A stretch of DNA of 64,000 nucleotides from Teretinema zuelzerae (lineage in GTDB: Bacteria; Spirochaetota; Spirochaetia; Treponematales; Treponemataceae): contig NZ_JAINWA010000001.1 of assembly GCF_021021555.1 (NCBI RefSeq), positions 310,001-374,000 on the forward strand, in the 5' to 3' direction. The stretch's first letter is position 1; every line of letters starts with the position of its first letter. Shown here piece by piece: positions 1 through 64,000 of this stretch. The notes under the pieces were generated by a model that saw only the letters and a list, made by a program, of their open reading frames with translations, ran no database searches and was not told the origin of the DNA. The position numbers and the translations under genes were made by a program.

Positions 1-2528
1 TAAGCCAAGCGGAAATCTTTCATGCGGCCGACTATTCTACCGGTAAGGGTTTCAAGCCGTTTCCCTGCGGAATCAATTTTACCCTGAAGGTAATCCCGAA
101 AGGTACGCTCCTGCAGATCAAGATTCATCAAGTTCGGAGAATGTTCGCCCGGGGCTTCTTTTTGCAGGGGCTCCAACAAGGAGGCTAGATCGTCCCGGGG
201 AGCAAGAGCCGGGTTCTTGGGAATATAGGATTCGAGGGCGCTCAAAATCGAGGTTTCACAGGTTCCCAAATCGGCTTTTTTATCCTCCTCCTGCTGTTCC
301 AGCCGGGAAAGGGCATCGCGCCGGGAGTTGAGCCGGTTTTCCTGCTCGTCCAAACGACTCTCGGTTTCGGCTAAACGACGGGTCAGATCTTTGAGGATGT
401 CGGAAGAGCCTTCCAGGACACGAAGGGCTTTTTCAACTTCGGCGATCTTGAGAGCAGCTCCCTGCCAGTCGATATCCTCGAAGCGGAGAAAGTTTTCCAG
501 GGCGGACACGGCGTCGCGGACGGAGCGGAGAACGTCGAGCTCTTCAAGGAGGGAGTTCCGTTTTTCCGCCAGGGCGGCCATTTCACTGGCCAGCTCCGAG
601 GCGGTTTTTTCGAGGACCCTGATTTTTTCTCGGTTAGTCCAGCCGAGAACGTAGCGGCTCCGGTCCCGAAGGTCGTAGCGGTCGTCCTTCTCGTGCCGGG
701 CGCCCCCTTCCTTGGTTTGTCCCGAAGGTGTCACCGCCTTCTCGTTCCGTCTGAAGTCCGTAAGGCTGCGGCAGCACACGTGGTCAAACCGACGCTCCAG
801 CTGGGCGGTTACCCAGGGCGCAAAGGCAGGGTCGCGCTTCACATCGATCTTCGACGCGAGAGAGTCGGTACTGGCAGACATCCCGCCCGAGCCGCTCCCG
901 CTGCCCATTTCCTCCCGCACCCGGAAGTACACCAAGCGGCCCCGCAAATTGGTACGATCCACGTATTCTGAAACCCGCTGATAGCGCTCCTCGCTCACCA
1001 ACAAGGACAGGGCAAAGTTGTGCAGAACCCGCTCGGCGGCACCTTCCCACTCTTCCTCCCCTTCTTTTATGCGCAAGAGCTCGCCGCAAAAAGGCAGGGC
1101 TTCCGGCAGCAAATCCAGGGCGCGGCAAAGGTCGTCGCGAATCTCCACTTGCCGGGCGGGTATATTGCTCGCCCGCTTTTTCAGCGAGGCAATTTCCGCA
1201 TTAACCGCCTGCTGTTTTTCCCGGAGCCCATGAATGTTTACATCTATCTCGGTTCGGCTGTTTTGAATCGCCGCTTCTTTCTCGGTAAGGGCCGCGTTCG
1301 CCTCCCGGGCAAGGCTGAGGTTTCGGGCAAAGGATTCCGCGTCGCCCGCTGCAGGAAGTTCCGCGACCTTCCGAAGATCGTCATACCGTTTCCTGTTTTC
1401 CTTCAGTTTGTCCCGGCTCGCTTCCAGCTGTATTTTTTGGGTGCGGAGCCGCTCAATCTCGTTACCACCCTGGGCGGCGATGGATTCCTTGATCCGCTCC
1501 CGCTCGAGCCGCGTATCGTTGAGCTCAGAGGTCACCGTTTCAAGGACGGTCCGCTTCGAATTGATTTCTTTTTCGAGCTGGGCGATTTTTTCGGCGAGCA
1601 GGTCGCGGCGGATAAAACCGTAATGCAGGCTCAATCCATTCCGGCAAGAAGTCAGGTTTTCCCTCAAGGCCGTTTCTTCGGCATGGGAACCAAGATCGGC
1701 TGCCAGGGGTTTCAGCCGGTTAATCTGATCACGGGCGCGAAGGATCGCCTCATGGGCCCGGTCAAGATCGTCAAAGTGATGAATAAGAGCTTCGATCTTC
1801 GGACCGCTTTCAAAGGCTTCGAGCATGTGGCGCTGGACGAAATCCGTCAGGTCGCCTACTGATTTCATGGACACTGTCTGGTGAAAGAGCTCCAAAGCCT
1901 GCTCGTTCTGAATGCCGAAAATACGCCGCCACTCAAGGCCGTAACTTTTAAAGTCGTCAAAAAGCGCGCAGGAAGGAAGAGATTTCAGGTTTTTCCTCAA
2001 AGCCCCGATTTCGCTTCCGAAGCCCGTGAAATGATCCCGCACATTCAAGTCAGATTCGGATACAAGGTAAAACCGCGCAGGCTGGCCCTTCACGTCTTTT
2101 TGCCAAAACACCTGGGCCAGGGTCACGGTCTGGTTGTAGCCCTCGTTCCGGAACACCCCGAGAATCACCGAATAATCCTGCGTTCCGCGCAGGGCCACCG
2201 AGCGCGAAGCAAGGCCTTCATCGCTCCGCTCGGACTTGAAATACCCGAGCACGTAGGAGCGCAAATCCCGCTCCTTTGTTCCCGCCCCGGCAGCCCGGTT
2301 ATAGGCGATCCGGTTTGCCGGAATCAACAAAGTGGTCAGGGCGTCCACCAGGGTGGATTTACCAGAGCCGATGTCGCCGGTCAACAGGGCGTTTTTTCCC
2401 TCCAGGGGAAAGGTCCACACCCGGCCGTTAAAGGTTCCCCAGTTGTACACCTCCAGCCGGTCCAGACGGAACCCCGCCAGGGTGTCGCTTTCCGCAAAAT
2501 CAAGGAAGCCGTCATTCACCGCGATCAT
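1..2528 (-). CDS. jetC: JetC, SMC/MukB-like ATPase of a Wadjet anti-plasmid system (partial, runs off left edge)
   Basis: 842 codons are visible on the minus strand without a stop and the gene continues beyond position 1. The start at 2528 (MIAVNDGF) has a GGGAGG ribosome site about 8 bases upstream and overlaps the end of jetB. A Walker A loop, GDIGSGKST, lies at about residues 51-59, followed by long charged coiled-coil stretches. A conserved [10 protein letters not shown]...YVLGWTN block sits in the middle (plus-strand 650-720). This is the layout of JetC, the condensin-like ATPase that with JetA and JetB forms a MukBEF-like complex that extrudes DNA loops; the JetD nuclease then cuts closed circular plasmids. 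The C-terminal signature/Walker B part and jetD would lie left of the window. I followed the reading frame at several points and saw no break. The long plus-strand ORFs opposite it are shadows. Confidence 0.9.
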
Positions 2529-3117
2529 TGTCCTGGCCTCCCTTTGTGCCGTAATCGAACTCGCCGTATTCAGCCAGGCGTTTGTCGAACTCCGAAAGCC
2601 ATTGAGCATCCACAAAGACCTTCAAAACCCGGCGCACCTCGATCTTCTTCCCGTCATCTCCCAAATAGCGGATAAAACCCAGGTCGTGCACCCGGTTCAA
2701 ATAGTTGTCGAACCGGGTAAGCCACTGAACCTCGTTGTTGCCCTTTTGCAAAAAGGTCTCGGTCAATTTTATCAGCTCTTCCCGGTCAAGGATCAGCCGG
2801 GGGTCTGACCCCGCCGCGTCGTGCTCGGCAAACTTCCGCCGGAGCAGGGCCAAAATCAGGCTCACGGGATAGCTCAGCTGCCGGCGCGGTATGAGCTTCG
2901 GAATATCCGCCGACTCCTCGTCGGCGGTGGACTTCAAAAAGCCGTAGCCCTCTTCCTCGGAAAGGACGAGGTCAAGGCCCAGGAGGTTGAAATGGTCCAT
3001 CACCGACCCCTGACGCTTCAAAAGGCTTTGCCACAGGCCCTCGTCATCTTCCCGATACACGATACCTTTCAAAAGGCGAACCAGCACCCTGGAATAGTCA
3101 ATGTCTTTTTCTTTCAT
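2512..3117 (-). CDS. jetB: JetB, DUF4194 (MukE-like kleisin partner) of the Wadjet system
   Basis: A 201-residue protein of the DUF4194 family, which in Wadjet systems plays the MukE role: a winged-helix partner joining the JetA kleisin to the JetC ATPase. Recognisable parts are the N-terminal [15 protein letters not shown] helix and the central [19 protein letters not shown] block. I place the start at 3117 (MKEKDIDY) and not the upstream ATG at 3132. ATG 3117 overlaps the jetA stop as ATGA and has CCGGAG eight bases upstream. The 3' end overlaps the jetC start by 17 bases, so all three proteins are probably made by coupled translation from one transcript. Confidence 0.88.
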
Positions 3118-4567
3118 TTTGAACTCCGGCAAAAGAGAATGAGCGGTGATCGCGCTTCACGCAGCACCTCGTTATCATCGACCCAGGAAACCCGCTCCCG
3201 GCCCGTCTCGTCGATAATGCTCAGCGGTCGCTCCGAGGCGATCTGTACGTAGGCCACCAGCTCGGATAAGCCTTCCTCCAAGGGAAAGCGCGAAAGCACC
3301 GCTGCAAGGCTTACCTGAGCCGAATCGGCCAGGCAGGAATCGATATTCGCCTCGAGCCGTGCGCGGTCCACAAAAGCCTGATCCAGAAGAAGGCTCATGT
3401 CCAACTCTTCCGAACCGGTTTCCGGCAAAGCGCTGTCCAGGGACACCGCCAAGGGGGCATGAAAAGGGGATAATCCATGGGCAGGGTTATATCGCAGCGA
3501 CTCCCGGAAATTTCCATAAAAGCGGCGTCGCTCGGCGGTTCTTCCGCATGCCCTACCGCCTTGTGCTCGATGCTCCTCAGCAGGTCCATAATGCGCCGGT
3601 TTTCCCAAAAAGCCTTGTCGTCAAGATACCGGCGAAGCTGGCTCGAGAGCTGGGCCACCCGGCGCTGGGTTTGCTCCCCCGCGAAAATCCAGTCAAAATG
3701 CACCCGACGAAGCCGTCGGTCTTCAAGAAGGTCCCCCAGCTCGCGGATATTCCACGCCTTGTCCAACAAGGCTTCCAGCTCATCCCGGCTCGCGGGATGC
3801 ATGATAAAATCCCAAAAAGCGCGAAAACTCATGCCCTCGTCGGAATCGGTAATCTCGTCGTGACGGTCAAGAATGCGCCTGAGAAGGTCGCTCTTTTCCC
3901 CGTCCCACAGGGTAATCTCCTCGCGGATGGACCGGTCCAGATCCATAAAGTTCCGCTCCACCGCGCGAAAATCCCCAAGCAAATCCCGGGCGGTCTGACG
4001 GAACTGCTGAAACCGCTCCCTCAGTTCCCGGTCGGTAAGCCCCGTAAACTCGCCCTTCTTCAGCCGCTCAATCTCGGCCTCGACCTCTTTCTTCTGCTTC
4101 TTCAGGGCCTTCATCCGGAGCTCCCGATTTTCCTCGGTCCCGTGTACCACCTGCCGCAAAAGGTCAAAACACAAATTGAGCCGCCCCTCGGTCCCGAGAA
4201 ACCCCGACCCCGAAAGCTGCTCCATCCACGACAGGGCCTTCTCCGCCTCAGGCGTCAAATCGTAATGGGGAGTGTCCGAACCTTGGGGGTAAAATTTGCG
4301 AAGCCAGCCCCGGGAATCGGACGTCCACTCGGTCAAATACTCCGCCGCAGTACGCGGAAACGGATCCCCCTCCAGCCGCTCGGCTAATGTCCGCTGATAA
4401 TCGTCCAGCGCAAGAATTAAATCGGTCTCGCTCACCTGCCGCACATTATTTTCCCGAAACGTCCGGTCCAAAAAAGAGGCCACCATAGCCGCATTGTCCG
4501 CCATAAAAAGCCGCCAGGCCGGGTGATTTTTCCTGTGATGCGCGAGGGTATCAAAATCTAATGCCAT
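3114..4567 (-). pseudogene. jetA: JetA, DUF3375 (MukF-like kleisin) of the Wadjet system, interrupted by one frameshift
   Basis: Residues 1 to about 370 (MALDFDTLAHHRKNHPAW...) match DUF3375, the kleisin-like JetA subunit. The frame then shifts near 3455. The downstream frame continues the family sequence (LAVSLDSALPETGSEELDMS... to [12 protein letters not shown]) and ends in the ATGA that starts jetB. Adding one C to the C5 run (plus-strand G5, 3453-3457) would give MDYPLFMPPLAVSLDSALPE and one continuous protein of about 485 residues, the normal family length. As written, translation reads through and ends at 3395 with 22 foreign residues. The start at 4567 has a TAAGG site and a good promoter upstream. 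The shift could be a true mutation, a phase-variable tract or a homopolymer base-calling error; the sequence alone cannot decide. Confidence 0.85.
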
Positions 4568-4588
4568 TCATGTTACCTTAAGTCGAGG

Positions 4589-4594
4589 ATTATA
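4589..4594 (-). promoter_or_regulatory. Extended -10 box of the jetABC operon
   Basis: On the minus strand TGGTATAAT lies about 22 bases before the jetA ATG: a perfect TATAAT with a TG extension. No good -35 is seen at 17 bases, as is usual for extended -10 promoters. The same nine bases recur in the 22-bp tandem repeat at 5133-5206. Confidence 0.55.
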
Positions 4595-4744
4595 CCATAA
4601 AGAGGAAAGATTGAGGCAGGGGGATATTGATAAGGGATGAGGCAGAAGGCGTCATGCGGGTCGAACGGTGTACGGCGGAGCCGCCGCCGGGAGCGGACTT
4701 TTTACTGCGACTTAAAAAAACCCACCTTTTTGCACTGATTTTCA

Positions 4745-4944
4745 CCGTTGACCCGGGTCTATCTTCTATGGATCGCAATCCCGATTGACCAGAAAGCTGC
4801 GCGAAAAGCATCGTGGTAAAAATAAGACCAACTGGAAAATCCCTTGGAGCCTTTCTCGGTTTCATGTAATTGTACCAGCTGTTGGAATTGAGATATTGGA
4901 ATGAAATCTAGCATTTGGACCAATAGCATGTTAGTATTATTCAA
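4745..4944 (-). pseudogene. IS4-family transposase N-terminal fragment (DUF4372), frameshifted and truncated
   Basis: On the minus strand one frame reads MLLVQMLDFIPISQFQQL through KGSKGFSSWSYF. After a shift near 4815 the next frame reads TTMLFAQLSGQSGLRSIED. Together these form the N-terminal DUF4372 region (about 70 residues) typical of IS4-family transposases. The rest of the transposase and its DDE core are absent, so this is a dead remnant. It lies between the jet operon and a repeat-rich stretch and marks the area as mobile-element exposed. I could not identify terminal inverted repeats. Confidence 0.7.
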
Positions 4945-5132
4945 GTCTGATTTCCTTCTGCGGTAACGGTTTTTGTATGGTAACTTTAATCATGCAATGG
5001 AAATCAAACTCTCTATTTCAAATTATTTTTTGGACACTGGTGTCATTACATTTATTTTTATAGCCCGCTTATTCAGGCCTTTTCTCTGCATACTAACCGA
5101 AAAAAACACTGTGCGAAGTTTACGCAGGTTCG

Positions 5133-5206
5133 ACTGGTATAATTCTCATAGACCACTGGTATAATTCTTAAAGACCACTGGTATAATTCTCATAGACCAC
5201 TGGTAT
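5133..5206 (+). repeat. 22-bp direct tandem repeat, about 3.4 units, each carrying TGGTATAAT
   Basis: Units start at 5133, 5155 and 5177, with an 8-base partial unit at 5199. The units are identical except for two bases in the second (TTAAAG instead of CTCATAG). Each begins ACTGGTATAATTCT, so an extended -10 element recurs every two helical turns. No gene starts within 300 bases downstream. Confidence 0.9.
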
Positions 5207-5293
5207 CCAGAAATTTTCATCACTGTATCTGGTCTCCATTCACCGCGGATGAGGGATGTTAGAAAGGTCGTTAGGAAACCCGTTTATACAAGA

Positions 5294-5388
5294 CCGAGGC
5301 AGAACGCCCGCCGGCGCATTCGCGCCGGCTCCATCAGAGGCGGAATTCAACGCGCGGAGCCCCCGCGTGCGAAGGTCAATGCAGGGGC
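5294..5388 (-). repeat. Dispersed intergenic repeat, copy A
   Basis: Read on the minus strand this copy has CCCCTGCA, then GCGGGGGCTCCGCGCGTTG, and ends GCGTTCTGCCTCGG. It has an inserted inverted repeat GCCGGCGCGAATGCGCCGGC. The same three blocks recur in the same order at 7201-7274 and 9041-9115. Confidence 0.8.
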
Positions 5389-5521
5389 CTAAATCATTCC
5401 GATTACCAAACCTCTCACCCTTTATAGAGATTTTTCACATTTTGCAGAAAGTGTAGCGTGATGTGAGACAACTTCATGGTAGAATAATATAAAAGGCATA
5501 ACAAATTTCTACGGAGGATCT

Positions 5522-6097
5522 ATGAAAAAGCTCGCACTGGTTTTAATTGCAGGACTCGTACTACTAGCGCAAAACATCTCTGCACAGGATCAACAAAACA
5601 GAAGCTTATACTTCGATATCGGCATGGGGACGGGCGCCGTCAGCTACGGAGAAGAACTCGACGATGTCATGAAAATCCTCGACGGACTCGGCGCGGACAG
5701 AACGACAATCTACGCGGATATAGCAGCCGGGATAGCGGCAACGCAAAAGATGTACGTCATTTTCTCCGCAGCCGCATTCGCCGACGGCTTGCACTATCAG
5801 AATGAAAGCATAATCATGACCTCAATATTGGCAAGCGGCGGAATACGCTATTATCCGTTCGTGACCGGCCTGCAGATCGGCGCTGAGATGGGAATGGGCA
5901 CTATTAAAATCGAAGTTACAGGGGAAGAAGAAATCGAAAGCGATCCGGAGATTGGAGGAAAATTTACAGCCGCCTACGATTTCGATTCGACAAAAACCGG
6001 AGCTGCCTTGCAGATTGGAGTATCGCTTCTTTATAGCATTTTCGAGGAGGATACTATTTCCGGAGGGGCGCTGTTTGCCAAGTTCGCATACAAGTAA
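5522..6097 (+). CDS. Small secreted outer-membrane-type protein of unknown function
   Basis: 191 residues. A clear type I signal peptide (MKKLALVLIAGLVLLAQNIS, cleavage probably after SAQ) is followed by a glycine-rich alternating hydrophobic pattern (YFDIGMGTGAVSY, IGAEMGMGTIKIEV, ALQIGVSLLYSIF) ending in FAKFAYK. This is compatible with a small beta-barrel or an outer-membrane-facing protein. The start has GGAGG six bases upstream. The gene stands alone, with a truncated regulator immediately downstream. I do not recognise a named family. Confidence 0.6.
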   Translation: MKKLALVLIAGLVLLAQNISAQDQQNRSLYFDIGMGTGAVSYGEELDDVMKILDGLGADRTTIYADIAAGIAATQKMYVIFSAAAFADGLHYQNESIIMTSILASGGIRYYPFVTGLQIGAEMGMGTIKIEVTGEEEIESDPEIGGKFTAAYDFDSTKTGAALQIGVSLLYSIFEEDTISGGALFAKFAYK

Positions 6098-6113
6098 AAA
6101 GCAATGAGAATAG

Positions 6114-6968
6114 ACGCTGTCGGCCTACGGGATACCCTTCTACGAGAAGGACGACTACGCCGGAAACACGAGCTCGAAAAGGTGGTTCATCGATCCGGCG
6201 GAATACGAGAAAACGATTCCCGTCAGGCTCGACTCGATGGAACGCATGATGCTCCGCTCGATAGTCGAGCGAACGAGGGTCTTCGACAAAACAAAACTGA
6301 AATGCAGAATGGACCGATTGCGAGCGAAGCTCAATGCAACCATCCTCCACGACAAAGTGCGGCCTGTGCAGAGCACGGTCTACACTTTCAAGGGCAGCAT
6401 CTCCTACGAGGGCAAGGAAGACATCATCGACCTCCTGTGCTCCTGCATCGAAGAACGCGCGCGCGCGGCCGTAACCTACCGCTCGCCCTCCTCCGCCGAA
6501 GATAAAACCTACGACATCGAACCGCTCACTCTGGTGGATCACGGCAACGCCCTCTACGTGATCGTCGCCATCCCCAAGCACAACCGCAACATCCGCATAC
6601 TCGCCGTAGACCGCATCAAAAAGCTGGTTAAAACCGGCGAAGTCTTCGAGATACCGGACGGTTTCGACCCCCACGCCTATCTCACCCCCTCATTCGGCAT
6701 CACCGTGGAAGAACCCCTGAACGTACAAATCCGCTTTACAGCGGAAGCCGCCTTCTACATCCGCGAACGAGTCTGGGGCCAAAATCAAAGCATTCAGGAA
6801 TGCAAAGACGGCTCGATCATCCTGTCCTTTAGCGCCTCCGGCATAAAAGAAATCGCCGCCTGGATCCTGTCCTGGGGCAAAGGCGCCCGCGCCCTCGAAC
6901 CGGAAGCCCTGGTAGAGCGCGTACGGGAAGAGCTCGCAGGAGCGGCCGCGGGGTATGGGGAGGGGTGA
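6114..6968 (+). pseudogene. WYL-domain transcriptional regulator lacking its DNA-binding N-terminus
   Basis: From 6114 an open frame reads AYGIPFYEKDDYAG..., which resembles the segment that follows the winged helix in WYL regulators. It continues through a WYL domain (ERARAAVTYRSPSS...YDIEPLTLVDHGNALYVIVAIP...RILAVDRIKKL) and a WCX tail (EPLNVQIRFTAEAAFYIRERVWG). In-frame stops at 6105 and 6111 close the frame upstream. The preceding bases belong to the outer-membrane-type gene, so the helix-turn-helix of about 60-70 residues is gone. An ATG at 6237 could still give a 243-residue HTH-less product. Most likely a deletion relic; a free ligand-binding WYL protein is the less likely alternative. 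Confidence 0.7.
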
Positions 6969-7406
6969 CTGAAAAAACTCAATAGCGGCAGGGCGGCAAT
7001 TATGATGCCAAGAAATTGATCATGCTTTTCGTTTTGACGAAACATACCCCCTTTAACGCTTTTTAACTCGGATATATCGAAGAACCTGTATTCGACCTGC
7101 GAACCTGCGACCGACGATAAGGCAGCGGTTTAGTTCGTTCGAAAGTGCTGCGTAACTCCGCCTTGGATCTAAGTTCTTTCCATCCTTTCTCCCTTCCCCC
7201 GCCCCTGCATGGACCCTCTCCCGCGGGGGCTCCGCGCGTTGCCGTTGCGCGCTTCTTTTCGCGTTCTGCCTCGGTCTCCTGTCTTAAAAAAAGCAATTCT
7301 TTTTCTGATGTTGCGCGGCGGATGTCGTGGTACCATTCAGGGGAGGCGCTCGGGCGCGGAGGGGATTTCGCGGATGTATATTTTCAGCATACAGTCGGAG
7401 ATCGGC
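6969..7406. other. Intergenic stretch without a gene, containing repeat copy B
   Basis: Between the WYL remnant and the YdeI-like gene I see only the dispersed repeat at 7201-7274. The ORF that begins at 7209 starts inside that repeat, so its first 66 codons are not trusted. Confidence 0.5.
7201..7274 (+). repeat. Dispersed intergenic repeat, copy B
   Basis: CCCCTGCAT, then GCGGGGGCTCCGCGCGTTG, then GCGTTCTGCCTCGG in the same order and near-equal spacing as copies A and C. Confidence 0.8.
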
Positions 7407-8108
7407 ATGGATGAAAAGGTCCTATTATCAGGCGAGGTTCACGGGGTTCCGGAGGATGTCGCGGAAGCGTTGAGCGCCCAGGACGGATTGATCGGCATCT
7501 GGAACGCTTTGACTCCGCTCGCGCGCAACGAGTGGATTTGCTGGGTCGAGAGCGTCAAGCAGGAAAAGACGCGGAGGGAGCATGTCGAGCGGCTGGCGGC
7601 CGAGCTCCGCGAGGGAAAGAAGCGGCCCTGCTGCTGGCCTGGTTGCCCGCATCGAGCGAAGAAGACGCAAAGGAAGGCAGGAAACCCGAATCAGGATGAA
7701 TCAGGGACGAAGGCAGGCGACAACCGCGGAGAAAGCTCGAAGGAAGCAGATTCGATCGACCGGTTCATCGAAGCGAAGGTGCCGGATCGATATAAACCGG
7801 TCGTCGAAAAATTCCGCCGCTTTGTCGCCGGGGAGTTTCCGGAACTGCGGGAAGAAATGCGCGGAGGAACCGACAAGTATTACGGAGTTCCCGTATATCG
7901 ATACAAGAGGATTGTCCTTACCCTCAGCCCGACTCAAAAAGGAATTACCTTTTCGTTTTCCGAGGGCAGGAAGTTCGAAGATCGGTACGGCCTGCTTGAG
8001 GGCGAGGGAAACAAAACGCTGAACCTGAGAATCGGCGGCGAAGGAGAGTATTCCGAGGACGTTCTGAGATATTACCTCAGGCAGGCCGTCGAGTTCGATT
8101 CCCGATAA
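7407..8108 (+). CDS. Fusion of a YdeI/OmdA-type domain with a DUF1801 domain
   Basis: Residues 1 to about 80 (EVHGVPEDVAEALSAQDGL...LTPLARNEWICWVESVKQEKTRREHVERLAAELREGKK) match the YdeI/OmpD-associated (OmdA) family. A charged low-complexity linker (about 85-115) follows. Residues about 115-233 (IDRFIEAKVPDRYKPVVEKFRRF...YYGVPVYRYKRIVLTLSPTQKGI) match DUF1801 (YdhG-like, frataxin-like fold). The biochemical role of both is poorly known; OmdA proteins are linked to bacteriocin protection. I start at ATG 7407 because GGAG lies six bases upstream. ATG 7374 is an alternative; the longer 7209 start lies inside a repeat. The two domains are more often separate proteins. Confidence 0.72.
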   Translation: MDEKVLLSGEVHGVPEDVAEALSAQDGLIGIWNALTPLARNEWICWVESVKQEKTRREHVERLAAELREGKKRPCCWPGCPHRAKKTQRKAGNPNQDESGTKAGDNRGESSKEADSIDRFIEAKVPDRYKPVVEKFRRFVAGEFPELREEMRGGTDKYYGVPVYRYKRIVLTLSPTQKGITFSFSEGRKFEDRYGLLEGEGNKTLNLRIGGEGEYSEDVLRYYLRQAVEFDSR

Positions 8109-8123
8109 GCGCCCGGCATCGCC

Positions 8124-8936
8124 CTATTCCCAGAGCACGGCGATCGATCTTTTTCCCAGGATGCGGTCGTCGAAAACGATCTTTCCGGCGCGTTCCGGGC
8201 TTCCGGCCGCGCCGAAGCATGCGTGGAGGGGCAGTAAATGTTCTTCGCGGGGATGGCAATACCGGGCGCCGGGAAAACGCTCCCATTCGATAAGGTCTTT
8301 TTCCGCGGCTTCTATTGAACCGGAGCGCGTACACGCTTCGACGAGGCGGTTTTGAAAGAGGTCGTTGCGCTCGTCGATTCCGTCGCCGCCGCTGAAAAAC
8401 GCGTTCATGTTATGGAAAGAAAATCCCGACCCCACGATGAGCACGTTTTCGCTCAGCAAGGGTTTGAGCGCTTTGCCCATGTGAATATGACGCGCCGGAT
8501 CGAGACCCGCGATAAGGGATATCTGCACCGTAGGGATGGGCGATTCAGGATACATGAGCATGAGCGGAATGAATACGCCGTGGTCGAAGCCGCGGCTTGT
8601 TTCGAGTTCCGATTCGATGCCCGCCGCGGCGAAGGAGTCCCGGATTGCACCGGCAAGAGACGGATTGCCGGGCAGCGGATAGCTCAACGAATATGCCTCC
8701 CGGGGAAAACCGTAGTAATCGTAGAGCAGCGGAGGATTCGCGCTTGAGATGATCGAAGGGACGCGTTCTTCCCAATGCGCGCTGACGACGATAATAGAGT
8801 CGGGCCTTCTGCGCGAGCGGGCGAATTCTTTCATGAAACGAACCATTTCAGCGTGCTGTGCGTCTCCCAGTATCGGAAGAGGGCCTCCTCCGTGGGAGAG
8901 ATATATCGCCGATCCCTGTTTACCGTTGCCAGCCAT
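8124..8936 (-). CDS. ygiD: 4,5-DOPA-type extradiol dioxygenase (YgiD/LigB family)
   Basis: About 270 residues of the class III extradiol dioxygenase family, which opens catechol-type rings with non-haem Fe(II) or Zn. Visible motifs are YLSHGGGPLPIL near the N-terminus (first metal histidine), VVSAHWEERVP (second), and GFDHGVFIPLMLMYPE in the core. The start at 8936 (MAGNGKQG) has GGAGG upstream; the longer version to 8999 adds an unlike N-terminus. The gene is convergent with the YdeI/DUF1801 gene, 15 bases apart. The substrate cannot be read from sequence. Confidence 0.82.
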   Translation of the reverse strand: MAGNGKQGSAIYLSHGGGPLPILGDAQHAEMVRFMKEFARSRRRPDSIIVVSAHWEERVPSIISSANPPLLYDYYGFPREAYSLSYPLPGNPSLAGAIRDSFAAAGIESELETSRGFDHGVFIPLMLMYPESPIPTVQISLIAGLDPARHIHMGKALKPLLSENVLIVGSGFSFHNMNAFFSGGDGIDERNDLFQNRLVEACTRSGSIEAAEKDLIEWERFPGARYCHPREEHLLPLHACFGAAGSPERAGKIVFDDRILGKRSIAVLWE

Positions 8937-9040
8937 TTCCGCGCCTCCTGTTTTCCGACGTTCGTGCCGCGCGCAAATGCATGCGCGCGGTTCCGACATG
9001 AGTATACTGCCGTTTCCTCTGAAAGTGCGGAGAATCGATG

Positions 9041-9115
9041 CATTCCCTGCAAAGACTCTCGTACGCGGGGGCTCCGCGCGTTGAGACCGCGCCGGTCTTT
9101 AAGCGTTCTGCCTCG
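9041..9115 (+). repeat. Dispersed intergenic repeat, copy C
   Basis: CCCTGCA, then GCGGGGGCTCCGCGCGTTG and GCGTTCTGCCTCG as in copies A and B. It lies in a 360-base gap that holds no gene. Confidence 0.8.
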
Positions 9116-9296
9116 TTTTTGATTTTCTGTACTTATGCCTTTCTCTTGCAGTTTCATAATCGAAGGCGAATACAAATCTGTTCATATATTAACTTGACTG
9201 CGCGTAAAAGCGGATTTATCCTGATACAACGATTTTCTGTGAAAAGCTTTTCATAGAAATGACGAGACCGATGGCATTTCGAGAGGAGCAAGTATA

Positions 9297-9371
9297 ATGG
9301 TCAAAAAAAGAATCGGGGCGGCGCTGTTCGCGGTAGCGATAGCGGCGGGGCTCTGGGCCGCGCCGATATAG
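9297..9371 (+). pseudogene. Truncated secreted-protein gene: only ribosome site and signal peptide remain
   Basis: GAGAGGAG precedes an ATG that reads MVKKRIGAALFAVAIAAGLW then AAPI and a stop: a complete signal peptide with no mature protein. The following bases read as an AraC-type cupin on the other strand, so a secreted or outer-membrane protein gene appears to have been cut by a recombination or deletion event near 9360. Confidence 0.6.
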
Positions 9372-9664
9372 TCGAGGGGAAGATACAACACCGCGTAGCC
9401 GAACGGCTGCAGTGGTTCCGGAGAACAGAGATGCGGCATTCCCGGAGGAATGGCAATGAACTGATCTTCGACGAGCTCCGATTTCCAGTTGCCCAGCGAA
9501 ACGCGGGTCGCGCCGCGAAGAACAATGCTTAACGACCAGGATTGATGAATATGCGGCCGGCTCGAATACTGGTTCATTCCGGTTTTCACTTCGATGCCGG
9601 GATTCAGGCGATTGAGGCTCATCTTCGCGCGGGCCGCTGTCGCGGCGGTAGTATGGAGGGGCAT
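9364..9664 (-). pseudogene. AraC-family regulator fragment: N-terminal cupin domain only
   Basis: On the minus strand MSLNRLNPGIEVKTGMNQYS leads into HIHQSWSLSIVLRGATRVSL, LVEDQFIAIPPGMPHLC and FGYAVLYLPLDYIGAA. This is the cupin ligand-binding half of an AraC-type activator. The two helix-turn-helix motifs that should follow are missing and the frame runs into the reverse complement of the signal peptide at 9297-9371. The bases from 9665 to 9859 hold nothing I recognise. Confidence 0.6.
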
Positions 9665-9859
9665 GGTTTTGATGCGCAACTGTAGCCGATAGATCCGCGA
9701 ATGACAAGGGACAGGGATCGATGCGGAATGCCGGACGGACTCCTGGGCCGGCCGGCATTGGAGCGGAGAGCCCGGCGCCGACCGAAGGGCGGCGGTCCCC
9801 CGAAGTTGTTTGCTTTCCCCGGGCCGAGCTAGTACATTTGGTAGCATAAGGGAGAATAT

Positions 9860-10606
9860 ATGAAAAAGAGCGCGAAATTTTTGGCGGCGGCTGCGATGTG
9901 CATCTTGGGAGCGGGGGGCGCGTTCGCGCAAGCCTTCGCGGATATAGAATACGGGGCGGCGTTCACCGGATATAATAATGTCGCTATTCCGGCGGATACG
10001 GGGACGAAGATTTCATTGAAGGACGATACGAATTCTGCGCTTGCCCAGGCGCTGCGTTTGAGGCTCGGATATACGATAGCGGACCGGCATACGGTTTCGG
10101 TGTTGATCGCGCCGCTGACTGTCTACGGAACGGGCAAGCTCGACAGGGAGGTCGAGTATCAGGGGATCGTGTTTCCGGCGGGCGAAGAAGTGAGCTCGAC
10201 CTATCGCTTCGATTCGTACCGACTCACCTATAGATATTCCATCATCGACTCTGAGGATTTCAAATTGGCTTTAGGCTTGAGCGGGAAGATCCGGAGCGCG
10301 GACATCGCGCTGATGTCGGAGAACGGGTACGCCCACCGCAGCGATCTTGGCGTGGTGCCGCTGGTCAACTTTTCCTTCCTGTGGAACTTTAACGGACCGT
10401 TCAGTTTGCTCGTCGACGGCGACGCGCTCGGCTCGCCTTACGGACGCGCGGAGGATGTGCTCGCGGCCATTCAGTATGCGGCCGACGATCGGGCGACGTT
10501 CAGGCTGGGATATCGGGTTCTGGAGGGCGGATCGGACGGCGGCGGAAACGTATATACATTCGCGCTGTTCCACTACATAACAGCCGGCCTTACGATCGGC
10601 TTGTAA
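9860..10606 (+). CDS. Outer-membrane beta-barrel-type protein, function unknown
   Basis: 248 residues. Signal peptide MKKSAKFLAAAAMCILGAGG with cleavage after AFA, then amphipathic strands throughout (LRLRLGYTIADRHTVSVLIAPLTV, YRLTYRYSII, FKLALGLSGKIRSADIAL) and a terminal strand FALFHYITAGLTIGL. This looks like an 8-10-stranded porin-like barrel. GGGAG lies seven bases before the start. The next gene begins 11 bases downstream and is probably co-transcribed. No family name can be assigned safely. Confidence 0.65.
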   Translation: MKKSAKFLAAAAMCILGAGGAFAQAFADIEYGAAFTGYNNVAIPADTGTKISLKDDTNSALAQALRLRLGYTIADRHTVSVLIAPLTVYGTGKLDREVEYQGIVFPAGEEVSSTYRFDSYRLTYRYSIIDSEDFKLALGLSGKIRSADIALMSENGYAHRSDLGVVPLVNFSFLWNFNGPFSLLVDGDALGSPYGRAEDVLAAIQYAADDRATFRLGYRVLEGGSDGGGNVYTFALFHYITAGLTIGL

Positions 10607-10617
10607 GGCGGACCTGA

Positions 10618-11013
10618 GTGAAGACCAGAAACGCTCTCGTGATCGAGCATATCTGCATCGGCTTCAAGAATATCATTCAGAATACGAACTTTGCGGATTG
10701 CCACCAGAGTTTGAGTCCCTTCGGCATGAAATGGGGAAGAGGCATTCTCATCAAGGGAAGCAATTATCTTGAGGCAGTGACCGGGCCTTACGGGATTTCC
10801 CATTCATCGCTGAAGGAAAACCTCGGCAAAGACGAGCAGACGGCGGGAGCGTTTTATTTCGGTTTTAACCAGGCGAACAAAACCCTGTATCTGGAATACG
10901 CCTCCGACACGAATTTCGATTTTCACGACGAAAAAATCATCAACGCGATAATGGTGTCCCTCAAGGAAGAAAACGGCCCCCTCAAGGGTTTCAAACTTTC
11001 CACCGAGTCCTGA
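10618..11013 (+). CDS. Conserved-looking small cytoplasmic protein, unknown function
   Basis: 131 residues, starting with GTG. There is no signal peptide or membrane segment. The sequence reads as one compact globular domain (FGMKWGRGILIKGSNYLEAV, AGAFYFGFNQANKTLYLEY). It lies 11 bases after the barrel-protein gene and ends at the start of the 39-bp repeat array. I do not recognise the family. Confidence 0.5.
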   Translation: MKTRNALVIEHICIGFKNIIQNTNFADCHQSLSPFGMKWGRGILIKGSNYLEAVTGPYGISHSSLKENLGKDEQTAGAFYFGFNQANKTLYLEYASDTNFDFHDEKIINAIMVSLKEENGPLKGFKLSTES

Positions 11014-11014
11014 A

Positions 11015-11252
11015 GCGCGCGGGCCGCTCAGGGGCGATGAGCTTTCACGCTGTGCGCGCCGTCGCCCGGGGTGTAAGCGTTCACGCTGTGGGCGCGGGCC
11101 GCTCAGGGGCGATGAGCTTTCACGCTGTGCGCACGGGCCGCTCAGGGGGGATGAGCGTTCACGCTGGGCGCGCGGGCCGCTCAAGGGGGATGAGCTTTCA
11201 CGCTGTGCGCCCAGGCCGATCAGGGGGGACAAGCTTTCACGCTGGGCGCGCC
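11015..11252. repeat. 39-bp tandem repeat (minisatellite), about 6 units
   Basis: Units begin with GCGCGGGCCGCTCAGGGG and continue with GATGAGCTTTCACGCTGT. About six copies diverge by a few bases each. Because 39 is divisible by three, both strands stay open and produce repetitive false ORFs. The array fills the gap between the 131-residue gene and the GH5 promoter. Confidence 0.9.
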
Positions 11253-11262
11253 GAGGTTTTCA

Positions 11263-11291
11263 TTGACAGACGGCTTTTGTGCGTGTATCGT
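11263..11291 (+). promoter_or_regulatory. Promoter of the GH5 lipoprotein gene
   Basis: TTGACA at 11263-11268, a 17-base spacer and TATCGT at 11286-11291, about 40 bases before the start codon. Confidence 0.65.
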
Positions 11292-11331
11292 GTATTTGTT
11301 GTTTACGGAAACATATAAAGAGGGTACGCAC

Positions 11332-12369
11332 ATGAAAAGAGTTAATTCGCTATTAGTCGTCGGTTTGGCCGTTACCGCGATAGCGCTCGCAGGTTGCGCG
11401 AAAACGCCGCTTGCGAAGCACGGAAAGCTGTCCGTCCAGGGGACGCAGCTGGTGGACGCCAAGGGGAAGCCGGTTCAGCTGAGAGGATTCAGCACGCAGC
11501 ATATTGCCAAGACGGACATGTTCGTCTCCCCTCGGTATCTAAAAGAACTCAGAGACGATTTTTCAAGCGATGTGATCCGCGTAGCCATGTATACCAACAG
11601 GCGCGAATACGGCTATCTTCTTTCGCCCGAGCTGAAGGAAGTGGTCAAACGAGTGGTTAAAGACGCAACAGCGGAAGGAATGTACGCCATCATAGACTGG
11701 CACATTCTCGCGGACAAAAACCCGATGGATCTTGTGGAAGAGTCGAAAGCATTCTTCGACGAAATGTCGAAAGAATTCAGCTCGTATAAAAACGTCTTCT
11801 ACGAACTGTGCAACGAGCCGAACGGAGACGACGTAACATGGGGCGATCACATCAAGCCGTACGCCGAGCAGGTGACGGAAGTGATCCGCAAAAATGATCC
11901 GGACGGCATCATTCTCGTCGGGACCCCGCGCTGGTCTTCAAGGCCGGACGAAGCGGCGGCCGACCCCTTGAGCGATCCCCAGACGATGTATGTATTCCAC
12001 TTTTATCCGGACTTCGCCCGGGACGGCGCCCGCGATCTTATTGGGAGAGCTCACGAAACGATCCCTCTGTTCTGCACCGAATTCGGCGTGTCGGAATCGA
12101 GCGGAACGGGAAAGATATATCCCGCCGAGATCGGCAAGTGGATGGATTTCATGGACGAACGGGGCATTTCCTGGTGCAACTGGAATCTATCAGCCCTGCA
12201 TGAAAAAAGCGCCGCCCTTCAGCTGTCGTTCAAAGTCGGAACCGAAATGCGCCTCCAGGACAAGCTGTCTCCCTCGGGCGAGCTCGTCCGCTATTACATG
12301 AGGCGCGGCCGGGTCGCGGAACAAGATCTTGCGAAACCTGACTTTCTCGGCGAAGAGATAGTGCGCTAA
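11332..12369 (+). CDS. GH5 glycoside hydrolase, lipoprotein (endoglucanase-like)
   Basis: 345 residues. A lipoprotein signal (MKRVNSLLVVGLAVTAIALA, then GC) anchors it, so it acts at the cell surface or in the periplasm. The catalytic domain follows the GH5 plan: LVDAKGKPVQLRGFSTQH near the N-terminus, the acid/base glutamate in YELCNEPNGDD and the nucleophile in PLFCTEFGVSE, with HFYPDFARD and SWCNWNLS lining the cleft. Expected substrate is a beta-1,4-glucan such as cellulose or mannan, but GH5 specificity cannot be read without subfamily assignment. I reject the longer start at 11263 because it lies on the promoter. A strong hairpin terminator follows. Confidence 0.88.
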   Translation: MKRVNSLLVVGLAVTAIALAGCAKTPLAKHGKLSVQGTQLVDAKGKPVQLRGFSTQHIAKTDMFVSPRYLKELRDDFSSDVIRVAMYTNRREYGYLLSPELKEVVKRVVKDATAEGMYAIIDWHILADKNPMDLVEESKAFFDEMSKEFSSYKNVFYELCNEPNGDDVTWGDHIKPYAEQVTEVIRKNDPDGIILVGTPRWSSRPDEAAADPLSDPQTMYVFHFYPDFARDGARDLIGRAHETIPLFCTEFGVSESSGTGKIYPAEIGKWMDFMDERGISWCNWNLSALHEKSAALQLSFKVGTEMRLQDKLSPSGELVRYYMRRGRVAEQDLAKPDFLGEEIVR

Positions 12370-12380
12370 CCGCGATTATG

Positions 12381-12418
12381 CATCCCCGAAAGCCCCTTCG
12401 GGCAACGGGGATGTTTGC
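12381..12418 (+). terminator. Rho-independent terminator after the GH5 gene
   Basis: CATCCCCG (12381-12388) pairs with CGGGGATG (12406-12413) around a second small GCCC/GGGC hairpin, followed by a T-rich stretch. The T tract is shared with the -35 box of the next gene. Confidence 0.7.
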
Positions 12419-12443
12419 GTTTTCGCCGGCGACCTCCTACAAT
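12415..12443 (+). promoter_or_regulatory. Promoter of the first chemoreceptor gene
   Basis: TTGCGT at 12415-12420, 17-base spacer, TACAAT at 12438-12443; the start codon is 33 bases further. Confidence 0.6.
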
Positions 12444-12475
12444 TAAAGAATCATTTCTTTTTTTGAGGAGTCGAC

Positions 12476-14338
12476 ATGGCCAGGAAAATGTCCCTGCAAA
12501 TCAAAATTTCCGCGATTTTTTCGGTTTTCATCACAATTCTGATCGGATTTATTATCCTCATCATCGGATTGCGAATGAGCCGGGAAGTCAGGCAGGTTGT
12601 GATAGCCGGCAATGAACAGATTTCCATCGCCCGGGCCCAGGAGCTCGGGGAAATGATGGACAAGTTGAAATGGCAGCTCAAAATCATATCTTCGCGCGAT
12701 GTATTCATCAGCGGAACAGAAGAGCGCATTGTACAAGAGATGGGAGAACAGGGGAAATATATTTCGCCTGAGGTTGTCGGAGCATTCTATATCTGGCCGG
12801 ACGGAAGATACGTCACGACGGGAGGAGCCTGGGGAAGCGTATCAGATCGGGACTACTTCCAGGAAGTGTTTATCAACGGCAAGCCTGAAGCAGTCGGCAA
12901 GGCGGTTATCTCACGATCGCTTCAAGTGCCTATTGTTTCAACAATCGTCGCGATTCCAGATGCCCAGGGAAAAAACAAGGCTGCTGTAGCATTTCAGTTC
13001 AAGCTTGAACAACTGTCGAACATAGTCGGGGGGATCAAGGTAGGAAACACCGGCTACGGCTGGATTGTCGACCGGGACGGCATGGTTATCGCGCATGAAA
13101 ATCCGGAAGCGGTCATGAACCTGAATATCCTTAACGCCGATAAGGACGGATACCGGGGCATGGACGCCCTTGGAAAGCTCATGACCACTGAGCGCAAAGG
13201 TATCGGCACATATACAAACACGGAGGGTGAGGATATTACAGTCTTCTTTGTGCCTGTTCCTAACTCCGCGGACTGGACGCTGGGAATCAGCGTTCCCACC
13301 AGCGAAATAAACGAAGCGACGACTCGCCTCATCGCTCTTCTCGTCGCGGTAGCCTTCCTGGGAATCCTCGTCGCGGTGGCAATTTCTTTCGCCATCGCCC
13401 GATCTATTTCGAAACCGATCATTACAATCTGCAACGCTATGGGAGATTTCGCGAAGGGCGACTTCACCCTGGTTTCCGTCAACGAAAAAGACCGTCTGAA
13501 AATTAATGAGCGGAACGACGAGCTGGGGGATCTCGGGCAGAGCCTCGAACAGATGATCATGAGTTTGAAGAACGTCGTGACCCAGGTCATAGAATCCGCG
13601 CGCCAGGTTTCCAGCGGAAGCTCGCAGCTCAGCGCGAGCTCGCAGCAGATCTCGCAAGGCGCGACCGAACAGGCGGCGTCCGTCGAAGAAATTTCCGCGT
13701 CAATGGAAGAGATGAGCTCCAATATCAAGCAGAACGCGGAAAACGCGAAGATGACCGAATCAATCGCGCGGAAGTCGGCCCAAAGCGCAGACATGGGCGG
13801 AAAGGCGGTCATGCAGACGGTCGACGCGATGAAGCAGATCGCCTCGAAGATCGGCATCATCGAAGAAATCGCCCGCTCGACGAACATGCTGTCGCTCAAC
13901 GCTTCGATCGAAGCGGCACGCGCCGGCGAGTTCGGCAAAGGATTCGCGGTCGTCGCCGCAGAGGTCGGAAAACTTGCGGAGCGGAGTTCACGGGAAGCGT
14001 CGGAGATCAACGCACTTTCCACCAGCAGTTTGAAAATCGCAGAAGAAGCGGGAGTCACGATAGCGGAGCTGGTGCCGGAAATCAGGCGCACTGCCGACCT
14101 CGTTCAGGAGATCAGCTCGGCGAGCAACGAGCAGGACGCCGGAGCGAGCCAAATCAACTCGGCGATTACGCAGCTCGACCAGGTGGTTCAGCAGAACGCA
14201 TCGATATCGGAAGAATCAGCCTCGATGTCGGAAGAACTCGCCGGCCAATCTGAAGTATTAATAGAAGCCATCAGTTTTTTCAGAATGTCTGAAACTGAAA
14301 ACGCGGGAGAGACCGCTCTCCGCGGCGACGAAGATTAA
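12476..14338 (+). CDS. Methyl-accepting chemotaxis protein with dCache sensor
   Basis: 620 residues. TM1 at about 10-32; a double-Cache periplasmic domain at about 40-275 ([55 protein letters not shown]); TM2 at about 283-307; a HAMP linker; and a long coiled-coil signalling domain. The hairpin tip, [20 protein letters not shown], is a variant of the usual IAxQTNLLALNAAIEAA. It senses an extracellular small molecule and controls CheA. GAGGAG lies upstream of the start. Ends with an acidic tail. Confidence 0.93.
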
Positions 14339-14357
14339 CAAGAACGAAACGAAAACC

Positions 14358-15065
14358 CTACGGCTCCCGCGCATCGGCGGGGGCCGATTTTTTTTCCCGG
14401 CCTCTTCCCAGCGCTATTAACGGCACGCACAAAAGAGGGATCGCGGCAAGAATGGATAGATCGGAAAATGCGCCTATGCAGAGGAATCCCAGAAGGACCC
14501 CGAGTCCGAAACTGAGAATGACGACGCAATAATTGAAAAACGAGTCGAGATATTTCGCCTCTTTCGTCCGCAGGAAAAAGCCCGCGTTGATCATGGCGTT
14601 TTTCAGATTGCCGGTGATCATGGTCGTGGCCATCTGGTTCCCCTTCAGCCTGTCGAAGGCCGAAACCTGCATCGCGGCGACGAAGGAAATCAGGCAGTTG
14701 ACGGCGAAATGCGGAACGCGGGGGCCGAGCAGTCCGATGAGCGCGCATAAAAAAGCTTCGATGACGAGTACGACTCTTAGTCTGAAAACGGCGGGGTCTT
14801 TTGTTCCGAATGCTCTGTGCTTGAAGGATTCGGCGACTAAAATACCCGCGGCGAAAGTGAGAACGGGAATCAAATACCGCAGCATGTCCCGGAAGGCTCC
14901 TCCGCCCATCGCGAGAAACATCAGCACGACGTTTCCCGTCTGAGCGTTTGCGAACACGCCGCCTTTGAGCAGGTACGAATATGCGTCGAGAAATCCGCCC
15001 ACCAGAGAAAGAGCGACTGCGATTATCGTCCGCTCGTGCGGAGCGTGGACTTGCGGCGAGTTCAT
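14358..15065 (-). CDS. YoaK/DUF1275 family membrane protein
   Basis: 235 residues with about six membrane helices. Family hallmarks are SLVGGFLDAYSYLLKGGVFANAQTGNVV near the N-terminus and the central NCLISFVAAMQVSAF...ATTMITGNLKN. DUF1275 proteins are inner-membrane proteins of unresolved, possibly transport, function. It ends 19 bases from the convergent chemoreceptor gene and its last codons carry that gene's terminator. It stands alone in its direction. Confidence 0.85.
   Translation of the reverse strand: MNSPQVHAPHERTIIAVALSLVGGFLDAYSYLLKGGVFANAQTGNVVLMFLAMGGGAFRDMLRYLIPVLTFAAGILVAESFKHRAFGTKDPAVFRLRVVLVIEAFLCALIGLLGPRVPHFAVNCLISFVAAMQVSAFDRLKGNQMATTMITGNLKNAMINAGFFLRTKEAKYLDSFFNYCVVILSFGLGVLLGFLCIGAFSDLSILAAIPLLCVPLIALGRGREKKSAPADAREP
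14361..14395 (+). terminator. Terminator of the first chemoreceptor gene, inside the 3' end of the opposing gene
   Basis: CGGCTCCCGC (14361-14370) pairs over ten base pairs with GCGGGGGCCG (14377-14386), followed by ATTTTTTTT. It overlaps the last codons of the convergent DUF1275 gene. Confidence 0.75.
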
Positions 15066-15105
15066 GAGCCTCAGTATACAGAAATCCGCGGATTCGGCAA
15101 AGAGC

Positions 15106-16992
15106 TCACACGTCGAAGAAACCGACCTGATCGTCGATCGTCTTCATGTTTTCCGCGTTGCGCGAGAGAAGCTTCATTGACTCTTCCGTATGATTTTTCA
15201 CCGTGCGCGCTTTATCGACGACGCCGGACGCCGCGGAATTGACCTGTTCGGTCATGTCGAGCAGGCCGGAAACGCCGGAAAGAATACGCGAGTTCCCGGC
15301 GAGCATCTCCGCCGAACCGGACTGCACGTCCCGCGTTATGTCGTTCATAGCGGTGAGCGCGCGGAGAATCTGGGTGCTTCCGCTCGACTGTTCCTCGATG
15401 GCGTGCTTGATCTCTGATTCGAGGATCGTTACGGTTTTTACCGAGGAGATAATCGAGTCGAAGGACGAGCCGGTTTTTCCGGCTATCGAAACGGCTTGGT
15501 CTATCGTCTTCTTCAGCACCTGGAGGCTTTCCGAAATCACGCGGGATTGCTGGTTCGAAACCTCCGCGAGCTTGCGGATTTCGTCCGCGACGACGGCGAA
15601 GCCGCGGCCCTTGTCTCCGGCGTGGGCCGCTTCGATTGCGGCGTTCATCGCAAGCAGATTGGTCTGGGCGGCGATATTCTGAATGATCGAGTTCGCCTCG
15701 AACACGCTGTCCGATTGCGTGCTCAGCACCGTCACATGGGTTTTCAGGTCTCCGACCGTTTCATGTCCTGTTTTTATCACCGACTGGAGCTTGTCGAATT
15801 CATTCGAACTCCGCTCAAGGGACAGAGCTATCGATTGTATATTGGCGATCAACTCCTCGATCGCCGAAGAACTTTCGCCGACGCTTCTCGATTGGTCGGC
15901 AATTTTATCGTCCTGCTGTTCGACAGTGCTGCTTATCTGATGGATAGTCGCGGTTACCTCGCGGATTATCGCCGATTGTTTCGCGACCGATTCGCGGACT
16001 CCGACCGAATATCGGTTGATTTCGTCAGCGGATTCGTCTGATTCTTTCATCGCAGAAGAAAGGGAAGCGACGAGGGTTTTCGTTGATTCTACGCTCGACT
16101 TGATATCGCGGACGATGCGGGACAGTTTTTCCACGACCGAATTGAAGGCGCTGGAGGAATCGCCCAGTTCGTCGTTCGCGTACCGGGGAATCACCGTGGA
16201 AAGCCTGCCCTTCTTGAGCGACTCGGCGCCGGTCCGCAATTGCAACACAGGCATTTTTACCGATCGGGAAAACAACAGCGAAATGATGATGGTGTTGACC
16301 ACCCCGAGGCCGCTGATGAGGCCGGTGTTCGCGATCGTTTCCTGCAGCGTCAAGCCGCAGATTACGCTCAGGAAAAGGGCTCCCATGTTGTTGAGAATCA
16401 GAGTGCCTATGATGATGAGGCATACGATGAGCAGTTTCGTGGTGAGCGGAATGCGGAGGGTTTTCTTCGGTTCGGGAAGCGCCATTATCTGGGGCAGTTC
16501 CAAAAAAGAAGCCGCCGCTCTTTCCGCGACCAGCCAGGTTATCGGGAGGGACATGAGGCCCGAAGAAAGGGACAGCATGTTGCAGACGATGAAATCCGCC
16601 GCCGATGCTTCCAGAAACATAAAGCTCGGTATGAATACGAAAAGGTTGAGCAGGACGACCCAGCCGAAGAGCATCACCGCCGAAAGCCGCGCCGGAAGAG
16701 CGTAGGCGTCCTTCTTCATCAGCGAGGTTTCAAAATCGGCGATCAAAATCTGATTGTCGCCCTTCAGAAACAGACTGATTCTTTTCAGCGTCCTCGATTG
16801 TACGAAGCAGGCCCCGGCTACGGACAAAGCCATCACCAGGGCGAACAGAGGAAGCGTCACGCTCATATGGTCTTTTACCAGACTGATGTAGTTGATGCTG
16901 TAGTACGCCATCGGTAAAGCCAACACAAGATACACGACCGAATACATTTTTAAAATCGACAGTTTAAATGCCCGAATAACACCAGTATGCAT
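15106..16992 (-). CDS. Methyl-accepting chemotaxis-type protein with multi-helix membrane N-terminus
   Basis: 628 residues. Instead of a periplasmic sensor it has about six hydrophobic helices in the first 250 residues. A HAMP-like linker (SVKMPVLQLRTGAESLKKG) and a canonical signalling domain follow, with tip IAAQTNLLAMNAAIEAAHAG and FAVVADEIRKLAE. This suggests sensing of a signal within or at the membrane. Its 3' end is 40 bases from the start of the DUF1275 gene in the same direction. It may signal to the same CheA array as the other chemoreceptor. Confidence 0.9.
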   Translation of the reverse strand: MHTGVIRAFKLSILKMYSVVYLVLALPMAYYSINYISLVKDHMSVTLPLFALVMALSVAGACFVQSRTLKRISLFLKGDNQILIADFETSLMKKDAYALPARLSAVMLFGWVVLLNLFVFIPSFMFLEASAADFIVCNMLSLSSGLMSLPITWLVAERAAASFLELPQIMALPEPKKTLRIPLTTKLLIVCLIIIGTLILNNMGALFLSVICGLTLQETIANTGLISGLGVVNTIIISLLFSRSVKMPVLQLRTGAESLKKGRLSTVIPRYANDELGDSSSAFNSVVEKLSRIVRDIKSSVESTKTLVASLSSAMKESDESADEINRYSVGVRESVAKQSAIIREVTATIHQISSTVEQQDDKIADQSRSVGESSSAIEELIANIQSIALSLERSSNEFDKLQSVIKTGHETVGDLKTHVTVLSTQSDSVFEANSIIQNIAAQTNLLAMNAAIEAAHAGDKGRGFAVVADEIRKLAEVSNQQSRVISESLQVLKKTIDQAVSIAGKTGSSFDSIISSVKTVTILESEIKHAIEEQSSGSTQILRALTAMNDITRDVQSGSAEMLAGNSRILSGVSGLLDMTEQVNSAASGVVDKARTVKNHTEESMKLLSRNAENMKTIDDQVGFFDV

Positions 16993-17013
16993 GCCTGATC
17001 CCCCGGTGCATCC

Positions 17014-17043
17014 ATTCTACACTTACTTCCTGCAAAGCAACAA
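17014..17043 (-). promoter_or_regulatory. Promoter of the second chemoreceptor gene
   Basis: On the minus strand TTGTTG (17043-17038), an 18-base spacer and TAGAAT (17019-17014), about 22 bases before the start codon. Confidence 0.45.
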
Positions 17044-17079
17044 CAGACTTTTTCGCCGGAACGGCAGAAAGCGGAATGC

Positions 17080-17481
17080 TCAGCCTAACTTAATGTACTT
17101 GGTGTACAGCTTGGTTTCCTCCCGTTGAATACGGTCCTTCAGGAGGGCAAACAGAGCATCGAACTCCTCGCGGAATCGGCTCGACAGTCCGTTTTCCAGC
17201 CATCCGTCGATCAGTCCTATCGCTTTTCCGGTTATCGCTTCCATCTCAACGCCCATGATTTTCAGCGTTTCCCGCAGATTCTCGTTTTTCTCCGCGGCTG
17301 CTCTCATCGGCGGATAAAACTCGCGGTCCTCCTTGCCCAGATGCAGCGTCAGTCCCTCCTTGATATCGCCAAGAAGCCGAGGTATCCCGGCGTCGGTTTC
17401 AGGCAGGGATTTAATCTCTTCCATCTTGGAAAGCAGCAGGGCGTGATCGGCGTTGAGTTCCTTTATAAGATTCAGTTTCAT
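17080..17481 (-). CDS. Hemerythrin-like cation-binding protein
   Basis: 133 residues forming a four-helix bundle of the HHE family: an N-terminal His in ELNADHALLLSKMEEI, the LTLHLGKEDREFYPPM helix with its His and Glu ligands, and a last helix RIQREETKLYTKYI. The third helix carries VEMEAIT where a His is usual, so the metal site may be atypical. Such proteins bind a di-iron centre and handle oxygen or nitric oxide. The start at 17481 is chosen for GGAGG six bases upstream. A CRP/FNR-like palindrome lies about 65 bases before the start. Confidence 0.75.
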   Translation of the reverse strand: MKLNLIKELNADHALLLSKMEEIKSLPETDAGIPRLLGDIKEGLTLHLGKEDREFYPPMRAAAEKNENLRETLKIMGVEMEAITGKAIGLIDGWLENGLSSRFREEFDALFALLKDRIQREETKLYTKYIKLG

Positions 17482-17546
17482 ATCGTTTCCTCCATACATA
17501 CGAGCGGGCCGTTTATGAAAGAATACGCTTTCCGCCGGAGCGGGTC

Positions 17547-17562
17547 TGTGACAGATGTCACG
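17547..17562. promoter_or_regulatory. CRP/FNR-type operator palindrome upstream of the hemerythrin gene
   Basis: TGTGACAGATGTCACG matches TGTGA-N6-TCACA at nine of ten defined positions. It is itself nested inside CCGGAGCG (17534-17541) / CGCTCCGG (17561-17568). Confidence 0.55.
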
Positions 17563-17611
17563 CTCCGGGCGAATTAAAACAACCAGGATCATTCCGGCGA
17601 CTGATGTTTCT

Positions 17612-18451
17612 TTACTCCAGCTCGAGATATAAGTCCAGGCGCAGGTTGCCGCTTTTCTGCGGTTCGAGTTCTTCTTCGTACCAGCGGGCGCCCTCCTTCA
17701 CCCGGTAGGCTTTTTCTGCGATCATCGCGTTCATGCGCTTCCAGCCTTCCTGGATGAATAGGCCGTCCGGATCGTTTTCGAAGCTTCCTTCGATGCCGGT
17801 TACGGCGAAGCGGCCGGCCTTCAGAACGATCGAACGCGGTTCTGCCGCCGCTTCCTCGGGAGAGAGGCTGACGAAAAACGAGTAGCCGGCGCAATCGGGA
17901 CTGTTCGACATGGCTGAGCCGGCGTCGACATTATGCCCGAAAATCCGCCGCGGCCTGCCCGCCGCCGGATGAGAAGCGACCCATGCATTTAAAAGTTTTT
18001 TCGCCTTGTCTTCGGCGCCGGGATGAAACGCGGTGAACGGAAGAACGGTTTCTTCCGGAAAATCCTTGATGACGATGCCCATATAACACTCCTTGTATAG
18101 TACAATCTTGTCCAGCAACTTCAGGGCCGGCCGGCTCTTCCTGAAATCCCGGGGCGAAACTGAAAACGATTTCCTGAAAGCGCGGGTGAACGCTTCATGG
18201 CTTTCGTAGCCGCACGATAGCGCGATGTCCAGGATGGAAGCGGCCGATTCGGAGAGGTCCTCCGCAGCCAGGGCCAATCTCCGCCCGACCACGAAATCCC
18301 GATACGAATAACCGGTAACCATCCAGAAGTATTGCCTGAATCCGCGGACTGACATGCCCGCCTCCGCGGCGGCGTCCTCCTCTTTCAAGGGAGTTCGCAG
18401 GCGGCTTTCAATCAGGAAAAGAGCTTTCTGTATCTGTTCGTATAGCGTCAT
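17612..18451 (-). CDS. AraC-family regulator with GyrI-like effector-binding domain
   Basis: 279 residues. The first about 105 residues are an AraC DNA-binding domain at the N-terminus (EDAAAEAGMSVRGFRQYFWM; ILDIALSCGYESHEAFTRAFRKSFSVSPRDFR). Residues about 120-279 are a GyrI/BacR-like effector domain (GHNVDAGSAM, ETVLPFTAFHP, LRLDLYLELE). This Rob/SoxS-type arrangement usually senses hydrophobic drugs and activates efflux or defence genes. No transporter gene lies next to it; the hemerythrin gene is downstream in the same direction. The start at 18451 fits the family N-terminus. Confidence 0.85.
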   Translation of the reverse strand: MTLYEQIQKALFLIESRLRTPLKEEDAAAEAGMSVRGFRQYFWMVTGYSYRDFVVGRRLALAAEDLSESAASILDIALSCGYESHEAFTRAFRKSFSVSPRDFRKSRPALKLLDKIVLYKECYMGIVIKDFPEETVLPFTAFHPGAEDKAKKLLNAWVASHPAAGRPRRIFGHNVDAGSAMSNSPDCAGYSFFVSLSPEEAAAEPRSIVLKAGRFAVTGIEGSFENDPDGLFIQEGWKRMNAMIAEKAYRVKEGARWYEEELEPQKSGNLRLDLYLELE

Positions 18452-18526
18452 GACGATTCTTATACTACCGCGGAAACGGCGATGAGTCTTGATTTTTTCG
18501 GCAAAAGAAGCGAAACTGAAAAAAGC

Positions 18527-19084
18527 TTACAGCAGTCCTTTCATCCGCAAAAGGCCGAAGGCCGCGACAGTCGTCGCGTCGCGGATCGTTCCGTCGAGGA
18601 TCATCCGCTCTACCTCCGCGACGGGAAAGGCGCGGCACACGAGGTCCTGTTCTTCCGGATCGAGATCCCGCTCGCCCTGCGCAAGGCCGGTCGCGAGAAA
18701 TACGCGGTATTTTTGATTCGAGTATCCGTACGCGGTGAACAGCTCTCCGGCTTCAAGAACGCAAGAGGCCGAAAGTCCAGTCTCCTCCCGCAGTTCCGCG
18801 CGCGCCAGCTCGAGCGGGCTGTACTCCCCTTCTTCCTTCGACCCCTGGGGAAACTCCCAAAACCGCCCGCCGACCGTATACCGATATTGTTCTACAAGCG
18901 TGAGCCCCTCGCTCCCGAGCGGAACCACGACGGCGAAATCCGCCTTTTCGATCACGCCGTACAAGCCCTCCGAGCCGTCGGAGCGGAGTATCGCGTCCTC
19001 GCGCACGCGCATCCACCGGTTGCGGTACACCTCTTTTGTGGACAGCGTTTCTATCTCGCGCCGCTGCGCGTTTTCTGCGTTCAT
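18527..19084 (-). CDS. Nudix hydrolase, ADP-ribose pyrophosphatase type
   Basis: 185 residues. The Nudix region reads FWEFPQGSKEEGE followed by AELREETGL, with the two metal-binding glutamates of the EExG core; the preceding Arg of the consensus is Ala here. The N-terminal VYRNRWMRVREDAILRSDGS strand and VVVPLGSEGLTLVEQYRY are typical of the ADP-sugar pyrophosphatase branch. The start at 19084 overlaps the stop of the pyridoxal kinase gene as ATGA, so the two are translationally coupled. The long upstream extension in the same frame is antisense-like noise inside the kinase gene. Confidence 0.83.
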   Translation of the reverse strand: MNAENAQRREIETLSTKEVYRNRWMRVREDAILRSDGSEGLYGVIEKADFAVVVPLGSEGLTLVEQYRYTVGGRFWEFPQGSKEEGEYSPLELARAELREETGLSASCVLEAGELFTAYGYSNQKYRVFLATGLAQGERDLDPEEQDLVCRAFPVAEVERMILDGTIRDATTVAAFGLLRMKGLL

Positions 19085-19920
19085 AAAACGCAAAGCCCCG
19101 AACGCGGGTCGTAGCCGCGGCGATACGAAGAAATGACGGCGCGGCGCACCCGCGAAACAGTGCGGCGCACGGCTGCCGGGAAGGGAACTCCGATGAGCAG
19201 TTCGCCCGAGAGGCTCGAGGCGAACAGATCGCCGGTGCCGGGATAAGAGACGGGGACGCGCTTGTGGGGGAAGAGGCCGAAGCGGCCGGACTCCGCGTCG
19301 TAGCAGGCGACCGCGGTGAACTCCGGTTTTCCGTGGACGGGCGCGCTGGTGACCGCGACGAGCCGGGGACCGAGCTTCGAGAGAGCGGCGCACCACTCCC
19401 TCAGCTCGCCCTCAGTCGCGGGAATCGAAGCGGGATCCGTACCCAGCAAAAGAGCCGCTTCCGTCAGATTCGGCGTGACCAGATCGGAACACGCGAGAAA
19501 ACTCCGCATCCGCGAAACGAAGGAACCGTCGAAAAATGAATAGAGCTTGCCGTTGTCGCCCATGACCGGATCGGTGACGTTCAAACCGCCCTGGGAACGT
19601 ACGAGTTTTTGCAGGGGCGCCAGCAGATCGAACTGGGCTTCGTCCGCGACGAAACCGGTCAGAAAGGCCGAAAATTCCAGCTCGAGGCTTTCCAGATGAA
19701 CGATCGCCTTTTCCAGAAAATCGGTCTGACCCTGGAGCACCGCTCCCGGATAGGCGCCGTGGGTCGAAAGCAGGGCGGTCGGAAGCGAACACGCCTGAAA
19801 GCCCATCTTCTCCAGGACTGGAATCCCGACCGCAAGGGCGACCCTCCCCCATGCCGGTAGATCGCTCGCGATGAGCACTGGTTTGCGCGCTGTCTGACTA
19901 CGGGGTAAAAACTCTTTCAT
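19081..19920 (-). CDS. pdxY: Pyridoxal/pyridoxine kinase (PdxY/PdxK family)
   Basis: 279 residues of the ribokinase-like fold that phosphorylates the 5'-hydroxyl of B6 vitamers with ATP. Supporting motifs are VLIASDLPAWGRVALAVGIPV at the N-terminus, LPTALLSTHGAYPG, the NVTDPVMGDNGKLY substrate strand, LVTPNLTEAALLLG, and the anion-hole/catalytic GTGD in VPVSYPGTGDLFASSL. It is coupled to the Nudix gene by ATGA. Upstream, 62 bases away in the same direction, is an amino acid ABC importer. It probably works in salvage of imported vitamin B6. Confidence 0.85.
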   Translation of the reverse strand: MKEFLPRSQTARKPVLIASDLPAWGRVALAVGIPVLEKMGFQACSLPTALLSTHGAYPGAVLQGQTDFLEKAIVHLESLELEFSAFLTGFVADEAQFDLLAPLQKLVRSQGGLNVTDPVMGDNGKLYSFFDGSFVSRMRSFLACSDLVTPNLTEAALLLGTDPASIPATEGELREWCAALSKLGPRLVAVTSAPVHGKPEFTAVACYDAESGRFGLFPHKRVPVSYPGTGDLFASSLSGELLIGVPFPAAVRRTVSRVRRAVISSYRRGYDPRSGLCVL

Positions 19921-19982
19921 GGAGGCAATGATAGGTCGGCGGACAGGCGAAGGTCAAGCGAAAAAACGGCGGACCTGAGGCG

Positions 19983-20696
19983 CTATCGAAACGAGGGGGG
20001 TTGGCGGAACGAGCCGAGCCGACGCTCTACAAACGAAAAGAAATACTGCACGGCAACTCCCATCGCTATGTAAATGATGAAAATGTCGATATAGGCTTCA
20101 ATGTAATTGTAGCCGTAGGACGCTTCGATGCGGGCTATCGCGGTAACGTCCTGCAGAGTCATAAGGAAGGCCAGGGACGTTCCCTTGATCAGATTGACCG
20201 CCGTGTTCGACAGGTTCGGAAGGGCTACCAGAAATGCCTGCGGGAGCACGATGCGCGTCCAGGCCTGCAGGGGAGAAAGTCCCGCCGCGAGAGCGGCTTC
20301 GAGCTGGCCGCGCTCCACGGTTAAAATCGCGGAGCGGAATACCTCGGAAAGGACGGCCGCCGTGTTCAGCGTAAAAACGATGAGAGCGTACCAGAACGGC
20401 GAAATATCGAATACGCGTACGCTCCATCCGAAGCGGACGGCGGCGGAATTGACCAGGCTCGGCAGCATGCTGTACACGATGAGGATCTGGAGAATGATCG
20501 GCGTTCCGCGCACGAACGACACCCAAACTGCCGTGAGCTGATTGAGAATCCTGAGCCGGTGCATCCTGATCAACGCGAAGACAAGGCCCGCGGGAGCGGC
20601 GAGCAGGAGGGCGGAAAACGAAAGACCCAATGTGACGGGAACGCCGCGGAGCGCGAGCGCAAAGGTGCGAAGCAGAAAATCGACGTCGAGGTTCAT
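19983..20696 (-). CDS. Polar amino acid ABC transporter permease (second)
   Basis: 237 residues, five membrane helices, with the HisM/GlnP-type loop EVFRSAILTVERGQLEAALAAGLSPLQAWTRIVLPQ that contacts the ATPase. It overlaps the preceding permease gene by four bases (ATGA), so the two are made together and probably form a heterodimer. No ATP-binding gene follows; the next gene is the pyridoxal kinase. Confidence 0.9.
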   Translation of the reverse strand: MNLDVDFLLRTFALALRGVPVTLGLSFSALLLAAPAGLVFALIRMHRLRILNQLTAVWVSFVRGTPIILQILIVYSMLPSLVNSAAVRFGWSVRVFDISPFWYALIVFTLNTAAVLSEVFRSAILTVERGQLEAALAAGLSPLQAWTRIVLPQAFLVALPNLSNTAVNLIKGTSLAFLMTLQDVTAIARIEASYGYNYIEAYIDIFIIYIAMGVAVQYFFSFVERRLGSFRQPPSFR

Positions 20697-21400
20697 CGAT
20701 TCACGCTCCTTCTGCCGCGGCCCAGACGGCGCTCGGCGGCTAAAAAGCCGCGTTCGACGAGCACCGTCAAACCCCAGTATAACACGGAGAGGGCAAGGTA
20801 GGTCTCCAGAGCGCGGCCTCCGTAGTTTCTGGAAATGACGAGGAAGCCCTGGCCCATCGCGTCGATCAACCCGACCATGTAGGCGAGCGCTCCCTCCTTC
20901 ATCAATATGATCAGCGCATTGCCGAAATTAGGCAGGGCGCTCACCGCCGCCTGCGGAAGCACGATTCGCAGCTGCGCCTGCAGCGGGCTCAAACCCGCGC
21001 TCACGGCGGCTTCGAACTGCCCCCTGTCCACGGAAAGCCAGGCCGATCGGAACACCTCGGAGAGGGAAGCGGACATGATAAGGGCAAAGGCGGTTACGAC
21101 GAAGACGCCCTTATGCCAGAACTCGATGCGGAAGCCGAACAGAGAGCGCGCGAGTTCGGGCAGGCCGTAGTAGACCAGGAACAAGAGAACGATCGAAGGA
21201 GTGCAGCGCAGGACGGTCGTGTATCCGGCGGCAAGATTCTTCCACAGCGGGGAACGGGAAAGCCGCATCCGCGCGACGGCTAAACCGAGCACGCTTCCGG
21301 CGAACGCGGAAGCGATGGTTACGGCGAGCGTAACCGCGAGAAAGGGCAGCAGGGCGGGAATGACCGAAAATGCGAATGCGATGTCGAAGGGCCGATTCAT
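20693..21400 (-). CDS. Polar amino acid ABC transporter permease (first)
   Basis: 235 residues, HisQ/GlnP-type membrane subunit with the coupling loop EVFRSAWLSVDRGQFEAAVSAGLSPLQAQLRIVLPQAAVSALPN. It starts 15 bases after the binding-protein gene and overlaps the second permease by ATGA. Similar in plan to the partner permease, as expected for an ancient duplication. Confidence 0.9.
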   Translation of the reverse strand: MNRPFDIAFAFSVIPALLPFLAVTLAVTIASAFAGSVLGLAVARMRLSRSPLWKNLAAGYTTVLRCTPSIVLLFLVYYGLPELARSLFGFRIEFWHKGVFVVTAFALIMSASLSEVFRSAWLSVDRGQFEAAVSAGLSPLQAQLRIVLPQAAVSALPNFGNALIILMKEGALAYMVGLIDAMGQGFLVISRNYGGRALETYLALSVLYWGLTVLVERGFLAAERRLGRGRRSVNR

Positions 21401-21415
21401 ATCCCGCTCCGTCCG

Positions 21416-22258
21416 TTATTGGTTGACGTACTGGAAAACGTCCTCGCCGAAATATCGTACGGAAAGTTCCTCAAGCGTTCCCCGCTCGCGCAATACGGCG
21501 ATTGCCCGGTCGTAGGCGGCGGCGAGCTCGGTCTCGTTCCGGTTGAACAGCGGCCAGGTCGGAATTCCCTTATAGGGAACGTACGACAGACGGTCCGCAA
21601 GGGAATGGAAGGCGCCCGTTTCGGAGACGACAGATTTCTGATACGAAAGCTTGATGTCGAAGAAGGCGTCGTAGCGCCCTTCGAGCACCCACAGGTACGC
21701 GTCGTTGATGATGAATACGTCGGAGGGAACGAGCTTGATCGGCGCGTCCGGATTCGCCGCGTTGTACGCCCCGACTACCGCGAACTGGGCGCTCTGCGGC
21801 GATATGGGAACGAGCTTGCCGCTGTACTCTGCGAAGCTGCGGAGATCTCGGATTTTTCCTTCGTCGGCCTTGCGGAAGGTTATTCCGATGATGCTCGCGG
21901 CGATAGGATTCTCGGGAAACAGGAATTTCTTTTTGCGTTCTTCCGTTACCCAGGCGCCCTTGGTGCCCATCGAGTAGCGGCCGGACTCGATGCCGATCAG
22001 CAGGTCTTCGTCCGAGGTGCCGGCGAACTCGAACTCGTATTCTTCAAGCAGTTCGTCCACGGCGCGGAGAACCGCGATCTCGAAGCCCTCGGAGCGGCCG
22101 TTTTCATCTATATAACCGTAGGGTACATACGACTGCGTGTGGGCTGACAGAATTTTCCGGGGTCCGGAGGCCGACTCGGCCTTGCCGCCGGCAGAAAGAG
22201 AGCCGAGTACGAAGAGGCTTAAAAAGGCGACGCAAAGCAAGTTCAATGATTTCTTCAT
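21416..22258 (-). CDS. Amino acid ABC transporter substrate-binding protein (SBP_bac_3)
   Basis: 280 residues. Signal peptide MKKSLNLLCVAFLSLFVLGS, then the family 3 fold: SYVPYGYIDENGRSEGFEIAV, LIGIESGRYSMGTKGAWVTEERKKKFLFPENPIAAS, RYDAFFDIKLSYQKSV and VLRERGTLEELSVRYFGEDV at the end. It binds a polar amino acid or cystine-like ligand in the periplasm and passes it to the two permeases downstream. The ligand cannot be named. A 15-bp palindrome overlaps its promoter. Confidence 0.88.
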   Translation of the reverse strand: MKKSLNLLCVAFLSLFVLGSLSAGGKAESASGPRKILSAHTQSYVPYGYIDENGRSEGFEIAVLRAVDELLEEYEFEFAGTSDEDLLIGIESGRYSMGTKGAWVTEERKKKFLFPENPIAASIIGITFRKADEGKIRDLRSFAEYSGKLVPISPQSAQFAVVGAYNAANPDAPIKLVPSDVFIINDAYLWVLEGRYDAFFDIKLSYQKSVVSETGAFHSLADRLSYVPYKGIPTWPLFNRNETELAAAYDRAIAVLRERGTLEELSVRYFGEDVFQYVNQ

Positions 22259-22276
22259 GTGTTTCTCCCTGACGTA

Positions 22277-22305
22277 ACTATATCGATTTTTCGCTGAGCG
22301 AAACA
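22277..22305 (-). promoter_or_regulatory. Putative promoter and operator of the amino acid ABC operon
   Basis: On the minus strand TGTTTC (22305-22300), a 17-base spacer and TATAGT (22282-22277). A perfect 15-base inverted repeat, TTTCGCTCAGCGAAA (22303-22289), covers the -35 and spacer, where a repressor would block polymerase. The -35 itself is weak. Confidence 0.4.
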
Positions 22306-22411
22306 GCCCCTTTCAAAGAAAATACTCGAAGCTGGGACACCGGGTTGAAACGATTAAAAAATAGTGCATCGAGCGAATTCGGACTATACTGAATGCGTGA
22401 GGTAATCGCTC

Positions 22412-22870
22412 ATGATAAAAGTAGTTTTCATGTCGTGTTTCTTGTTCGGACTGCTCGCCGCTTCGCAAACGGCTTCCGCGATCGAGGCCGGGCGGTTTTC
22501 CCTGGAAGGCGGACTCTCGCCGAACACGGCGCTCGGACTGAACGTCTACGCGGAAGGAACGTTCCATTGGAACGACAGGTTCAGCTCTGCCCTGCTGTTT
22601 TCCCGCAAAGACCACACGAAGGTTTCTTCCGACCGCGAATACACGGAGATAGGCGGAGAGGAGTCGACCCGCGCCGCCTTCCAGCCCCTCTGTATTTCCA
22701 TTCCCCTTTCTTCGAAGGACGGACGGAAAAGAGGCCTCGAGCTTTCCGCCGGGGGCGAATGGCAGTCCTCCAAGAGAATCGATCAACTGACGGAAATCTG
22801 GGTCGACGAATACACCGACGATGCGCTGACCGACCATCAGTTCGATATCGGAATCATCGTGAAGCGCTGA
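22412..22870 (+). CDS. Small secreted protein of unknown function
   Basis: 152 residues. Signal peptide MIKVVFMSCFLFGLLAASQT (cleavage near ASA), then beta-rich sequence (GRFSLEGGLSPNTALGLNVYAEGTFHW, FSSALLFSRK, GLELSAGGEW). It has the look of part of an outer-membrane barrel but is short for one, so it may be a truncated copy. TATACT lies upstream at about 22385. It is divergent from the amino acid importer operon and followed by a decayed copy of the dispersed repeat. Confidence 0.5.
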   Translation: MIKVVFMSCFLFGLLAASQTASAIEAGRFSLEGGLSPNTALGLNVYAEGTFHWNDRFSSALLFSRKDHTKVSSDREYTEIGGEESTRAAFQPLCISIPLSSKDGRKRGLELSAGGEWQSSKRIDQLTEIWVDEYTDDALTDHQFDIGIIVKR

Positions 22871-22890
22871 CGGCCCGGGCGGAGCGATCC

Positions 22891-22962
22891 GCCCCTGCGT
22901 CATCCTTCGGACGCGCCGGCTGCGCGGAACGTCGTTCGCCCCGCCTTTATCTTTCTGCCTCG
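22891..22962 (+). repeat. Dispersed intergenic repeat, degenerate copy D
   Basis: Shares the outer blocks GCCCCTGC and TTCTGCCTCG and overall length with copies A-C, but the central GC-rich block is diverged (GACGCGCCGGCTGCGCGG). Confidence 0.45.
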
Positions 22963-23048
22963 TTTTAAATTCCTCCCTTCGTTTTCCAAACTCCGCCGAT
23001 CGTGGTATGCTGAACATCAATCGAGATTTCTAAAAGAAGGATGTTCAC

Positions 23049-24425
23049 ATGACGGAAATAATCGCGGGAGCCGCGGCTCTGTTCGCGCTCGCTCAATTCA
23101 TAGTACTGCTGATTGTGCTCCGCAACACCGCCGAAGCCGGCAAGGGCGGATCGGCAAACGGGGAGCGGGCTATCGAGGAATTCGGAAGACGGCTCGACCG
23201 GATGGAAGGAATTCTGCGGGAGGAATTTTCGCGGAACAGGGATGAGTCGGCCCGTTCTTCGAAGACGGCGCGGGACGAGCTCAACGGATCGTTCATGCGC
23301 TTCGCCGCCCTGCTCGAGCAAAAGCTCGCCGGGGTGCAGGAGGCGGTGAACGTCTCGGCGAAGCACAACCGGGACGAGCTTGCGCGATCGCTTTCGTCGT
23401 TCGAGGAAAAGATCGGAGCGAAGGTGACCGAGCTCAACCGCGACACGAGGGAGAACTTCGACAAGATCCGCGACTCGGTGGAGAAAAAGCTGCAGGCGAT
23501 CCAGACGGAGAACAGCGAGAAGCTCGAAAAGATGCGCGAGACGGTCGACGAGAAGCTCCACAAGACGCTGGAGACGCGGCTCGGCGAGTCGTTCAAGCTG
23601 GTGAGCGAGCGGCTCGAGCTCGTGCAAAAGGGCTTGGGCGAGATGCAGACGCTCGCGACCGGAGTCGGAGACCTTAAAAAGGTGCTGGCGAACGTGAAGA
23701 CGAAGGGCGTTCTGGGCGAGTATCAGCTGGCCGGAATTCTCGAGCAGATTCTCACGCCCGCCCAGTACGAGCGGAACGTGAAAACAAAAAAGGGTTCGAA
23801 CGACCAGGTCGAGTTCGCGGTGAAAATTCCGGGAAAGGACGAGTCGAACAGAACCGTGTGGCTTCCGATCGACGCGAAGTTCCCCACGGAGGATTACACC
23901 CGGCTGATGAACGCCTACGACTCCGGCGACGCGCCGGAAAAGGACGCCGCGGTAAAGGCGCTTCGAACCCGCATCATGGGCTTCGCGAAGGACATCAGTT
24001 CGAAATACGTCGATCCGCCGAACACCACCGACTTCGCGATCATGTTTTTGCCCTTCGAGGGGCTTTTCGCGGAAGTACTCAGAATCGCGGGGCTTTTCGA
24101 GGCGGTTCAACGCGAGTACCGGGTCGTCATCACCGGCCCCACGACGGTGTCGGCCTTTCTTTCGAGCCTGCAGATGGGATTCCGGAGCCTCGCGGTTGAA
24201 AAACGGACGAGCGAAATATGGGAGCTCCTCGGCGCGGTAAAAACCGAGTTCGGCAAGTTCGGGGAAGTGCTGGAGCGGACGAAGCAGAAACTCGATCTGG
24301 CGAGCAAGGAAATCGAAAACGCCGGAACCCGCTCCCGCGCCATCGAGCGGAAGCTCCGCGACGTCCAGGAACTTCCCGGCGCGGAACAGCCCCCCGCCGC
24401 CAAACTGCTCGCCGACGAGATCTGA
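23049..24425 (+). CDS. rmuC: RmuC family DNA recombination protein
   Basis: 458 residues. An N-terminal membrane helix (IIAGAAALFALAQFIVLLIVL) is followed by about 200 residues of charged coiled coil. The RmuC core comes next: LPIDAKFPTEDYTRLMNAYDSG, KDISSKYVDPPNTTDFAIMFLPFEGLFAEVLR and VVITGPTTVSAFLSSLQMGFRSL. RmuC belongs to the restriction-endonuclease-like fold and limits certain chromosomal rearrangements. A TGGTATGCT extended -10 with TTTCCA 17 bases upstream precedes it. The stop codon is the first element of a 19-bp tandem repeat. Confidence 0.93.
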   Translation: MTEIIAGAAALFALAQFIVLLIVLRNTAEAGKGGSANGERAIEEFGRRLDRMEGILREEFSRNRDESARSSKTARDELNGSFMRFAALLEQKLAGVQEAVNVSAKHNRDELARSLSSFEEKIGAKVTELNRDTRENFDKIRDSVEKKLQAIQTENSEKLEKMRETVDEKLHKTLETRLGESFKLVSERLELVQKGLGEMQTLATGVGDLKKVLANVKTKGVLGEYQLAGILEQILTPAQYERNVKTKKGSNDQVEFAVKIPGKDESNRTVWLPIDAKFPTEDYTRLMNAYDSGDAPEKDAAVKALRTRIMGFAKDISSKYVDPPNTTDFAIMFLPFEGLFAEVLRIAGLFEAVQREYRVVITGPTTVSAFLSSLQMGFRSLAVEKRTSEIWELLGAVKTEFGKFGEVLERTKQKLDLASKEIENAGTRSRAIERKLRDVQELPGAEQPPAAKLLADEI

Positions 24426-24549
24426 CGGTACGCGCGAGAGCTCACGGTACGCGCGAGATCTGACGGTATGCGCGAAATCTGACGGTACGCGCAAGCGCAC
24501 ACGGTACGCGCGAGCGCACACAGTACGCGCGAGATCTGACGGTACGCGT
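24425..24549. repeat. 19-bp tandem repeat, about 6.6 units
   Basis: Units start at 24425 and every 19 bases to 24539. The consensus is ACGGTACGCGCGAGATCTG, with variants ending GAGCTC or GCGCAC. The array fills the whole gap between the convergent rmuC and ydcF-like genes. Confidence 0.9.
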
Positions 24550-24555
24550 CGCAGC

Positions 24556-25371
24556 TTAGAGGCGGCCCATCAGGCGATAGGCGACGAAGCCGGCGACCTC
24601 CCTGAACACGCGATAGGTGTTGTCGAGCGCCTCCGTGTCGGGGAAAAACGCGTTCGGGAAGGGAACCGCCATCAGGTTCGTATCGACGGCAAAGGGCTCG
24701 AAGCCGATCCCCTGTTTTTCGAAGACGGCTCGGGAGCGCCGCATATGCAGGGCGGACGTAACTAGCAGGCAACGTTCAAGGCCCGAATCCGAAAGGATTT
24801 CCTTCGTATAAAGAGCGTTCTCGTAGGTGTTTCTGGAAGCGCCCTCGATGCGAACTGCCTCAGGGGGAACCCCCATGAGCTCGAGCATAGCGCGCATAAG
24901 CGGGGCCTCAGCCCTCGTCTGATAATCGGGATTGCCCGATCCTCCCGTCGCGATTACCAATGGCTCATGCCCTTCCCGGGCAAACGCATGATAGAGCCGC
25001 GCGGCGGCCGTCAGCCGCTCCATTGTCCGTCCCGTTTCGATATGCCAGCCCTCGCTCAGTTCTACGCTAACCGAACCGCCGAGAACCACAATCGCCTCGA
25101 ACGGATAAGAGGAGCTTTCGCTCAGGGATGCGGGATCGGTACGCGGCGCTTCCCACGCCCGAACAAGCGCGTTCGAGACGGCGGGAAGAGAGGCGGCGTA
25201 TAAACCGCACAAAAGCGCGAGAGCTCCGGCTGCAAGCGCCCGCGTCTTTCCGGCGAGCCGGGCGGTCTTCAAAACCGCCGCCAGCGCGATGATGGGAACG
25301 AGAAGTCCGATAGTCGCGGGAGACAACAGCGGATTGATCAATTTTGAAAAACGGAATAAGAGGGTCTGCAT
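24556..25371 (-). CDS. YdcF/SanA-like membrane protein (DUF218)
   Basis: About 271 residues. Two N-terminal membrane helices (INPLLSPATIGLLVPIIALAAV; ALAAGALALLCGLYAASLP) precede a DUF218 domain: AIVVLGGSV, LVIATGGSG, SRNTYENALYTKEIL, CLLVTSALHMRRSRAVFEKQG. The family includes ElyC and SanA, linked to envelope and peptidoglycan precursor homeostasis. A TTG at 25407 would add 12 residues; I prefer ATG 25371, though neither start has a strong ribosome site. Confidence 0.8.
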   Translation of the reverse strand: MQTLLFRFSKLINPLLSPATIGLLVPIIALAAVLKTARLAGKTRALAAGALALLCGLYAASLPAVSNALVRAWEAPRTDPASLSESSSYPFEAIVVLGGSVSVELSEGWHIETGRTMERLTAAARLYHAFAREGHEPLVIATGGSGNPDYQTRAEAPLMRAMLELMGVPPEAVRIEGASRNTYENALYTKEILSDSGLERCLLVTSALHMRRSRAVFEKQGIGFEPFAVDTNLMAVPFPNAFFPDTEALDNTYRVFREVAGFVAYRLMGRL

Positions 25372-25502
25372 GACCGGAATAGTATCCCGGTCCGGATTCC
25401 AAGGCAAGAGCTTCCGATTTTCCGGCTAGCGCAACAAATGAGGGAAAGATCGCCCCGCGATACTGGCGTTTTTAGAGATGCTCGCCTATACTTTGAAGGA
25501 GT

Positions 25503-27419
25503 ATGGGCGAGATTAACTACGACATTGCGGCTATCGTCGTTCTTTTATTCAATATAGTTTTATTCTTCTCTCGCCGCAGGCTCAACATTCTGCAATCAGC
25601 GGTCTTCCTTGCCCTGCTTCTGGCCACCCTCGGAGCGACTTCCGCCGACGCGGCAACCGTGCTATTCTATGTAAACACGGATATTCACAGTCCGGCAACG
25701 CAGTACGCCGTAAACACCCTTTATTACCTCTTTCAGAACACCATCGCTCCCCTGTTTTGCGTATTTCTCCTGGTAGTCGATAATTCCTGGTACGGATTCA
25801 GCATAAAAAGAAAAACAGCCCTTCTTCTTCCCTGGTTCGCGGCAATTGCAACGATCCTGTCCAACCCATGGACCCGGTTTGTGTTTTCCTTTACGGATGC
25901 TATGGAATACCGGAGAAACGACGGTCTTGTCTTTCTATACCTCATTTCGCTTATGTACGCGGTTATTTCCCTCGTCAGCCTCGGTCGAACCAGAAAAAAA
26001 CTCTCGGGACGCACGGTACTCGCGTTGCTGCTGTTTCTGCCGTTCACCCTCGGCGCCTTCATTATCCAATTCTTCAATCCGCAACTGTTGATAATCAATT
26101 TCGGCATTTCCCTTTCCGAGCTCATTATTTTGCTTTCAATCAACGATTTCGACGTATTCATCGACGGACAGACAGGCTTATTCAACCGGGCAGGACTGGC
26201 GCTGTACCTCGAAAACATCGATCTCACAAAAGCAAAAGCGTCAGTGTATCTGGTGCATATCGACAACAAGCAATTTCTCGGCTACTCGGTGAAGCCCGAA
26301 GAGGCGATCGCCCTGGAAAAACGAATGATCGACGAAATTTTCAACGCGCCCTGCAGGAAAAAATTCATAGCGCGGTTCGATTTCGGAGAATACGCCCTGA
26401 TTTGCAGACATCGCGATCCGGAAGAAATCACGGAAAACAAGGAACGGATGCGCCGCTGCTTCTCCCGCCCGTTCATCGTCGGCGAAAAACGCTATCCCCT
26501 GCACGCCAGGCTCTGCCACATATCGGTACCCGAAGACGCGTCGAACGGCCGGATCGTGTTCCAGGCTCACCGGAGCCTCTCCGTTTCGGATTGGAGCTAT
26601 CCCCTGGACGCATGGCTGGGCCTGTCTGAAATCTCGCTGGCAAAACGCCAGATCTCCGTTTCAGAGGCCACCAAAGACGCCCTGGAGAACTTCGGCCTTA
26701 CGGTCCATTTTCAGCCGATAGTAAGCGCTGAAACAGGATCCATCGTCGCAGCGGAAGCGCTGGTGCGTCTTACCAGCAAAACGCTGGGACCGATCGGCCC
26801 GGGCGAGTTCATCCCCGTCGCCGAACGCAGCGGCCTGATCCACGCGATAGGAGACTTCGTCCTCGACCGTTCCTGCGCTTTTTTATCCGCGATTCGCGCG
26901 GAAGGATTACCGCTTCGCTACCTCGACATCAATCTCTCTCCCGTACAATTCGCCCAGTTCAATCTGGCGGACCGCATATACGCTGCCGCCCGCAACTACG
27001 GGTTGAAGGGACAGGATCTCTGCTTCGAGATTACCGAAACTGCCGCGGCCCTCTCTCCGCTCGCTATGATGCGCACGACGGAAGAACTTCAGGCAAAGGG
27101 TTTCTCGGTGGCGATAGACGATTTCGGTGTAGGAAATTCGAACATAGTCAATCTGCTTCAGATACCGTTCGCGTCGATCAAGCTTGACAGAAGCCTCGTC
27201 ATCGCCTCCAGCGAAAGCGATGCCGGCAGAGTAGAACTGTCAAGCTTCGTGTCGATCTTCAAAAGAATCGGCGTAGCGGTGGTTGCCGAAGGGGTCGAAA
27301 CCGCCGAACAGCTCGAGTTTCTGAAAACCATCGGGGTCGATCACATTCAGGGATATTACTTTTCCAAACCCCTATCGGCCGGAGACTTCAAAGATTGGTG
27401 CAGGGGGAAACGCGCATGA
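25503..27419 (+). CDS. 7TM protein with degenerate GGDEF and intact EAL domain (c-di-GMP phosphodiesterase)
   Basis: 638 residues. About seven membrane helices (1-215) form the sensor. Residues about 225-390 are a GGDEF-like domain without the GGDEF signature (RFDFGEYALICR in its place), so cyclase activity is not expected. Residues about 399-635 are an EAL domain with the expected catalytic set: EALVRL, DINLSPVQF, CFEITE, AIDDFGVGN, IKLDRSLV, AEGVETAEQ. It should hydrolyse c-di-GMP in response to a membrane signal. The stop overlaps the start of the paralogous gene downstream. TATACT at 25487-25492 lies only about 10 bases before the start, giving a very short leader. Confidence 0.88.
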   Translation: MGEINYDIAAIVVLLFNIVLFFSRRRLNILQSAVFLALLLATLGATSADAATVLFYVNTDIHSPATQYAVNTLYYLFQNTIAPLFCVFLLVVDNSWYGFSIKRKTALLLPWFAAIATILSNPWTRFVFSFTDAMEYRRNDGLVFLYLISLMYAVISLVSLGRTRKKLSGRTVLALLLFLPFTLGAFIIQFFNPQLLIINFGISLSELIILLSINDFDVFIDGQTGLFNRAGLALYLENIDLTKAKASVYLVHIDNKQFLGYSVKPEEAIALEKRMIDEIFNAPCRKKFIARFDFGEYALICRHRDPEEITENKERMRRCFSRPFIVGEKRYPLHARLCHISVPEDASNGRIVFQAHRSLSVSDWSYPLDAWLGLSEISLAKRQISVSEATKDALENFGLTVHFQPIVSAETGSIVAAEALVRLTSKTLGPIGPGEFIPVAERSGLIHAIGDFVLDRSCAFLSAIRAEGLPLRYLDINLSPVQFAQFNLADRIYAAARNYGLKGQDLCFEITETAAALSPLAMMRTTEELQAKGFSVAIDDFGVGNSNIVNLLQIPFASIKLDRSLVIASSESDAGRVELSSFVSIFKRIGVAVVAEGVETAEQLEFLKTIGVDHIQGYYFSKPLSAGDFKDWCRGKRA

Positions 27420-29335
27420 AGTACATACTCGACTTCGATATCGCCGCGGTCTGCATTTCCTGCATTACCCTGTTCCTCTTTTATGAGCGCAAGCAGCGTC
27501 GTTTCGGACCGGGCGAAAGCTACGGAAGAATCGCCTGGACGGTCTTGCTCAGCTCCGTATTCAGCGCCGCAAGCTCCTACTTTGCCAACGCCCTTCCCGG
27601 AACTTCAGGAGCCGCGACGATGGCCACGGTCACCCTCTTTTATCTATTCCATAACTCGATCGCTTTTTTCGCCGCCGTGTACATCCTCAACTACGGCGGA
27701 CTTCTTCCTGTAAAAAAAACAATGCGCGTCCTCCTCGCCCTCCCCTGGGCGATCGCAATCGCCGCCGTTGCCTCGAATCCTATTACACGGTTGATTTCGT
27801 ACGTCGATTCCGCGAACGTCTACCGCCGCGGTCCTCTCTTTTTTATCCTCTATCTGTTATCGACCCTGTACTTTCTTATCATCATAGCGGCTCTTTTTTT
27901 CAAGCGTTCGCACTATCGAAAATCCCATCAGCGCGCATTTTTGGCGGCGGCTCTCGCGCCCGTCCTAGCCGCGCTGATCCAGGGATTCAACAGGGGCCTT
28001 ATGCTCGAGTGTTTCGGCGCCTCAGTCAGCGCCCTGTTAGCGCTCATCACGATCCAGAACGCGAGCGAATTGATGGACGGACAAAGCGGACTCTATCATC
28101 GAGAATCGTTCATCGAATTCCTTGCGGGAGCTTTCAAGAAAAAAGAGCCGTTCACGGTTCTCATCGCGCACTCGCCAGAGCTCGCTGATCTTCAGGGCAG
28201 CCTGGAGATGCAAAACTACCGCGCCCTCGTTGCGCAGGTGTCGAAATGGATGTTCCAGGCGAGCGGAGCGGGAGCGGCTCCGTCGTGGGTCGGCACAGGC
28301 GTTTTCGGTCTTCTTTTCAGCAGGAGATTGAAGTCGAATCCTGTAGGAGATCTCGCTCTGAAAATTCTCGACCTGGCTGACGCCTCATGGAGCGTCGGGT
28401 CTTTGCATGTGAAAGTTCCCTTTAAGGTTACCATTCTGCAATGTCCTGAAGACGCCGCGGACATATCGGACGTTGTCGACTGCATAGACCAAATAGCCGA
28501 GGTTGCCCGGCATTCCGCCCACAAAAAGATCTACACGAAATTCGATTTTTCGGTCGGCAAGCACAAGAGAAGCTCTGCCGTAGCGGCTGCGCTGGAGCGC
28601 TGTCTGGAAAGAGAGAGCCCGGAGCTGTTTTATCAACCGGTGTATTCGATCGCGCGCAGCAAGCCCTTTGCGCTTGAAGTCCTGCTCGGACTCTCGCTCG
28701 TCAACAACGAACAGGCGTTCCAAAGCGAAGTCCTCTCGACGGCGGAGAAGATGGGAGTCAGCAGGCAGCTCACCGAATTGACGCTCAAAAAAGCGTTCGA
28801 GTGGCATGCGGCGAATAAACAGGAACTAGCGGGCATCGACCAGCTGCAGCTCAGGCTGGTCTCGTCCATGTGCCTCGATCTCGACTGGCCGAGGACGGTG
28901 CTGAAAACGGCTGCAGACGCAAGAATGGATCTTTCCAAAGTCTGTTTTGAAATAACCGAAACCACCGTATCGCGGTTCGGGAACGACCTCGCGATGAACA
29001 TGGAACTGCTGACCGGCAAGGGAGTGTCTTTCGCGCTGGACGATTTCGGATCCGGCTATACCAATTTGGTCAAGCTCGCCCCGATGCCGTTTTCGATTAT
29101 TAAATTCGACAAGAAAATAATCCAGCCGGGGCTGCAAAGCAATAAGGGCCGGCAGCTGTTGGAAGGCATGGTCGACATCTTTAAAAGACGCGAATGCGCG
29201 GTCGCCGCCGAAGGCGTTGAAACGGAAGCGCAGGCGGGCATGCTCGCATTGATGAATTTCGACCACCTGCAGGGGTATTTATTCGGCAAGCCGATGAGCG
29301 GGCAGCGCATCGTGGAAGCGTTGAAAAACGGCTAA
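27416..29335 (+). CDS. 7TM protein with degenerate EAL domain, paralogue of the preceding gene
   Basis: 639 residues, coupled to the preceding gene by ATGA (ATG 27416). Same layout: about seven helices, an unrecognisable GGDEF-like middle, and an EAL-type domain from about residue 401. The key motif is changed (ALEVLLGLS instead of EALxR) and the metal-binding Asn of NLS is lost (LRLVSSMCLD). FEITET, ALDDFGSGYTN, IKFDKK and AAEGVETEAQ are kept. I infer a c-di-GMP-binding or regulatory subunit, not an enzyme, possibly pairing with the product of the upstream gene. It is followed 20 bases later by a DUF454 gene. Confidence 0.82.
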   Translation: MKYILDFDIAAVCISCITLFLFYERKQRRFGPGESYGRIAWTVLLSSVFSAASSYFANALPGTSGAATMATVTLFYLFHNSIAFFAAVYILNYGGLLPVKKTMRVLLALPWAIAIAAVASNPITRLISYVDSANVYRRGPLFFILYLLSTLYFLIIIAALFFKRSHYRKSHQRAFLAAALAPVLAALIQGFNRGLMLECFGASVSALLALITIQNASELMDGQSGLYHRESFIEFLAGAFKKKEPFTVLIAHSPELADLQGSLEMQNYRALVAQVSKWMFQASGAGAAPSWVGTGVFGLLFSRRLKSNPVGDLALKILDLADASWSVGSLHVKVPFKVTILQCPEDAADISDVVDCIDQIAEVARHSAHKKIYTKFDFSVGKHKRSSAVAAALERCLERESPELFYQPVYSIARSKPFALEVLLGLSLVNNEQAFQSEVLSTAEKMGVSRQLTELTLKKAFEWHAANKQELAGIDQLQLRLVSSMCLDLDWPRTVLKTAADARMDLSKVCFEITETTVSRFGNDLAMNMELLTGKGVSFALDDFGSGYTNLVKLAPMPFSIIKFDKKIIQPGLQSNKGRQLLEGMVDIFKRRECAVAAEGVETEAQAGMLALMNFDHLQGYLFGKPMSGQRIVEALKNG

Positions 29336-29355
29336 ACGCCGCTACGGGAGGATTC

Positions 29356-29805
29356 ATGAAGGTTGCACGATACGCCTTGATAGGCGCGGGTTTTTGTTCG
29401 CTCGGATTCGGAGTCGCGGGAATCTTTCTTCCGGTTCTCCCCACCACGCCATTCCTCCTGCTGTCCGCGTCCTGCTTTATGAAAAGTTCGGACCGGCTGT
29501 ACGCGTGGATCAGGTCGCACCCGATTCTGGGAAAATACATAACCGATTATCTCACCCACAGGGCGATCACGAAAAAAAACAAGATCGTTTCGATCAGCTT
29601 TCTATGGGCTATGCTCGGCGCGACGGCAGTGTTCGCGACAGAGTCCCTCGTCGTCCGCTTGATTCTCGCCTGCGTCGGAGCCGGGGTCACCATTCATCTG
29701 TCGCTGATGAAAACGCTCAAAGAAGCGGATGCCCCGAACACGCAGAACGAACCCGAACACGCAGAGTCAGAACAGACGGTAGCCGGCCCTCAAAACCGGC
29801 CGTAA
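29356..29805 (+). CDS. YbaN family (DUF454) inner-membrane protein
   Basis: 149 residues. The N-terminal signature ALIGAGFCSLGFGVAGIFLPVLPTTPFLLLSASCFMKSSDRLY is the DUF454 hallmark; two further helices and a charged tail follow. Function unknown; E. coli YbaN is the reference. It sits 20 bases behind the EAL pair and is probably the third gene of that operon. Its last 39 bases overlap the 3' end of the convergent outer-membrane gene, and the overlapping tail is low-complexity. Confidence 0.85.
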   Translation: MKVARYALIGAGFCSLGFGVAGIFLPVLPTTPFLLLSASCFMKSSDRLYAWIRSHPILGKYITDYLTHRAITKKNKIVSISFLWAMLGATAVFATESLVVRLILACVGAGVTIHLSLMKTLKEADAPNTQNEPEHAESEQTVAGPQNRP

Positions 29806-30990
29806 AAAGCCCGCGGCGTTTTCTCCCTGAAACACCTGCACCCAGTCGGCCCCGATTTCCAAATGGATTCGTTTGGGGAGAAAAACCTGGGCCGCGAGTC
29901 CGCCTGAAACGCAGGGGCTGGAAAATTCCTCGACCGGACCCGGACTTCCCGAATAGTCGAAGGCATGGGAACTCACCGAGACTCCTCCGCCGGCGCGGGC
30001 CTGAAGATGAACCGTCTTATTGACGCGGTACTTGTACAGAAGCGTCATGTTCGAGACGAGATAATCGCTCGCCACTTCCGCCATATCGAGGCCGCCGGTG
30101 AGCCGGTGAGCCGACGAATCGAAGCCGAAGCCCAGAAAGCCCCAGGCCTTCTTCATGAAATACAGCGAAAAGGCCGTGTCCGCCCCGAGAAAGTACGTTT
30201 GGTCGCTCCACACTTCGGTGAACCAGGAGTCTCCGGCAAGATACACGGGTGCGTATCCGGCGGAGAGCAGGATGTCGACAGGGCGCTGGTACAGGATGCG
30301 GATCGCCTGCGGACGATTGATGTAGAGTCCGCCCGGATTCACGACCGAAATATCGAAGGTGCCCGGAACATAGGCTTCCTCGGGGAAGCGCACGACGACT
30401 TCCGACTCGCCTACCCGTTCCTGCTCGATTCCGACAATGCCCCGCCCGGGCTTGGCGTCTTTTTTTCTGAGCATGACCCGCGCGCCTTCCTGGATGCGCT
30501 GGCCCTTCACCGTTACAAAGGCGTTGAACGAATCCATGAAAATGAAACCCGGAGAAAGATCCTGGACCTCCGGCATCTCCGCGCGGAGGATCGACAATTG
30601 CTGAAAGCCGGTTTCCACCTCGCTCTGCCCTAAAAGATTGACCGTAACGATATTATAGGAATACTCCCCCGGCGGCAGGCTCAAGGCGAGGCTGGTTCCT
30701 TCCTGCCTGCTGCGGAGCAATTCGGTTCCGGCGGCGTCGAGCACGACGACCTCGTACTCCAGAGCGTAGGGATCTCCGTCCCAGGAAAGAGTCTGGGTAT
30801 ATACCGGATTTCCGTCCTCCCCTATTTCGTATTGATAGCCGACCGAGCTCGTATCCAGAAAATCCTGTTCGAGAGATTCTGCTGAGCCGGAAGGCCCGGA
30901 GGCGGCATCGCCGGCGAATAGAGGCGCCGAAAGCGCTGAGGAAAGCGCTGACAGGAAAACGAGGGCGGCAATACGCGCGTCAACGGCCAT
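29767..30990 (-). CDS. Outer-membrane protein, last gene of the cyclase-FecR operon
   Basis: 407 residues. A signal peptide at the start (cleavage near LFA|GD) and a beta-rich first half: a fibronectin-like segment ALEYEVVVLDAAGTELL... and an IPT-like segment SPGFIFMDSFNAFVTVKGQRI. The second half has barrel-like strands (DILLSAGYAPVYL, AFSLYFMKKAWGFLGFGFD, SVSSHAFDYSG) ending FLRPVLRAGYRLF with a terminal aromatic, as in outer-membrane barrels. Its start overlaps the end of the FecR gene by 11 bases. Probable role: surface or outer-membrane partner of the upstream sensor proteins. Confidence 0.65.
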   Translation of the reverse strand: MAVDARIAALVFLSALSSALSAPLFAGDAASGPSGSAESLEQDFLDTSSVGYQYEIGEDGNPVYTQTLSWDGDPYALEYEVVVLDAAGTELLRSRQEGTSLALSLPPGEYSYNIVTVNLLGQSEVETGFQQLSILRAEMPEVQDLSPGFIFMDSFNAFVTVKGQRIQEGARVMLRKKDAKPGRGIVGIEQERVGESEVVVRFPEEAYVPGTFDISVVNPGGLYINRPQAIRILYQRPVDILLSAGYAPVYLAGDSWFTEVWSDQTYFLGADTAFSLYFMKKAWGFLGFGFDSSAHRLTGGLDMAEVASDYLVSNMTLLYKYRVNKTVHLQARAGGGVSVSSHAFDYSGSPGPVEEFSSPCVSGGLAAQVFLPKRIHLEIGADWVQVFQGENAAGFLRPVLRAGYRLF

Positions 30991-33847
30991 AGAGAGATCC
31001 TCCCGTTTTGGAAGCGGCTTGTCTGGCCGGCGGCAGGTCTACCGTGAAGGAAGTTTCCCCCGGCAGCCCCGGCTGTTCGACCACTCCGTCTTCCGCCGTC
31101 CAGCTCGCTTCAACCCGAACGCGGTTCTTTCCGCGGGATAGAGCGGTTAAATCCGAAAGAGTAAACCGGGTTTCCGTAATTCCGCTTTTCGTGAACGAGC
31201 TTTCGCGTTTTCCTTCCGGATAAATCGAAAGCGTGTATTGATTCGAGCCTTCCACCGGCGACCAGGCGAAATCGATTGTTCTCGAGTTTCTAAATTCCTG
31301 CACGCCGAACACCGCGCCGGCCGCCGGAGCCGACACGACGGGAGCCGGAAGGGGCGGAACCGGAAGCACCGTGAACCGCCGGGTTTCCTGCGCCGAAATA
31401 TCGAAGCCGGCAAGCGTTCCGCCGACAGTCCAGAGATAGCTTCCGGGAACCAGACGGCGCGCGGTAAAGAGTTCTCCCTTCGAGGAACTCCGAGCGGCTT
31501 CCGTCTCCGATCGGCCATCGATACGGGTAAGCGTAAATTCCTGCGCTTCGGGAGGATTCGCCGAATTATAACGCAGCTCGACGCCGCGCCTCAGGGCTTC
31601 AAGGCCTTCGAAGACAGCGCCGTCCTCGGGAGATGCGAGCTTGAGATACTCAAGCCGCCGGTACGAAAGGAACGACTCTCCGATGTATCCGATGATCCTC
31701 GTCGATTCTTCGGACTCTGAAGCGAAGCCCTGGATGCGGACCGCGTACCTGCCGCTCCGGAAGTTTCCCATCGGGATCTCAAGCGCGTTTTCCGTAAGGT
31801 GCGTGCGTTCGAATACCGGTTCGGCGTAACCGTCCTCGGGGGAATAGAGGGCCAGGTTGCAATAATCCGCGCCGGGAACCGGATTCCATTCTATAACGGC
31901 GGAATCTCCTTCGCGCAAATACAGGAGGGACGAAACGGCGGGCTTGGTTACCGCGGTTCCGGGGAGCGGATCGAGTATCGTAAAGGAGCGCACGGGCGTC
32001 TCGATGAAGACGGAACCGTCAGCGTTGAGGGTGCGGATTTTCCAGTACCAGGTGCCGCTCTTCCATGCCCTGCCGAACAGGGTTTCCGCCGCCGCCTTCT
32101 CCTGCAGGAACACCGTGGAAAACGACGGATCATCGGACAGAACGAAGAAGGTGTCCGCCGCAATGTTCGACTTCCAGGTGAAGCGGATATTCGAAACAAG
32201 AGAATCCGCGATCCGGTAGCCCTCCGGCGGAAACACCGGCCTGAGCGCGATCGAACCGTCGATACCGATTATCCTGCGCGGCTCGCTAACCGGAGAAGCG
32301 TTGCCCTCGTTGTCGATCCACCGCACCGCCCAATAGCGGGTTCCCGGCTTCCGCAAAACAGCGGCGGCGTCGCCCGAGAGCCTGATGTAGGGAGTAAGGG
32401 AGGAAACCGTAAAGGACGCATCGGAAAAGGATTCAGCGTCCGAAACGACCAGCTCGTAGGAAACAGCTTCGGCATGGGGAAGCCAGGCGAAGGCCAAACC
32501 CTTTTCGTCGATCTCCTGAATTTGATAGAGAAGGCCGTTGAAGGGCGTGCTTGAAGCTATCGGCTGCATGGCGCCGCTCTTTTCTATCCGCAGGGTTCTC
32601 GCGACGGGCTCGGGAGCGTTCAGGGTTTCGGTATATCCGTGCACCGGCGTTACGCGCCAATACCACAGGCCCGCCCCTATCTCGGAAAGGGAAATATTCG
32701 AGCCTGAAACCCGTGTGCGGATTTTGCTCTTGGTAAAAGCGGGAGAGTCGGATAGTTCGAACACATAGGCCGAAGCTTCCTTCATAGCAGTCCACGCGAA
32801 TCTGATTTCCGGGAGTCTCTTCCGGTAGCGGTATTCGGCTCCGTCTTCGGGGAAGGCCGGGCGGGGAAAGGAATCGAGCTCGTAGCTGAACTTCCGCGCA
32901 GGCGAAAGCCGGCCGGCCTCGTCTCGCACCCGCCAAAACCAGGTTCCCGGAAGCACCGGAAGAAAGGCGGATAGCCCTTCCGCCTGATGAGTCGCGGCAA
33001 TAGCGGAAAAATCTTTCTCGGCAGAAATCTCTAGCGTAAACGCCGGAAGAGCTCCCGAGTCTGCGGCGGAAGATCCGGCCCCGCCGGCCTCCAGCTGCCA
33101 GACGAACTCGAAAAGCTGCGCGCCCGCCTGCTGCCCGGCATCGACTCGCGCGCCGGATTCGACTCGCGCGCCGCCGCCGGCAAACGTTGAACTTCCGGCG
33201 GCTCCGAGAATCCGGGCGTTGCGCGCCGGCTTCAGGGGAATGATGGGGCGGCTCACGAAGCGCGAGCTGCCGTCTGCGGCGTTCACCTCGATCGCCTGGT
33301 TTTCTTTCACTTCCTGCGTGCTTCCGTCCGCTCGGGTAAGCCTGGCAGTTCCCTTATTCACCTCGACGCCGATCACGTTGTTCGTCTCGTCGCGGCTGAA
33401 GGTCGCGCTCGAATCGGCGCCCACGGAAATAGTGCCGGCCTTTGAGGATATGACATAGTCCGACCCCGAGGCCGAACCGCCCACGGTGATCTCGCCGTCC
33501 AGGAATTCCAGGTTGCGGGTCGGTCCGCCGAAGTCGAGCTTGAGCATGGAGTTCGCGTCCAGCTCGAGCGAGGTTCCGTCGTCGAAAAAGATGGCGGCCT
33601 CGGAGAGCGTTCCGGTCCTCAGCGTGTCCGCGTTGTACACGGGGCTGTCGTTCCGCATCCGCTCCCAGCCGAGGGCGTCCGAGGGCCGGCGCGTAGCCGT
33701 CATCTTCTTGAAGACGACCGTGCCCAGCGGCTTTTCGTTCGCGCGGAAGGAGACGGTGCCGATATCGAGGGCGAACAGCCACAGAAGGGCGCAGGAACCG
33801 GCGAACGAAAGCGCCGAAACCAGGGCGTCGCTAGCCGACAATTTCAT
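30980..33847 (-). CDS. Large FecR-domain protein with Ig/fibronectin-like repeats
   Basis: 955 residues. One N-terminal membrane anchor (about 8-28) is followed by a FecR domain at about 60-195: SPVYNADTLRTGTLSEAAIFF, DGTSLELDANSMLKLD, GVEVNKGTARLTRADGS. Residues about 220-950 hold roughly seven Ig/Fn3-like units of the type PxDGAxYRxRxxxxxxxFxWxxxxxAxxYxxELSDxxxF, each ending GxWYWRV. It projects into the periplasm. The start overlaps the end of the cyclase gene by 17 bases and its end overlaps the outer-membrane gene by 11. FecR domains usually relay or scaffold surface signals. Confidence 0.8.
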   Translation of the reverse strand: MKLSASDALVSALSFAGSCALLWLFALDIGTVSFRANEKPLGTVVFKKMTATRRPSDALGWERMRNDSPVYNADTLRTGTLSEAAIFFDDGTSLELDANSMLKLDFGGPTRNLEFLDGEITVGGSASGSDYVISSKAGTISVGADSSATFSRDETNNVIGVEVNKGTARLTRADGSTQEVKENQAIEVNAADGSSRFVSRPIIPLKPARNARILGAAGSSTFAGGGARVESGARVDAGQQAGAQLFEFVWQLEAGGAGSSAADSGALPAFTLEISAEKDFSAIAATHQAEGLSAFLPVLPGTWFWRVRDEAGRLSPARKFSYELDSFPRPAFPEDGAEYRYRKRLPEIRFAWTAMKEASAYVFELSDSPAFTKSKIRTRVSGSNISLSEIGAGLWYWRVTPVHGYTETLNAPEPVARTLRIEKSGAMQPIASSTPFNGLLYQIQEIDEKGLAFAWLPHAEAVSYELVVSDAESFSDASFTVSSLTPYIRLSGDAAAVLRKPGTRYWAVRWIDNEGNASPVSEPRRIIGIDGSIALRPVFPPEGYRIADSLVSNIRFTWKSNIAADTFFVLSDDPSFSTVFLQEKAAAETLFGRAWKSGTWYWKIRTLNADGSVFIETPVRSFTILDPLPGTAVTKPAVSSLLYLREGDSAVIEWNPVPGADYCNLALYSPEDGYAEPVFERTHLTENALEIPMGNFRSGRYAVRIQGFASESEESTRIIGYIGESFLSYRRLEYLKLASPEDGAVFEGLEALRRGVELRYNSANPPEAQEFTLTRIDGRSETEAARSSSKGELFTARRLVPGSYLWTVGGTLAGFDISAQETRRFTVLPVPPLPAPVVSAPAAGAVFGVQEFRNSRTIDFAWSPVEGSNQYTLSIYPEGKRESSFTKSGITETRFTLSDLTALSRGKNRVRVEASWTAEDGVVEQPGLPGETSFTVDLPPARQAASKTGGSLYGR

Positions 33848-35696
33848 ATTTTACTTCTTCCTTGTCCACTTCTATCTTTTTCCCGGGATCGGCGATTCCG
33901 AGCTTCTCTCTCAATTCGGAAAGAGACCCGGGTCCTTCATCCCCCTTCATCTTCACCACGGCATATATCGTAAGCGGCGCGGTTTTGCCCTTTACCGTTA
34001 TCGCCGGCATGGGCTCCGCGATCACCGCGTCCTTGACCAGATCCCAGGTGTATTCGGAAATGAGCACATCGGTTCCAAAGGGCTTGTTGAGCGCCTCGAT
34101 GCGGCTCGCGAGATTCACCGCGTCGCCGATTACCGTATACTCCATGCGCGAAAGCGAGCCGATCTGCCCGGCGATCACCGGACCGGTGTTCACGCCCGCG
34201 CCGTTATGAATAAAGGGCTTCTCGGGAGTGCCGCGGCCCTTGTTGAACTCGAGCAGCTCGTCGCGCATCATGAGCATCGCGCGCACCGCGGCGAGCGCGT
34301 CGTCCCGCGGAGTCCCGGCGGAAACCGGCGCGCCCCACACGCCCATGATCGCGTCCCCGATGAATTTGTCTACGACGCCGCCGGTCTTCTCGATGCAGGC
34401 GACCATGCGCGTCATGTACTCGTTCAAAAATTCGACGACAGCCTCAGGAGAGAGGCGCTCGGAAATCGCGGTAAACGAGCGTATGTCGGAAAAAAAGATC
34501 GTCGCGGTTTTGCGCTGTCCGCCGAGCTTGAGTTCGCCCTTGAGCGCCTGCTCGGCGATCTCCTTGTTGACGAACTTGCCGAAGGTCTCCTTTACCCGCT
34601 CACGCTCGGCGAGCCCCTTGCCCATTTCCACGAAGGACTCGGTCAAGAGTCCGAGCTCGTCGCGCGTTTCCGGCAGAATGTCGAGCTCGAAGTCCCCCTC
34701 CTCTATCCGGTGCGCCGCGCGCACAAGGGAGAGAACCGGTCGCGAAATCGACTTGGAAAAAAACCACACTGCCAAAACCGAGATAAGGAGAACCACGCCG
34801 GAAAGAAGAAAGTTGCGCCTGAGCACGTCCGTCGCTGCGCGGTACACGAGGGCTGTCGGAGTCGAGCTCGTTACCGCAAGCGCGCCGACGGAAAGCCGCC
34901 TGAACGCGCCGAGGTAGCGCGTCCCGTCCACGTCGCGGTAGCGTATCTGCAGATTGTCGGAAGGGCTTTCAAGCGCCTTTTTCACCAGCTCGCGGTCGGA
35001 AAAGTTCGCCCCCATTTTCACGAGGTCGAAATCCGGGTGCACGATGAGCCCGCCGTCCCAGCCGACCACGTAGTTGATTCCGGCTGAGTCGGTCTGCACC
35101 ATCTGAAGGAATTCCTCCGTGGAAAAAACAATCACGAGGGCGTTGCGCGTGCCCATGTCGCGGTAGGGAACGAAGAGGGCGGCGGCGGGAATCCCGACCG
35201 AGGGGCTCGCGTTTGCCACGAGGCTTTCGCCTTCCTTCGCGCGTTCTATCAAGCCCTTTGCCGATTCCAGAAAGGGCTGCAAGGCTGCCGAGTCGAGTTC
35301 GTTCGCCTTGAAGAATTTGTCGTTGCGTATTTCTTTTTGTCCGGGAACGGAGACGAGGGCGACCGACGCGTTGCGGTCGAACCAGTTGGAGACGGCTGCC
35401 CGTTCGAGCGAGCGGTTGCCCGCGTTTTCGCGCAAAGTGTCCAGGAGAGAGAGGGTTCCGGAGTGCGTGGACTCGATCCTGCCGGTTATCTGCGCGGCGA
35501 GGACCTGGCTCACAGTGAGCGTGTTTTCCTCCGCCCGCGCCCGCGAGTCTTCGGAGAAGAACCAGGACGCGATTCCGGTCACGAGCGCCATCGACACCAC
35601 CACGATTATCGATATGATCCCGATCAATTTTATTACCAGCGGAAACCTCACCCGCTTTTTTCGTCCGCCGCCCTTCTCGTCCCTTCCGTCTTTCAT
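33831..35696 (-). CDS. Class III adenylate/guanylate cyclase with dCache sensor and HAMP
   Basis: About 621 residues. A basic N-terminus and TM helix (VIKLIGIISIIVVVSMALVT), a double-Cache periplasmic sensor at about 40-280, a second TM, HAMP (ISRPVLSLVRAAHRIEEGDF), then a cyclase domain at about 385-570: IFFSDIRSFTAISERLSPEA (first metal Asp pair), VDKFIGDAIMGVWGAP (second Asp) and YTVIGDAVNLASRIEALN (transition-state Asn/Arg). It should make cAMP, possibly cGMP, on an extracellular cue. ATG 35696 is chosen because AAGGATGG lies upstream; ATG 35741 and TTG 35762 are alternatives. First gene of the operon with FecR and the outer-membrane protein. Confidence 0.88.
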   Translation of the reverse strand: MKDGRDEKGGGRKKRVRFPLVIKLIGIISIIVVVSMALVTGIASWFFSEDSRARAEENTLTVSQVLAAQITGRIESTHSGTLSLLDTLRENAGNRSLERAAVSNWFDRNASVALVSVPGQKEIRNDKFFKANELDSAALQPFLESAKGLIERAKEGESLVANASPSVGIPAAALFVPYRDMGTRNALVIVFSTEEFLQMVQTDSAGINYVVGWDGGLIVHPDFDLVKMGANFSDRELVKKALESPSDNLQIRYRDVDGTRYLGAFRRLSVGALAVTSSTPTALVYRAATDVLRRNFLLSGVVLLISVLAVWFFSKSISRPVLSLVRAAHRIEEGDFELDILPETRDELGLLTESFVEMGKGLAERERVKETFGKFVNKEIAEQALKGELKLGGQRKTATIFFSDIRSFTAISERLSPEAVVEFLNEYMTRMVACIEKTGGVVDKFIGDAIMGVWGAPVSAGTPRDDALAAVRAMLMMRDELLEFNKGRGTPEKPFIHNGAGVNTGPVIAGQIGSLSRMEYTVIGDAVNLASRIEALNKPFGTDVLISEYTWDLVKDAVIAEPMPAITVKGKTAPLTIYAVVKMKGDEGPGSLSELREKLGIADPGKKIEVDKEEVKYEIVG

Positions 35697-35900
35697 TCCC
35701 GTCCATCCTTCGCGCAAATAACGTTCACTTTTTTTTACCATAATCAAAATCGAGCCCGACAATCCCTCATCCTTCGAACATCATCGTTCGGAGGCCCCTC
35801 AATCGCTCGTCCCTGCAGAGGCGGAATCTCCCCTCCCTGACCGCCAGCGTGTTACGCTGATCTGCACATTCGCCGCCGCGGTGTTTCGCCGCATCGCCGC

Positions 35901-38900
35901 TTACGGATCCATAAGCGTCTGTATTTCAGCCTGACTCTTCGCCGTATTGAAAATCTTCAAATCGCTCATCGCCCCGTTGAAGGCTCCGAAGTAAAACTCA
36001 GAACCGGGTCCGGTCGCGCCGCTGTATGCGCCGGTTGTATTGCCCACCTGTACTCCGTTAACGAATTGAGATACTGTTTTGTTTTTATAGACCATCGCTA
36101 CATGGCACCAGGTATCAAACTGGATGTCTGGCGGATTTGCAATACTGACTCCGCTACCGCCCTGTTGTGTAATCTGAGCAATAAACTTCCATGGACTTTC
36201 AGAGTTTTTACTAAGAATCACTCCGTAGTTGCTCACACCTGAACCCGACTTATAGAAAAGATATGTATAGCCTACATCGACTGAAGTAATCTTGAACCAG
36301 CCCATGATTGTAAAGTCGTTTTCGCCGGTAAACAGAACCGAGGAATCGGTAGTCAATAGTTTTTGATCTGCTGTCGTTTGATACGCGGCATTCGGAACAC
36401 CATTCCTGTTGGGAATTAACGTTATCCCGGCACTTTTGGTAAAAGCCAGCTCGTTTCCGTTCAAATATCCTCCAAGAAACGGAGGGGACCGGGTGTCGCT
36501 TCCAAAGCACTGCAAGTAAGGATGGCCGTTATTGATCGCACCGGTCGTATCAATTCCCCATATCTTTGAATTATTTAATCCAGAATCGATATCCCAGGTT
36601 GCGCCGGTGAAGGTTGAGGGGTCAAGCATTTCTGTCGTTGTTTTCGGTGTACCTTTGTCGGTATCAGACATCCCGGTGGTAGTTGCGTTGTAGAAACTCT
36701 TAGAAATAATTGAGTTTTCATTATAACCAACTAAGCCACCAGTATTTGCAGAACCTGTAACTTTTCCAATGGCAAAGGATTTCTCTACAACCGGGATTAT
36801 ATTAGTTCCCGGATTTTTCCAGGTATGGCCGACTAATCCTCCAACATTTTCTCTTGTTGAAGTTACTGAACCGGTCGCGTAGCAGTTACTTATAAAATTC
36901 TCATTCCTACCGACAAGTCCGCCAACAGAAAAACTGCTAGCTAAAACGGGAACTGTACTGTAACTTTCAGAAATTAACCCTCTGTTGATGCCTACCAATC
37001 CACCGACATAGATTACGCCTTGAACAGGTGAGGAACCAGAAACCGAACAATGACGAATAACACCATTATTTTGGCCAGCAAGTATGCCGCAAGAATCGGA
37101 GGAGCTTTTAATGGAGGCATTCTCTATATTCACATTCTCAATCGTTCCATTATTAATACCAAAAAGACCGGCAGACGATTCATTATAATCAACAGTTAAT
37201 CCACTAATAGTGAATCCGTTCCCGTTGAAAATTCCTGTAAATGGATCAGCTCCACTTCCCAGTGGGGTCCAATCATCCAGAAGCGTGATGTCGCCGCTTA
37301 GAGTGTACTTAGCGGAATGATCGCTCATTGCACCCGAAAGTGTTTCTGCGTACATATCCCCCGATGGCAGAGTAATTGTGTTCTGCGCACCGAGCGCATT
37401 CAGATAAGGATACCCATCGTTAAATAATCCATTCGAATTATCAGTATCGATCTCCCAGACAGTAACAAAATCCCAGCCGGTAAAGGCTCCAGAGTCTTTC
37501 ATATCCGCCGTCGTTTTAGGTTCACCCTTACCGGTATCGGACATCCCGGAGGTAGTTGTATTGTAGAAACAATTAATTAATGAAGAGCCAGAAACACCAA
37601 CAAGCCCACCAGTATCGTCAACACCAGAAACCTTACCGGTTGCATACGAGTTCTTTACAATACAAGAACTCCACACATCCCCGATAAGACCTCCAATTTG
37701 TTTTCCGTTTAGTGACGTTACTGAACCTGTCGCATAACAGTCGATGATTGTACCGCCGTTTGTCCCGACGAGACCGCCTACATACCAGGATGTGGCTTCA
37801 ACTGGAATAGACGTATAGCTTTCTGTAATCGTTCCGGTATTTTTTCCAACCAATCCGCCAAGCCGGCCCATGGCCTTCACCGGTTTTAAACCAATTACAG
37901 AGCAACGACGAATTAGACCATTGTTCTGCCCGGCAAGTCCACCGCTGTAATCATTAGTTGTAATTACTGAAGGATTCTCTAGTTTCACATTTTCGATTAT
38001 TCCGTTATTTACGCCGAACAACCCGACATTTTGTATTTCCAAGGATACGTTCAATCCGCTTATGGTGTGCCCGTTTCCGTTGAAGGTTCCAGTGAACGGC
38101 AAGTCTACGCTTCCCACAGGAGTCCACGGTGTGGAAATAGTGATATCTCCGTTCAATACATAATCAGCAGAAAGATCAGATAGAGAATCTAGAAATTCAT
38201 CGGCAGTTACAGTGCCTGCATTTAAAGAAACATCGGAGGTTGGCATGATAGAGAGAAGATACGGAAATCCCGAATTTATAGCAGAATTAATCGCCCAAAC
38301 GATTGACTTATCCCAAGCTGAAAATGCCGTTGCATTTCTCATCTCATCGACAGATTTCGGAGTACCGCGATCAGTGTCAGAAAGTCCGGACAACGGTTGA
38401 TTATAATAACTGCCGGAGACGAGCCCGCCCTCGTCCTTTGCTCCGACTAATCCGCCGGAATTGGTACTTGCAGTTACAGTTCCAGATGCATAACAGTTTG
38501 CAATCGAACCAGTAGATGCCTGACTCGCGACAAGTCCGCCGGCAGTATTTTGTGCGCTTACATTGCTGCGGGCGTACGAATTCTCAACAATTCCCCAGTT
38601 ACTGCCAACCAGACCGCCGGCAATAGTGGATGTTGAGGTAACAGTCGCAGTGGAGTAACATTCTGAAATTCTACTCTGAAAATCATATGTAGACTCAGCC
38701 CGGTTATTTCCGACCAAGCCTCCTACCCCATGATGCCCTGTTACGTACCCTGAAACAGAACAGCGTGTTATAGTTCCGCCGTAGTTCTCTCCAACCAAAC
38801 CGCCGATTCCGTCGTCTGTTCCCCCGCCGGTGATCGAAACATTCGTCAGCCTCACCCCGGTGATGTACGCACCTTTGCCTATTGCGGCGAAGAACCCTGC

Positions 38901-40289
38901 ATCGCCATTTGTAGTCGTCAAATTAAGACCGGATATTGTATGTCCGCCGCCGTCGAAAGTACCAGTGAACATAAATGACTGATCAACATACACTCGTGAA
39001 GGATCAGGACCGATGCTTCCCACCGGAGTCCAATTGCCTGTCCCGGTCAACATAATATCATCTTCCAGAATCACATTATTATTGAGCAGCTCATTGTTTT
39101 TTGCGGATAATGCGCCGGCCAGGGCAGTTGCAGTTTTGACGCGAATGGGAGATCGCATGGTAATGGAATACTTGACTGGAGATCCGCCGGAAGGAGAAGA
39201 CACATCTAAAATCAATGTATTTGCACGATTTTCGCTTGTGAAATCATCCACAACATTAGCGTTCATCGGAAGCGACAAAGGCACTCCGGATATACAGGAG
39301 ATAGATGAACTACCATTCCATGAATACATCATTGCTTGGCCGATTTCTCCCACGAGCGGGACAATTGTAACAGTGGTAGACAGAGCGGCATTGTAAGAGG
39401 ATGGAACTCCCGAGTCATTTAAAGCGATTATTGATGAATTTCCTCCTGCCATGACCAGGATTGAAGAACCAGTTCCGGTGCTCGCAATTTCGGCTTCCGT
39501 AAAAGTACGAACCGATACTAACGATCCGTTTTGCACGACATGAGAGCTCGTTGCGTTGTCGCAGATATACACAGCCTCATACGCGTAACCGACATGGGTA
39601 GTGCCTAAAAAAAACTCAATAATGAGATAATGAGAACCGCTGGACAGGCCTGATTTATCAAGCTTTGCGCTTCGCATACCGACGGATGGATTACCGTACT
39701 CAATCGACGGCTCAGCCGATGCATTACCATCGAGATACCACTTGATCGAATCAGCCGCGAAATCAGGCCACTGAACAGAAAAAGACAGATTTCCGCTTCC
39801 GGTTTCGGTATTCAGGTACGACAGAACTATCGACACAGCTGCAGAACCGTCCTGAACCAGATTAACGTTGGCCGAACCCTGTGCAATCAATCTGTCGGAG
39901 GTATGAACTGTTGCATCTGAATACGCCCGGGCAGTCACCGTAAATGAACCGGCCGGCAGATTTTTCAGAACGCATGAATCAAGGGAGGTTATCACCACAC
40001 TGGCTACTTCTTTGCCGGATGCATCGGAACAGGAGACGACATATGCTTTTGCGTTTGCTTCAAGAGAAGGAACAACTGTTCGGTCGTTTCGGGAAGATAT
40101 TGAACCATCAGTGCGAGCCATCGCATCTTCGTAGACCAGGGAAACAGATAGAGAACCTGCGCCGCCGGACGAAGAATGATCCTTATCGATGAAAAAAAGA
40201 GAACAGGAGGAAGCCATCACACTTCCCGCTAACACAGCAATGAAAACAAAGGTCGAAACTGTTCCATGCATTTTGTGAGTATTCATCAT
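35901..40289 (-). CDS. Giant surface lipoprotein with three GLUG-repeat modules and a LamG domain
   Basis: 1462 residues. The signal ends in VMASSC, a relaxed spirochaetal lipobox. Residues about 40-260 form a module shared with the upstream gene. Three homologous modules follow, at about 386-683, 690-966 and 966-1263. Each starts with a WTPVGS...FTGTFxGxGHTISGL segment, runs through GLUG units (GGLVGxNxG...CYATGSV) and closes with SDTxxGxPKTxxEM...GxPYL. A laminin-G-like domain at about 1300-1462 (DFTIMGWFKITS, WCHVAMVYKNKT, FYFGAFNGAMSDLKIFN) closes the protein. It probably binds carbohydrate or host/surface ligands. The start overlaps the previous gene as AATGATG. Base composition is visibly more AT-rich than the neighbours. 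Confidence 0.82.
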   Translation of the reverse strand: MMNTHKMHGTVSTFVFIAVLAGSVMASSCSLFFIDKDHSSSGGAGSLSVSLVYEDAMARTDGSISSRNDRTVVPSLEANAKAYVVSCSDASGKEVASVVITSLDSCVLKNLPAGSFTVTARAYSDATVHTSDRLIAQGSANVNLVQDGSAAVSIVLSYLNTETGSGNLSFSVQWPDFAADSIKWYLDGNASAEPSIEYGNPSVGMRSAKLDKSGLSSGSHYLIIEFFLGTTHVGYAYEAVYICDNATSSHVVQNGSLVSVRTFTEAEIASTGTGSSILVMAGGNSSIIALNDSGVPSSYNAALSTTVTIVPLVGEIGQAMMYSWNGSSSISCISGVPLSLPMNANVVDDFTSENRANTLILDVSSPSGGSPVKYSITMRSPIRVKTATALAGALSAKNNELLNNNVILEDDIMLTGTGNWTPVGSIGPDPSRVYVDQSFMFTGTFDGGGHTISGLNLTTTNGDAGFFAAIGKGAYITGVRLTNVSITGGGTDDGIGGLVGENYGGTITRCSVSGYVTGHHGVGGLVGNNRAESTYDFQSRISECYSTATVTSTSTIAGGLVGSNWGIVENSYARSNVSAQNTAGGLVASQASTGSIANCYASGTVTASTNSGGLVGAKDEGGLVSGSYYNQPLSGLSDTDRGTPKSVDEMRNATAFSAWDKSIVWAINSAINSGFPYLLSIMPTSDVSLNAGTVTADEFLDSLSDLSADYVLNGDITISTPWTPVGSVDLPFTGTFNGNGHTISGLNVSLEIQNVGLFGVNNGIIENVKLENPSVITTNDYSGGLAGQNNGLIRRCSVIGLKPVKAMGRLGGLVGKNTGTITESYTSIPVEATSWYVGGLVGTNGGTIIDCYATGSVTSLNGKQIGGLIGDVWSSCIVKNSYATGKVSGVDDTGGLVGVSGSSLINCFYNTTTSGMSDTGKGEPKTTADMKDSGAFTGWDFVTVWEIDTDNSNGLFNDGYPYLNALGAQNTITLPSGDMYAETLSGAMSDHSAKYTLSGDITLLDDWTPLGSGADPFTGIFNGNGFTISGLTVDYNESSAGLFGINNGTIENVNIENASIKSSSDSCGILAGQNNGVIRHCSVSGSSPVQGVIYVGGLVGINRGLISESYSTVPVLASSFSVGGLVGRNENFISNCYATGSVTSTRENVGGLVGHTWKNPGTNIIPVVEKSFAIGKVTGSANTGGLVGYNENSIISKSFYNATTTGMSDTDKGTPKTTTEMLDPSTFTGATWDIDSGLNNSKIWGIDTTGAINNGHPYLQCFGSDTRSPPFLGGYLNGNELAFTKSAGITLIPNRNGVPNAAYQTTADQKLLTTDSSVLFTGENDFTIMGWFKITSVDVGYTYLFYKSGSGVSNYGVILSKNSESPWKFIAQITQQGGSGVSIANPPDIQFDTWCHVAMVYKNKTVSQFVNGVQVGNTTGAYSGATGPGSEFYFGAFNGAMSDLKIFNTAKSQAEIQTLMDP

Positions 40290-42835
40290 TTTACTATTGT
40301 CCTTGCAAGTCTGAATCCGGAATCAGAGGCCGCAGTTGTCGCTGCCGAGGCGTCGCGATGTCCGATCGTGGACTTTCCCGCCGGCGGAAGGGAAGCAAAC
40401 GAGCCGCCCTTCACAATGATCGCATACGAAGAAGACACAGTGCCAGAATACGTTGTGCCAATGTAATCGTTGAAAGGACCATCAGGAGGATTATTACATA
40501 CATCGAAACACGCTTCCCACATATTGCCGCTCATGTCGTAGAGGCCCCAGATATTCGGCGCTAATGAGCCGCAGGGGGTTATTACACCTGTTTTTGAGTT
40601 GGCCCAATCGCTATACGTTGCAGAATTTCCGGCGGAAAAAACGGCACTGCCACCGCTTACGCTGTTAAATGGATAATACCCCCCGCACGAGGCCGCAAAA
40701 TGCCACTCGCCTTCGGAAGGAAGGCGGTAACCGTCCGCAGCGAGATCGGCGTACGCCGCGGTATACAGAATGCCCGATTCGGCTAGAGCTTTCAGATACG
40801 AAGTACTCCGCAAAACAGAAGCATCAGTTTTATCGGTGGTCGACGTATAATAACAGGGAGTCAGTCCTGACATCTCGCTGTAGGCATTGCACCAGACGAG
40901 AGCATCGAAGTAGGACACCTGCGTAACCGGATAATCAACGCCGGCTGAACCACTCCCTCCCGCGGCACCCTCGTTCCCGATCACGTAGCCGTTAGCCAGA
41001 GCCCAATCGCGCACAGGCTTCCAGAGACTGTAACTCACCTCGTATTTGCCCAGACTGTACGGCCGTGTAAGCGTATGGTCATAGGAAGACGGAGCGCTTT
41101 GATAGAGATCGCTGTCATATGTCCAGGATACCTGGGCATATGACGCATTTTTCCCGTAAGGGAGAATCTCCACCATGTAATCGTTCGTTACCAACACAGA
41201 CAGGTCTCCGGAGTATACGACTCCGTCATACTCAAATACTGCCGTTATGGTTTTACGACCCGCTCCATTCAAGCGTGGGCTAAAAATCAAGGTTCTATCG
41301 CTTGATAACCAATCCCGGGCATTCAGCAACCATTCGTAGCGCGCCCCGCCTTCCGGCATCGACAGCTCGAGGGTCGCATCAATGTCCATTGTAATAGAGG
41401 ACACTTCGTTCCCGAATTGACGGAATGAAATATGTTGAAATTCAGGAGCAGAGATCGTCACAGCGATTATTGAAGCAGACTCGACCCACTTCGCGTAAAG
41501 GGCCGCGTCTCCGGTTACCGTCCGGCCTCCCGAGCCGAAGGTCCAGGGCGTTGAAAGAGAGGAGTCAGCGTACCAGCCGGAAAACGCGAAGCCCGAATAC
41601 TCGGGATCGGCGGGGCGTTCAACCGTGCCCCCGTTCGCGACTATTAGCGGCTCGATATAGCTGCCGCCTGAAACGTTGAACGACACTTCCCAGGAGCGGA
41701 TCACACGGACTACATAGGTTTGAGTTGTCTCGCCGTCGGGAGCAGTTACGGTTATGGTCAGGAGATTGGAACCGGAGGTTGCGAGCGCGGGAGACGCGAC
41801 GAGCGGCGAGGCCGAGCCTTCGACCGCCATACCGGCTTCCGGAGCCCACTTCCAGCGATATGATTGGCCGGCGATCGCCCCGGAAAGAATAAACGAAATC
41901 GAGTCGCTGTCTCCGAGCGTGATCGAATACTCGAGCGTGCCGGAGGAAAGCGGAACCTGCACTCCTCCCGCGCTGAGAGAGGCAAGGCCGGCGGCGGACA
42001 CTCCGAGCTCGTCCGCGGAATATGTTCGTGTTTCCTGCAGGGTTCCGTTTTGGTCGATCCAGCGGTTCGCCGCCGCTCCCGAACGGATATTGACCGCTTC
42101 AATGATTCTTCCTATCTGCGTTCCTCTTCTCAGAAACGAGACTGACAGGGTACACGCGCCGGCAGGAATTTCCGAAGCATGTAACGTAGCGGTTCCCTCG
42201 CTGTAGTCGGCGGAACCTACCCAGACGGCAGGATATGAGGAATCAATACTCCCGTCCGTACCGATAAAGCCGGCTGTAATCGAATCGATGTCCTTGTCGA
42301 CGGGAAAAGCGATGTTCAAGTCGAGCGAACCGTTCCCGGTTCCCGCGTCCGCGAGAATAAGAGGAACTTGTACGGAAGCCGCCTGTCCTTTAACGACGGT
42401 CGCCGAAACCGTGCCGGATGCCAGAAGGCTGGTTTTCTCCGCGTCCGCGTACACGAAAGCGGACACCTCGGCTTTTCCCGGATACACGTCTTCTATCTGC
42501 GCTCCTGCCGAGGGTAAATCCGCGGAGGAGGCCGAATACTCGTGCGTTATTCCGGCCGAGTCCGTAACAGAAATTGAAACGGCCTTCATCTGCGATAACA
42601 CGCCGGGTACAAGCGCCCGTGCGGAAAAGAGGGCATCGCCGGACGCGGCGTCGGTCAGGCGTATCGAAAGCGAGCCGGTTTCGCCCGCTCCGGAAGATCC
42701 TCCGCCTGAATCGATGAGCGATCCCGGGCAGGAAGCAAAGAGAAGAATCGCGGCGCACAGCGAACTGATGCGGATTGCCGCGGAACGGATCGGCTCTGCG
42801 CGGAACCGTGTTCCGGTTGTGTGTAGTTTCGTCAT
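40286..42835 (-). CDS. Surface lipoprotein with Listeria-Bacteroides repeat and sulfatase-modifying-factor-like domain
   Basis: About 849 residues from ATG 42835, which overlaps the previous stop as ATGA. The lipobox is FASC. Residues about 35-290 match the N-terminal module of the GLUG protein. A Listeria-Bacteroides repeat follows (GFAFSGWYADSS...LYAKW), then a C-terminal SUMF/FGE-type domain: YSLGKYEVSYSLWKPVRDWA, PVTQVSYFDALVWCNAYSEM, YRLPSEGEWHFAASCGG, GLYDMSGNMWEACFDV, GHRDASA...DSGFRLAR. The active-site cysteines of true formylglycine-generating enzymes are absent from the last block, so I infer a binding domain, not an enzyme. Confidence 0.82.
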   Translation of the reverse strand: MTKLHTTGTRFRAEPIRSAAIRISSLCAAILLFASCPGSLIDSGGGSSGAGETGSLSIRLTDAASGDALFSARALVPGVLSQMKAVSISVTDSAGITHEYSASSADLPSAGAQIEDVYPGKAEVSAFVYADAEKTSLLASGTVSATVVKGQAASVQVPLILADAGTGNGSLDLNIAFPVDKDIDSITAGFIGTDGSIDSSYPAVWVGSADYSEGTATLHASEIPAGACTLSVSFLRRGTQIGRIIEAVNIRSGAAANRWIDQNGTLQETRTYSADELGVSAAGLASLSAGGVQVPLSSGTLEYSITLGDSDSISFILSGAIAGQSYRWKWAPEAGMAVEGSASPLVASPALATSGSNLLTITVTAPDGETTQTYVVRVIRSWEVSFNVSGGSYIEPLIVANGGTVERPADPEYSGFAFSGWYADSSLSTPWTFGSGGRTVTGDAALYAKWVESASIIAVTISAPEFQHISFRQFGNEVSSITMDIDATLELSMPEGGARYEWLLNARDWLSSDRTLIFSPRLNGAGRKTITAVFEYDGVVYSGDLSVLVTNDYMVEILPYGKNASYAQVSWTYDSDLYQSAPSSYDHTLTRPYSLGKYEVSYSLWKPVRDWALANGYVIGNEGAAGGSGSAGVDYPVTQVSYFDALVWCNAYSEMSGLTPCYYTSTTDKTDASVLRSTSYLKALAESGILYTAAYADLAADGYRLPSEGEWHFAASCGGYYPFNSVSGGSAVFSAGNSATYSDWANSKTGVITPCGSLAPNIWGLYDMSGNMWEACFDVCNNPPDGPFNDYIGTTYSGTVSSSYAIIVKGGSFASLPPAGKSTIGHRDASAATTAASDSGFRLARTIVK

Positions 42836-44709
42836 AGCGCGGTCCCCCGAATAACGACTTGATCTGAAGCAAGGCCTTCGCGGTCCACGGCGCGGAGCGT
42901 AAACTCGTATTCTGTTCCGCTTTCCAGGAGCTTGATGACCGTGCTTCCCGTTCCGGACGCCGTGCCTGAATCTGCGCCGACTTTCAGCGTTACGCTGCCG
43001 TACTTGATTTCTATATATGCAAGGTCCGCCGCGTCCGGCTCTGTCCAGCTCAGAGCGATTTTCCCGTCCCCGGCTAGAGCGGCCGCGTCCGTTACGGCGG
43101 GCGGCGCGACGTTCCGCCATGAAGCGTAGAGCGTCAAGCTCGACTCCAGGGCTTCTGTCGTATCGCCGTCGGCGTACGCCGCGGTGCCTTCCGCGCCGTC
43201 TTCGGGGCTCAAGGCCCAGCCGGCGAACTCATAGCCGCTCTTGCCGAAATCGCCGCCGACAGCAGTAAGCGAGACCGCTTCTCCGTACGCGAATTCTATA
43301 GCATCAGGGGCGGCGCCGGACGTATTTCCGTTTCCGTCGAAGCCGACCGAGGACGTTGCGTATATGTTAACCGTCAACGTACCCGAATAGGTCACCCCGC
43401 CGTCGACCACGGAACAGTACACCGTGTGGCGGCCGAGAGACGCGCCGGAGGTGTTCCACTCGAAAGAGCCGTTTTCTCCGCCCGAGGCGGCCGCTCCGTC
43501 GAGTCTCCAGGACCAGACCTCTCCTTCGGCCGGAGACGCGGCTGCGGATATAGTAAGCGTTTCGCCCCTCACCGCCGAAACCGCCGCCGGTTCGAAATTC
43601 AAGGCCTCGTATTCCGGTTCCGAAAGTGAAACCGTCGCCGTGGAAAGGGGCAGCCACTGCGCATATAAAACGGTATTCGAGGCTGGAAAAACAAAGGATT
43701 CTCCGGGATTCCAGGTTGTTCCGGTTCCGTCCGCCTTTGTATTCCAGGTCAGAAACACATGGTGCGGGTACTTCACGCTCGCGGCGTCGGAGATCGTGGC
43801 GACGGTTGTTTGGTTATAGCCGAATACAGCGCCGACGGTTCCAACCTTGTTTTTGTATTCGCCTGAAGCGTTCGTATCGTAGGCTAAATAGAGTTCGTTT
43901 CCCATGATGGAAATCGCAGGGCTTACTGCTTCCGACATTTTTCCTGATTCGTCGATCAAAGCAAGGGTAAAAGTATACGGATTTCCGATAATAACGTCGG
44001 AAGGAAAGAAATAACGCACATACTCGCCTGAGTCCGAATCCAGCAGGGCAGGAAACGGAACATCGGTTAAGCCCGTTCCTTCCCGGCTCACCTCTTCGGT
44101 CACCGTCCGGGAAACGTTTGTCGAGTCGTTTATATAGGTAATCTTAACAGACGCGATATCCGCGTTCAGGTAGTTTTCAGGAAGGGTGAAGCCGATGGAC
44201 GCTTTATTTTCCGATGTAACGCCGCCGACAAGATTTTCGACGATTCCCGGAGGACTGTCGCAGCGGACGCTAAAGCGGGCCGGTTCGAACACCCTGTTTA
44301 TCGAAGGAGAACGAAGTCCGAGGGTAAAGGGGATGGAGCCGTGCTCCGCGGCCTCGCTCGGGATAAAGGTGAATGATACCGTGGTGCGCTGGTTATCCGC
44401 TCCGGCTGTTCCGCCGGGAGCAGTCGCGCCGGAAGCGATCAGGCCGGAACCGGCTTCAAGGGTATATTCCAGATCGAGCGATTTTGGATTGTTAAGTCGT
44501 ATGAATACGGTTACTTCCTCGCCGGAACGCACATCGTCGCCGATATCGCCCAACGCCCGCCGATACGAGGATGTATCCAGATACACGACTGACAAACCGG
44601 TTTCAATAAAATCCTTCAGGTTTGAATTCCAACCGGGAAGGGAGCAGGAACTAGAGAATCCCGCGAGCGCACAGAGCAGGACGACGATATATTTCCTTAT
44701 ATTATACAT
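42832..44709 (-). CDS. Surface lipoprotein with Listeria-Bacteroides and fibronectin-like repeats
   Basis: About 625 residues. I start at ATG 44709 (MYNIRKYIVVLLCALAGFSS, then SC), which gives a short lipoprotein signal; GTG 44757 and ATG 44721 are upstream alternatives. The mature part has a beta-sandwich N-terminus (VTVFIRLNNPKSLDLEYTLE), two Listeria-Bacteroides units (FLTWNTKADGTGTTWNPG...LYAQW; YEFAGWALSPEDG...LYASW) and a C-terminal Fn3 (KIALSWTEPDAADLAYIEI). First gene of a three-gene operon of large lipoproteins joined by ATGA overlaps. Function is probably adhesion or surface structure. Confidence 0.75.
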   Translation of the reverse strand: MYNIRKYIVVLLCALAGFSSSCSLPGWNSNLKDFIETGLSVVYLDTSSYRRALGDIGDDVRSGEEVTVFIRLNNPKSLDLEYTLEAGSGLIASGATAPGGTAGADNQRTTVSFTFIPSEAAEHGSIPFTLGLRSPSINRVFEPARFSVRCDSPPGIVENLVGGVTSENKASIGFTLPENYLNADIASVKITYINDSTNVSRTVTEEVSREGTGLTDVPFPALLDSDSGEYVRYFFPSDVIIGNPYTFTLALIDESGKMSEAVSPAISIMGNELYLAYDTNASGEYKNKVGTVGAVFGYNQTTVATISDAASVKYPHHVFLTWNTKADGTGTTWNPGESFVFPASNTVLYAQWLPLSTATVSLSEPEYEALNFEPAAVSAVRGETLTISAAASPAEGEVWSWRLDGAAASGGENGSFEWNTSGASLGRHTVYCSVVDGGVTYSGTLTVNIYATSSVGFDGNGNTSGAAPDAIEFAYGEAVSLTAVGGDFGKSGYEFAGWALSPEDGAEGTAAYADGDTTEALESSLTLYASWRNVAPPAVTDAAALAGDGKIALSWTEPDAADLAYIEIKYGSVTLKVGADSGTASGTGSTVIKLLESGTEYEFTLRAVDREGLASDQVVIRGTAL

Positions 44710-44964
44710 TTTCCAATCCATATTACGTAATGCGAACCATGGTACATTTTTTATCACGCTTCAGACTGATTATCCAGTTTTTGTACATATCTTACAGTGT
44801 AAAATATTTCCACTGAGGCGTATCCTGCAGAGTTTTACGCAAAACCGATCATATCATGTTTTCCCGTTTTTCATATACGGCTCGAGCCTGATTTTATCGC
44901 AAAAATGCGTGCGCATTCCGCTCCGTCTTGCCCTGAGGCCGGAGAAAACGGTATCCTGAACGAC
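44710..44964. other. Divergent intergenic region between lipoprotein operon and aminotransferase
   Basis: AT-rich gap that must hold both promoters. It contains an 11-base perfect palindrome TTACAGTGTAA at 44792-44802. I could not assign convincing -35/-10 pairs. Confidence 0.35.
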
Positions 44965-46464
44965 ATGAGCGCTCATCTCGATTCCGGAACGATCCGGGCA
45001 ATGGAACATCTTGCGTCTTTCAGAAAAAACATCATCGGGAACGATGAATCGGTGCCGGGACCCTACGGATCGCACCGGCTAGTATACGCCGACTGGATAG
45101 CGAGCGGGAGATTGTACCGCCCGATAGAAGAGCGGATGACGGAGCTTGTCGGGCCCTGGACGGCGAACACGCATTCGGAGTCGAGCCACCTCGGCCAGGC
45201 GATGACGATCGCGTATCGGGAAGCTCGCGAGCGGCTCAGAAAAGAAGTAAACGCCTCGGCGGACGACGTAGTTCTTCCAGTCGGATCGGGAATGACCGGA
45301 GCGGTGAGCAAGCTTCAGCGGATGCTCGGGCTCAAGATTCCGGAAAACCTTTCCGGCCGCCTTGCGCTTGCGGAAAACGAACGGCCGGTCGTCTTCATCA
45401 CCCACATGGAGCACCACTCGAACCATACCTCCTGGCTTGAAACCCTGGCGGACGTTGTCGTCCTTCCTCCGGACGAACAGCTCCTCACCGATCCGCGCGA
45501 ACTTGAAAAGGCGCTCGACAAATATCGGGACCGGCCGCTGAAAATCGGCAGCTTCACCGCAGCGTCGAACGTTACCGGAATCCGTGTTCCCTACCGCGAA
45601 CTCGCCCGCATCATGCATCGGGCCGGCGGCTACTGTTTTGTGGATTTCGCGGCGAGCGCTCCCTACGACCGCATCGACATGCAGGGCGGAGACCCTTCCG
45701 AGCGGCTGGACGCGGTGTATTTTTCGCCGCACAAATACCTCGGCGGACCCGGAAGCCCCGGAATTCTCGCCTTTAATAAAGAGCTCTACCACAACCGCGT
45801 TCCCGACCAGCCGGGCGGCGGCACGGTGCTGTGGACGAATCCATGGAAAGAACATAGCTATATCGCGGATATCGAAAGCCGGGAAGACGGGGGAACTCCC
45901 GCTTTTCTGCAAACCATCAAGGCTGCCCTCGCCTGCTCCCTCAAGGAATCGATGAGCGTAGACGCCATACACAAGGCTGAATCTGTTCTCATTCCCCGGG
46001 CCCTCGAAGGACTCAAGGCGATTCCGAAGGTGCGCGTGCTTGCCGGCGATAAAACCGACAGAATCGGCGCTATTTCCTTCTATATGCAAGACGTGCATTT
46101 CAACCTCGCGGTTAGGCTGCTCTCGGACCGGTTCGGCATCCAAACACGAGGAGGCTGCTCCTGCGCCGGAACCTACGGCCACTATCTGTTGGCGGTGGAC
46201 CGGGATACGAGCCGCCGAATCACCTGCAGCATCAACGCGGGCGACCTCACCGAAAAACCCGGCTGGATACGCGCATCCATCCACCCGACGATGAGCCTCG
46301 CCGACATCGATTTTCTCGTTTCCTCGATCGCGGAGACGGCTGAGCGCGCGGGCGAATGGGCCGCCGACTACCGCTTCCTACCGGACGAGGCCGACTGGCG
46401 CCATGCGTCCTGGGATAGCCGGAAGGCGGCCGCGATCAAAGGGCTCTGGAAGCCGTTCGACTAA
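44965..46464 (+). CDS. Class V aminotransferase, cysteine-desulfurase-like PLP enzyme
   Basis: About 499 residues, fold type I PLP enzyme of the NifS/class V superfamily. Motifs: FITHMEHHSNHTSWLE (conserved His pair), GSFTAASNVTGIRVPY, CFVDFAASAPYDRIDM (PLP-ring Asp), the Schiff-base Lys in VYFSPHKYLGGPGS, and RGGCSCAGTYGH with cysteines placed like the loop of cysteine desulfurases. It is larger than IscS/SufS and belongs to a separate branch, so substrate is uncertain. ATG 44965 is preferred over 44905; neither has a strong ribosome site. It stands alone. Confidence 0.8.
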   Translation: MSAHLDSGTIRAMEHLASFRKNIIGNDESVPGPYGSHRLVYADWIASGRLYRPIEERMTELVGPWTANTHSESSHLGQAMTIAYREARERLRKEVNASADDVVLPVGSGMTGAVSKLQRMLGLKIPENLSGRLALAENERPVVFITHMEHHSNHTSWLETLADVVVLPPDEQLLTDPRELEKALDKYRDRPLKIGSFTAASNVTGIRVPYRELARIMHRAGGYCFVDFAASAPYDRIDMQGGDPSERLDAVYFSPHKYLGGPGSPGILAFNKELYHNRVPDQPGGGTVLWTNPWKEHSYIADIESREDGGTPAFLQTIKAALACSLKESMSVDAIHKAESVLIPRALEGLKAIPKVRVLAGDKTDRIGAISFYMQDVHFNLAVRLLSDRFGIQTRGGCSCAGTYGHYLLAVDRDTSRRITCSINAGDLTEKPGWIRASIHPTMSLADIDFLVSSIAETAERAGEWAADYRFLPDEADWRHASWDSRKAAAIKGLWKPFD

Positions 46465-46500
46465 GGCCGCCGGAGCGCCTCGCCCGCGCCGGAAAACGCT

Positions 46501-47547
46501 TTACAGATCGTCCTTAAAGGCCGCGGCCTTGGAATAGGCCGTGGATTTCGCCTCGAAAAAATCGGTCTTCACCAGGTTGGCGTTGCTGTAGCTGCTTATC
46601 CACGAAGTCGACTCGGGTTCGGTCCGCCCGCCTTCGTACAGAAGCCCGAGGCCGAGAGCGGACGAACGGAGATTCCCCAGATACCGGATGTATTCCCCGA
46701 TCATCTGTTTGTTGAGTCCGGGTATTTCGTCGCCGATCGCGTACTCGCCCCACAGGATTTCCTCTTCCACTCCGGTTCGGATCATTGCCCGGTATTCCTC
46801 CTGCAGCGCTTCTGTAAAGAGGTCAGGCCTCTCCTTTCGCAACTCTAAAAGTATCGATCTAAAAAGATACAGATGGGTATTCTCGTCCCTGTTGATGTAG
46901 CGTATTACCTGCACCGAGCCGCCCATCTTTCCGTTCCGCGCCAGATTGTAGAAAAACATGAAGCCCGAATAAAAATACACGCCTTCCAGGATGTAGTTCG
47001 CTACCGCGGCGCGGGCCAGGCTTTCGGCGTCCTGATGAATCCTGAAATCTTCGTAGAGGTCCCCGATGAACCTGTTCCGTCTTAACAGGCGCTCGTCGTC
47101 CTTCCATTGGTACAGGATCGAATTCCGCTCCTCCGGAGAACAGATGGTGTCGAGCATGTAGCCGTAGCTCTGCGAGTGCACCGCCTCCTGAAAAGCGTGG
47201 ATGGTGAGGCAGAGATTCACCTCGTTCGCGGTAATGAAGGTCCCCAGAGACGGAAGATTCGCGGTTTGTATGCTGTCCAGGAAAATGAGAAAGGACAGTA
47301 TCCTGTCGTAGGCGCGGCGCTCGGGAACGGAGAGAGCGCGGTAGTCTTTCACGTCCTGCTGCAGGTTTATCTCTTCCGGTATCCAGAAGTTGTTCATGCT
47401 CTGCCGGTACCAGTCGCTCGCCCATGCGTATTTGAGATTATTAAAATCGTTGAGATTCGTCGTGTTCCCGCCGATCATTCGCCGCAAATCGGCGTCTATG
47501 TCTCCCTTCTCATTGAACAGGGGTTTGGGCGTCAGTTTTTCTCCCAT
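46501..47547 (-). CDS. nrdB: Class I ribonucleotide reductase beta subunit
   Basis: 348 residues. All metal ligands of the di-iron centre are visible: Asp in FLIFLDSIQTANL, the Glu-x2-His pair in FQEAVHSQSYGYM, Glu in LEGVYFYSGF, and Glu-x2-His in NRDENTHLYLF. The Tyr in HSQSY sits at the radical position, so this is a tyrosyl-radical (not Phe-type) subunit. It supplies the radical that NrdA uses to reduce ribonucleotides. AAGGAG precedes the start, 49 bases after the nrdA stop, in one operon. Confidence 0.95.
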   Translation of the reverse strand: MGEKLTPKPLFNEKGDIDADLRRMIGGNTTNLNDFNNLKYAWASDWYRQSMNNFWIPEEINLQQDVKDYRALSVPERRAYDRILSFLIFLDSIQTANLPSLGTFITANEVNLCLTIHAFQEAVHSQSYGYMLDTICSPEERNSILYQWKDDERLLRRNRFIGDLYEDFRIHQDAESLARAAVANYILEGVYFYSGFMFFYNLARNGKMGGSVQVIRYINRDENTHLYLFRSILLELRKERPDLFTEALQEEYRAMIRTGVEEEILWGEYAIGDEIPGLNKQMIGEYIRYLGNLRSSALGLGLLYEGGRTEPESTSWISSYSNANLVKTDFFEAKSTAYSKAAAFKDDL

Positions 47548-47596
47548 CGGTCTCTCCTTTTTCCTGATCTTTTTTCTGTTACGTCCCCGAGCCCGT

Positions 47597-49930
47597 TCAA
47601 CTCGAACAGGATTCGCACTCCTCTACTTCCAGGGACTGGGACCGCACATAGTACAGGGTTTTCACGCCCTCCTCCCAGGCTTGAATGTAGAGCGCCAACA
47701 GGTCGCGAAATGATTTATCGGTGGTCACATAGAGATTAACGGACTGGGACTGATCGATATGGCGCTGCCGCTTTCCGGCGGCCCGCAGGGACCAGCTCTG
47801 GTCGATCTGATGTGCGTTCTTGTAAAACCACATGGTAGACAAGCTCAGCTCCGGAGCGGCGCGCGGAACGGTTCTGCCCTTTTTTTCCTCCAGGAAAAAC
47901 TTTTTCATCACCGGATCGACTCCCGCGGTAGTTCCCGCGATTATCGAAGTCGAGCTTGTCGGCGCAACCGCCATAATCCAGCCGTTGCGCAGACCTTTCT
48001 CGCGGACGAGGCTGCGAACCTCGTCCCAGCGAGGGCCTGCGTATCCGCGCTTGCGGAAGTATTCGCCGGTCGCCCAGTCCGATCCCGCGAAATGGGAATA
48101 TGAACCGCGTTCGGCAGCCAGCTCGGCGCTCGCCCGTACCGCCGCGCGATTGATCCGCTCGAACAGGGCGTCTGCGAATTCGAGATGGGCTTCGCTCTCC
48201 CAGGGAATCCCGCGCTTGGCGAGCAGGTGGTGATACCCGCTCGTGCCCAGGCCGATCGCCCGCCACGCGGAATTCGTGATCTGCGCGTACGGCAGGGGAT
48301 ACATGGTCAGATCGATCACGTTGTCCAGCATCCGCACCGCGGCTGCGACCGTCCGCTCAAGCTGCACTGGTTCGTCGATATCGATGTTCCCGAGCGAGAG
48401 GGAGGCGAGATTGCACACCACGAAATCCCCCGCACGGGTCGTCTCCACCACCTGAACCGAGCCGCCTTCCTGCAGCGTTTCGCTCGAAACAGTTTCCATC
48501 GCGCTCATGTTCTGCGCGATCTCGGTGCACAGGTTCGAGCAGTAGATTATTCCCTTATGCGAGTTCGGATTCATCCGGTTAACGAGGTCCCGGTTAAAGA
48601 CGAAGGGAGTGCCCGTTTCCACGGCGGAGCGGAGCACCAGGCGAACGATTTCCTTCACCGGCAGGGAGCGCCTGGAAATGCGGTCGTCCTGGACGCATTC
48701 AAAGTAGCGTTTTTCCCATTCCTCGCCCCAGAAATCTTCCAGGGCCCACCCCTTCGCGGTAAGTATTTCATGCGGGCACATGAGATGCCACAGAGAATCG
48801 ATGGAGTCGCGCGCGAGGCGCCAGAACAGATCCGGATAGCAGACGCCCGGAAACACGTCGTGAGCCTTCATGCGGTCGTCGCCGTTGTTGGTTTTCATCT
48901 GGAGAAATTCGGGAAGATCCTTGTGCCAGACGTCGAGCCATACCGCAACGGAGCCCTGTCTCATGCCGAGCTGGTCCACCGCGACGGCAGTGTCGTTCGC
49001 GAGCTTCACCCAGCGGAGCACGCCGCCGGCCGCTCCCTTGAATCCCCGGATCGGGCCGCCGACCGCGCGGACTTTGCCGAAATACATGCCCATCCCTCCG
49101 CCGAATTTCGACACCTGGGCGAAGCTGTCGAGGCTGCGGTAAATGCCTTCGAGCGAATCGGGAACGGTGTCGATAAAGCAGGACGAAAGCTGATGAAAGG
49201 GCTTGCGCGCGTTGGAGAGGGTCGGCGTCGCGAGAGTAAGGCGCAAGCTGGAAAGCTCGTCGTAGAACCTGAAAGCCGCCTCAGTCCGGTCGGCGCCTTC
49301 CTTCATCGCAAGATGCATGGCGATTCCCATGAACATTTCCTGAGGCGTTTCAAGCGGAATTCCTTCGCGCGAGCGAACGACGTACCGGCGAACCAGGAGA
49401 TCCAGGGAGCTCCAGGTGAAAAGCGAGTCCCTGGAAGGATCGATCCGGGCCCCAAGCTCTTCGATCTCCTCCCGGCTCCAGGATTCGAGGACATAGGAGC
49501 CGTACAAACCGTCTTCCGTCAGCTTCTCGATCAGCCGACGGAAAGCCGCTCCCGCTTTGCTTCGCGCATCGCCGTCCGCGGAAAAGTCTTGCTCTCCCCG
49601 GGTTTTCCGCACCCCTGCGTAAAAAGACTCGAGTTCGAGCCGCGCGGCTATGTACTCCCACTTCGGCGCGTCCATCGATGTCAGTTCGACCGCCGAACGG
49701 ATCAGGGCCGAATAACGCTCGGAAGGGACCGAGGCGCCCGCTGAAAGAGACAGATATCGTTCCTTCAATCGCTCAAGGCTGTATAGAGGCTCCGGAAAAC
49801 GCCGGGAAATGTCGGTCAATGCGGAGGCCGCGGCTTTTGCGTATCCGTCTAACCCCCGCTCGCTCTCTAAAAACCAGCCGAGAAAGGAGGAATCTCCCTC
49901 CGCGCCCGGTATATGTCCAGAAGAATTCAT
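47597..49930 (-). CDS. nrdA: Class I ribonucleotide reductase alpha subunit
   Basis: 777 residues. The start at 49930 (MNSSGHIPG) has AAGGAG eight bases upstream; the longer form is rejected. Core motifs: LATPTLSNARKPFHQLSSCF (active-site Cys), FGGGMGMYFGKVRAVGG, SNLCTEIAQ (thiyl Cys and Glu), CNLASLSLGNI (second Cys) and VAPTSSTSIIAGTTAGVDP. The C-terminal ECESC pair shuttles electrons from thioredoxin. The first about 60 residues do not look like an ATP-cone, so dATP overall-activity control may be missing. It makes deoxynucleotides with NrdB. Confidence 0.95.
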   Translation of the reverse strand: MNSSGHIPGAEGDSSFLGWFLESERGLDGYAKAAASALTDISRRFPEPLYSLERLKERYLSLSAGASVPSERYSALIRSAVELTSMDAPKWEYIAARLELESFYAGVRKTRGEQDFSADGDARSKAGAAFRRLIEKLTEDGLYGSYVLESWSREEIEELGARIDPSRDSLFTWSSLDLLVRRYVVRSREGIPLETPQEMFMGIAMHLAMKEGADRTEAAFRFYDELSSLRLTLATPTLSNARKPFHQLSSCFIDTVPDSLEGIYRSLDSFAQVSKFGGGMGMYFGKVRAVGGPIRGFKGAAGGVLRWVKLANDTAVAVDQLGMRQGSVAVWLDVWHKDLPEFLQMKTNNGDDRMKAHDVFPGVCYPDLFWRLARDSIDSLWHLMCPHEILTAKGWALEDFWGEEWEKRYFECVQDDRISRRSLPVKEIVRLVLRSAVETGTPFVFNRDLVNRMNPNSHKGIIYCSNLCTEIAQNMSAMETVSSETLQEGGSVQVVETTRAGDFVVCNLASLSLGNIDIDEPVQLERTVAAAVRMLDNVIDLTMYPLPYAQITNSAWRAIGLGTSGYHHLLAKRGIPWESEAHLEFADALFERINRAAVRASAELAAERGSYSHFAGSDWATGEYFRKRGYAGPRWDEVRSLVREKGLRNGWIMAVAPTSSTSIIAGTTAGVDPVMKKFFLEEKKGRTVPRAAPELSLSTMWFYKNAHQIDQSWSLRAAGKRQRHIDQSQSVNLYVTTDKSFRDLLALYIQAWEEGVKTLYYVRSQSLEVEECESCSS

Positions 49931-49951
49931 CGCGTGATCTCCTTTATTCCG

Positions 49952-49980
49952 AAGATAGCACACTACAGATAGAGCATCAA
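49952..49980 (-). promoter_or_regulatory. Promoter of nrdAB
   Basis: On the minus strand TTGATG (49980-49975), 17-base spacer, TATCTT (49957-49952), about 22 bases before the nrdA start. The spacer is covered by the proximal NrdR box. Confidence 0.65.
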
Positions 49981-50006
49981 TATGAATTAAACGCTATATC
50001 TAACAG
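49960..50006 (-). promoter_or_regulatory. Tandem NrdR boxes upstream of nrdA
   Basis: Minus-strand GCTCTATCTGTAGTGT (49975-49960) matches ACACTATATATAGTGT at 12 of 16 positions. CTGTTAGATATAGCGT (50006-49991) matches at 10 of 16. The boxes are 31 bases apart centre to centre, the spacing known for NrdR, the ATP/dATP-sensing repressor of ribonucleotide reductase genes. Confidence 0.7.
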
Positions 50007-50043
50007 AGAATTCAAATTTGTCGCAGAACAAACAATCAAGCCG

Positions 50044-50076
50044 AAAAAAAAAACGCCGCCCGAATCGGCGGCGTTT
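50044..50076 (-). terminator. Terminator of the DUF5692-like gene
   Basis: AAACGCCGCC (minus strand, 50076-50067) pairs over ten bases with GGCGGCGTTT (50060-50051), followed by seven further Ts. Confidence 0.9.
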
Positions 50077-50097
50077 CAGCAAAACAAAAGGCGGCGA

Positions 50098-51018
50098 TTA
50101 TTTCTCCGCTGCGACCTTTTGGAAGCCTTTCAGGTGGGAGAACAGCTCGCCCGTATAGGGGTTCCGCTTCCTGGTAACGGCTGTCCAGATCATATAAACC
50201 AGCACCGCGACGTTGGACAACAGCGCGAGGGCGCTGACCGTCATCAGGGCGGCGGCCGAATGCGAAGACTCGACGGCAAAACGGGAGGTCGACACGAAGG
50301 TCGGGAAGGCCATCGTGAACATCATCCAGAACGCGAGCGTCTGGGCGCGATGCTGCAGCCAGGCGCCCTTCTTGATGAAGAAAGCGGGAATCGTGCAGGA
50401 AATGAGCAGAGCCGCTCCTGCATAGAACGAATGGTCACCGACGCAGTTGTAAACATAGGCGAAGTTCCACAAATCGTAGGCGATGACCCAGAACCACAGC
50501 ATATCCGGCCACAGCATGTCCTTCTTCTTTCCCTTCGCAACGAAGATGCCGACCCATCCGGTAATCGTGATAATATTGATGAGCCCCGCGATGCCGTTCA
50601 TGACGTTCCAGGGACCGCTGAACATAAAGACACCGTCGACGATGCCGTACGCGCCCATCTTCCACACTTCGAAGTCGCGGATGCACGCTTCAAGAATGTT
50701 AAACGCGAGAATCGCCGGGGGGAAAAACTTGGCGAAGCCGCTCTTCCCCACCTTGTCGATGTGGCGGATCGCGAGAAAACCGAGGCATCCTGCAAGAGCG
50801 GAATACACCTTGACCCAGTGAAACCAGGTTCCGGTGCTGGAACCGGCGCCGGCGGTCTTCGGCCATACGAAGATGGTCAGAATAAGGGGAAGCACAATGA
50901 ACAGGGCGAGAGAGGCCGCCTTGCTTAAGCGGGCGATCTCGTTGAGCAAAATCAAGCCCCCCAGAACAGCGAACCACATGAGCACGGTATACCACTGCAG
51001 GGATTCAAAAAGAAACAT
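50098..51018 (-). CDS. Multi-pass membrane protein, DUF5692-like
   Basis: 306 residues with about eight to nine helices, rich in Trp and aromatic residues (LQWYTVLMWFAVLGGLILL, MLWPDMLWFWVIAYDLWNFAYVYNCVGDHSFYAG). It resembles the DUF5692 membrane family, whose function is unknown. The start at 51018 has AGGAG upstream; the longer form to 51060 is not supported. It has its own strong promoter (TTGTTT-17-TATGAT) and a strong terminator, so it is a single-gene unit between nrdAB and a secreted protein. Confidence 0.65.
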   Translation of the reverse strand: MFLFESLQWYTVLMWFAVLGGLILLNEIARLSKAASLALFIVLPLILTIFVWPKTAGAGSSTGTWFHWVKVYSALAGCLGFLAIRHIDKVGKSGFAKFFPPAILAFNILEACIRDFEVWKMGAYGIVDGVFMFSGPWNVMNGIAGLINIITITGWVGIFVAKGKKKDMLWPDMLWFWVIAYDLWNFAYVYNCVGDHSFYAGAALLISCTIPAFFIKKGAWLQHRAQTLAFWMMFTMAFPTFVSTSRFAVESSHSAAALMTVSALALLSNVAVLVYMIWTAVTRKRNPYTGELFSHLKGFQKVAAEK

Positions 51019-51063
51019 ACTGAAACTCCTTTCTGCCGCAATTTTCTGTTTACGGCGCATTTC

Positions 51064-51092
51064 ATCATACCTCTCCCATTTGGTAAAAACAA
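51064..51092 (-). promoter_or_regulatory. Promoter of the DUF5692-like gene
   Basis: Minus-strand TTGTTT (51092-51087), 17-base spacer, TATGAT (51069-51064). Confidence 0.65.
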
Positions 51093-51140
51093 GCTCATTT
51101 TTTTACTAAAAAACACAACATCTGCTTGATTCTTTTTTTG

Positions 51141-51168
51141 TTGACTTAAAAAACAAATAGATTAATAC
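51141..51168 (+). promoter_or_regulatory. Promoter of the CIA30-like secreted protein gene
   Basis: TTGACT at 51141-51146, 16-base AT-rich spacer, TAATAC at 51163-51168. AAGGAGG follows at 51175-51181. Confidence 0.65.
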
Positions 51169-51188
51169 TACGTTAAGGAGGATTTTGC

Positions 51189-51737
51189 ATGAAAAAGATT
51201 ATGGGCGTACTTATTCTCGGATGCGTACTCGGCGCTCTGGGCGCGCAGGAATTCAAGAATTTTGAAAACTGGAAAACCTTTTCAGACGAGGCCGACGGCG
51301 GGGACTCGAAAATAGCGACTGAATCTTCATTTATCAAGTTGAACGGAAAGGAAGTACTCACCGTACGAGCGACCGGAAAAGTTACGACAAAATTCCAGTA
51401 CGGATTTGCCGGTATGAATGCGGAACCGGATCCCAAGACCGCTGAAGTCCTGAAATCCGGTACAGGCGTTTCCTTCTGGACAAAGGGCGACGGAAAAACC
51501 TACCGCGTCAGGGTTGAAACCTCCAACATCACAGACTACGACTATTACGGCTTCGTTTTCACCGCGGCGAAAGGCAAAGACATCGAGATCAAGGTTCCCT
51601 ACAAGTCCCTGAAACAGGAAGGCTGGGGAGGGAAGAAACCCTTTGATCCGACAAAAATCACCAAAATCAGTTTCCAGACGGTCGGACAACCCCTCGAATC
51701 CTTCGAGCTGATCCTCAGCGGACTTGCAGCGTACTGA
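51189..51737 (+). CDS. Secreted CIA30-like beta-sandwich protein
   Basis: 182 residues. Signal peptide MKKIMGVLILGCVLGALGAQ, then one beta-sandwich domain resembling the CIA30/galactose-binding type: FENWKTFSDEADGGDSKI, GVSFWTKGDGKTYRVRVET, IEIKVPYKSLKQEGW, ITKISFQTVGQPLESFEL. Bacterial members are extracytoplasmic and of unknown, perhaps carbohydrate-binding, role. Strong promoter, ideal AAGGAGG site and a strong terminator suggest an abundant single-gene product. Confidence 0.68.
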   Translation: MKKIMGVLILGCVLGALGAQEFKNFENWKTFSDEADGGDSKIATESSFIKLNGKEVLTVRATGKVTTKFQYGFAGMNAEPDPKTAEVLKSGTGVSFWTKGDGKTYRVRVETSNITDYDYYGFVFTAAKGKDIEIKVPYKSLKQEGWGGKKPFDPTKITKISFQTVGQPLESFELILSGLAAY

Positions 51738-51769
51738 TTCCGCGTACCTATTTCTAGCTTCGTAAATCG

Positions 51770-51799
51770 AGACTGTCTCCCCGGAGGCAGTCTTTTTTT
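51770..51799 (+). terminator. Terminator after the CIA30-like gene
   Basis: AGACTG (51770-51775) pairs with CAGTCT (51788-51793), with CTCC/GGAG pairing inside, followed by a run of Ts. Confidence 0.85.
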
Positions 51800-51819
51800 G
51801 TGTCCTTCCTCCTTTTCCC

Positions 51820-51848
51820 ATGACAAATGGAAGTTTTACCTATAGAAT
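51820..51848 (+). promoter_or_regulatory. Promoter of the 7TM cyclase gene
   Basis: ATGACA at 51820-51825, 17-base spacer, TAGAAT at 51843-51848. Confidence 0.55.
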
Positions 51849-51869
51849 TATCGTGACGAGGACAGCCCC

Positions 51870-53912
51870 ATGACACATACGCTCATCGCTCTTCAATGGT
51901 TCACGCAGGTAAACATTTTTACGACCCTCTCGCTGATAATCGCCGTTATGGCCTTTTGCATCGGGTTTTACGCCTTCGGAAAAACCCAGAAAACGAAGGG
52001 CAGCGTGCTCATGCTCGGGCTGTGCGTAACCATCGGAATCTGGGTATTCGCTTCAGCCTTCATATTCAGCGCCGATCCTGAAGACAGCGTCTGGTTCTGG
52101 TACTACATCCAATCCTTCGGCTTTATTCCCATGTGGCCGATTCTCATCCACTTTTTTACCGTCATATCAGGACTCGACCAGATGCCCGGCCGAAAAACCG
52201 CGATAGCAGGAGTCGAGTTCAATCTCAACTTTCCGAATATATCCGTCATCGTCCAATACGCGATAGCCATTGCCCTTCACCTCTGGATACTCGCCGGAGC
52301 GGGAGAACCCGCGGCCTATGTCCCCACGCCCCTCGGGCTTCGCGACACACCGGCGATGGACAAGCTGTGCGTGCAGATCTTCGTCTTCATGACCCTCTTC
52401 TGGTACTTCGAAGGAACGCTTCTGGTCATCATATTCTGGAAAAAATCTCATAAAAAAAACGTCAGCGTAGACATGCGCAAGCAATCCGAAGTCATCACCA
52501 TAACCGGAATCGGATTCGGCGGCGTAACGCTGGTATTGAACATCATCCTCCCCATCTTCGAGCTGCCCATACCCGCATTCGGCTCCCTATTCATCGGGAT
52601 GTGGATTATGTGCATAGCCTACGCGGTCGCCCGCTACAATCTGGGGGCGAAGGACGAACAGATCATCGGGCAGAAAGCGTTCGATCTTTCCGAAGAGCCC
52701 ATGGTCGTCACCGATAAAGAGCTGAATATCCTTTTCTTCAACCGCTCGTTCACCAAGAACTTCGGAGCACTTCCGGCGAACCATACCAGAAAAGTGCCGG
52801 ACCTTTTTCCGAACGAGGAAGGCGAATATCCGGAAGAAGACCAGTTCCACAAGGAAGGGTTCATCGCGGCGCTTTCGGTCCCGGGATGGGACGGCATCCG
52901 CCGCTTTTACAATGTTCAATCGTCCTACATTTACAACAGGCGGGAGCTGGACAGGATCCTCTTCATCTTCAGCGATATAACCGAAATCACGAACCAGAAA
53001 CAGATACTCGAATATCTGGTAGACGAACGCACCGCGGAAATCAACCGCCAGCTCGTCATCACGGAAAAATACACCCGGCCCTCGCTCGTCCAGGTCATCC
53101 AGGCCGGCGGAGACCCCACCAATTTCGAACCGGCGAACCGGAACATGGTGATCATGTTCGCGGACATCAGAGACTTCACCCTCGTTTCCGAAAAACTCTC
53201 GTCCTCGGATACGGTCAGGCTTCTCAACTCGTACTTCACCTGCATGAACGAATGCATCGTGCAGGAAAAAGGAGAGATAGACAAACTGATCGGCGACGGC
53301 ATCATGGCTCTGTTCGAAAACTCGGACAGCGCGGTGCACGCGGCGATCAACATGATCTACAAGCTCCAGAATTTCAACGCGTCGCAATGCATCGTCGACT
53401 CGATCATACGCAACGGCATAGGCATCAACTACGGGCCGGTAACGCGGGGAAACATCGGGTCGAAGGACAAGCTCGACTACACGGTCATCGGCGACTCGGT
53501 GAACGCGGCGAGCCGCTTCGAATCGCTGACCAAACGCTATCGTCTGCCGATCGTGATTTCCGAAGACGTAGTCGGACAGCTCCGGCACAACTACAAGATC
53601 CGCTTCATCGACAACGTCCTGGTCAAGGGGCGCGCCGTTCCCACCAAGCTCTACGAAGTGTTCGACTACAACAACACGGAAATGATCGACATCAAGCTCG
53701 GCACAAAAAACAGGCTGGAAGAAGCCTTCGCGGCCTATGCGGAGGGAAATTTCACCTTCGCGCTCGAATTGTACCAGGAGCTGGAACGCCAAAACGGACA
53801 GAAGGATCCCCTCATCCAGTTCTACATACACCGAACCCAGGAGCTGGACGCGCTGCAAAAGCTCGGCAAGCTCGAATCCTGGAACGGCATCTACCAGTTC
53901 GTGGAAAAATAG
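51870..53912 (+). CDS. Class III adenylate cyclase with 7TM sensor and PAS-like domain
   Basis: 680 residues. About seven or eight helices (1-255) form a 7TM histidine-kinase-type N-terminal domain. A PAS-like domain follows at about 265-390 (EEPMVVTDKELNILFFNRSF), then the cyclase domain at about 420-590: IMFADIRDFTLVSEKLSSSD, IDKLIGDGIMALFENS and LDYTVIGDSVNAASRFESL give both metal Asp residues and the Asn/Arg pair. A TPR-like tail (EEAFAAYAEGNFTFALELYQEL) ends it. A second cAMP-type source in the window, with a sensor unrelated to the dCache cyclase. GAGGAC precedes the start weakly. Confidence 0.88.
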   Translation: MTHTLIALQWFTQVNIFTTLSLIIAVMAFCIGFYAFGKTQKTKGSVLMLGLCVTIGIWVFASAFIFSADPEDSVWFWYYIQSFGFIPMWPILIHFFTVISGLDQMPGRKTAIAGVEFNLNFPNISVIVQYAIAIALHLWILAGAGEPAAYVPTPLGLRDTPAMDKLCVQIFVFMTLFWYFEGTLLVIIFWKKSHKKNVSVDMRKQSEVITITGIGFGGVTLVLNIILPIFELPIPAFGSLFIGMWIMCIAYAVARYNLGAKDEQIIGQKAFDLSEEPMVVTDKELNILFFNRSFTKNFGALPANHTRKVPDLFPNEEGEYPEEDQFHKEGFIAALSVPGWDGIRRFYNVQSSYIYNRRELDRILFIFSDITEITNQKQILEYLVDERTAEINRQLVITEKYTRPSLVQVIQAGGDPTNFEPANRNMVIMFADIRDFTLVSEKLSSSDTVRLLNSYFTCMNECIVQEKGEIDKLIGDGIMALFENSDSAVHAAINMIYKLQNFNASQCIVDSIIRNGIGINYGPVTRGNIGSKDKLDYTVIGDSVNAASRFESLTKRYRLPIVISEDVVGQLRHNYKIRFIDNVLVKGRAVPTKLYEVFDYNNTEMIDIKLGTKNRLEEAFAAYAEGNFTFALELYQELERQNGQKDPLIQFYIHRTQELDALQKLGKLESWNGIYQFVEK

Positions 53913-53954
53913 ACTCGCGACAACGCATCGCAGAAGAAAAGAGGAAACGCAGCT

Positions 53955-54779
53955 ATGAATGAAAACAAGCCTACCGCCCGGCGCGTAATGATCATCTCTA
54001 TCGTTGCCCTCGCCCTTTTCTATATCGCGGGCGACTGGGCCGTCTACCTCTTCGGGAAAAGCAAGATCGCACTCGCTCCCGCCTTCCTCTGCGCCGTCGC
54101 TACGGCCAAATACGCGGCGAGCTGCCTATCATTCGCCGTCGTTTGTTCCACGCGGGAAGACAGGCTCGACAACCGCGACTGGTTCTGGCTGTTCTTCGCC
54201 TTCGTCTTTCTCATACTCGCGGACTTCTGCATGGTCTTCCTCTATCCGGTTCTCGCAGCCCTGGACATGAATCCTCCCGCGGAGCTTCAGACAGCGGGAA
54301 TCATCTGCTTCATGGCCGTGCAAACCTGCCTGATCGTCAGGCATGCCCGCAATGTACGGAATCACTACCGCATGATCAGGAACAGCCCTGAACGGAGCGT
54401 AGCGAAGTCTCTTTCCGTCGAGGCAGCCGTCCTCCTTATCGCGGCGATTCCGGTCGTCGCGGCCGCCTATGCGGCAAACAGGAACAGCCTCCCGGTAATG
54501 ATCGTATACGGTATATACGTTGTCCTTTCTCTCGCGGCGGCCTGGACCGTCTTTTTTCACCGGTTCTTTCCCAAGAAAAACTCATGGATGATAGCCCTGG
54601 GCGTAAGCTGCTTCTTCCTCTGCGACGTAAACGTCGGGCTCTCGTTTCTTTCGCCCTTCGCAACCACACTGGTGTGGATGTTCTACACGCCGACCCTCCT
54701 CCTCCTGTCCTCGAGCGGAATCGACTTCGACAAGCGGAGAATCATTTCTATGCGGCGCCGGTATTTCAAGGCCTCATGA
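53955..54779 (+). CDS. Multi-pass membrane protein of unknown function
   Basis: 274 residues with about eight helices. Two pseudo-repeated helices carry an acidic residue (FAFVFLILADFCMVFLYP and VSCFFLCDVNVGLSFLSP), a pattern loosely like YhhN/lysoplasmalogenase proteins but not enough to name it. GAGGAAACGC lies before the start. It begins 42 bases after the cyclase gene in the same direction and may be its membrane partner. Confidence 0.55.
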   Translation: MNENKPTARRVMIISIVALALFYIAGDWAVYLFGKSKIALAPAFLCAVATAKYAASCLSFAVVCSTREDRLDNRDWFWLFFAFVFLILADFCMVFLYPVLAALDMNPPAELQTAGIICFMAVQTCLIVRHARNVRNHYRMIRNSPERSVAKSLSVEAAVLLIAAIPVVAAAYAANRNSLPVMIVYGIYVVLSLAAAWTVFFHRFFPKKNSWMIALGVSCFFLCDVNVGLSFLSPFATTLVWMFYTPTLLLLSSSGIDFDKRRIISMRRRYFKAS

Positions 54780-54845
54780 TGCGCGTGTAATGCGTTAAGC
54801 CGGCTGTTCATTCGGTAAAAAACTCTAAAAATCATCCCGCGGCTT

Positions 54846-54874
54846 TTGCAATCGCTCTTTCCAACTCCTATACT
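54846..54874 (+). promoter_or_regulatory. Promoter of the cache-GGDEF-EAL gene
   Basis: TTGCAA at 54846-54851, 17-base spacer, TATACT at 54869-54874. Confidence 0.65.
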
Positions 54875-54922
54875 GGAATCGGGTGCACCTCATCCTCATT
54901 CCGGTTTCTTAAAAACATACGG

Positions 54923-57241
54923 TTGATAAAAGTGACGAAAACAGTGAAAGCGCATACTGACAATGCCCTAACCGAGCTCAAGCGTATTCCGGTTCTCCCC
55001 CTGGCCGCAGTGATGGCGGCGATACTCGGCATTTCAGCCTTGACCGCATATGTCTATCTGGACGCGGTCGTCGCGGACTCAAAAGAAACCCTCATGGACC
55101 AGCTGGATAGATCCGCGAAGCTGTCGTCTAGCTATCTGAGAAACCGTCTGCGCTTCGTGCGCATTCTCGCGCAGGAAGCATCGACGGAACTTTCCGATAC
55201 ACCGACGGAACGCGAACTTCTCGACCTTTCACGCAAGCTCCAGCTTATCAACACCGCCGGAATCTTTGCCGACGTGGGTTTTATAGACTCCCGATACGAC
55301 TACTACACGTGTAAAGGCGAAAAAATTCCTCTGGAGGAGCTCCCGGGGATAGAGAGGGCTTTCAAGGGCGAAACAGGAATTTCATTGCCGTTTCACGATG
55401 CGGCCTCGAATGAACGGCGGATTATCTTCTTTTCGCCGGTCGTCGTCGACGGCTCTGTCCGCGCAGTGATCGCAGGCAGCCAGCCGACAAACATTCTGGA
55501 AGAACAATTCACCCAGGATTTTATGAAAGGAATGGGCCGATGCTACTTTATCGATTTTCAAGGGAATATCATTCTATACTCCCGATCGTCTCCCTACCGC
55601 GATAAGAAAGCTCTCTTCGATATTCTGGCGGCCTACACGGAGGTTCCTGAAACAGGCTATGAGGAGCTTCGGAGGCAGGCTCTCGATTTTCGCGATTCGA
55701 ACGACCGGATAACCTCCGTCGCGAACAAAAAAGGCGGCTCGCTTATCCTCGGGTATAAGTCCTTTCCCGATTATCCGGACTGGAAGATCCTCTGCATCAT
55801 CGATCAGGACTCCATATTGCGGGGCAGTTTCACCCTGCTCGGGAAGATTTATCTATTCAGCGCCTTCCTGCTGACAGGCGTACTCATTCTTCTCGCGATC
55901 ATCTTCCTGCAGCGGAGCAAGAGCCGCAGCCGCCTCTATCAGGTCGCCTTCATCGACGAGGTAACTGATGGATGGAACTACACCTATTTCAAGAAAAACG
56001 CGTCCTCTCTCATCGATGCGGACGACAGATACTTCATTTTCAGGCTCGATATCGCGCATTTCAAGTACATCAACCGTTCGCTCGGCAACGATACGGGAAA
56101 CCTCGTGCTCAAGGCGGTCTACGACTGCATCCGCTCGCATGAGGGCTCTAATCCCTGCCTGCTCGCCTCCCGCGTCATCAACGACGAGTTCATCGCTTTA
56201 TGCCGGGACGACGATCCTGCCAATCCCGATCCGGCGAAACAGCTGATCGCGGAGCTGAACCGGCTGCCGAAGGCCAGAGGATTCTCCTGCAACCTGCAAT
56301 ACTACATAGGAGCGAGCAGAGTTCCCCCGGGAGAAACAGATCTTGAGCGGACCACGGACTTCGCCTATGTCGCCCAGAAAAATTATGAGAAGGCGGCGGT
56401 AAAAAAACAATACCTGTTCGACACGGCCATGTTCAGAGCGTCCCACATGGAAGACATCATCGAATCCCATATGGAGGAAGCGCTTTTAGCGGGAGAATTC
56501 CGGGTATTCCTGCAGCCGAAGGTGGACATAGCCACCGGCAGAACAGTCAACGCGGAAGCTCTGATACGCTGGGACAGTCCCAGGTTCGGCTTTATGTCGC
56601 CGGACGAATTCGTCCCTCTTTTCGAGCGGAACGGTTTCATCCAGCGGCTGGATTTCTATGTTCTCGACACCGTCTGTTCCTGGATGAAGGAACGGATCAA
56701 GCAGAGGCTCCCCTATGTGCCGATATCGGTCAATCAATCGCGCCTCCATTGCTACAATAATGAGTATATTACCCAGGTGCTGGACATAACGACGAGGCAT
56801 TCGGTGCCGTTCAGGGATATCGAGTTTGAAATCACTGAAAGCGTGGTGCTGGAGAACATCGAAACCCTCGCCCGGTATTTCGCGGCGCTCAGATCTCTCG
56901 GTTTCAAGATTTCCATCGATGATTTCGGCTCGGGCAATACGGCGCTGAGCTTCCTGAAAAGCCTCGACGTGGATATCGTAAAAATAGATAAATCGCTCAT
57001 CGACGACGCGGAAAGTTCACACAAGAGGCGGACGATGATGAAGCATATCATCGCGATGAGCCATGAGTTGGGAATGGAAGTGGTGTGCGAGGGCGTCGAA
57101 ACGAGGAGCCAGCTCGATATTGTGCGGTCGATGGGCTGCGATATCGTTCAGGGCTATTACTACTCAAAGGCCCTCTCCAAGGACGATTTTTTCACGATCA
57201 TCAACGACGAGTTCGCCGAATCCCAGGCATCAATCTGTTAG
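54923..57241 (+). CDS. Cache sensor protein with degenerate GGDEF and EAL domains
   Basis: About 772 residues. TM1 (LPLAAVMAAILGISALTAYVYL), periplasmic Cache-type sensor at about 50-300 (GIFADVGFIDSRYDYYT, IIFFSPVVVDGSVRAVIAGS), TM2, a GGDEF-like domain at about 340-500 with INDEF where GGDEF should be, and an EAL domain at about 522-765 with AEALIRW, SVNQSRLH, EFEITES, SIDDFGSGN, VKIDKSLI and CEGVET. The last set is what an active c-di-GMP phosphodiesterase needs. Start uncertain: TTG 54923 or GTG 54932, both without a clear ribosome site. The YjfB motility gene follows 41 bases later. Confidence 0.87.
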   Translation: MIKVTKTVKAHTDNALTELKRIPVLPLAAVMAAILGISALTAYVYLDAVVADSKETLMDQLDRSAKLSSSYLRNRLRFVRILAQEASTELSDTPTERELLDLSRKLQLINTAGIFADVGFIDSRYDYYTCKGEKIPLEELPGIERAFKGETGISLPFHDAASNERRIIFFSPVVVDGSVRAVIAGSQPTNILEEQFTQDFMKGMGRCYFIDFQGNIILYSRSSPYRDKKALFDILAAYTEVPETGYEELRRQALDFRDSNDRITSVANKKGGSLILGYKSFPDYPDWKILCIIDQDSILRGSFTLLGKIYLFSAFLLTGVLILLAIIFLQRSKSRSRLYQVAFIDEVTDGWNYTYFKKNASSLIDADDRYFIFRLDIAHFKYINRSLGNDTGNLVLKAVYDCIRSHEGSNPCLLASRVINDEFIALCRDDDPANPDPAKQLIAELNRLPKARGFSCNLQYYIGASRVPPGETDLERTTDFAYVAQKNYEKAAVKKQYLFDTAMFRASHMEDIIESHMEEALLAGEFRVFLQPKVDIATGRTVNAEALIRWDSPRFGFMSPDEFVPLFERNGFIQRLDFYVLDTVCSWMKERIKQRLPYVPISVNQSRLHCYNNEYITQVLDITTRHSVPFRDIEFEITESVVLENIETLARYFAALRSLGFKISIDDFGSGNTALSFLKSLDVDIVKIDKSLIDDAESSHKRRTMMKHIIAMSHELGMEVVCEGVETRSQLDIVRSMGCDIVQGYYYSKALSKDDFFTIINDEFAESQASIC

Positions 57242-57282
57242 TTAAAGTTGACATCATCCCTGGATAAGCTTATTATACAGGT

Positions 57283-57468
57283 ATGGATATTACATCGCTT
57301 TCGACAAGCCTGAGTCGGCAGTCTGTACAGCAGTCCGCTTCCCTTCAGGTGCAGAAGATGGCCATGGACGGAGCCAAGGAACAGGGCGCCGATCTGGCGC
57401 GGATGATGGAGTCTACCCGCGCAATCACCGATCCCGCCCTGGGCAGCCGCGTGGACATTCTCGCGTAA
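57283..57468 (+). CDS. YjfB family putative motility protein
   Basis: 61 residues: MDITSLSTSLSRQSVQQSAS, then VQKMAMDGAKEQGADLARMM, the short amphipathic pattern of the YjfB family, small proteins found in flagellated Gram-positives and spirochaetes and often in motility regulons. It follows the phosphodiesterase gene by 41 bases and precedes a strong terminator, which fits a c-di-GMP/motility link. TTATAC at about 57272 could be its own -10. Confidence 0.75.
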   Translation: MDITSLSTSLSRQSVQQSASLQVQKMAMDGAKEQGADLARMMESTRAITDPALGSRVDILA

Positions 57469-57519
57469 TAATCGGCTCCCGATGCACCGCACAGCGCGGA
57501 AGCATTCCGGAACCGCCGA

Positions 57520-57561
57520 AGCAGTCCGACAAGCAACAGCTTGCCGGGCTGCTTTTTTTTT
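57520..57561 (+). terminator. Terminator after yjfB
   Basis: AGCAG...ACAAGC / GCTTG...CTGCT hairpin (57520-57553) followed by eight Ts. Confidence 0.85.
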
Positions 57562-57587
57562 GCCACGCGCTGATTTTCTCCGGACAT

Positions 57588-57620
57588 AAAAAAACCGCCC
57601 GCCGGTAAACCGACGGACGG
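57588..57620 (-). terminator. Terminator of the Ig-like lipoprotein gene, with a second hairpin upstream of it
   Basis: On the minus strand CCGTCCGTCGG (57620-57610), TTTA loop and CCGGCGGGCGG (57605-57595), followed by seven Ts. A second perfect inverted repeat, CCTGCTCGGG / CCCGAGCAGG, lies at about 57633-57656 between the stop codon and this terminator. Confidence 0.85.
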
Positions 57621-57668
57621 CCGCATCACGCCCCTGCTCGGGGGGGCCCGAGCAGGAACGGGTGATGG

Positions 57669-60600
57669 TTAGAGGTTGAGCCTGAGCGCCTGGTTTCCTG
57701 CGGTCAAGGGATCCATATCGACTATGTTACCGGCTGCGTCGGTAAGTGTAATCGACAGAGTACCTGTGATATCTGCAGTTACGTTAGCGCCTACGATGAC
57801 ATACAGGGTATATTCATTATCCGCGGTCTGAACCAGCGAGGCAGAACCTCCGGCTGACGGAGTACCTGACAAACTTGCCAGCATATTCTCTCCGCCGATA
57901 GTCACGGTGTAAGTATAACGTGCAGCCAAGGGATTTCCGGCATTGGCGCCTATCGCGATATCTACAATTCCGTCTGCAGGAACCGCGGCGGCGTTGAGTA
58001 GAACGTCACCATTCAAAGGCGCGACTCCGTCGACGAAGGAAAGCGCAGTCGACCAAAGCGAATCGAACCGGTCAGCGGCAGTCGCTTTCGCCCGGATTTG
58101 AATTGTTTCACCGGATACAATCAATACTCCAGGAGTTACCGTGTAGTAAGCTACTGTAGCGTTCTCTCCGGACATCACCGCGTTCACCGCAGCGATATCC
58201 TGCCAGAAGTTGTCGTCGTCGAGCTTGTACTGGAACGCGAAGGCATCCGCGTCGGCATTCTTGGCAACGGTAAGGTAGAAAGCGCCCTCTCCGTTATCGT
58301 AAGCGGAACGTCCGTCTGTAACCGTTTTATGCAGGGTATCCAGAGCCAGGGTCGGTGCGGCGAGAGCAGCATTTTTCGCAGTCGTGAACGCGATGGTTCC
58401 GGTCGTAGAATTGCCGACGCTGAAGCCGGTCGCGTGGAAAACCGTGTACGCGAGAGAATACGCGGTTCCGGCTTTGAGAGCCGCTCCCGGGGTCAGCGTT
58501 ACTACGGTTCCGGCGGCGTTGTACGCTACAGCAAGGTCGATTTCATTCGCGCCTTGAGTAAGGGTATAATCCGCTGCGAAATCTCCGGTCGCAGACTGGT
58601 TTACGGCGCGGTCGAAGGTCAGCGTAAACGATGTAGTCGCAGGGTCGAGAGTCGTGGTCGGTACGCCGGCCAGATACAGGCTGCTGGCGGTGAGAACGAG
58701 CTTCGGAGTGGAAGCGGTGGTGAAAGCAACCGTGTCGGTAACAGAGATGATACCGTCGGCGCTTCCGTACACGGTGTATGCAAGAGTATACACCGTGCCT
58801 TCGATCAAATCGGTGACGGGATCAAAAGTGAAGGTGAGGTTGTCTGTAGTCGTTGCGGTAACCGGCACAATGGTCGGTCCGGCACCATATCTCAGCTCGA
58901 ATACGGGAGCGGGAGAGGTTTGAACCGCGCGGTTGAACGTAATTGACGGATTGCCGGTAATGGCGAATTCAGCGTTGCTTACAACGGTAGTATAGGTCGA
59001 TCCGGTCGCCCAGAGGTTCGAGTTTGTCAGATAGAGCATGTAGTCCGGAGCATACGTAAAGCGCATCTGAGCAACGTTGAATCCGTCTGGTGCGGTTCCG
59101 CTATAAGCGGCATCTGGATCGCCGGTAATACCGGAAGATACGCTATAGCGAATCTCGTATACATTTCCGGCCTCAAGCGCTACGGTCGGGGTCGCGGTGA
59201 GAGTTCTCGCGGTCGCGTCGAGCGCGATGGTCGCGGGAACAGACGCTCCGTCCGTCACGTTATAAAGCGAAGTCAGGCTTGCGTTATAGCGCACGGGAAC
59301 CTGGTCGAAGGTGACGGAATAACTGGTTGTCGTATACGGAACATACGCGGGAGTCATGGAATCGTCGAGCCAGGAGCAGTCGGTAAGGCGGATTCCGCCC
59401 TGTACGACAAAGTCGATATCAGGATTGATGAGGGCGCTTCCATCGGTTGCTGCCCAATCGGTGATGTCAAGATTTACTGTAGCGCCCTTGGGGAAGGAAG
59501 CTACAGGAACAATCTCGGCAGAAAGTCCGTCGGCGGCGAGAGTAACGGAAGCAGCTCTGGTGCTCCAATTCGTTGCAGTGAAGGAAACGCCGTAGGTGCT
59601 TACGGTGGTCGCGTCGAGCGCCTTGCTGAAGGTCAGCGTTATGGGCGCGGGAGTGCTCGTCGCGGTAAGCGGATTCATCGGAACGACAGAACCGTCCACG
59701 GTGGTCTGGGGAGTCCAGCCGGTCACGCGGGCCCGATTATCGATCTCGGCGTAGATCGTGCCGAAATTATTGTAAGAATTCGCAACAAGGGTGGGGCCTA
59801 CTTGCAAATATTCCAGATTATTGAAGTTCTTGCTGATCACAAGATACGCCATGCCACTGGCATCGCTCGCGCCACCGGATGTAGCGGATTGAATGGAAAC
59901 GGTCGCGTAAGTGGTATCCGCATCGTCGGTATCGGCGAAGAATACGGGTAGGGGATTTGCCGATGTATTCGGTGCGACGACAGAATCGCTGAAGGTGAAG
60001 TTTCCGGTCGCGTCAGTCAGAGCGTATACGATTGTCTCGGTCAAACCGGTGGTGAATGTTCCATTCTTAAAGCGGAACGCAACCTTCGAACCTTCAGGAG
60101 GAGGAACGGCGCCGGCAGTGCCGTCGTCGAGGTCGCGGACGACAAGAATCCTGCCCTGAGCGCGGCCGTTCAAGGGATACATGGTGATCGCGCCCATGTC
60201 GTAGCCGCACTCGAATCCGCCGACTGTCGTATCGTACGAAACGTACACGACGGGATCGGTATCGTCGGAATCGGTATCGACGCTCACCTCTTTAACCTTT
60301 GAGGTAACATTGATCGGATATACATATGCATTTCCATTAAGGATGATAGTATACGTATCATTGGTAACCGCGGCAAACGTCGGAATGGTGATTTGCCGTA
60401 CATACGGAAGATAGCCGTCTTTCTTGACGACGATGGTCATCTTGCCGTTGTCGAAAGCGGAATTGATCACTTCAAGCTCGAACTGCCCGCTGCTGTTAAC
60501 AGAGGATGATTTCAAAGCCCTGCTTCCCACCGCAACAGAAGCGGTGTCCCCGTCGCTGAAACCGACAGACGCGCTGGTGATCAAATCGCCCTTGAAATCC

Positions 60601-60746
60601 TTCACAAGCCCGGTCACTACCACAGAAACCTGGTTAGGCGAAAGAGTCGTCGACGAAGACGAACCCGAATCTCCATCCTGCGAACAGGAAATGAACAGAG
60701 ATGCCACAATTGCCGTAACGGCAAGAATTGTGCCAAACTTTTTCAT
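57669..60746 (-). CDS. Large surface lipoprotein with bacterial Ig-like (Big_5/SbsA-type) domains
   Basis: 1025 residues. Lipoprotein signal MKKFGTILAVTAIVASLFIS then C. Residues about 40-135 look like a carboxypeptidase-regulatory/Ig-like domain (VVVTGLVKDFKGDLITSASV...DGYLPYVRQITI). Then come several repeats of the Big_5 type, each with a TFSKALDATT- or TFDRAVN-like core: PITLTFSKALDATTVSTYGV, SITFNRAVQTSPAPVFELRY, SFTLTFDRAVNQSATGDFAA. These are cell-surface, often calcium- or S-layer-related folds. AAGGAG precedes the start; an 8-bp hairpin lies in the leader. It stands alone with a strong terminator. Confidence 0.78.
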   Translation of the reverse strand: MKKFGTILAVTAIVASLFISCSQDGDSGSSSSTTLSPNQVSVVVTGLVKDFKGDLITSASVGFSDGDTASVAVGSRALKSSSVNSSGQFELEVINSAFDNGKMTIVVKKDGYLPYVRQITIPTFAAVTNDTYTIILNGNAYVYPINVTSKVKEVSVDTDSDDTDPVVYVSYDTTVGGFECGYDMGAITMYPLNGRAQGRILVVRDLDDGTAGAVPPPEGSKVAFRFKNGTFTTGLTETIVYALTDATGNFTFSDSVVAPNTSANPLPVFFADTDDADTTYATVSIQSATSGGASDASGMAYLVISKNFNNLEYLQVGPTLVANSYNNFGTIYAEIDNRARVTGWTPQTTVDGSVVPMNPLTATSTPAPITLTFSKALDATTVSTYGVSFTATNWSTRAASVTLAADGLSAEIVPVASFPKGATVNLDITDWAATDGSALINPDIDFVVQGGIRLTDCSWLDDSMTPAYVPYTTTSYSVTFDQVPVRYNASLTSLYNVTDGASVPATIALDATARTLTATPTVALEAGNVYEIRYSVSSGITGDPDAAYSGTAPDGFNVAQMRFTYAPDYMLYLTNSNLWATGSTYTTVVSNAEFAITGNPSITFNRAVQTSPAPVFELRYGAGPTIVPVTATTTDNLTFTFDPVTDLIEGTVYTLAYTVYGSADGIISVTDTVAFTTASTPKLVLTASSLYLAGVPTTTLDPATTSFTLTFDRAVNQSATGDFAADYTLTQGANEIDLAVAYNAAGTVVTLTPGAALKAGTAYSLAYTVFHATGFSVGNSTTGTIAFTTAKNAALAAPTLALDTLHKTVTDGRSAYDNGEGAFYLTVAKNADADAFAFQYKLDDDNFWQDIAAVNAVMSGENATVAYYTVTPGVLIVSGETIQIRAKATAADRFDSLWSTALSFVDGVAPLNGDVLLNAAAVPADGIVDIAIGANAGNPLAARYTYTVTIGGENMLASLSGTPSAGGSASLVQTADNEYTLYVIVGANVTADITGTLSITLTDAAGNIVDMDPLTAGNQALRLNL

Positions 60747-60763
60747 AAAAGCTCCTTAAAGCT

Positions 60764-60784
60764 ATACCCGCTTTCTGCGGGTAT
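60764..60784 (-). other. Leader hairpin in front of the Ig-like lipoprotein gene
   Basis: ATACCCGC (60764-60771) and GCGGGTAT (60777-60784) form a perfect 8-bp stem with a five-base loop, ending about 18 bases before the start codon. It could affect mRNA stability or initiation. Confidence 0.5.
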
Positions 60785-60987
60785 TCATAAAATCAAGCGC
60801 GGAGGATGGAACGGATGAGGTGGGAAAATGAATTGTCGAATACTTTTTGCCATATCAAAACCGTTACATAATAATCCGAACTTTTTTTTCGGCAACGCCG
60901 ATGGGTATAAGTGTAAGCCAATGCAATTCAATTTTCATGGAATCGGTAAATAAAAAGTAAATTAATCAGATTTACACACTGAATAAA

Positions 60988-61017
60988 TTGACACTATTTG
61001 AGATATTTGATTTTATA
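60988..61017 (+). promoter_or_regulatory. Distal candidate promoter of glgP
   Basis: TTGACA at 60988-60993, 18-base spacer, TTTATA at 61012-61017. The rest of the gap 60785-60987 is AT-rich and shows no gene. Confidence 0.5.
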
Positions 61018-61026
61018 CGGTGTTTT

Positions 61027-61055
61027 TTGCCTTCTCGGGGCGGATCTACTATACT
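61027..61055 (+). promoter_or_regulatory. Proximal promoter of glgP
   Basis: TTGCCT at 61027-61032, 17-base spacer, TATACT at 61050-61055; predicted transcript starts about 13 bases before the ATG, just at the AAAGAGG ribosome site. Confidence 0.6.
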
Positions 61056-61074
61056 CCGTGGAAAGAGGTATCCC

Positions 61075-63543
61075 ATGGCTGAAAACAAACTGAATCCGAA
61101 ACTCGGAATGGACGCGGCTTCCCTAAAAAAATCATTGGAAAATCATATACGCTTTACCCTCGGAAAAGACCAGTATACGTCGACCACCTACGACCGATAC
61201 AGCGGTTTGGCCCTGGCGACACGAGACCGGCTGATAGAACGGTGGATTCAAACCCAGCAAACCTACTACGACAAAAACGCGAAGCGGGTGTACTACCTCT
61301 CCCTTGAATTTCTTTTGGGAAGAACGCTCGGAAACAGCCTGATGAACCTCGGACTCCAAAAAGAAGCCGAAAAAACCGCTCAGGAGCTCGGCTATTCGCT
61401 CGAAGAGCTGCGGGAAAAGGAATGGGACGCGGGACTCGGTAACGGGGGACTTGGAAGGCTCGCGGCCTGTTTCCTCGACTCCCTGGCTACTATGGAGCTC
61501 CCCGCCGTCGGATACGGCATACGCTACGATTACGGCATCTTCTTTCAAAGCATTCGCGACGGCTGGCAGGTGGAAACTCCCGACAACTGGCTCAGGTTCG
61601 GCAATGTATGGGAATTTCCCCGGCCGGAGTTCACCTGCGTCGTCCACTTCTATGGAAGAACGGAAGACTGGCTCGACGAAAACGGATGGAAACGCAAACG
61701 CTGGGTAGACGCGGAGGAAATCGTCGCCGTCGCCTACGACACGCCGGTTCCCGGATACGGAAACAACACGGTGAACAATCTCCGCCTCTGGTCAGCGAAG
61801 GCGTCCAGGGAATTCGACCTCAACTATTTCAACGGCGGAGACTACATTCAGGCGGTCGCCGCCAAGGCCACCTCGGAGAACATTACCAAGGTGCTCTATC
61901 CCAACGACAACGTGTTCGAAGGCAAGGAACTCCGTCTCAAACAGGAATACTTTTTCGTATCGGCGACCATTCAAGATATATTCAGACGGTACAAAAAAAC
62001 GCACAAAACCTTCGACCAATTCCCGGATAAGGTCGCGATTCAGCTCAACGACACGCACCCGGCCATCGCTATCGCCGAACTGATGCGCATCCTCGTCGAC
62101 ATCGAACGGCTCGACTGGGACGCGGCCTGGAACATCACCGTGCAGACGTTCGGCTATACGAACCACACCATCCTGCCGGAAGCCCTGGAAAAGTGGTCGG
62201 TAGGCCTGCTCGGCCGCGTGCTCCCCCGCCATCTGGAAATAATCTACGAAATCAACAGCCGCTTTCTCGACGGCGTGAGGGAACGCTATCCGGCGGACCC
62301 TGATCTGTGGCGGGATCTTTCCATCATCGAAGAAGGCGAAGACAAGAAGATCCGCATGGCGAACCTTGCGATAGTCGGCAGCCATTCGCTCAACGGAGTG
62401 GCGGCCCTCCATACGGAAATTCTCAAAAAATCGGTCTTTCCGGGCTTCTATCGCCTCTGGCCTGAAAAGTTCAACAATAAAACGAACGGAGTTACGCAGC
62501 GCCGATGGCTGAAGCTCTGCAACCCGGAACTCTCGGCCCTCATCTCCTCGAAAATCGGAGAAGGATGGATCACGAATCTGGGAGAACTGCGCAAACTCGA
62601 GCCGTTCGCAGAAGATTCCGGTTTCAGGAACGAGTGGGCGCAGGTAAAGAAAAAGAAAAAAGAGCAGCTTGCGGCCTATATTCTGAGCAGGAATAATATC
62701 GAGGTGAATCCGGAGTCCCTCTTCGACATTCAGGTTAAGCGCCTCCATGAATACAAACGCCAATTGCTGAACGCCCTCCATGTCGTCACCCTCTATAACC
62801 GGATAATCGACAATCCCGCGGCAGACCATGTGCCCAGAACTGTTATTTTCGCCGGCAAGGCGGCGCCCGGCTACTGGATGGCCAAGCTCATCATCAAGCT
62901 CATCACCTCCATCGCGGACAAGGTCAATTCAGACCCGCGCGTGGGAGACCTTCTGAAAGTCGTGTTCCTCAGGAATTACGCGGTTTCCAACGCAGAAAAA
63001 ATCATTCCAGCCGCGAACCTTTCCGAGCAGATTTCAACCGCGGGAACCGAGGCGTCCGGAACGGGAAACATGAAATTCGCACTGAACGGAGCCCTCACCA
63101 TCGGCACCCTGGACGGAGCGAACATCGAGATCCTCGAGGAAGTCGGTAAAGACAACATCTTCATTTTCGGCCTCGATTCCACGGGAGTTTCGGCCCTCAA
63201 ATCAAAGGGATACGATCCGTACTACTACTACAATAAAAACCGCGAACTGTACCGGATACTCAACCAGATACGGCAGGGATTTTTTTCGCCCGACCAGGTC
63301 GACCGCTTCGCTCCCCTTGCCGACGCGCTGCTGTCGAACGGTGACACGTATATGCTCCTTGCCGACTACGACTCGTACATCGCCTGCCAGGACCGGGCAG
63401 CGAAGCTGTGGAAGGATCAGGACGCATGGAACAAAAGTTCTATTCTCAACACGGCCCGAATGGGAAAGTTCTCTACCGATAGAACGATTGCGGAATACGC
63501 GAAGGATATCTGGAAGGTGCATCCGGTGCACATCGATTTTTAA
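61075..63543 (+). CDS. glgP: Glycogen/maltodextrin phosphorylase
   Basis: 822 residues, GT35 family. It releases glucose-1-phosphate from alpha-1,4-glucans using PLP and phosphate. Motifs: YYLSLEFLLGRTLGNSLMNLG, DAGLGNGGLGRLAACFLDS, LNDTHPAIAIAELMR, FNNKTNGVTQRRWL and EASGTGNMKFALNGALTIGT with the PLP lysine in NMKF. The start at 61075 (MAENKLNPK) has AAAGAGG upstream; the earlier start lies on the promoter. Length is typical. A tRNA gene lies 17 bases beyond its stop on the other strand. Confidence 0.96.
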   Translation: MAENKLNPKLGMDAASLKKSLENHIRFTLGKDQYTSTTYDRYSGLALATRDRLIERWIQTQQTYYDKNAKRVYYLSLEFLLGRTLGNSLMNLGLQKEAEKTAQELGYSLEELREKEWDAGLGNGGLGRLAACFLDSLATMELPAVGYGIRYDYGIFFQSIRDGWQVETPDNWLRFGNVWEFPRPEFTCVVHFYGRTEDWLDENGWKRKRWVDAEEIVAVAYDTPVPGYGNNTVNNLRLWSAKASREFDLNYFNGGDYIQAVAAKATSENITKVLYPNDNVFEGKELRLKQEYFFVSATIQDIFRRYKKTHKTFDQFPDKVAIQLNDTHPAIAIAELMRILVDIERLDWDAAWNITVQTFGYTNHTILPEALEKWSVGLLGRVLPRHLEIIYEINSRFLDGVRERYPADPDLWRDLSIIEEGEDKKIRMANLAIVGSHSLNGVAALHTEILKKSVFPGFYRLWPEKFNNKTNGVTQRRWLKLCNPELSALISSKIGEGWITNLGELRKLEPFAEDSGFRNEWAQVKKKKKEQLAAYILSRNNIEVNPESLFDIQVKRLHEYKRQLLNALHVVTLYNRIIDNPAADHVPRTVIFAGKAAPGYWMAKLIIKLITSIADKVNSDPRVGDLLKVVFLRNYAVSNAEKIIPAANLSEQISTAGTEASGTGNMKFALNGALTIGTLDGANIEILEEVGKDNIFIFGLDSTGVSALKSKGYDPYYYYNKNRELYRILNQIRQGFFSPDQVDRFAPLADALLSNGDTYMLLADYDSYIACQDRAAKLWKDQDAWNKSSILNTARMGKFSTDRTIAEYAKDIWKVHPVHIDF

Positions 63544-63560
63544 AATACAAAACGCGCCGC

Positions 63561-63632
63561 AGCGGATGAAGGGAGTCGAACCCTCGTCACGAGCTTGGGA
63601 AGCTCGGGTAATAGCCGTTATACGACATCCGC
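63561..63632 (-). tRNA. tRNA-Gly(CCC)
   Basis: On the minus strand the acceptor stem GCGGATG / CATCCGC, anticodon arm CGAGC-TTCCCAA-GCTCG (anticodon CCC) and T arm GAGGG-TTCGACT-CCCTT are all complete, and the discriminator is T as in bacterial glycine tRNAs. No CCA is encoded. The acceptor stem is extended by ten further base pairs into the flanks. Confidence 0.93.
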
Positions 63633-63687
63633 TGCGGCGCGTCTTGCACGTTTATTCTGCGCCAAAGAAATTCTTTTGTCAACGCTC

Positions 63688-63716
63688 TTGTTCCTGAACC
63701 CGCGCCGGGGTATAGT
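63688..63716 (+). promoter_or_regulatory. Promoter of the birA gene
   Basis: TTGTTC at 63688-63693, 17-base spacer, TATAGT at 63711-63716. The predicted start of transcription falls on or within a base or two of ATG 63724. Confidence 0.6.
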
Positions 63717-63723
63717 AGCGTCC

Positions 63724-64000
63724 ATGACGCCATCCCACGAATCGCACGCCGCCGCGGCATACGACCGCATGGAGGATTCCCGCGCGTTCGGCGCTCCGGT
63801 CTACCACATCGCGGAAACCGGCAGCACCATGCAGGACGCCCGCTTTTTTTCCGCTCAAGGCGCTCCCGACGGAACCGCGGTATACGCCGACTTTCAGAGA
63901 TCGGGCAGGGGAAGAATCGAAGGAAGGGTCTGGGATGGTGAAACAGGAAAGGATCTGCTGTGCACGGTAATGCTCAAGCGGCAGCCCCCTCCGGGATTCA
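63724..64000 (+). CDS. birA: Biotin-[acetyl-CoA-carboxylase] ligase, catalytic domain only visible (partial at right edge)
   Basis: 92 codons before the window ends. After a short lead, VYHIAETGSTMQDARFFSAQ, GTAVYADFQRSGRGRIEGR and GKDLLCTVML give the biotin protein ligase signature, including the RGRGR-like biotinoyl-AMP loop (SGRGRIEGR). There is no N-terminal winged helix, so this is a class I (non-repressor) ligase. It attaches biotin to carboxylase carrier proteins. ATG 63724 has no ribosome site and lies at the predicted transcription start; ATG 63769 is an alternative. Confidence 0.88.
   Translation, partial: MTPSHESHAAAAYDRMEDSRAFGAPVYHIAETGSTMQDARFFSAQGAPDGTAVYADFQRSGRGRIEGRVWDGETGKDLLCTVMLKRQPPPGF

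Follow-up and report, generated by a model that had tools for sequence, protein, structure and literature searches.

A conserved cyclase, FecR/Ig rod and outer-membrane barrel cassette as a candidate sigma-free trans-envelope cAMP signalling module of spirochaetes

Cell-surface signalling of the FecR type has been described in the FecI-FecR-FecA, FoxI-FoxR-FoxA and PupI-PupR-PupB systems, in which an outer-membrane barrel, an inner-membrane FecR-domain protein and a cytoplasmic output are combined. In FoxR and PupR the STN subdomain binds the receptor, and the known FecR-domain systems signal inwards, from the surface to the cytoplasm (PMC11637429). In spirochaetes, whose two membranes enclose a wide periplasm, little is known of how events at the surface are passed on to the cytoplasm. 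The cassette described here, which combines a FecR-domain protein with an adenylyl cyclase and an 8-strand barrel, provides a concrete, testable candidate for such a route.

The window analysed, a stretch of 64,000 nucleotides from Teretinema zuelzerae, contains at positions 29767-35741 three genes that lie head to tail on the minus strand, to which all feature coordinates given here belong. They were named CYC (the cyclase; 35741..33831, 636 aa counted from the ATG), FEC (the FecR/Ig rod; 33847..30980, 955 aa) and OMP (the barrel; 30990..29767, 407 aa), and their reading frames overlap by 17 bp between CYC and FEC and by 11 bp between FEC and OMP. The start codon of CYC is uncertain, a TTG at 35762 or later ATGs being possible as well. 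According to Pfam, an unrelated gene for a GLUG-repeat protein is located upstream of the trio, and a DUF454 gene and genes for two EAL proteins are located downstream on the opposite strand. An earlier note on this DNA had described three overlapping genes for a membrane cyclase, a FecR/Ig-repeat protein of 955 residues and a barrel-like outer-membrane protein, a description that is borne out by the open reading frames, by the Pfam matches of the first two proteins and by the structural models of the second and third.

Judged from its sequence, CYC would consist of a transmembrane segment, a dCache-like periplasmic sensor, a second transmembrane segment, a HAMP domain and a class III catalytic domain, with clear Pfam scores for the last two (HAMP 2.3e-11, Guanylate_cyc 6.3e-22). 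The putative sensor (residues ~60-305; 34827..35564) lies between the two hydrophobic segments, and its residues N177, P192, S207, H235, D237 and Q265 are nearly invariant in the homologue alignment. The earlier note had called CYC a dCache cyclase; dCache_1 gives no Pfam match in the window protein, and 14 of 43 homologues match it at E<=0.01. In the cyclases of two loci outside the spirochaetes (L165 and L167) the dCache_1 score is ~1e-8, below the curated cut-off. The catalytic domain (residues 411-589; 33975..34511) was recognised by conserved class III active-site residues, and the solved structure closest to it is that of P. aeruginosa CyaB (2e-37). The class III catalytic set is present, with Asp419/Asp463 as the predicted metal ligands, Lys459 together with Thr536 for the selection of adenine, and Asn543/Arg547 for the transition state. 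Each of these residues is at least 90% conserved in 43 CYC homologues, and all except Asp463 align with identical residues in CyaB or its relatives. A Lys/Thr pair is a mark of adenylyl cyclases of this type. Since the catalytic residues are conserved, Lys459/Thr536 included, the expected product of CYC is cAMP rather than cGMP. The genome contains 14 Guanylate_cyc matches and 13 cNMP-binding matches, the latter making cAMP receptors plausible in this host.

FEC was modelled using AlphaFold2 with a mean pLDDT of 86 and a pTM of 0.46, the latter being expected because the chain of domains is flexible. According to the model, the protein is held in the inner membrane by an N-terminal anchor and carries a FecR domain and seven Ig/Fn3 domains. 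The putative membrane helix (residues 5-37; 33737..33835), helical in the model and hydrophobic in sequence, begins at residue 5 with only a few residues ahead of it. The FecR domain (residues ~42-216; 33200..33724) matches Pfam FecR at 3.9e-08, above the cut-off, and among solved structures it is matched best by the signalling domain that the anti-sigma factor PupR exposes in the periplasm (6ovk_R, Z 15.9, rmsd 2.0 A, 128 residues). Next in the model comes a rod of seven Ig/Fn3-like domains (residues ~240-937; 31037..33130); Fn3/Ig chains are among the structural matches of FEC, which outside the FecR domain say Ig/Fn3-like only. One Ig domain measures ~4 nm, and a rod of seven, at ~28 nm, could cross or nearly cross the spirochaete periplasm.

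The C-terminal tail of FEC (30983..31036), which ends in GSLYGR, is predicted to be disordered, with pLDDT <50 at residues 945-955. Y953/G954 are nearly invariant in the homologue alignment. In most treponemes the LYG at the C-terminus overlaps the start codon of OMP (TATGG), and much of its conservation may therefore be translational; the near-invariant LYG was set aside as a binding motif, its conservation being confounded by this overlap. Without overlap with the OMP start, an aromatic tail motif was found in 25 of 34 cassettes compared with a shuffle mean of 10.6, for a pattern chosen post hoc. This finding is only suggestive of a candidate docking site in the disordered tail.

In its model (pLDDT 86), OMP starts with a signal peptide, continues with two Ig-like domains and ends in an 8-strand barrel. 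The Fn3-like Ig1 (52-136) and the IPT/TIG-like Ig2 (137-235), encoded at 30286..30837, would be periplasmic, and IPT/TIG structural matches cover residues 136-235 with Z of about 10-11. The barrel (residues 236-407; 29770..30285) matches E. coli OmpA with a Z of 19.4 over 161 residues, and NspA, OmpW, OmpX and Ail with Z of about 14-18. If the Ig domains lie in the periplasm, both ends of the modelled barrel would face the same side. The protein terminates in YRLF, and a C-terminal Phe is found in nearly all homologues; a C-terminal aromatic residue is typical of outer-membrane barrels. The modelled strands, this residue and the signal peptide together point to an 8-strand outer-membrane barrel, and an outer-membrane location is predicted. 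OMP is homologous to Tp0483 of Treponema pallidum and to the Leptospira LIC11435 family. The model of that family, NCBIfam NF047756, is matched by 35 of 38 OMP homologues; the window OMP scores 29.3 bits against a curated cut-off of 380, and a trio member in another locus (L210) matches the family model nearly full length at 320 bits.

The T. pallidum locus (L075) carries the same three genes, with a shorter FEC of 640 aa, and adjoins a gene which we take to encode the p83/100 antigen. The OMP of this locus is Tp0483, a protein of 374 aa: it contains all five Tp0483 peptides printed in PMC13181057, of which four lie exactly where that paper places them and one is displaced by two positions. 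Tp0483 has been reported to bind fibronectin and laminin, and its outer-membrane location is disputed (PMC10118025). The fibronectin-binding stretches reported for Tp0483, 274-289 and 316-333 (PMC5421087), fall, in the alignment with the window OMP, on L2 and L3, two hairpins that the model places at the surface. This match supports the modelled topology of OMP, not matrix binding by the window OMP. In the literature searched, with subscription papers outside its coverage, neither a mention of TP0485 nor a link between Tp0483 and cAMP was found.

When the order was searched with FEC alone, 48 of 99 genomes gave a match. Of the first 40 loci examined, 38 have CYC next to FEC, another starts at a contig edge and one (L062) is truly without CYC. 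OMP is adjacent in 39 of the same loci, and the remaining one runs off its contig. As a control, four flanking genes of the window were looked up in these loci and were present in 0-4 of the 40. Chance neighbourhood was rejected because the flanking genes vary and the trio stays. Of 20 weaker FEC loci, 18 have CYC and roughly half have OMP; three loci (L076, L077 and L094) hold CYC and FEC without a recognisable OMP and two (L078 and L079) hold FEC alone, so that OMP is not always needed. A search of the phylum seeded by OMP alone, covering 296 genomes, recovered both CYC and FEC in all 20 loci inspected. Named records of the trio come from Treponema and Alkalispirochaeta, and Leptospiraceae records show a variant with CYC and FEC. 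Outside the spirochaetes, the cassette was found in a Bdellovibrionales MAG (L167) and a deltaproteobacterial MAG (L165). A total of 86 trios was collected. Gene order varies among them, with OMP divergent in L219, CYC divergent in L165 and the order FEC-OMP-CYC in L167.

Co-occurrence points in the same direction. Over the 296 genomes, FEC is present in 116 of the 118 that have OMP (Fisher p 7e-36, relatedness ignored). Within the treponeme family, FEC and OMP occur together in 37 genomes, FEC occurs without OMP in 2 and OMP without FEC in none; 10 genomes have neither, one of them with a marginal FEC match (3e-4), and none of these 10 encodes the cassette cyclase at full length. CYC and FEC are fused as one 1596-aa ORF (L045) in a single-contig genome, G048. 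In genomes with several cassettes, most partners have stayed with each other: with the discordant pair L212/L213 left out, 142 of 148 comparisons gave concordant distances for CYC and FEC, and the agreement of OMP across paralogous cassettes is lower. A conserved neighbourhood in spirochaetes, the check proposed by the earlier note, was thus found: colinear loci run through the phylum, and the other gene orders, the joint loss and the one fusion point to more than the inertia of an operon. The trio is a conserved module that travels together in most spirochaete lineages sampled, and functional linkage of CYC, FEC and OMP is well supported.

Since the trio travels together and encodes an inner-membrane cyclase, a periplasmic rod and a surface barrel, a surface-to-cAMP relay is probable, and the modelled architecture fits a path from the outer membrane through the periplasm to the cyclase, such as the earlier note had suggested; that suggestion is supported in part. 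We favour, with moderate confidence, the reading that the three proteins work as a single module for cAMP signalling across the envelope, related to cell-surface signalling of the FecR type but free of a sigma factor. In such a module, the OMP barrel would sit in the outer membrane with its surface loops outside and its two Ig domains in the periplasm. FEC would be held by the inner membrane, its FecR domain lying beside, and probably touching, the CYC sensor; its seven-Ig rod would reach across the periplasm, and its C-terminal end, either the tail or the last Ig domains, may dock on the periplasmic Ig domains of OMP. The input could be ligand or matrix binding to OMP, or envelope strain, which would alter the FEC rod. 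The FecR domain would then change the dCache-HAMP dimer of CYC and with it the rate of cAMP synthesis, and the cAMP may be read by Crp-type cNMP-binding proteins, the signal presumably running inward from surface to cytoplasm. Counting against this relay are the loci without OMP, the discordant paralogue pair L212/L213, the disputed outer-membrane location of Tp0483 (PMC10118025) and the sensor of CYC itself, which could bind a periplasmic ligand directly. A broader proposal is advanced tentatively, at somewhat below an even chance: the cassette may represent a new class of trans-envelope signalling in which an 8-strand barrel exposed at the surface detects matrix or contact and drives an adenylyl cyclase via a FecR/Ig rod that spans the periplasm. 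Such signalling would be ancient in Spirochaetota and shared by Bdellovibrionales, and Tp0483 would be its receptor and not a mere adhesin.

In the strongest competing account, the dCache domain of CYC itself senses a small molecule in the periplasm; FEC and OMP tether the envelope or act as an adhesin, and their assembly or tension reaches CYC only as a checkpoint, if at all. The receptor architecture of CYC is complete, binding to fibronectin and laminin has been reported for Tp0483 (PMC10118025) and the long rod of FEC is suited to tethering, but the cassette cyclase is lost jointly with FEC and OMP, is once fused to FEC and follows both into other gene orders; we consider this account unlikely, at perhaps one chance in a few. 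Inside-out action, in which the cyclase complex controls the surface protein and FEC is the mechanical link positioning or folding OMP, is improbable. The conserved catalytic residues of CYC and the inward signalling of known FecR-domain systems (PMC11637429) argue against it, even though FEC and OMP are the tightest pair in distance correlation (0.75 vs 0.65-0.69) and their 11-bp overlap, kept in most treponemes, suggests coupled translation. That FEC is an ordinary FecR anti-sigma regulator of a distant ECF sigma factor, with incidental neighbours, was rejected as scarcely credible: its FecR domain has a PupR-like fold and the genome has 8 Sigma70_r2 matches, but few residues precede the membrane helix of FEC, 37 FEC homologues gave no Pfam match to a cytoplasmic N-terminal anti-sigma domain, and 38 OMP homologues gave no match to an STN, plug or TonB-receptor domain. 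The earlier note had remarked on the lack of a sigma factor nearby, and indeed the region between 25.5 and 40.3 kb contains no sigma factor gene, the nearest Sigma70_r2 match lying ~143 kb away.

The favoured reading, a trans-envelope cAMP module, would give Tp0483, known as an adhesin of the syphilis bacterium, a part in signalling, provide FecR domains with a sigma-free output and link one family of the spirochaetes' many class III cyclases to an outer-membrane partner. Each component has described counterparts. CYC shares its catalytic domain and the Lys/Thr substrate pair with P. aeruginosa CyaB and other class III adenylyl cyclases, and differs from them in its dCache-HAMP front end and its association with FEC and OMP. 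The barrel fold of OMP is common to the 8-strand barrels OmpA, OmpX and Ail, whereas OMP carries N-terminal Ig domains, and a domain search of OMP homologues gave no match to the OmpA C-terminal domain. With the LIC11435 family, a predicted outer-membrane protein of Leptospira, the window OMP is homologous over part of its length and is no equivalog. Tp0483, which the literature searched describes only as an adhesin, is here a member of a cyclase cassette. Like the Fec, Fox and Pup systems, the trio combines an outer-membrane barrel, an inner-membrane FecR-domain protein and a cytoplasmic output; their output is an ECF sigma factor and that of the trio an adenylyl cyclase, and their outer-membrane part is a TonB-dependent receptor and that of the trio an 8-strand barrel. 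Their FecR proteins have an anti-sigma domain and an STN subdomain, whereas FEC has neither and carries seven Ig domains instead, which occupy the place of the STN subdomain. Because three defining features, the anti-sigma domain, an adjacent ECF sigma gene and an STN receptor, fail, the trio is not a member of the Fec/Fox/Pup group, yet it would work like their signalling and be a sigma-free variant of it.

The membrane receptor adenylyl cyclase (CYC) and the FecR-domain protein (FEC) of the cassette form a natural fusion in one genome only, G048, a single-contig genome in which a single unbroken open reading frame of 1596 aa (L045:2701-7491, G048:C1) comprises both proteins. In the loci L088, L089 and L090, a tandem pair of CYC genes is followed by a short FEC of about 320-350 aa, possibly a two-cyclase version of the cassette. 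Genome G102 carries two cassettes (L212 and L213) whose CYC and FEC distances disagree, making them a candidate case of partner exchange.

FEC homologues at L078:5411-8275 and L079:4791-7580 have neither CYC nor the outer-membrane protein OMP close by. Both are flanked by the same gene pair, one member of which appears to code for a different barrel protein, a potential substitute partner. FEC open frames are far longer in L036, L062, L136 and L153 (about 1370-1810 aa), and short FECs of about 600-720 aa occur in T. pallidum and Leptospiraceae-like cassettes; the length of the FEC rod varies widely among homologues.

The CYC of the window cassette (29767-35741) shares about 70-73% identity with those of L035-L038, from genomes labelled as a different family, f3, and mostly below 50% with members of its own family, f1. 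This closer match to f3 than to f1 suggests either transfer of the gene or an unusual placement in the taxonomy.

Outside the conserved cassette lies the gene for a probable lipoprotein of 1462 aa (35901-40289, minus strand); the protein, likely exposed at the surface, carries seven GLUG repeats and, at its C-terminus, a Laminin_G_3 domain. At 25503-29335 on the plus strand, two tandem, overlapping genes encode membrane proteins with C-terminal EAL domains of the cyclic-di-GMP phosphodiesterase family. The genome that contains the window encodes a further FecR-domain protein (L231, G000:C1:699000-711000). Roughly 3 kb away lies a small sigma-factor gene, and after it come genes for a zinc-finger-like protein and for a protein of the IPT type.
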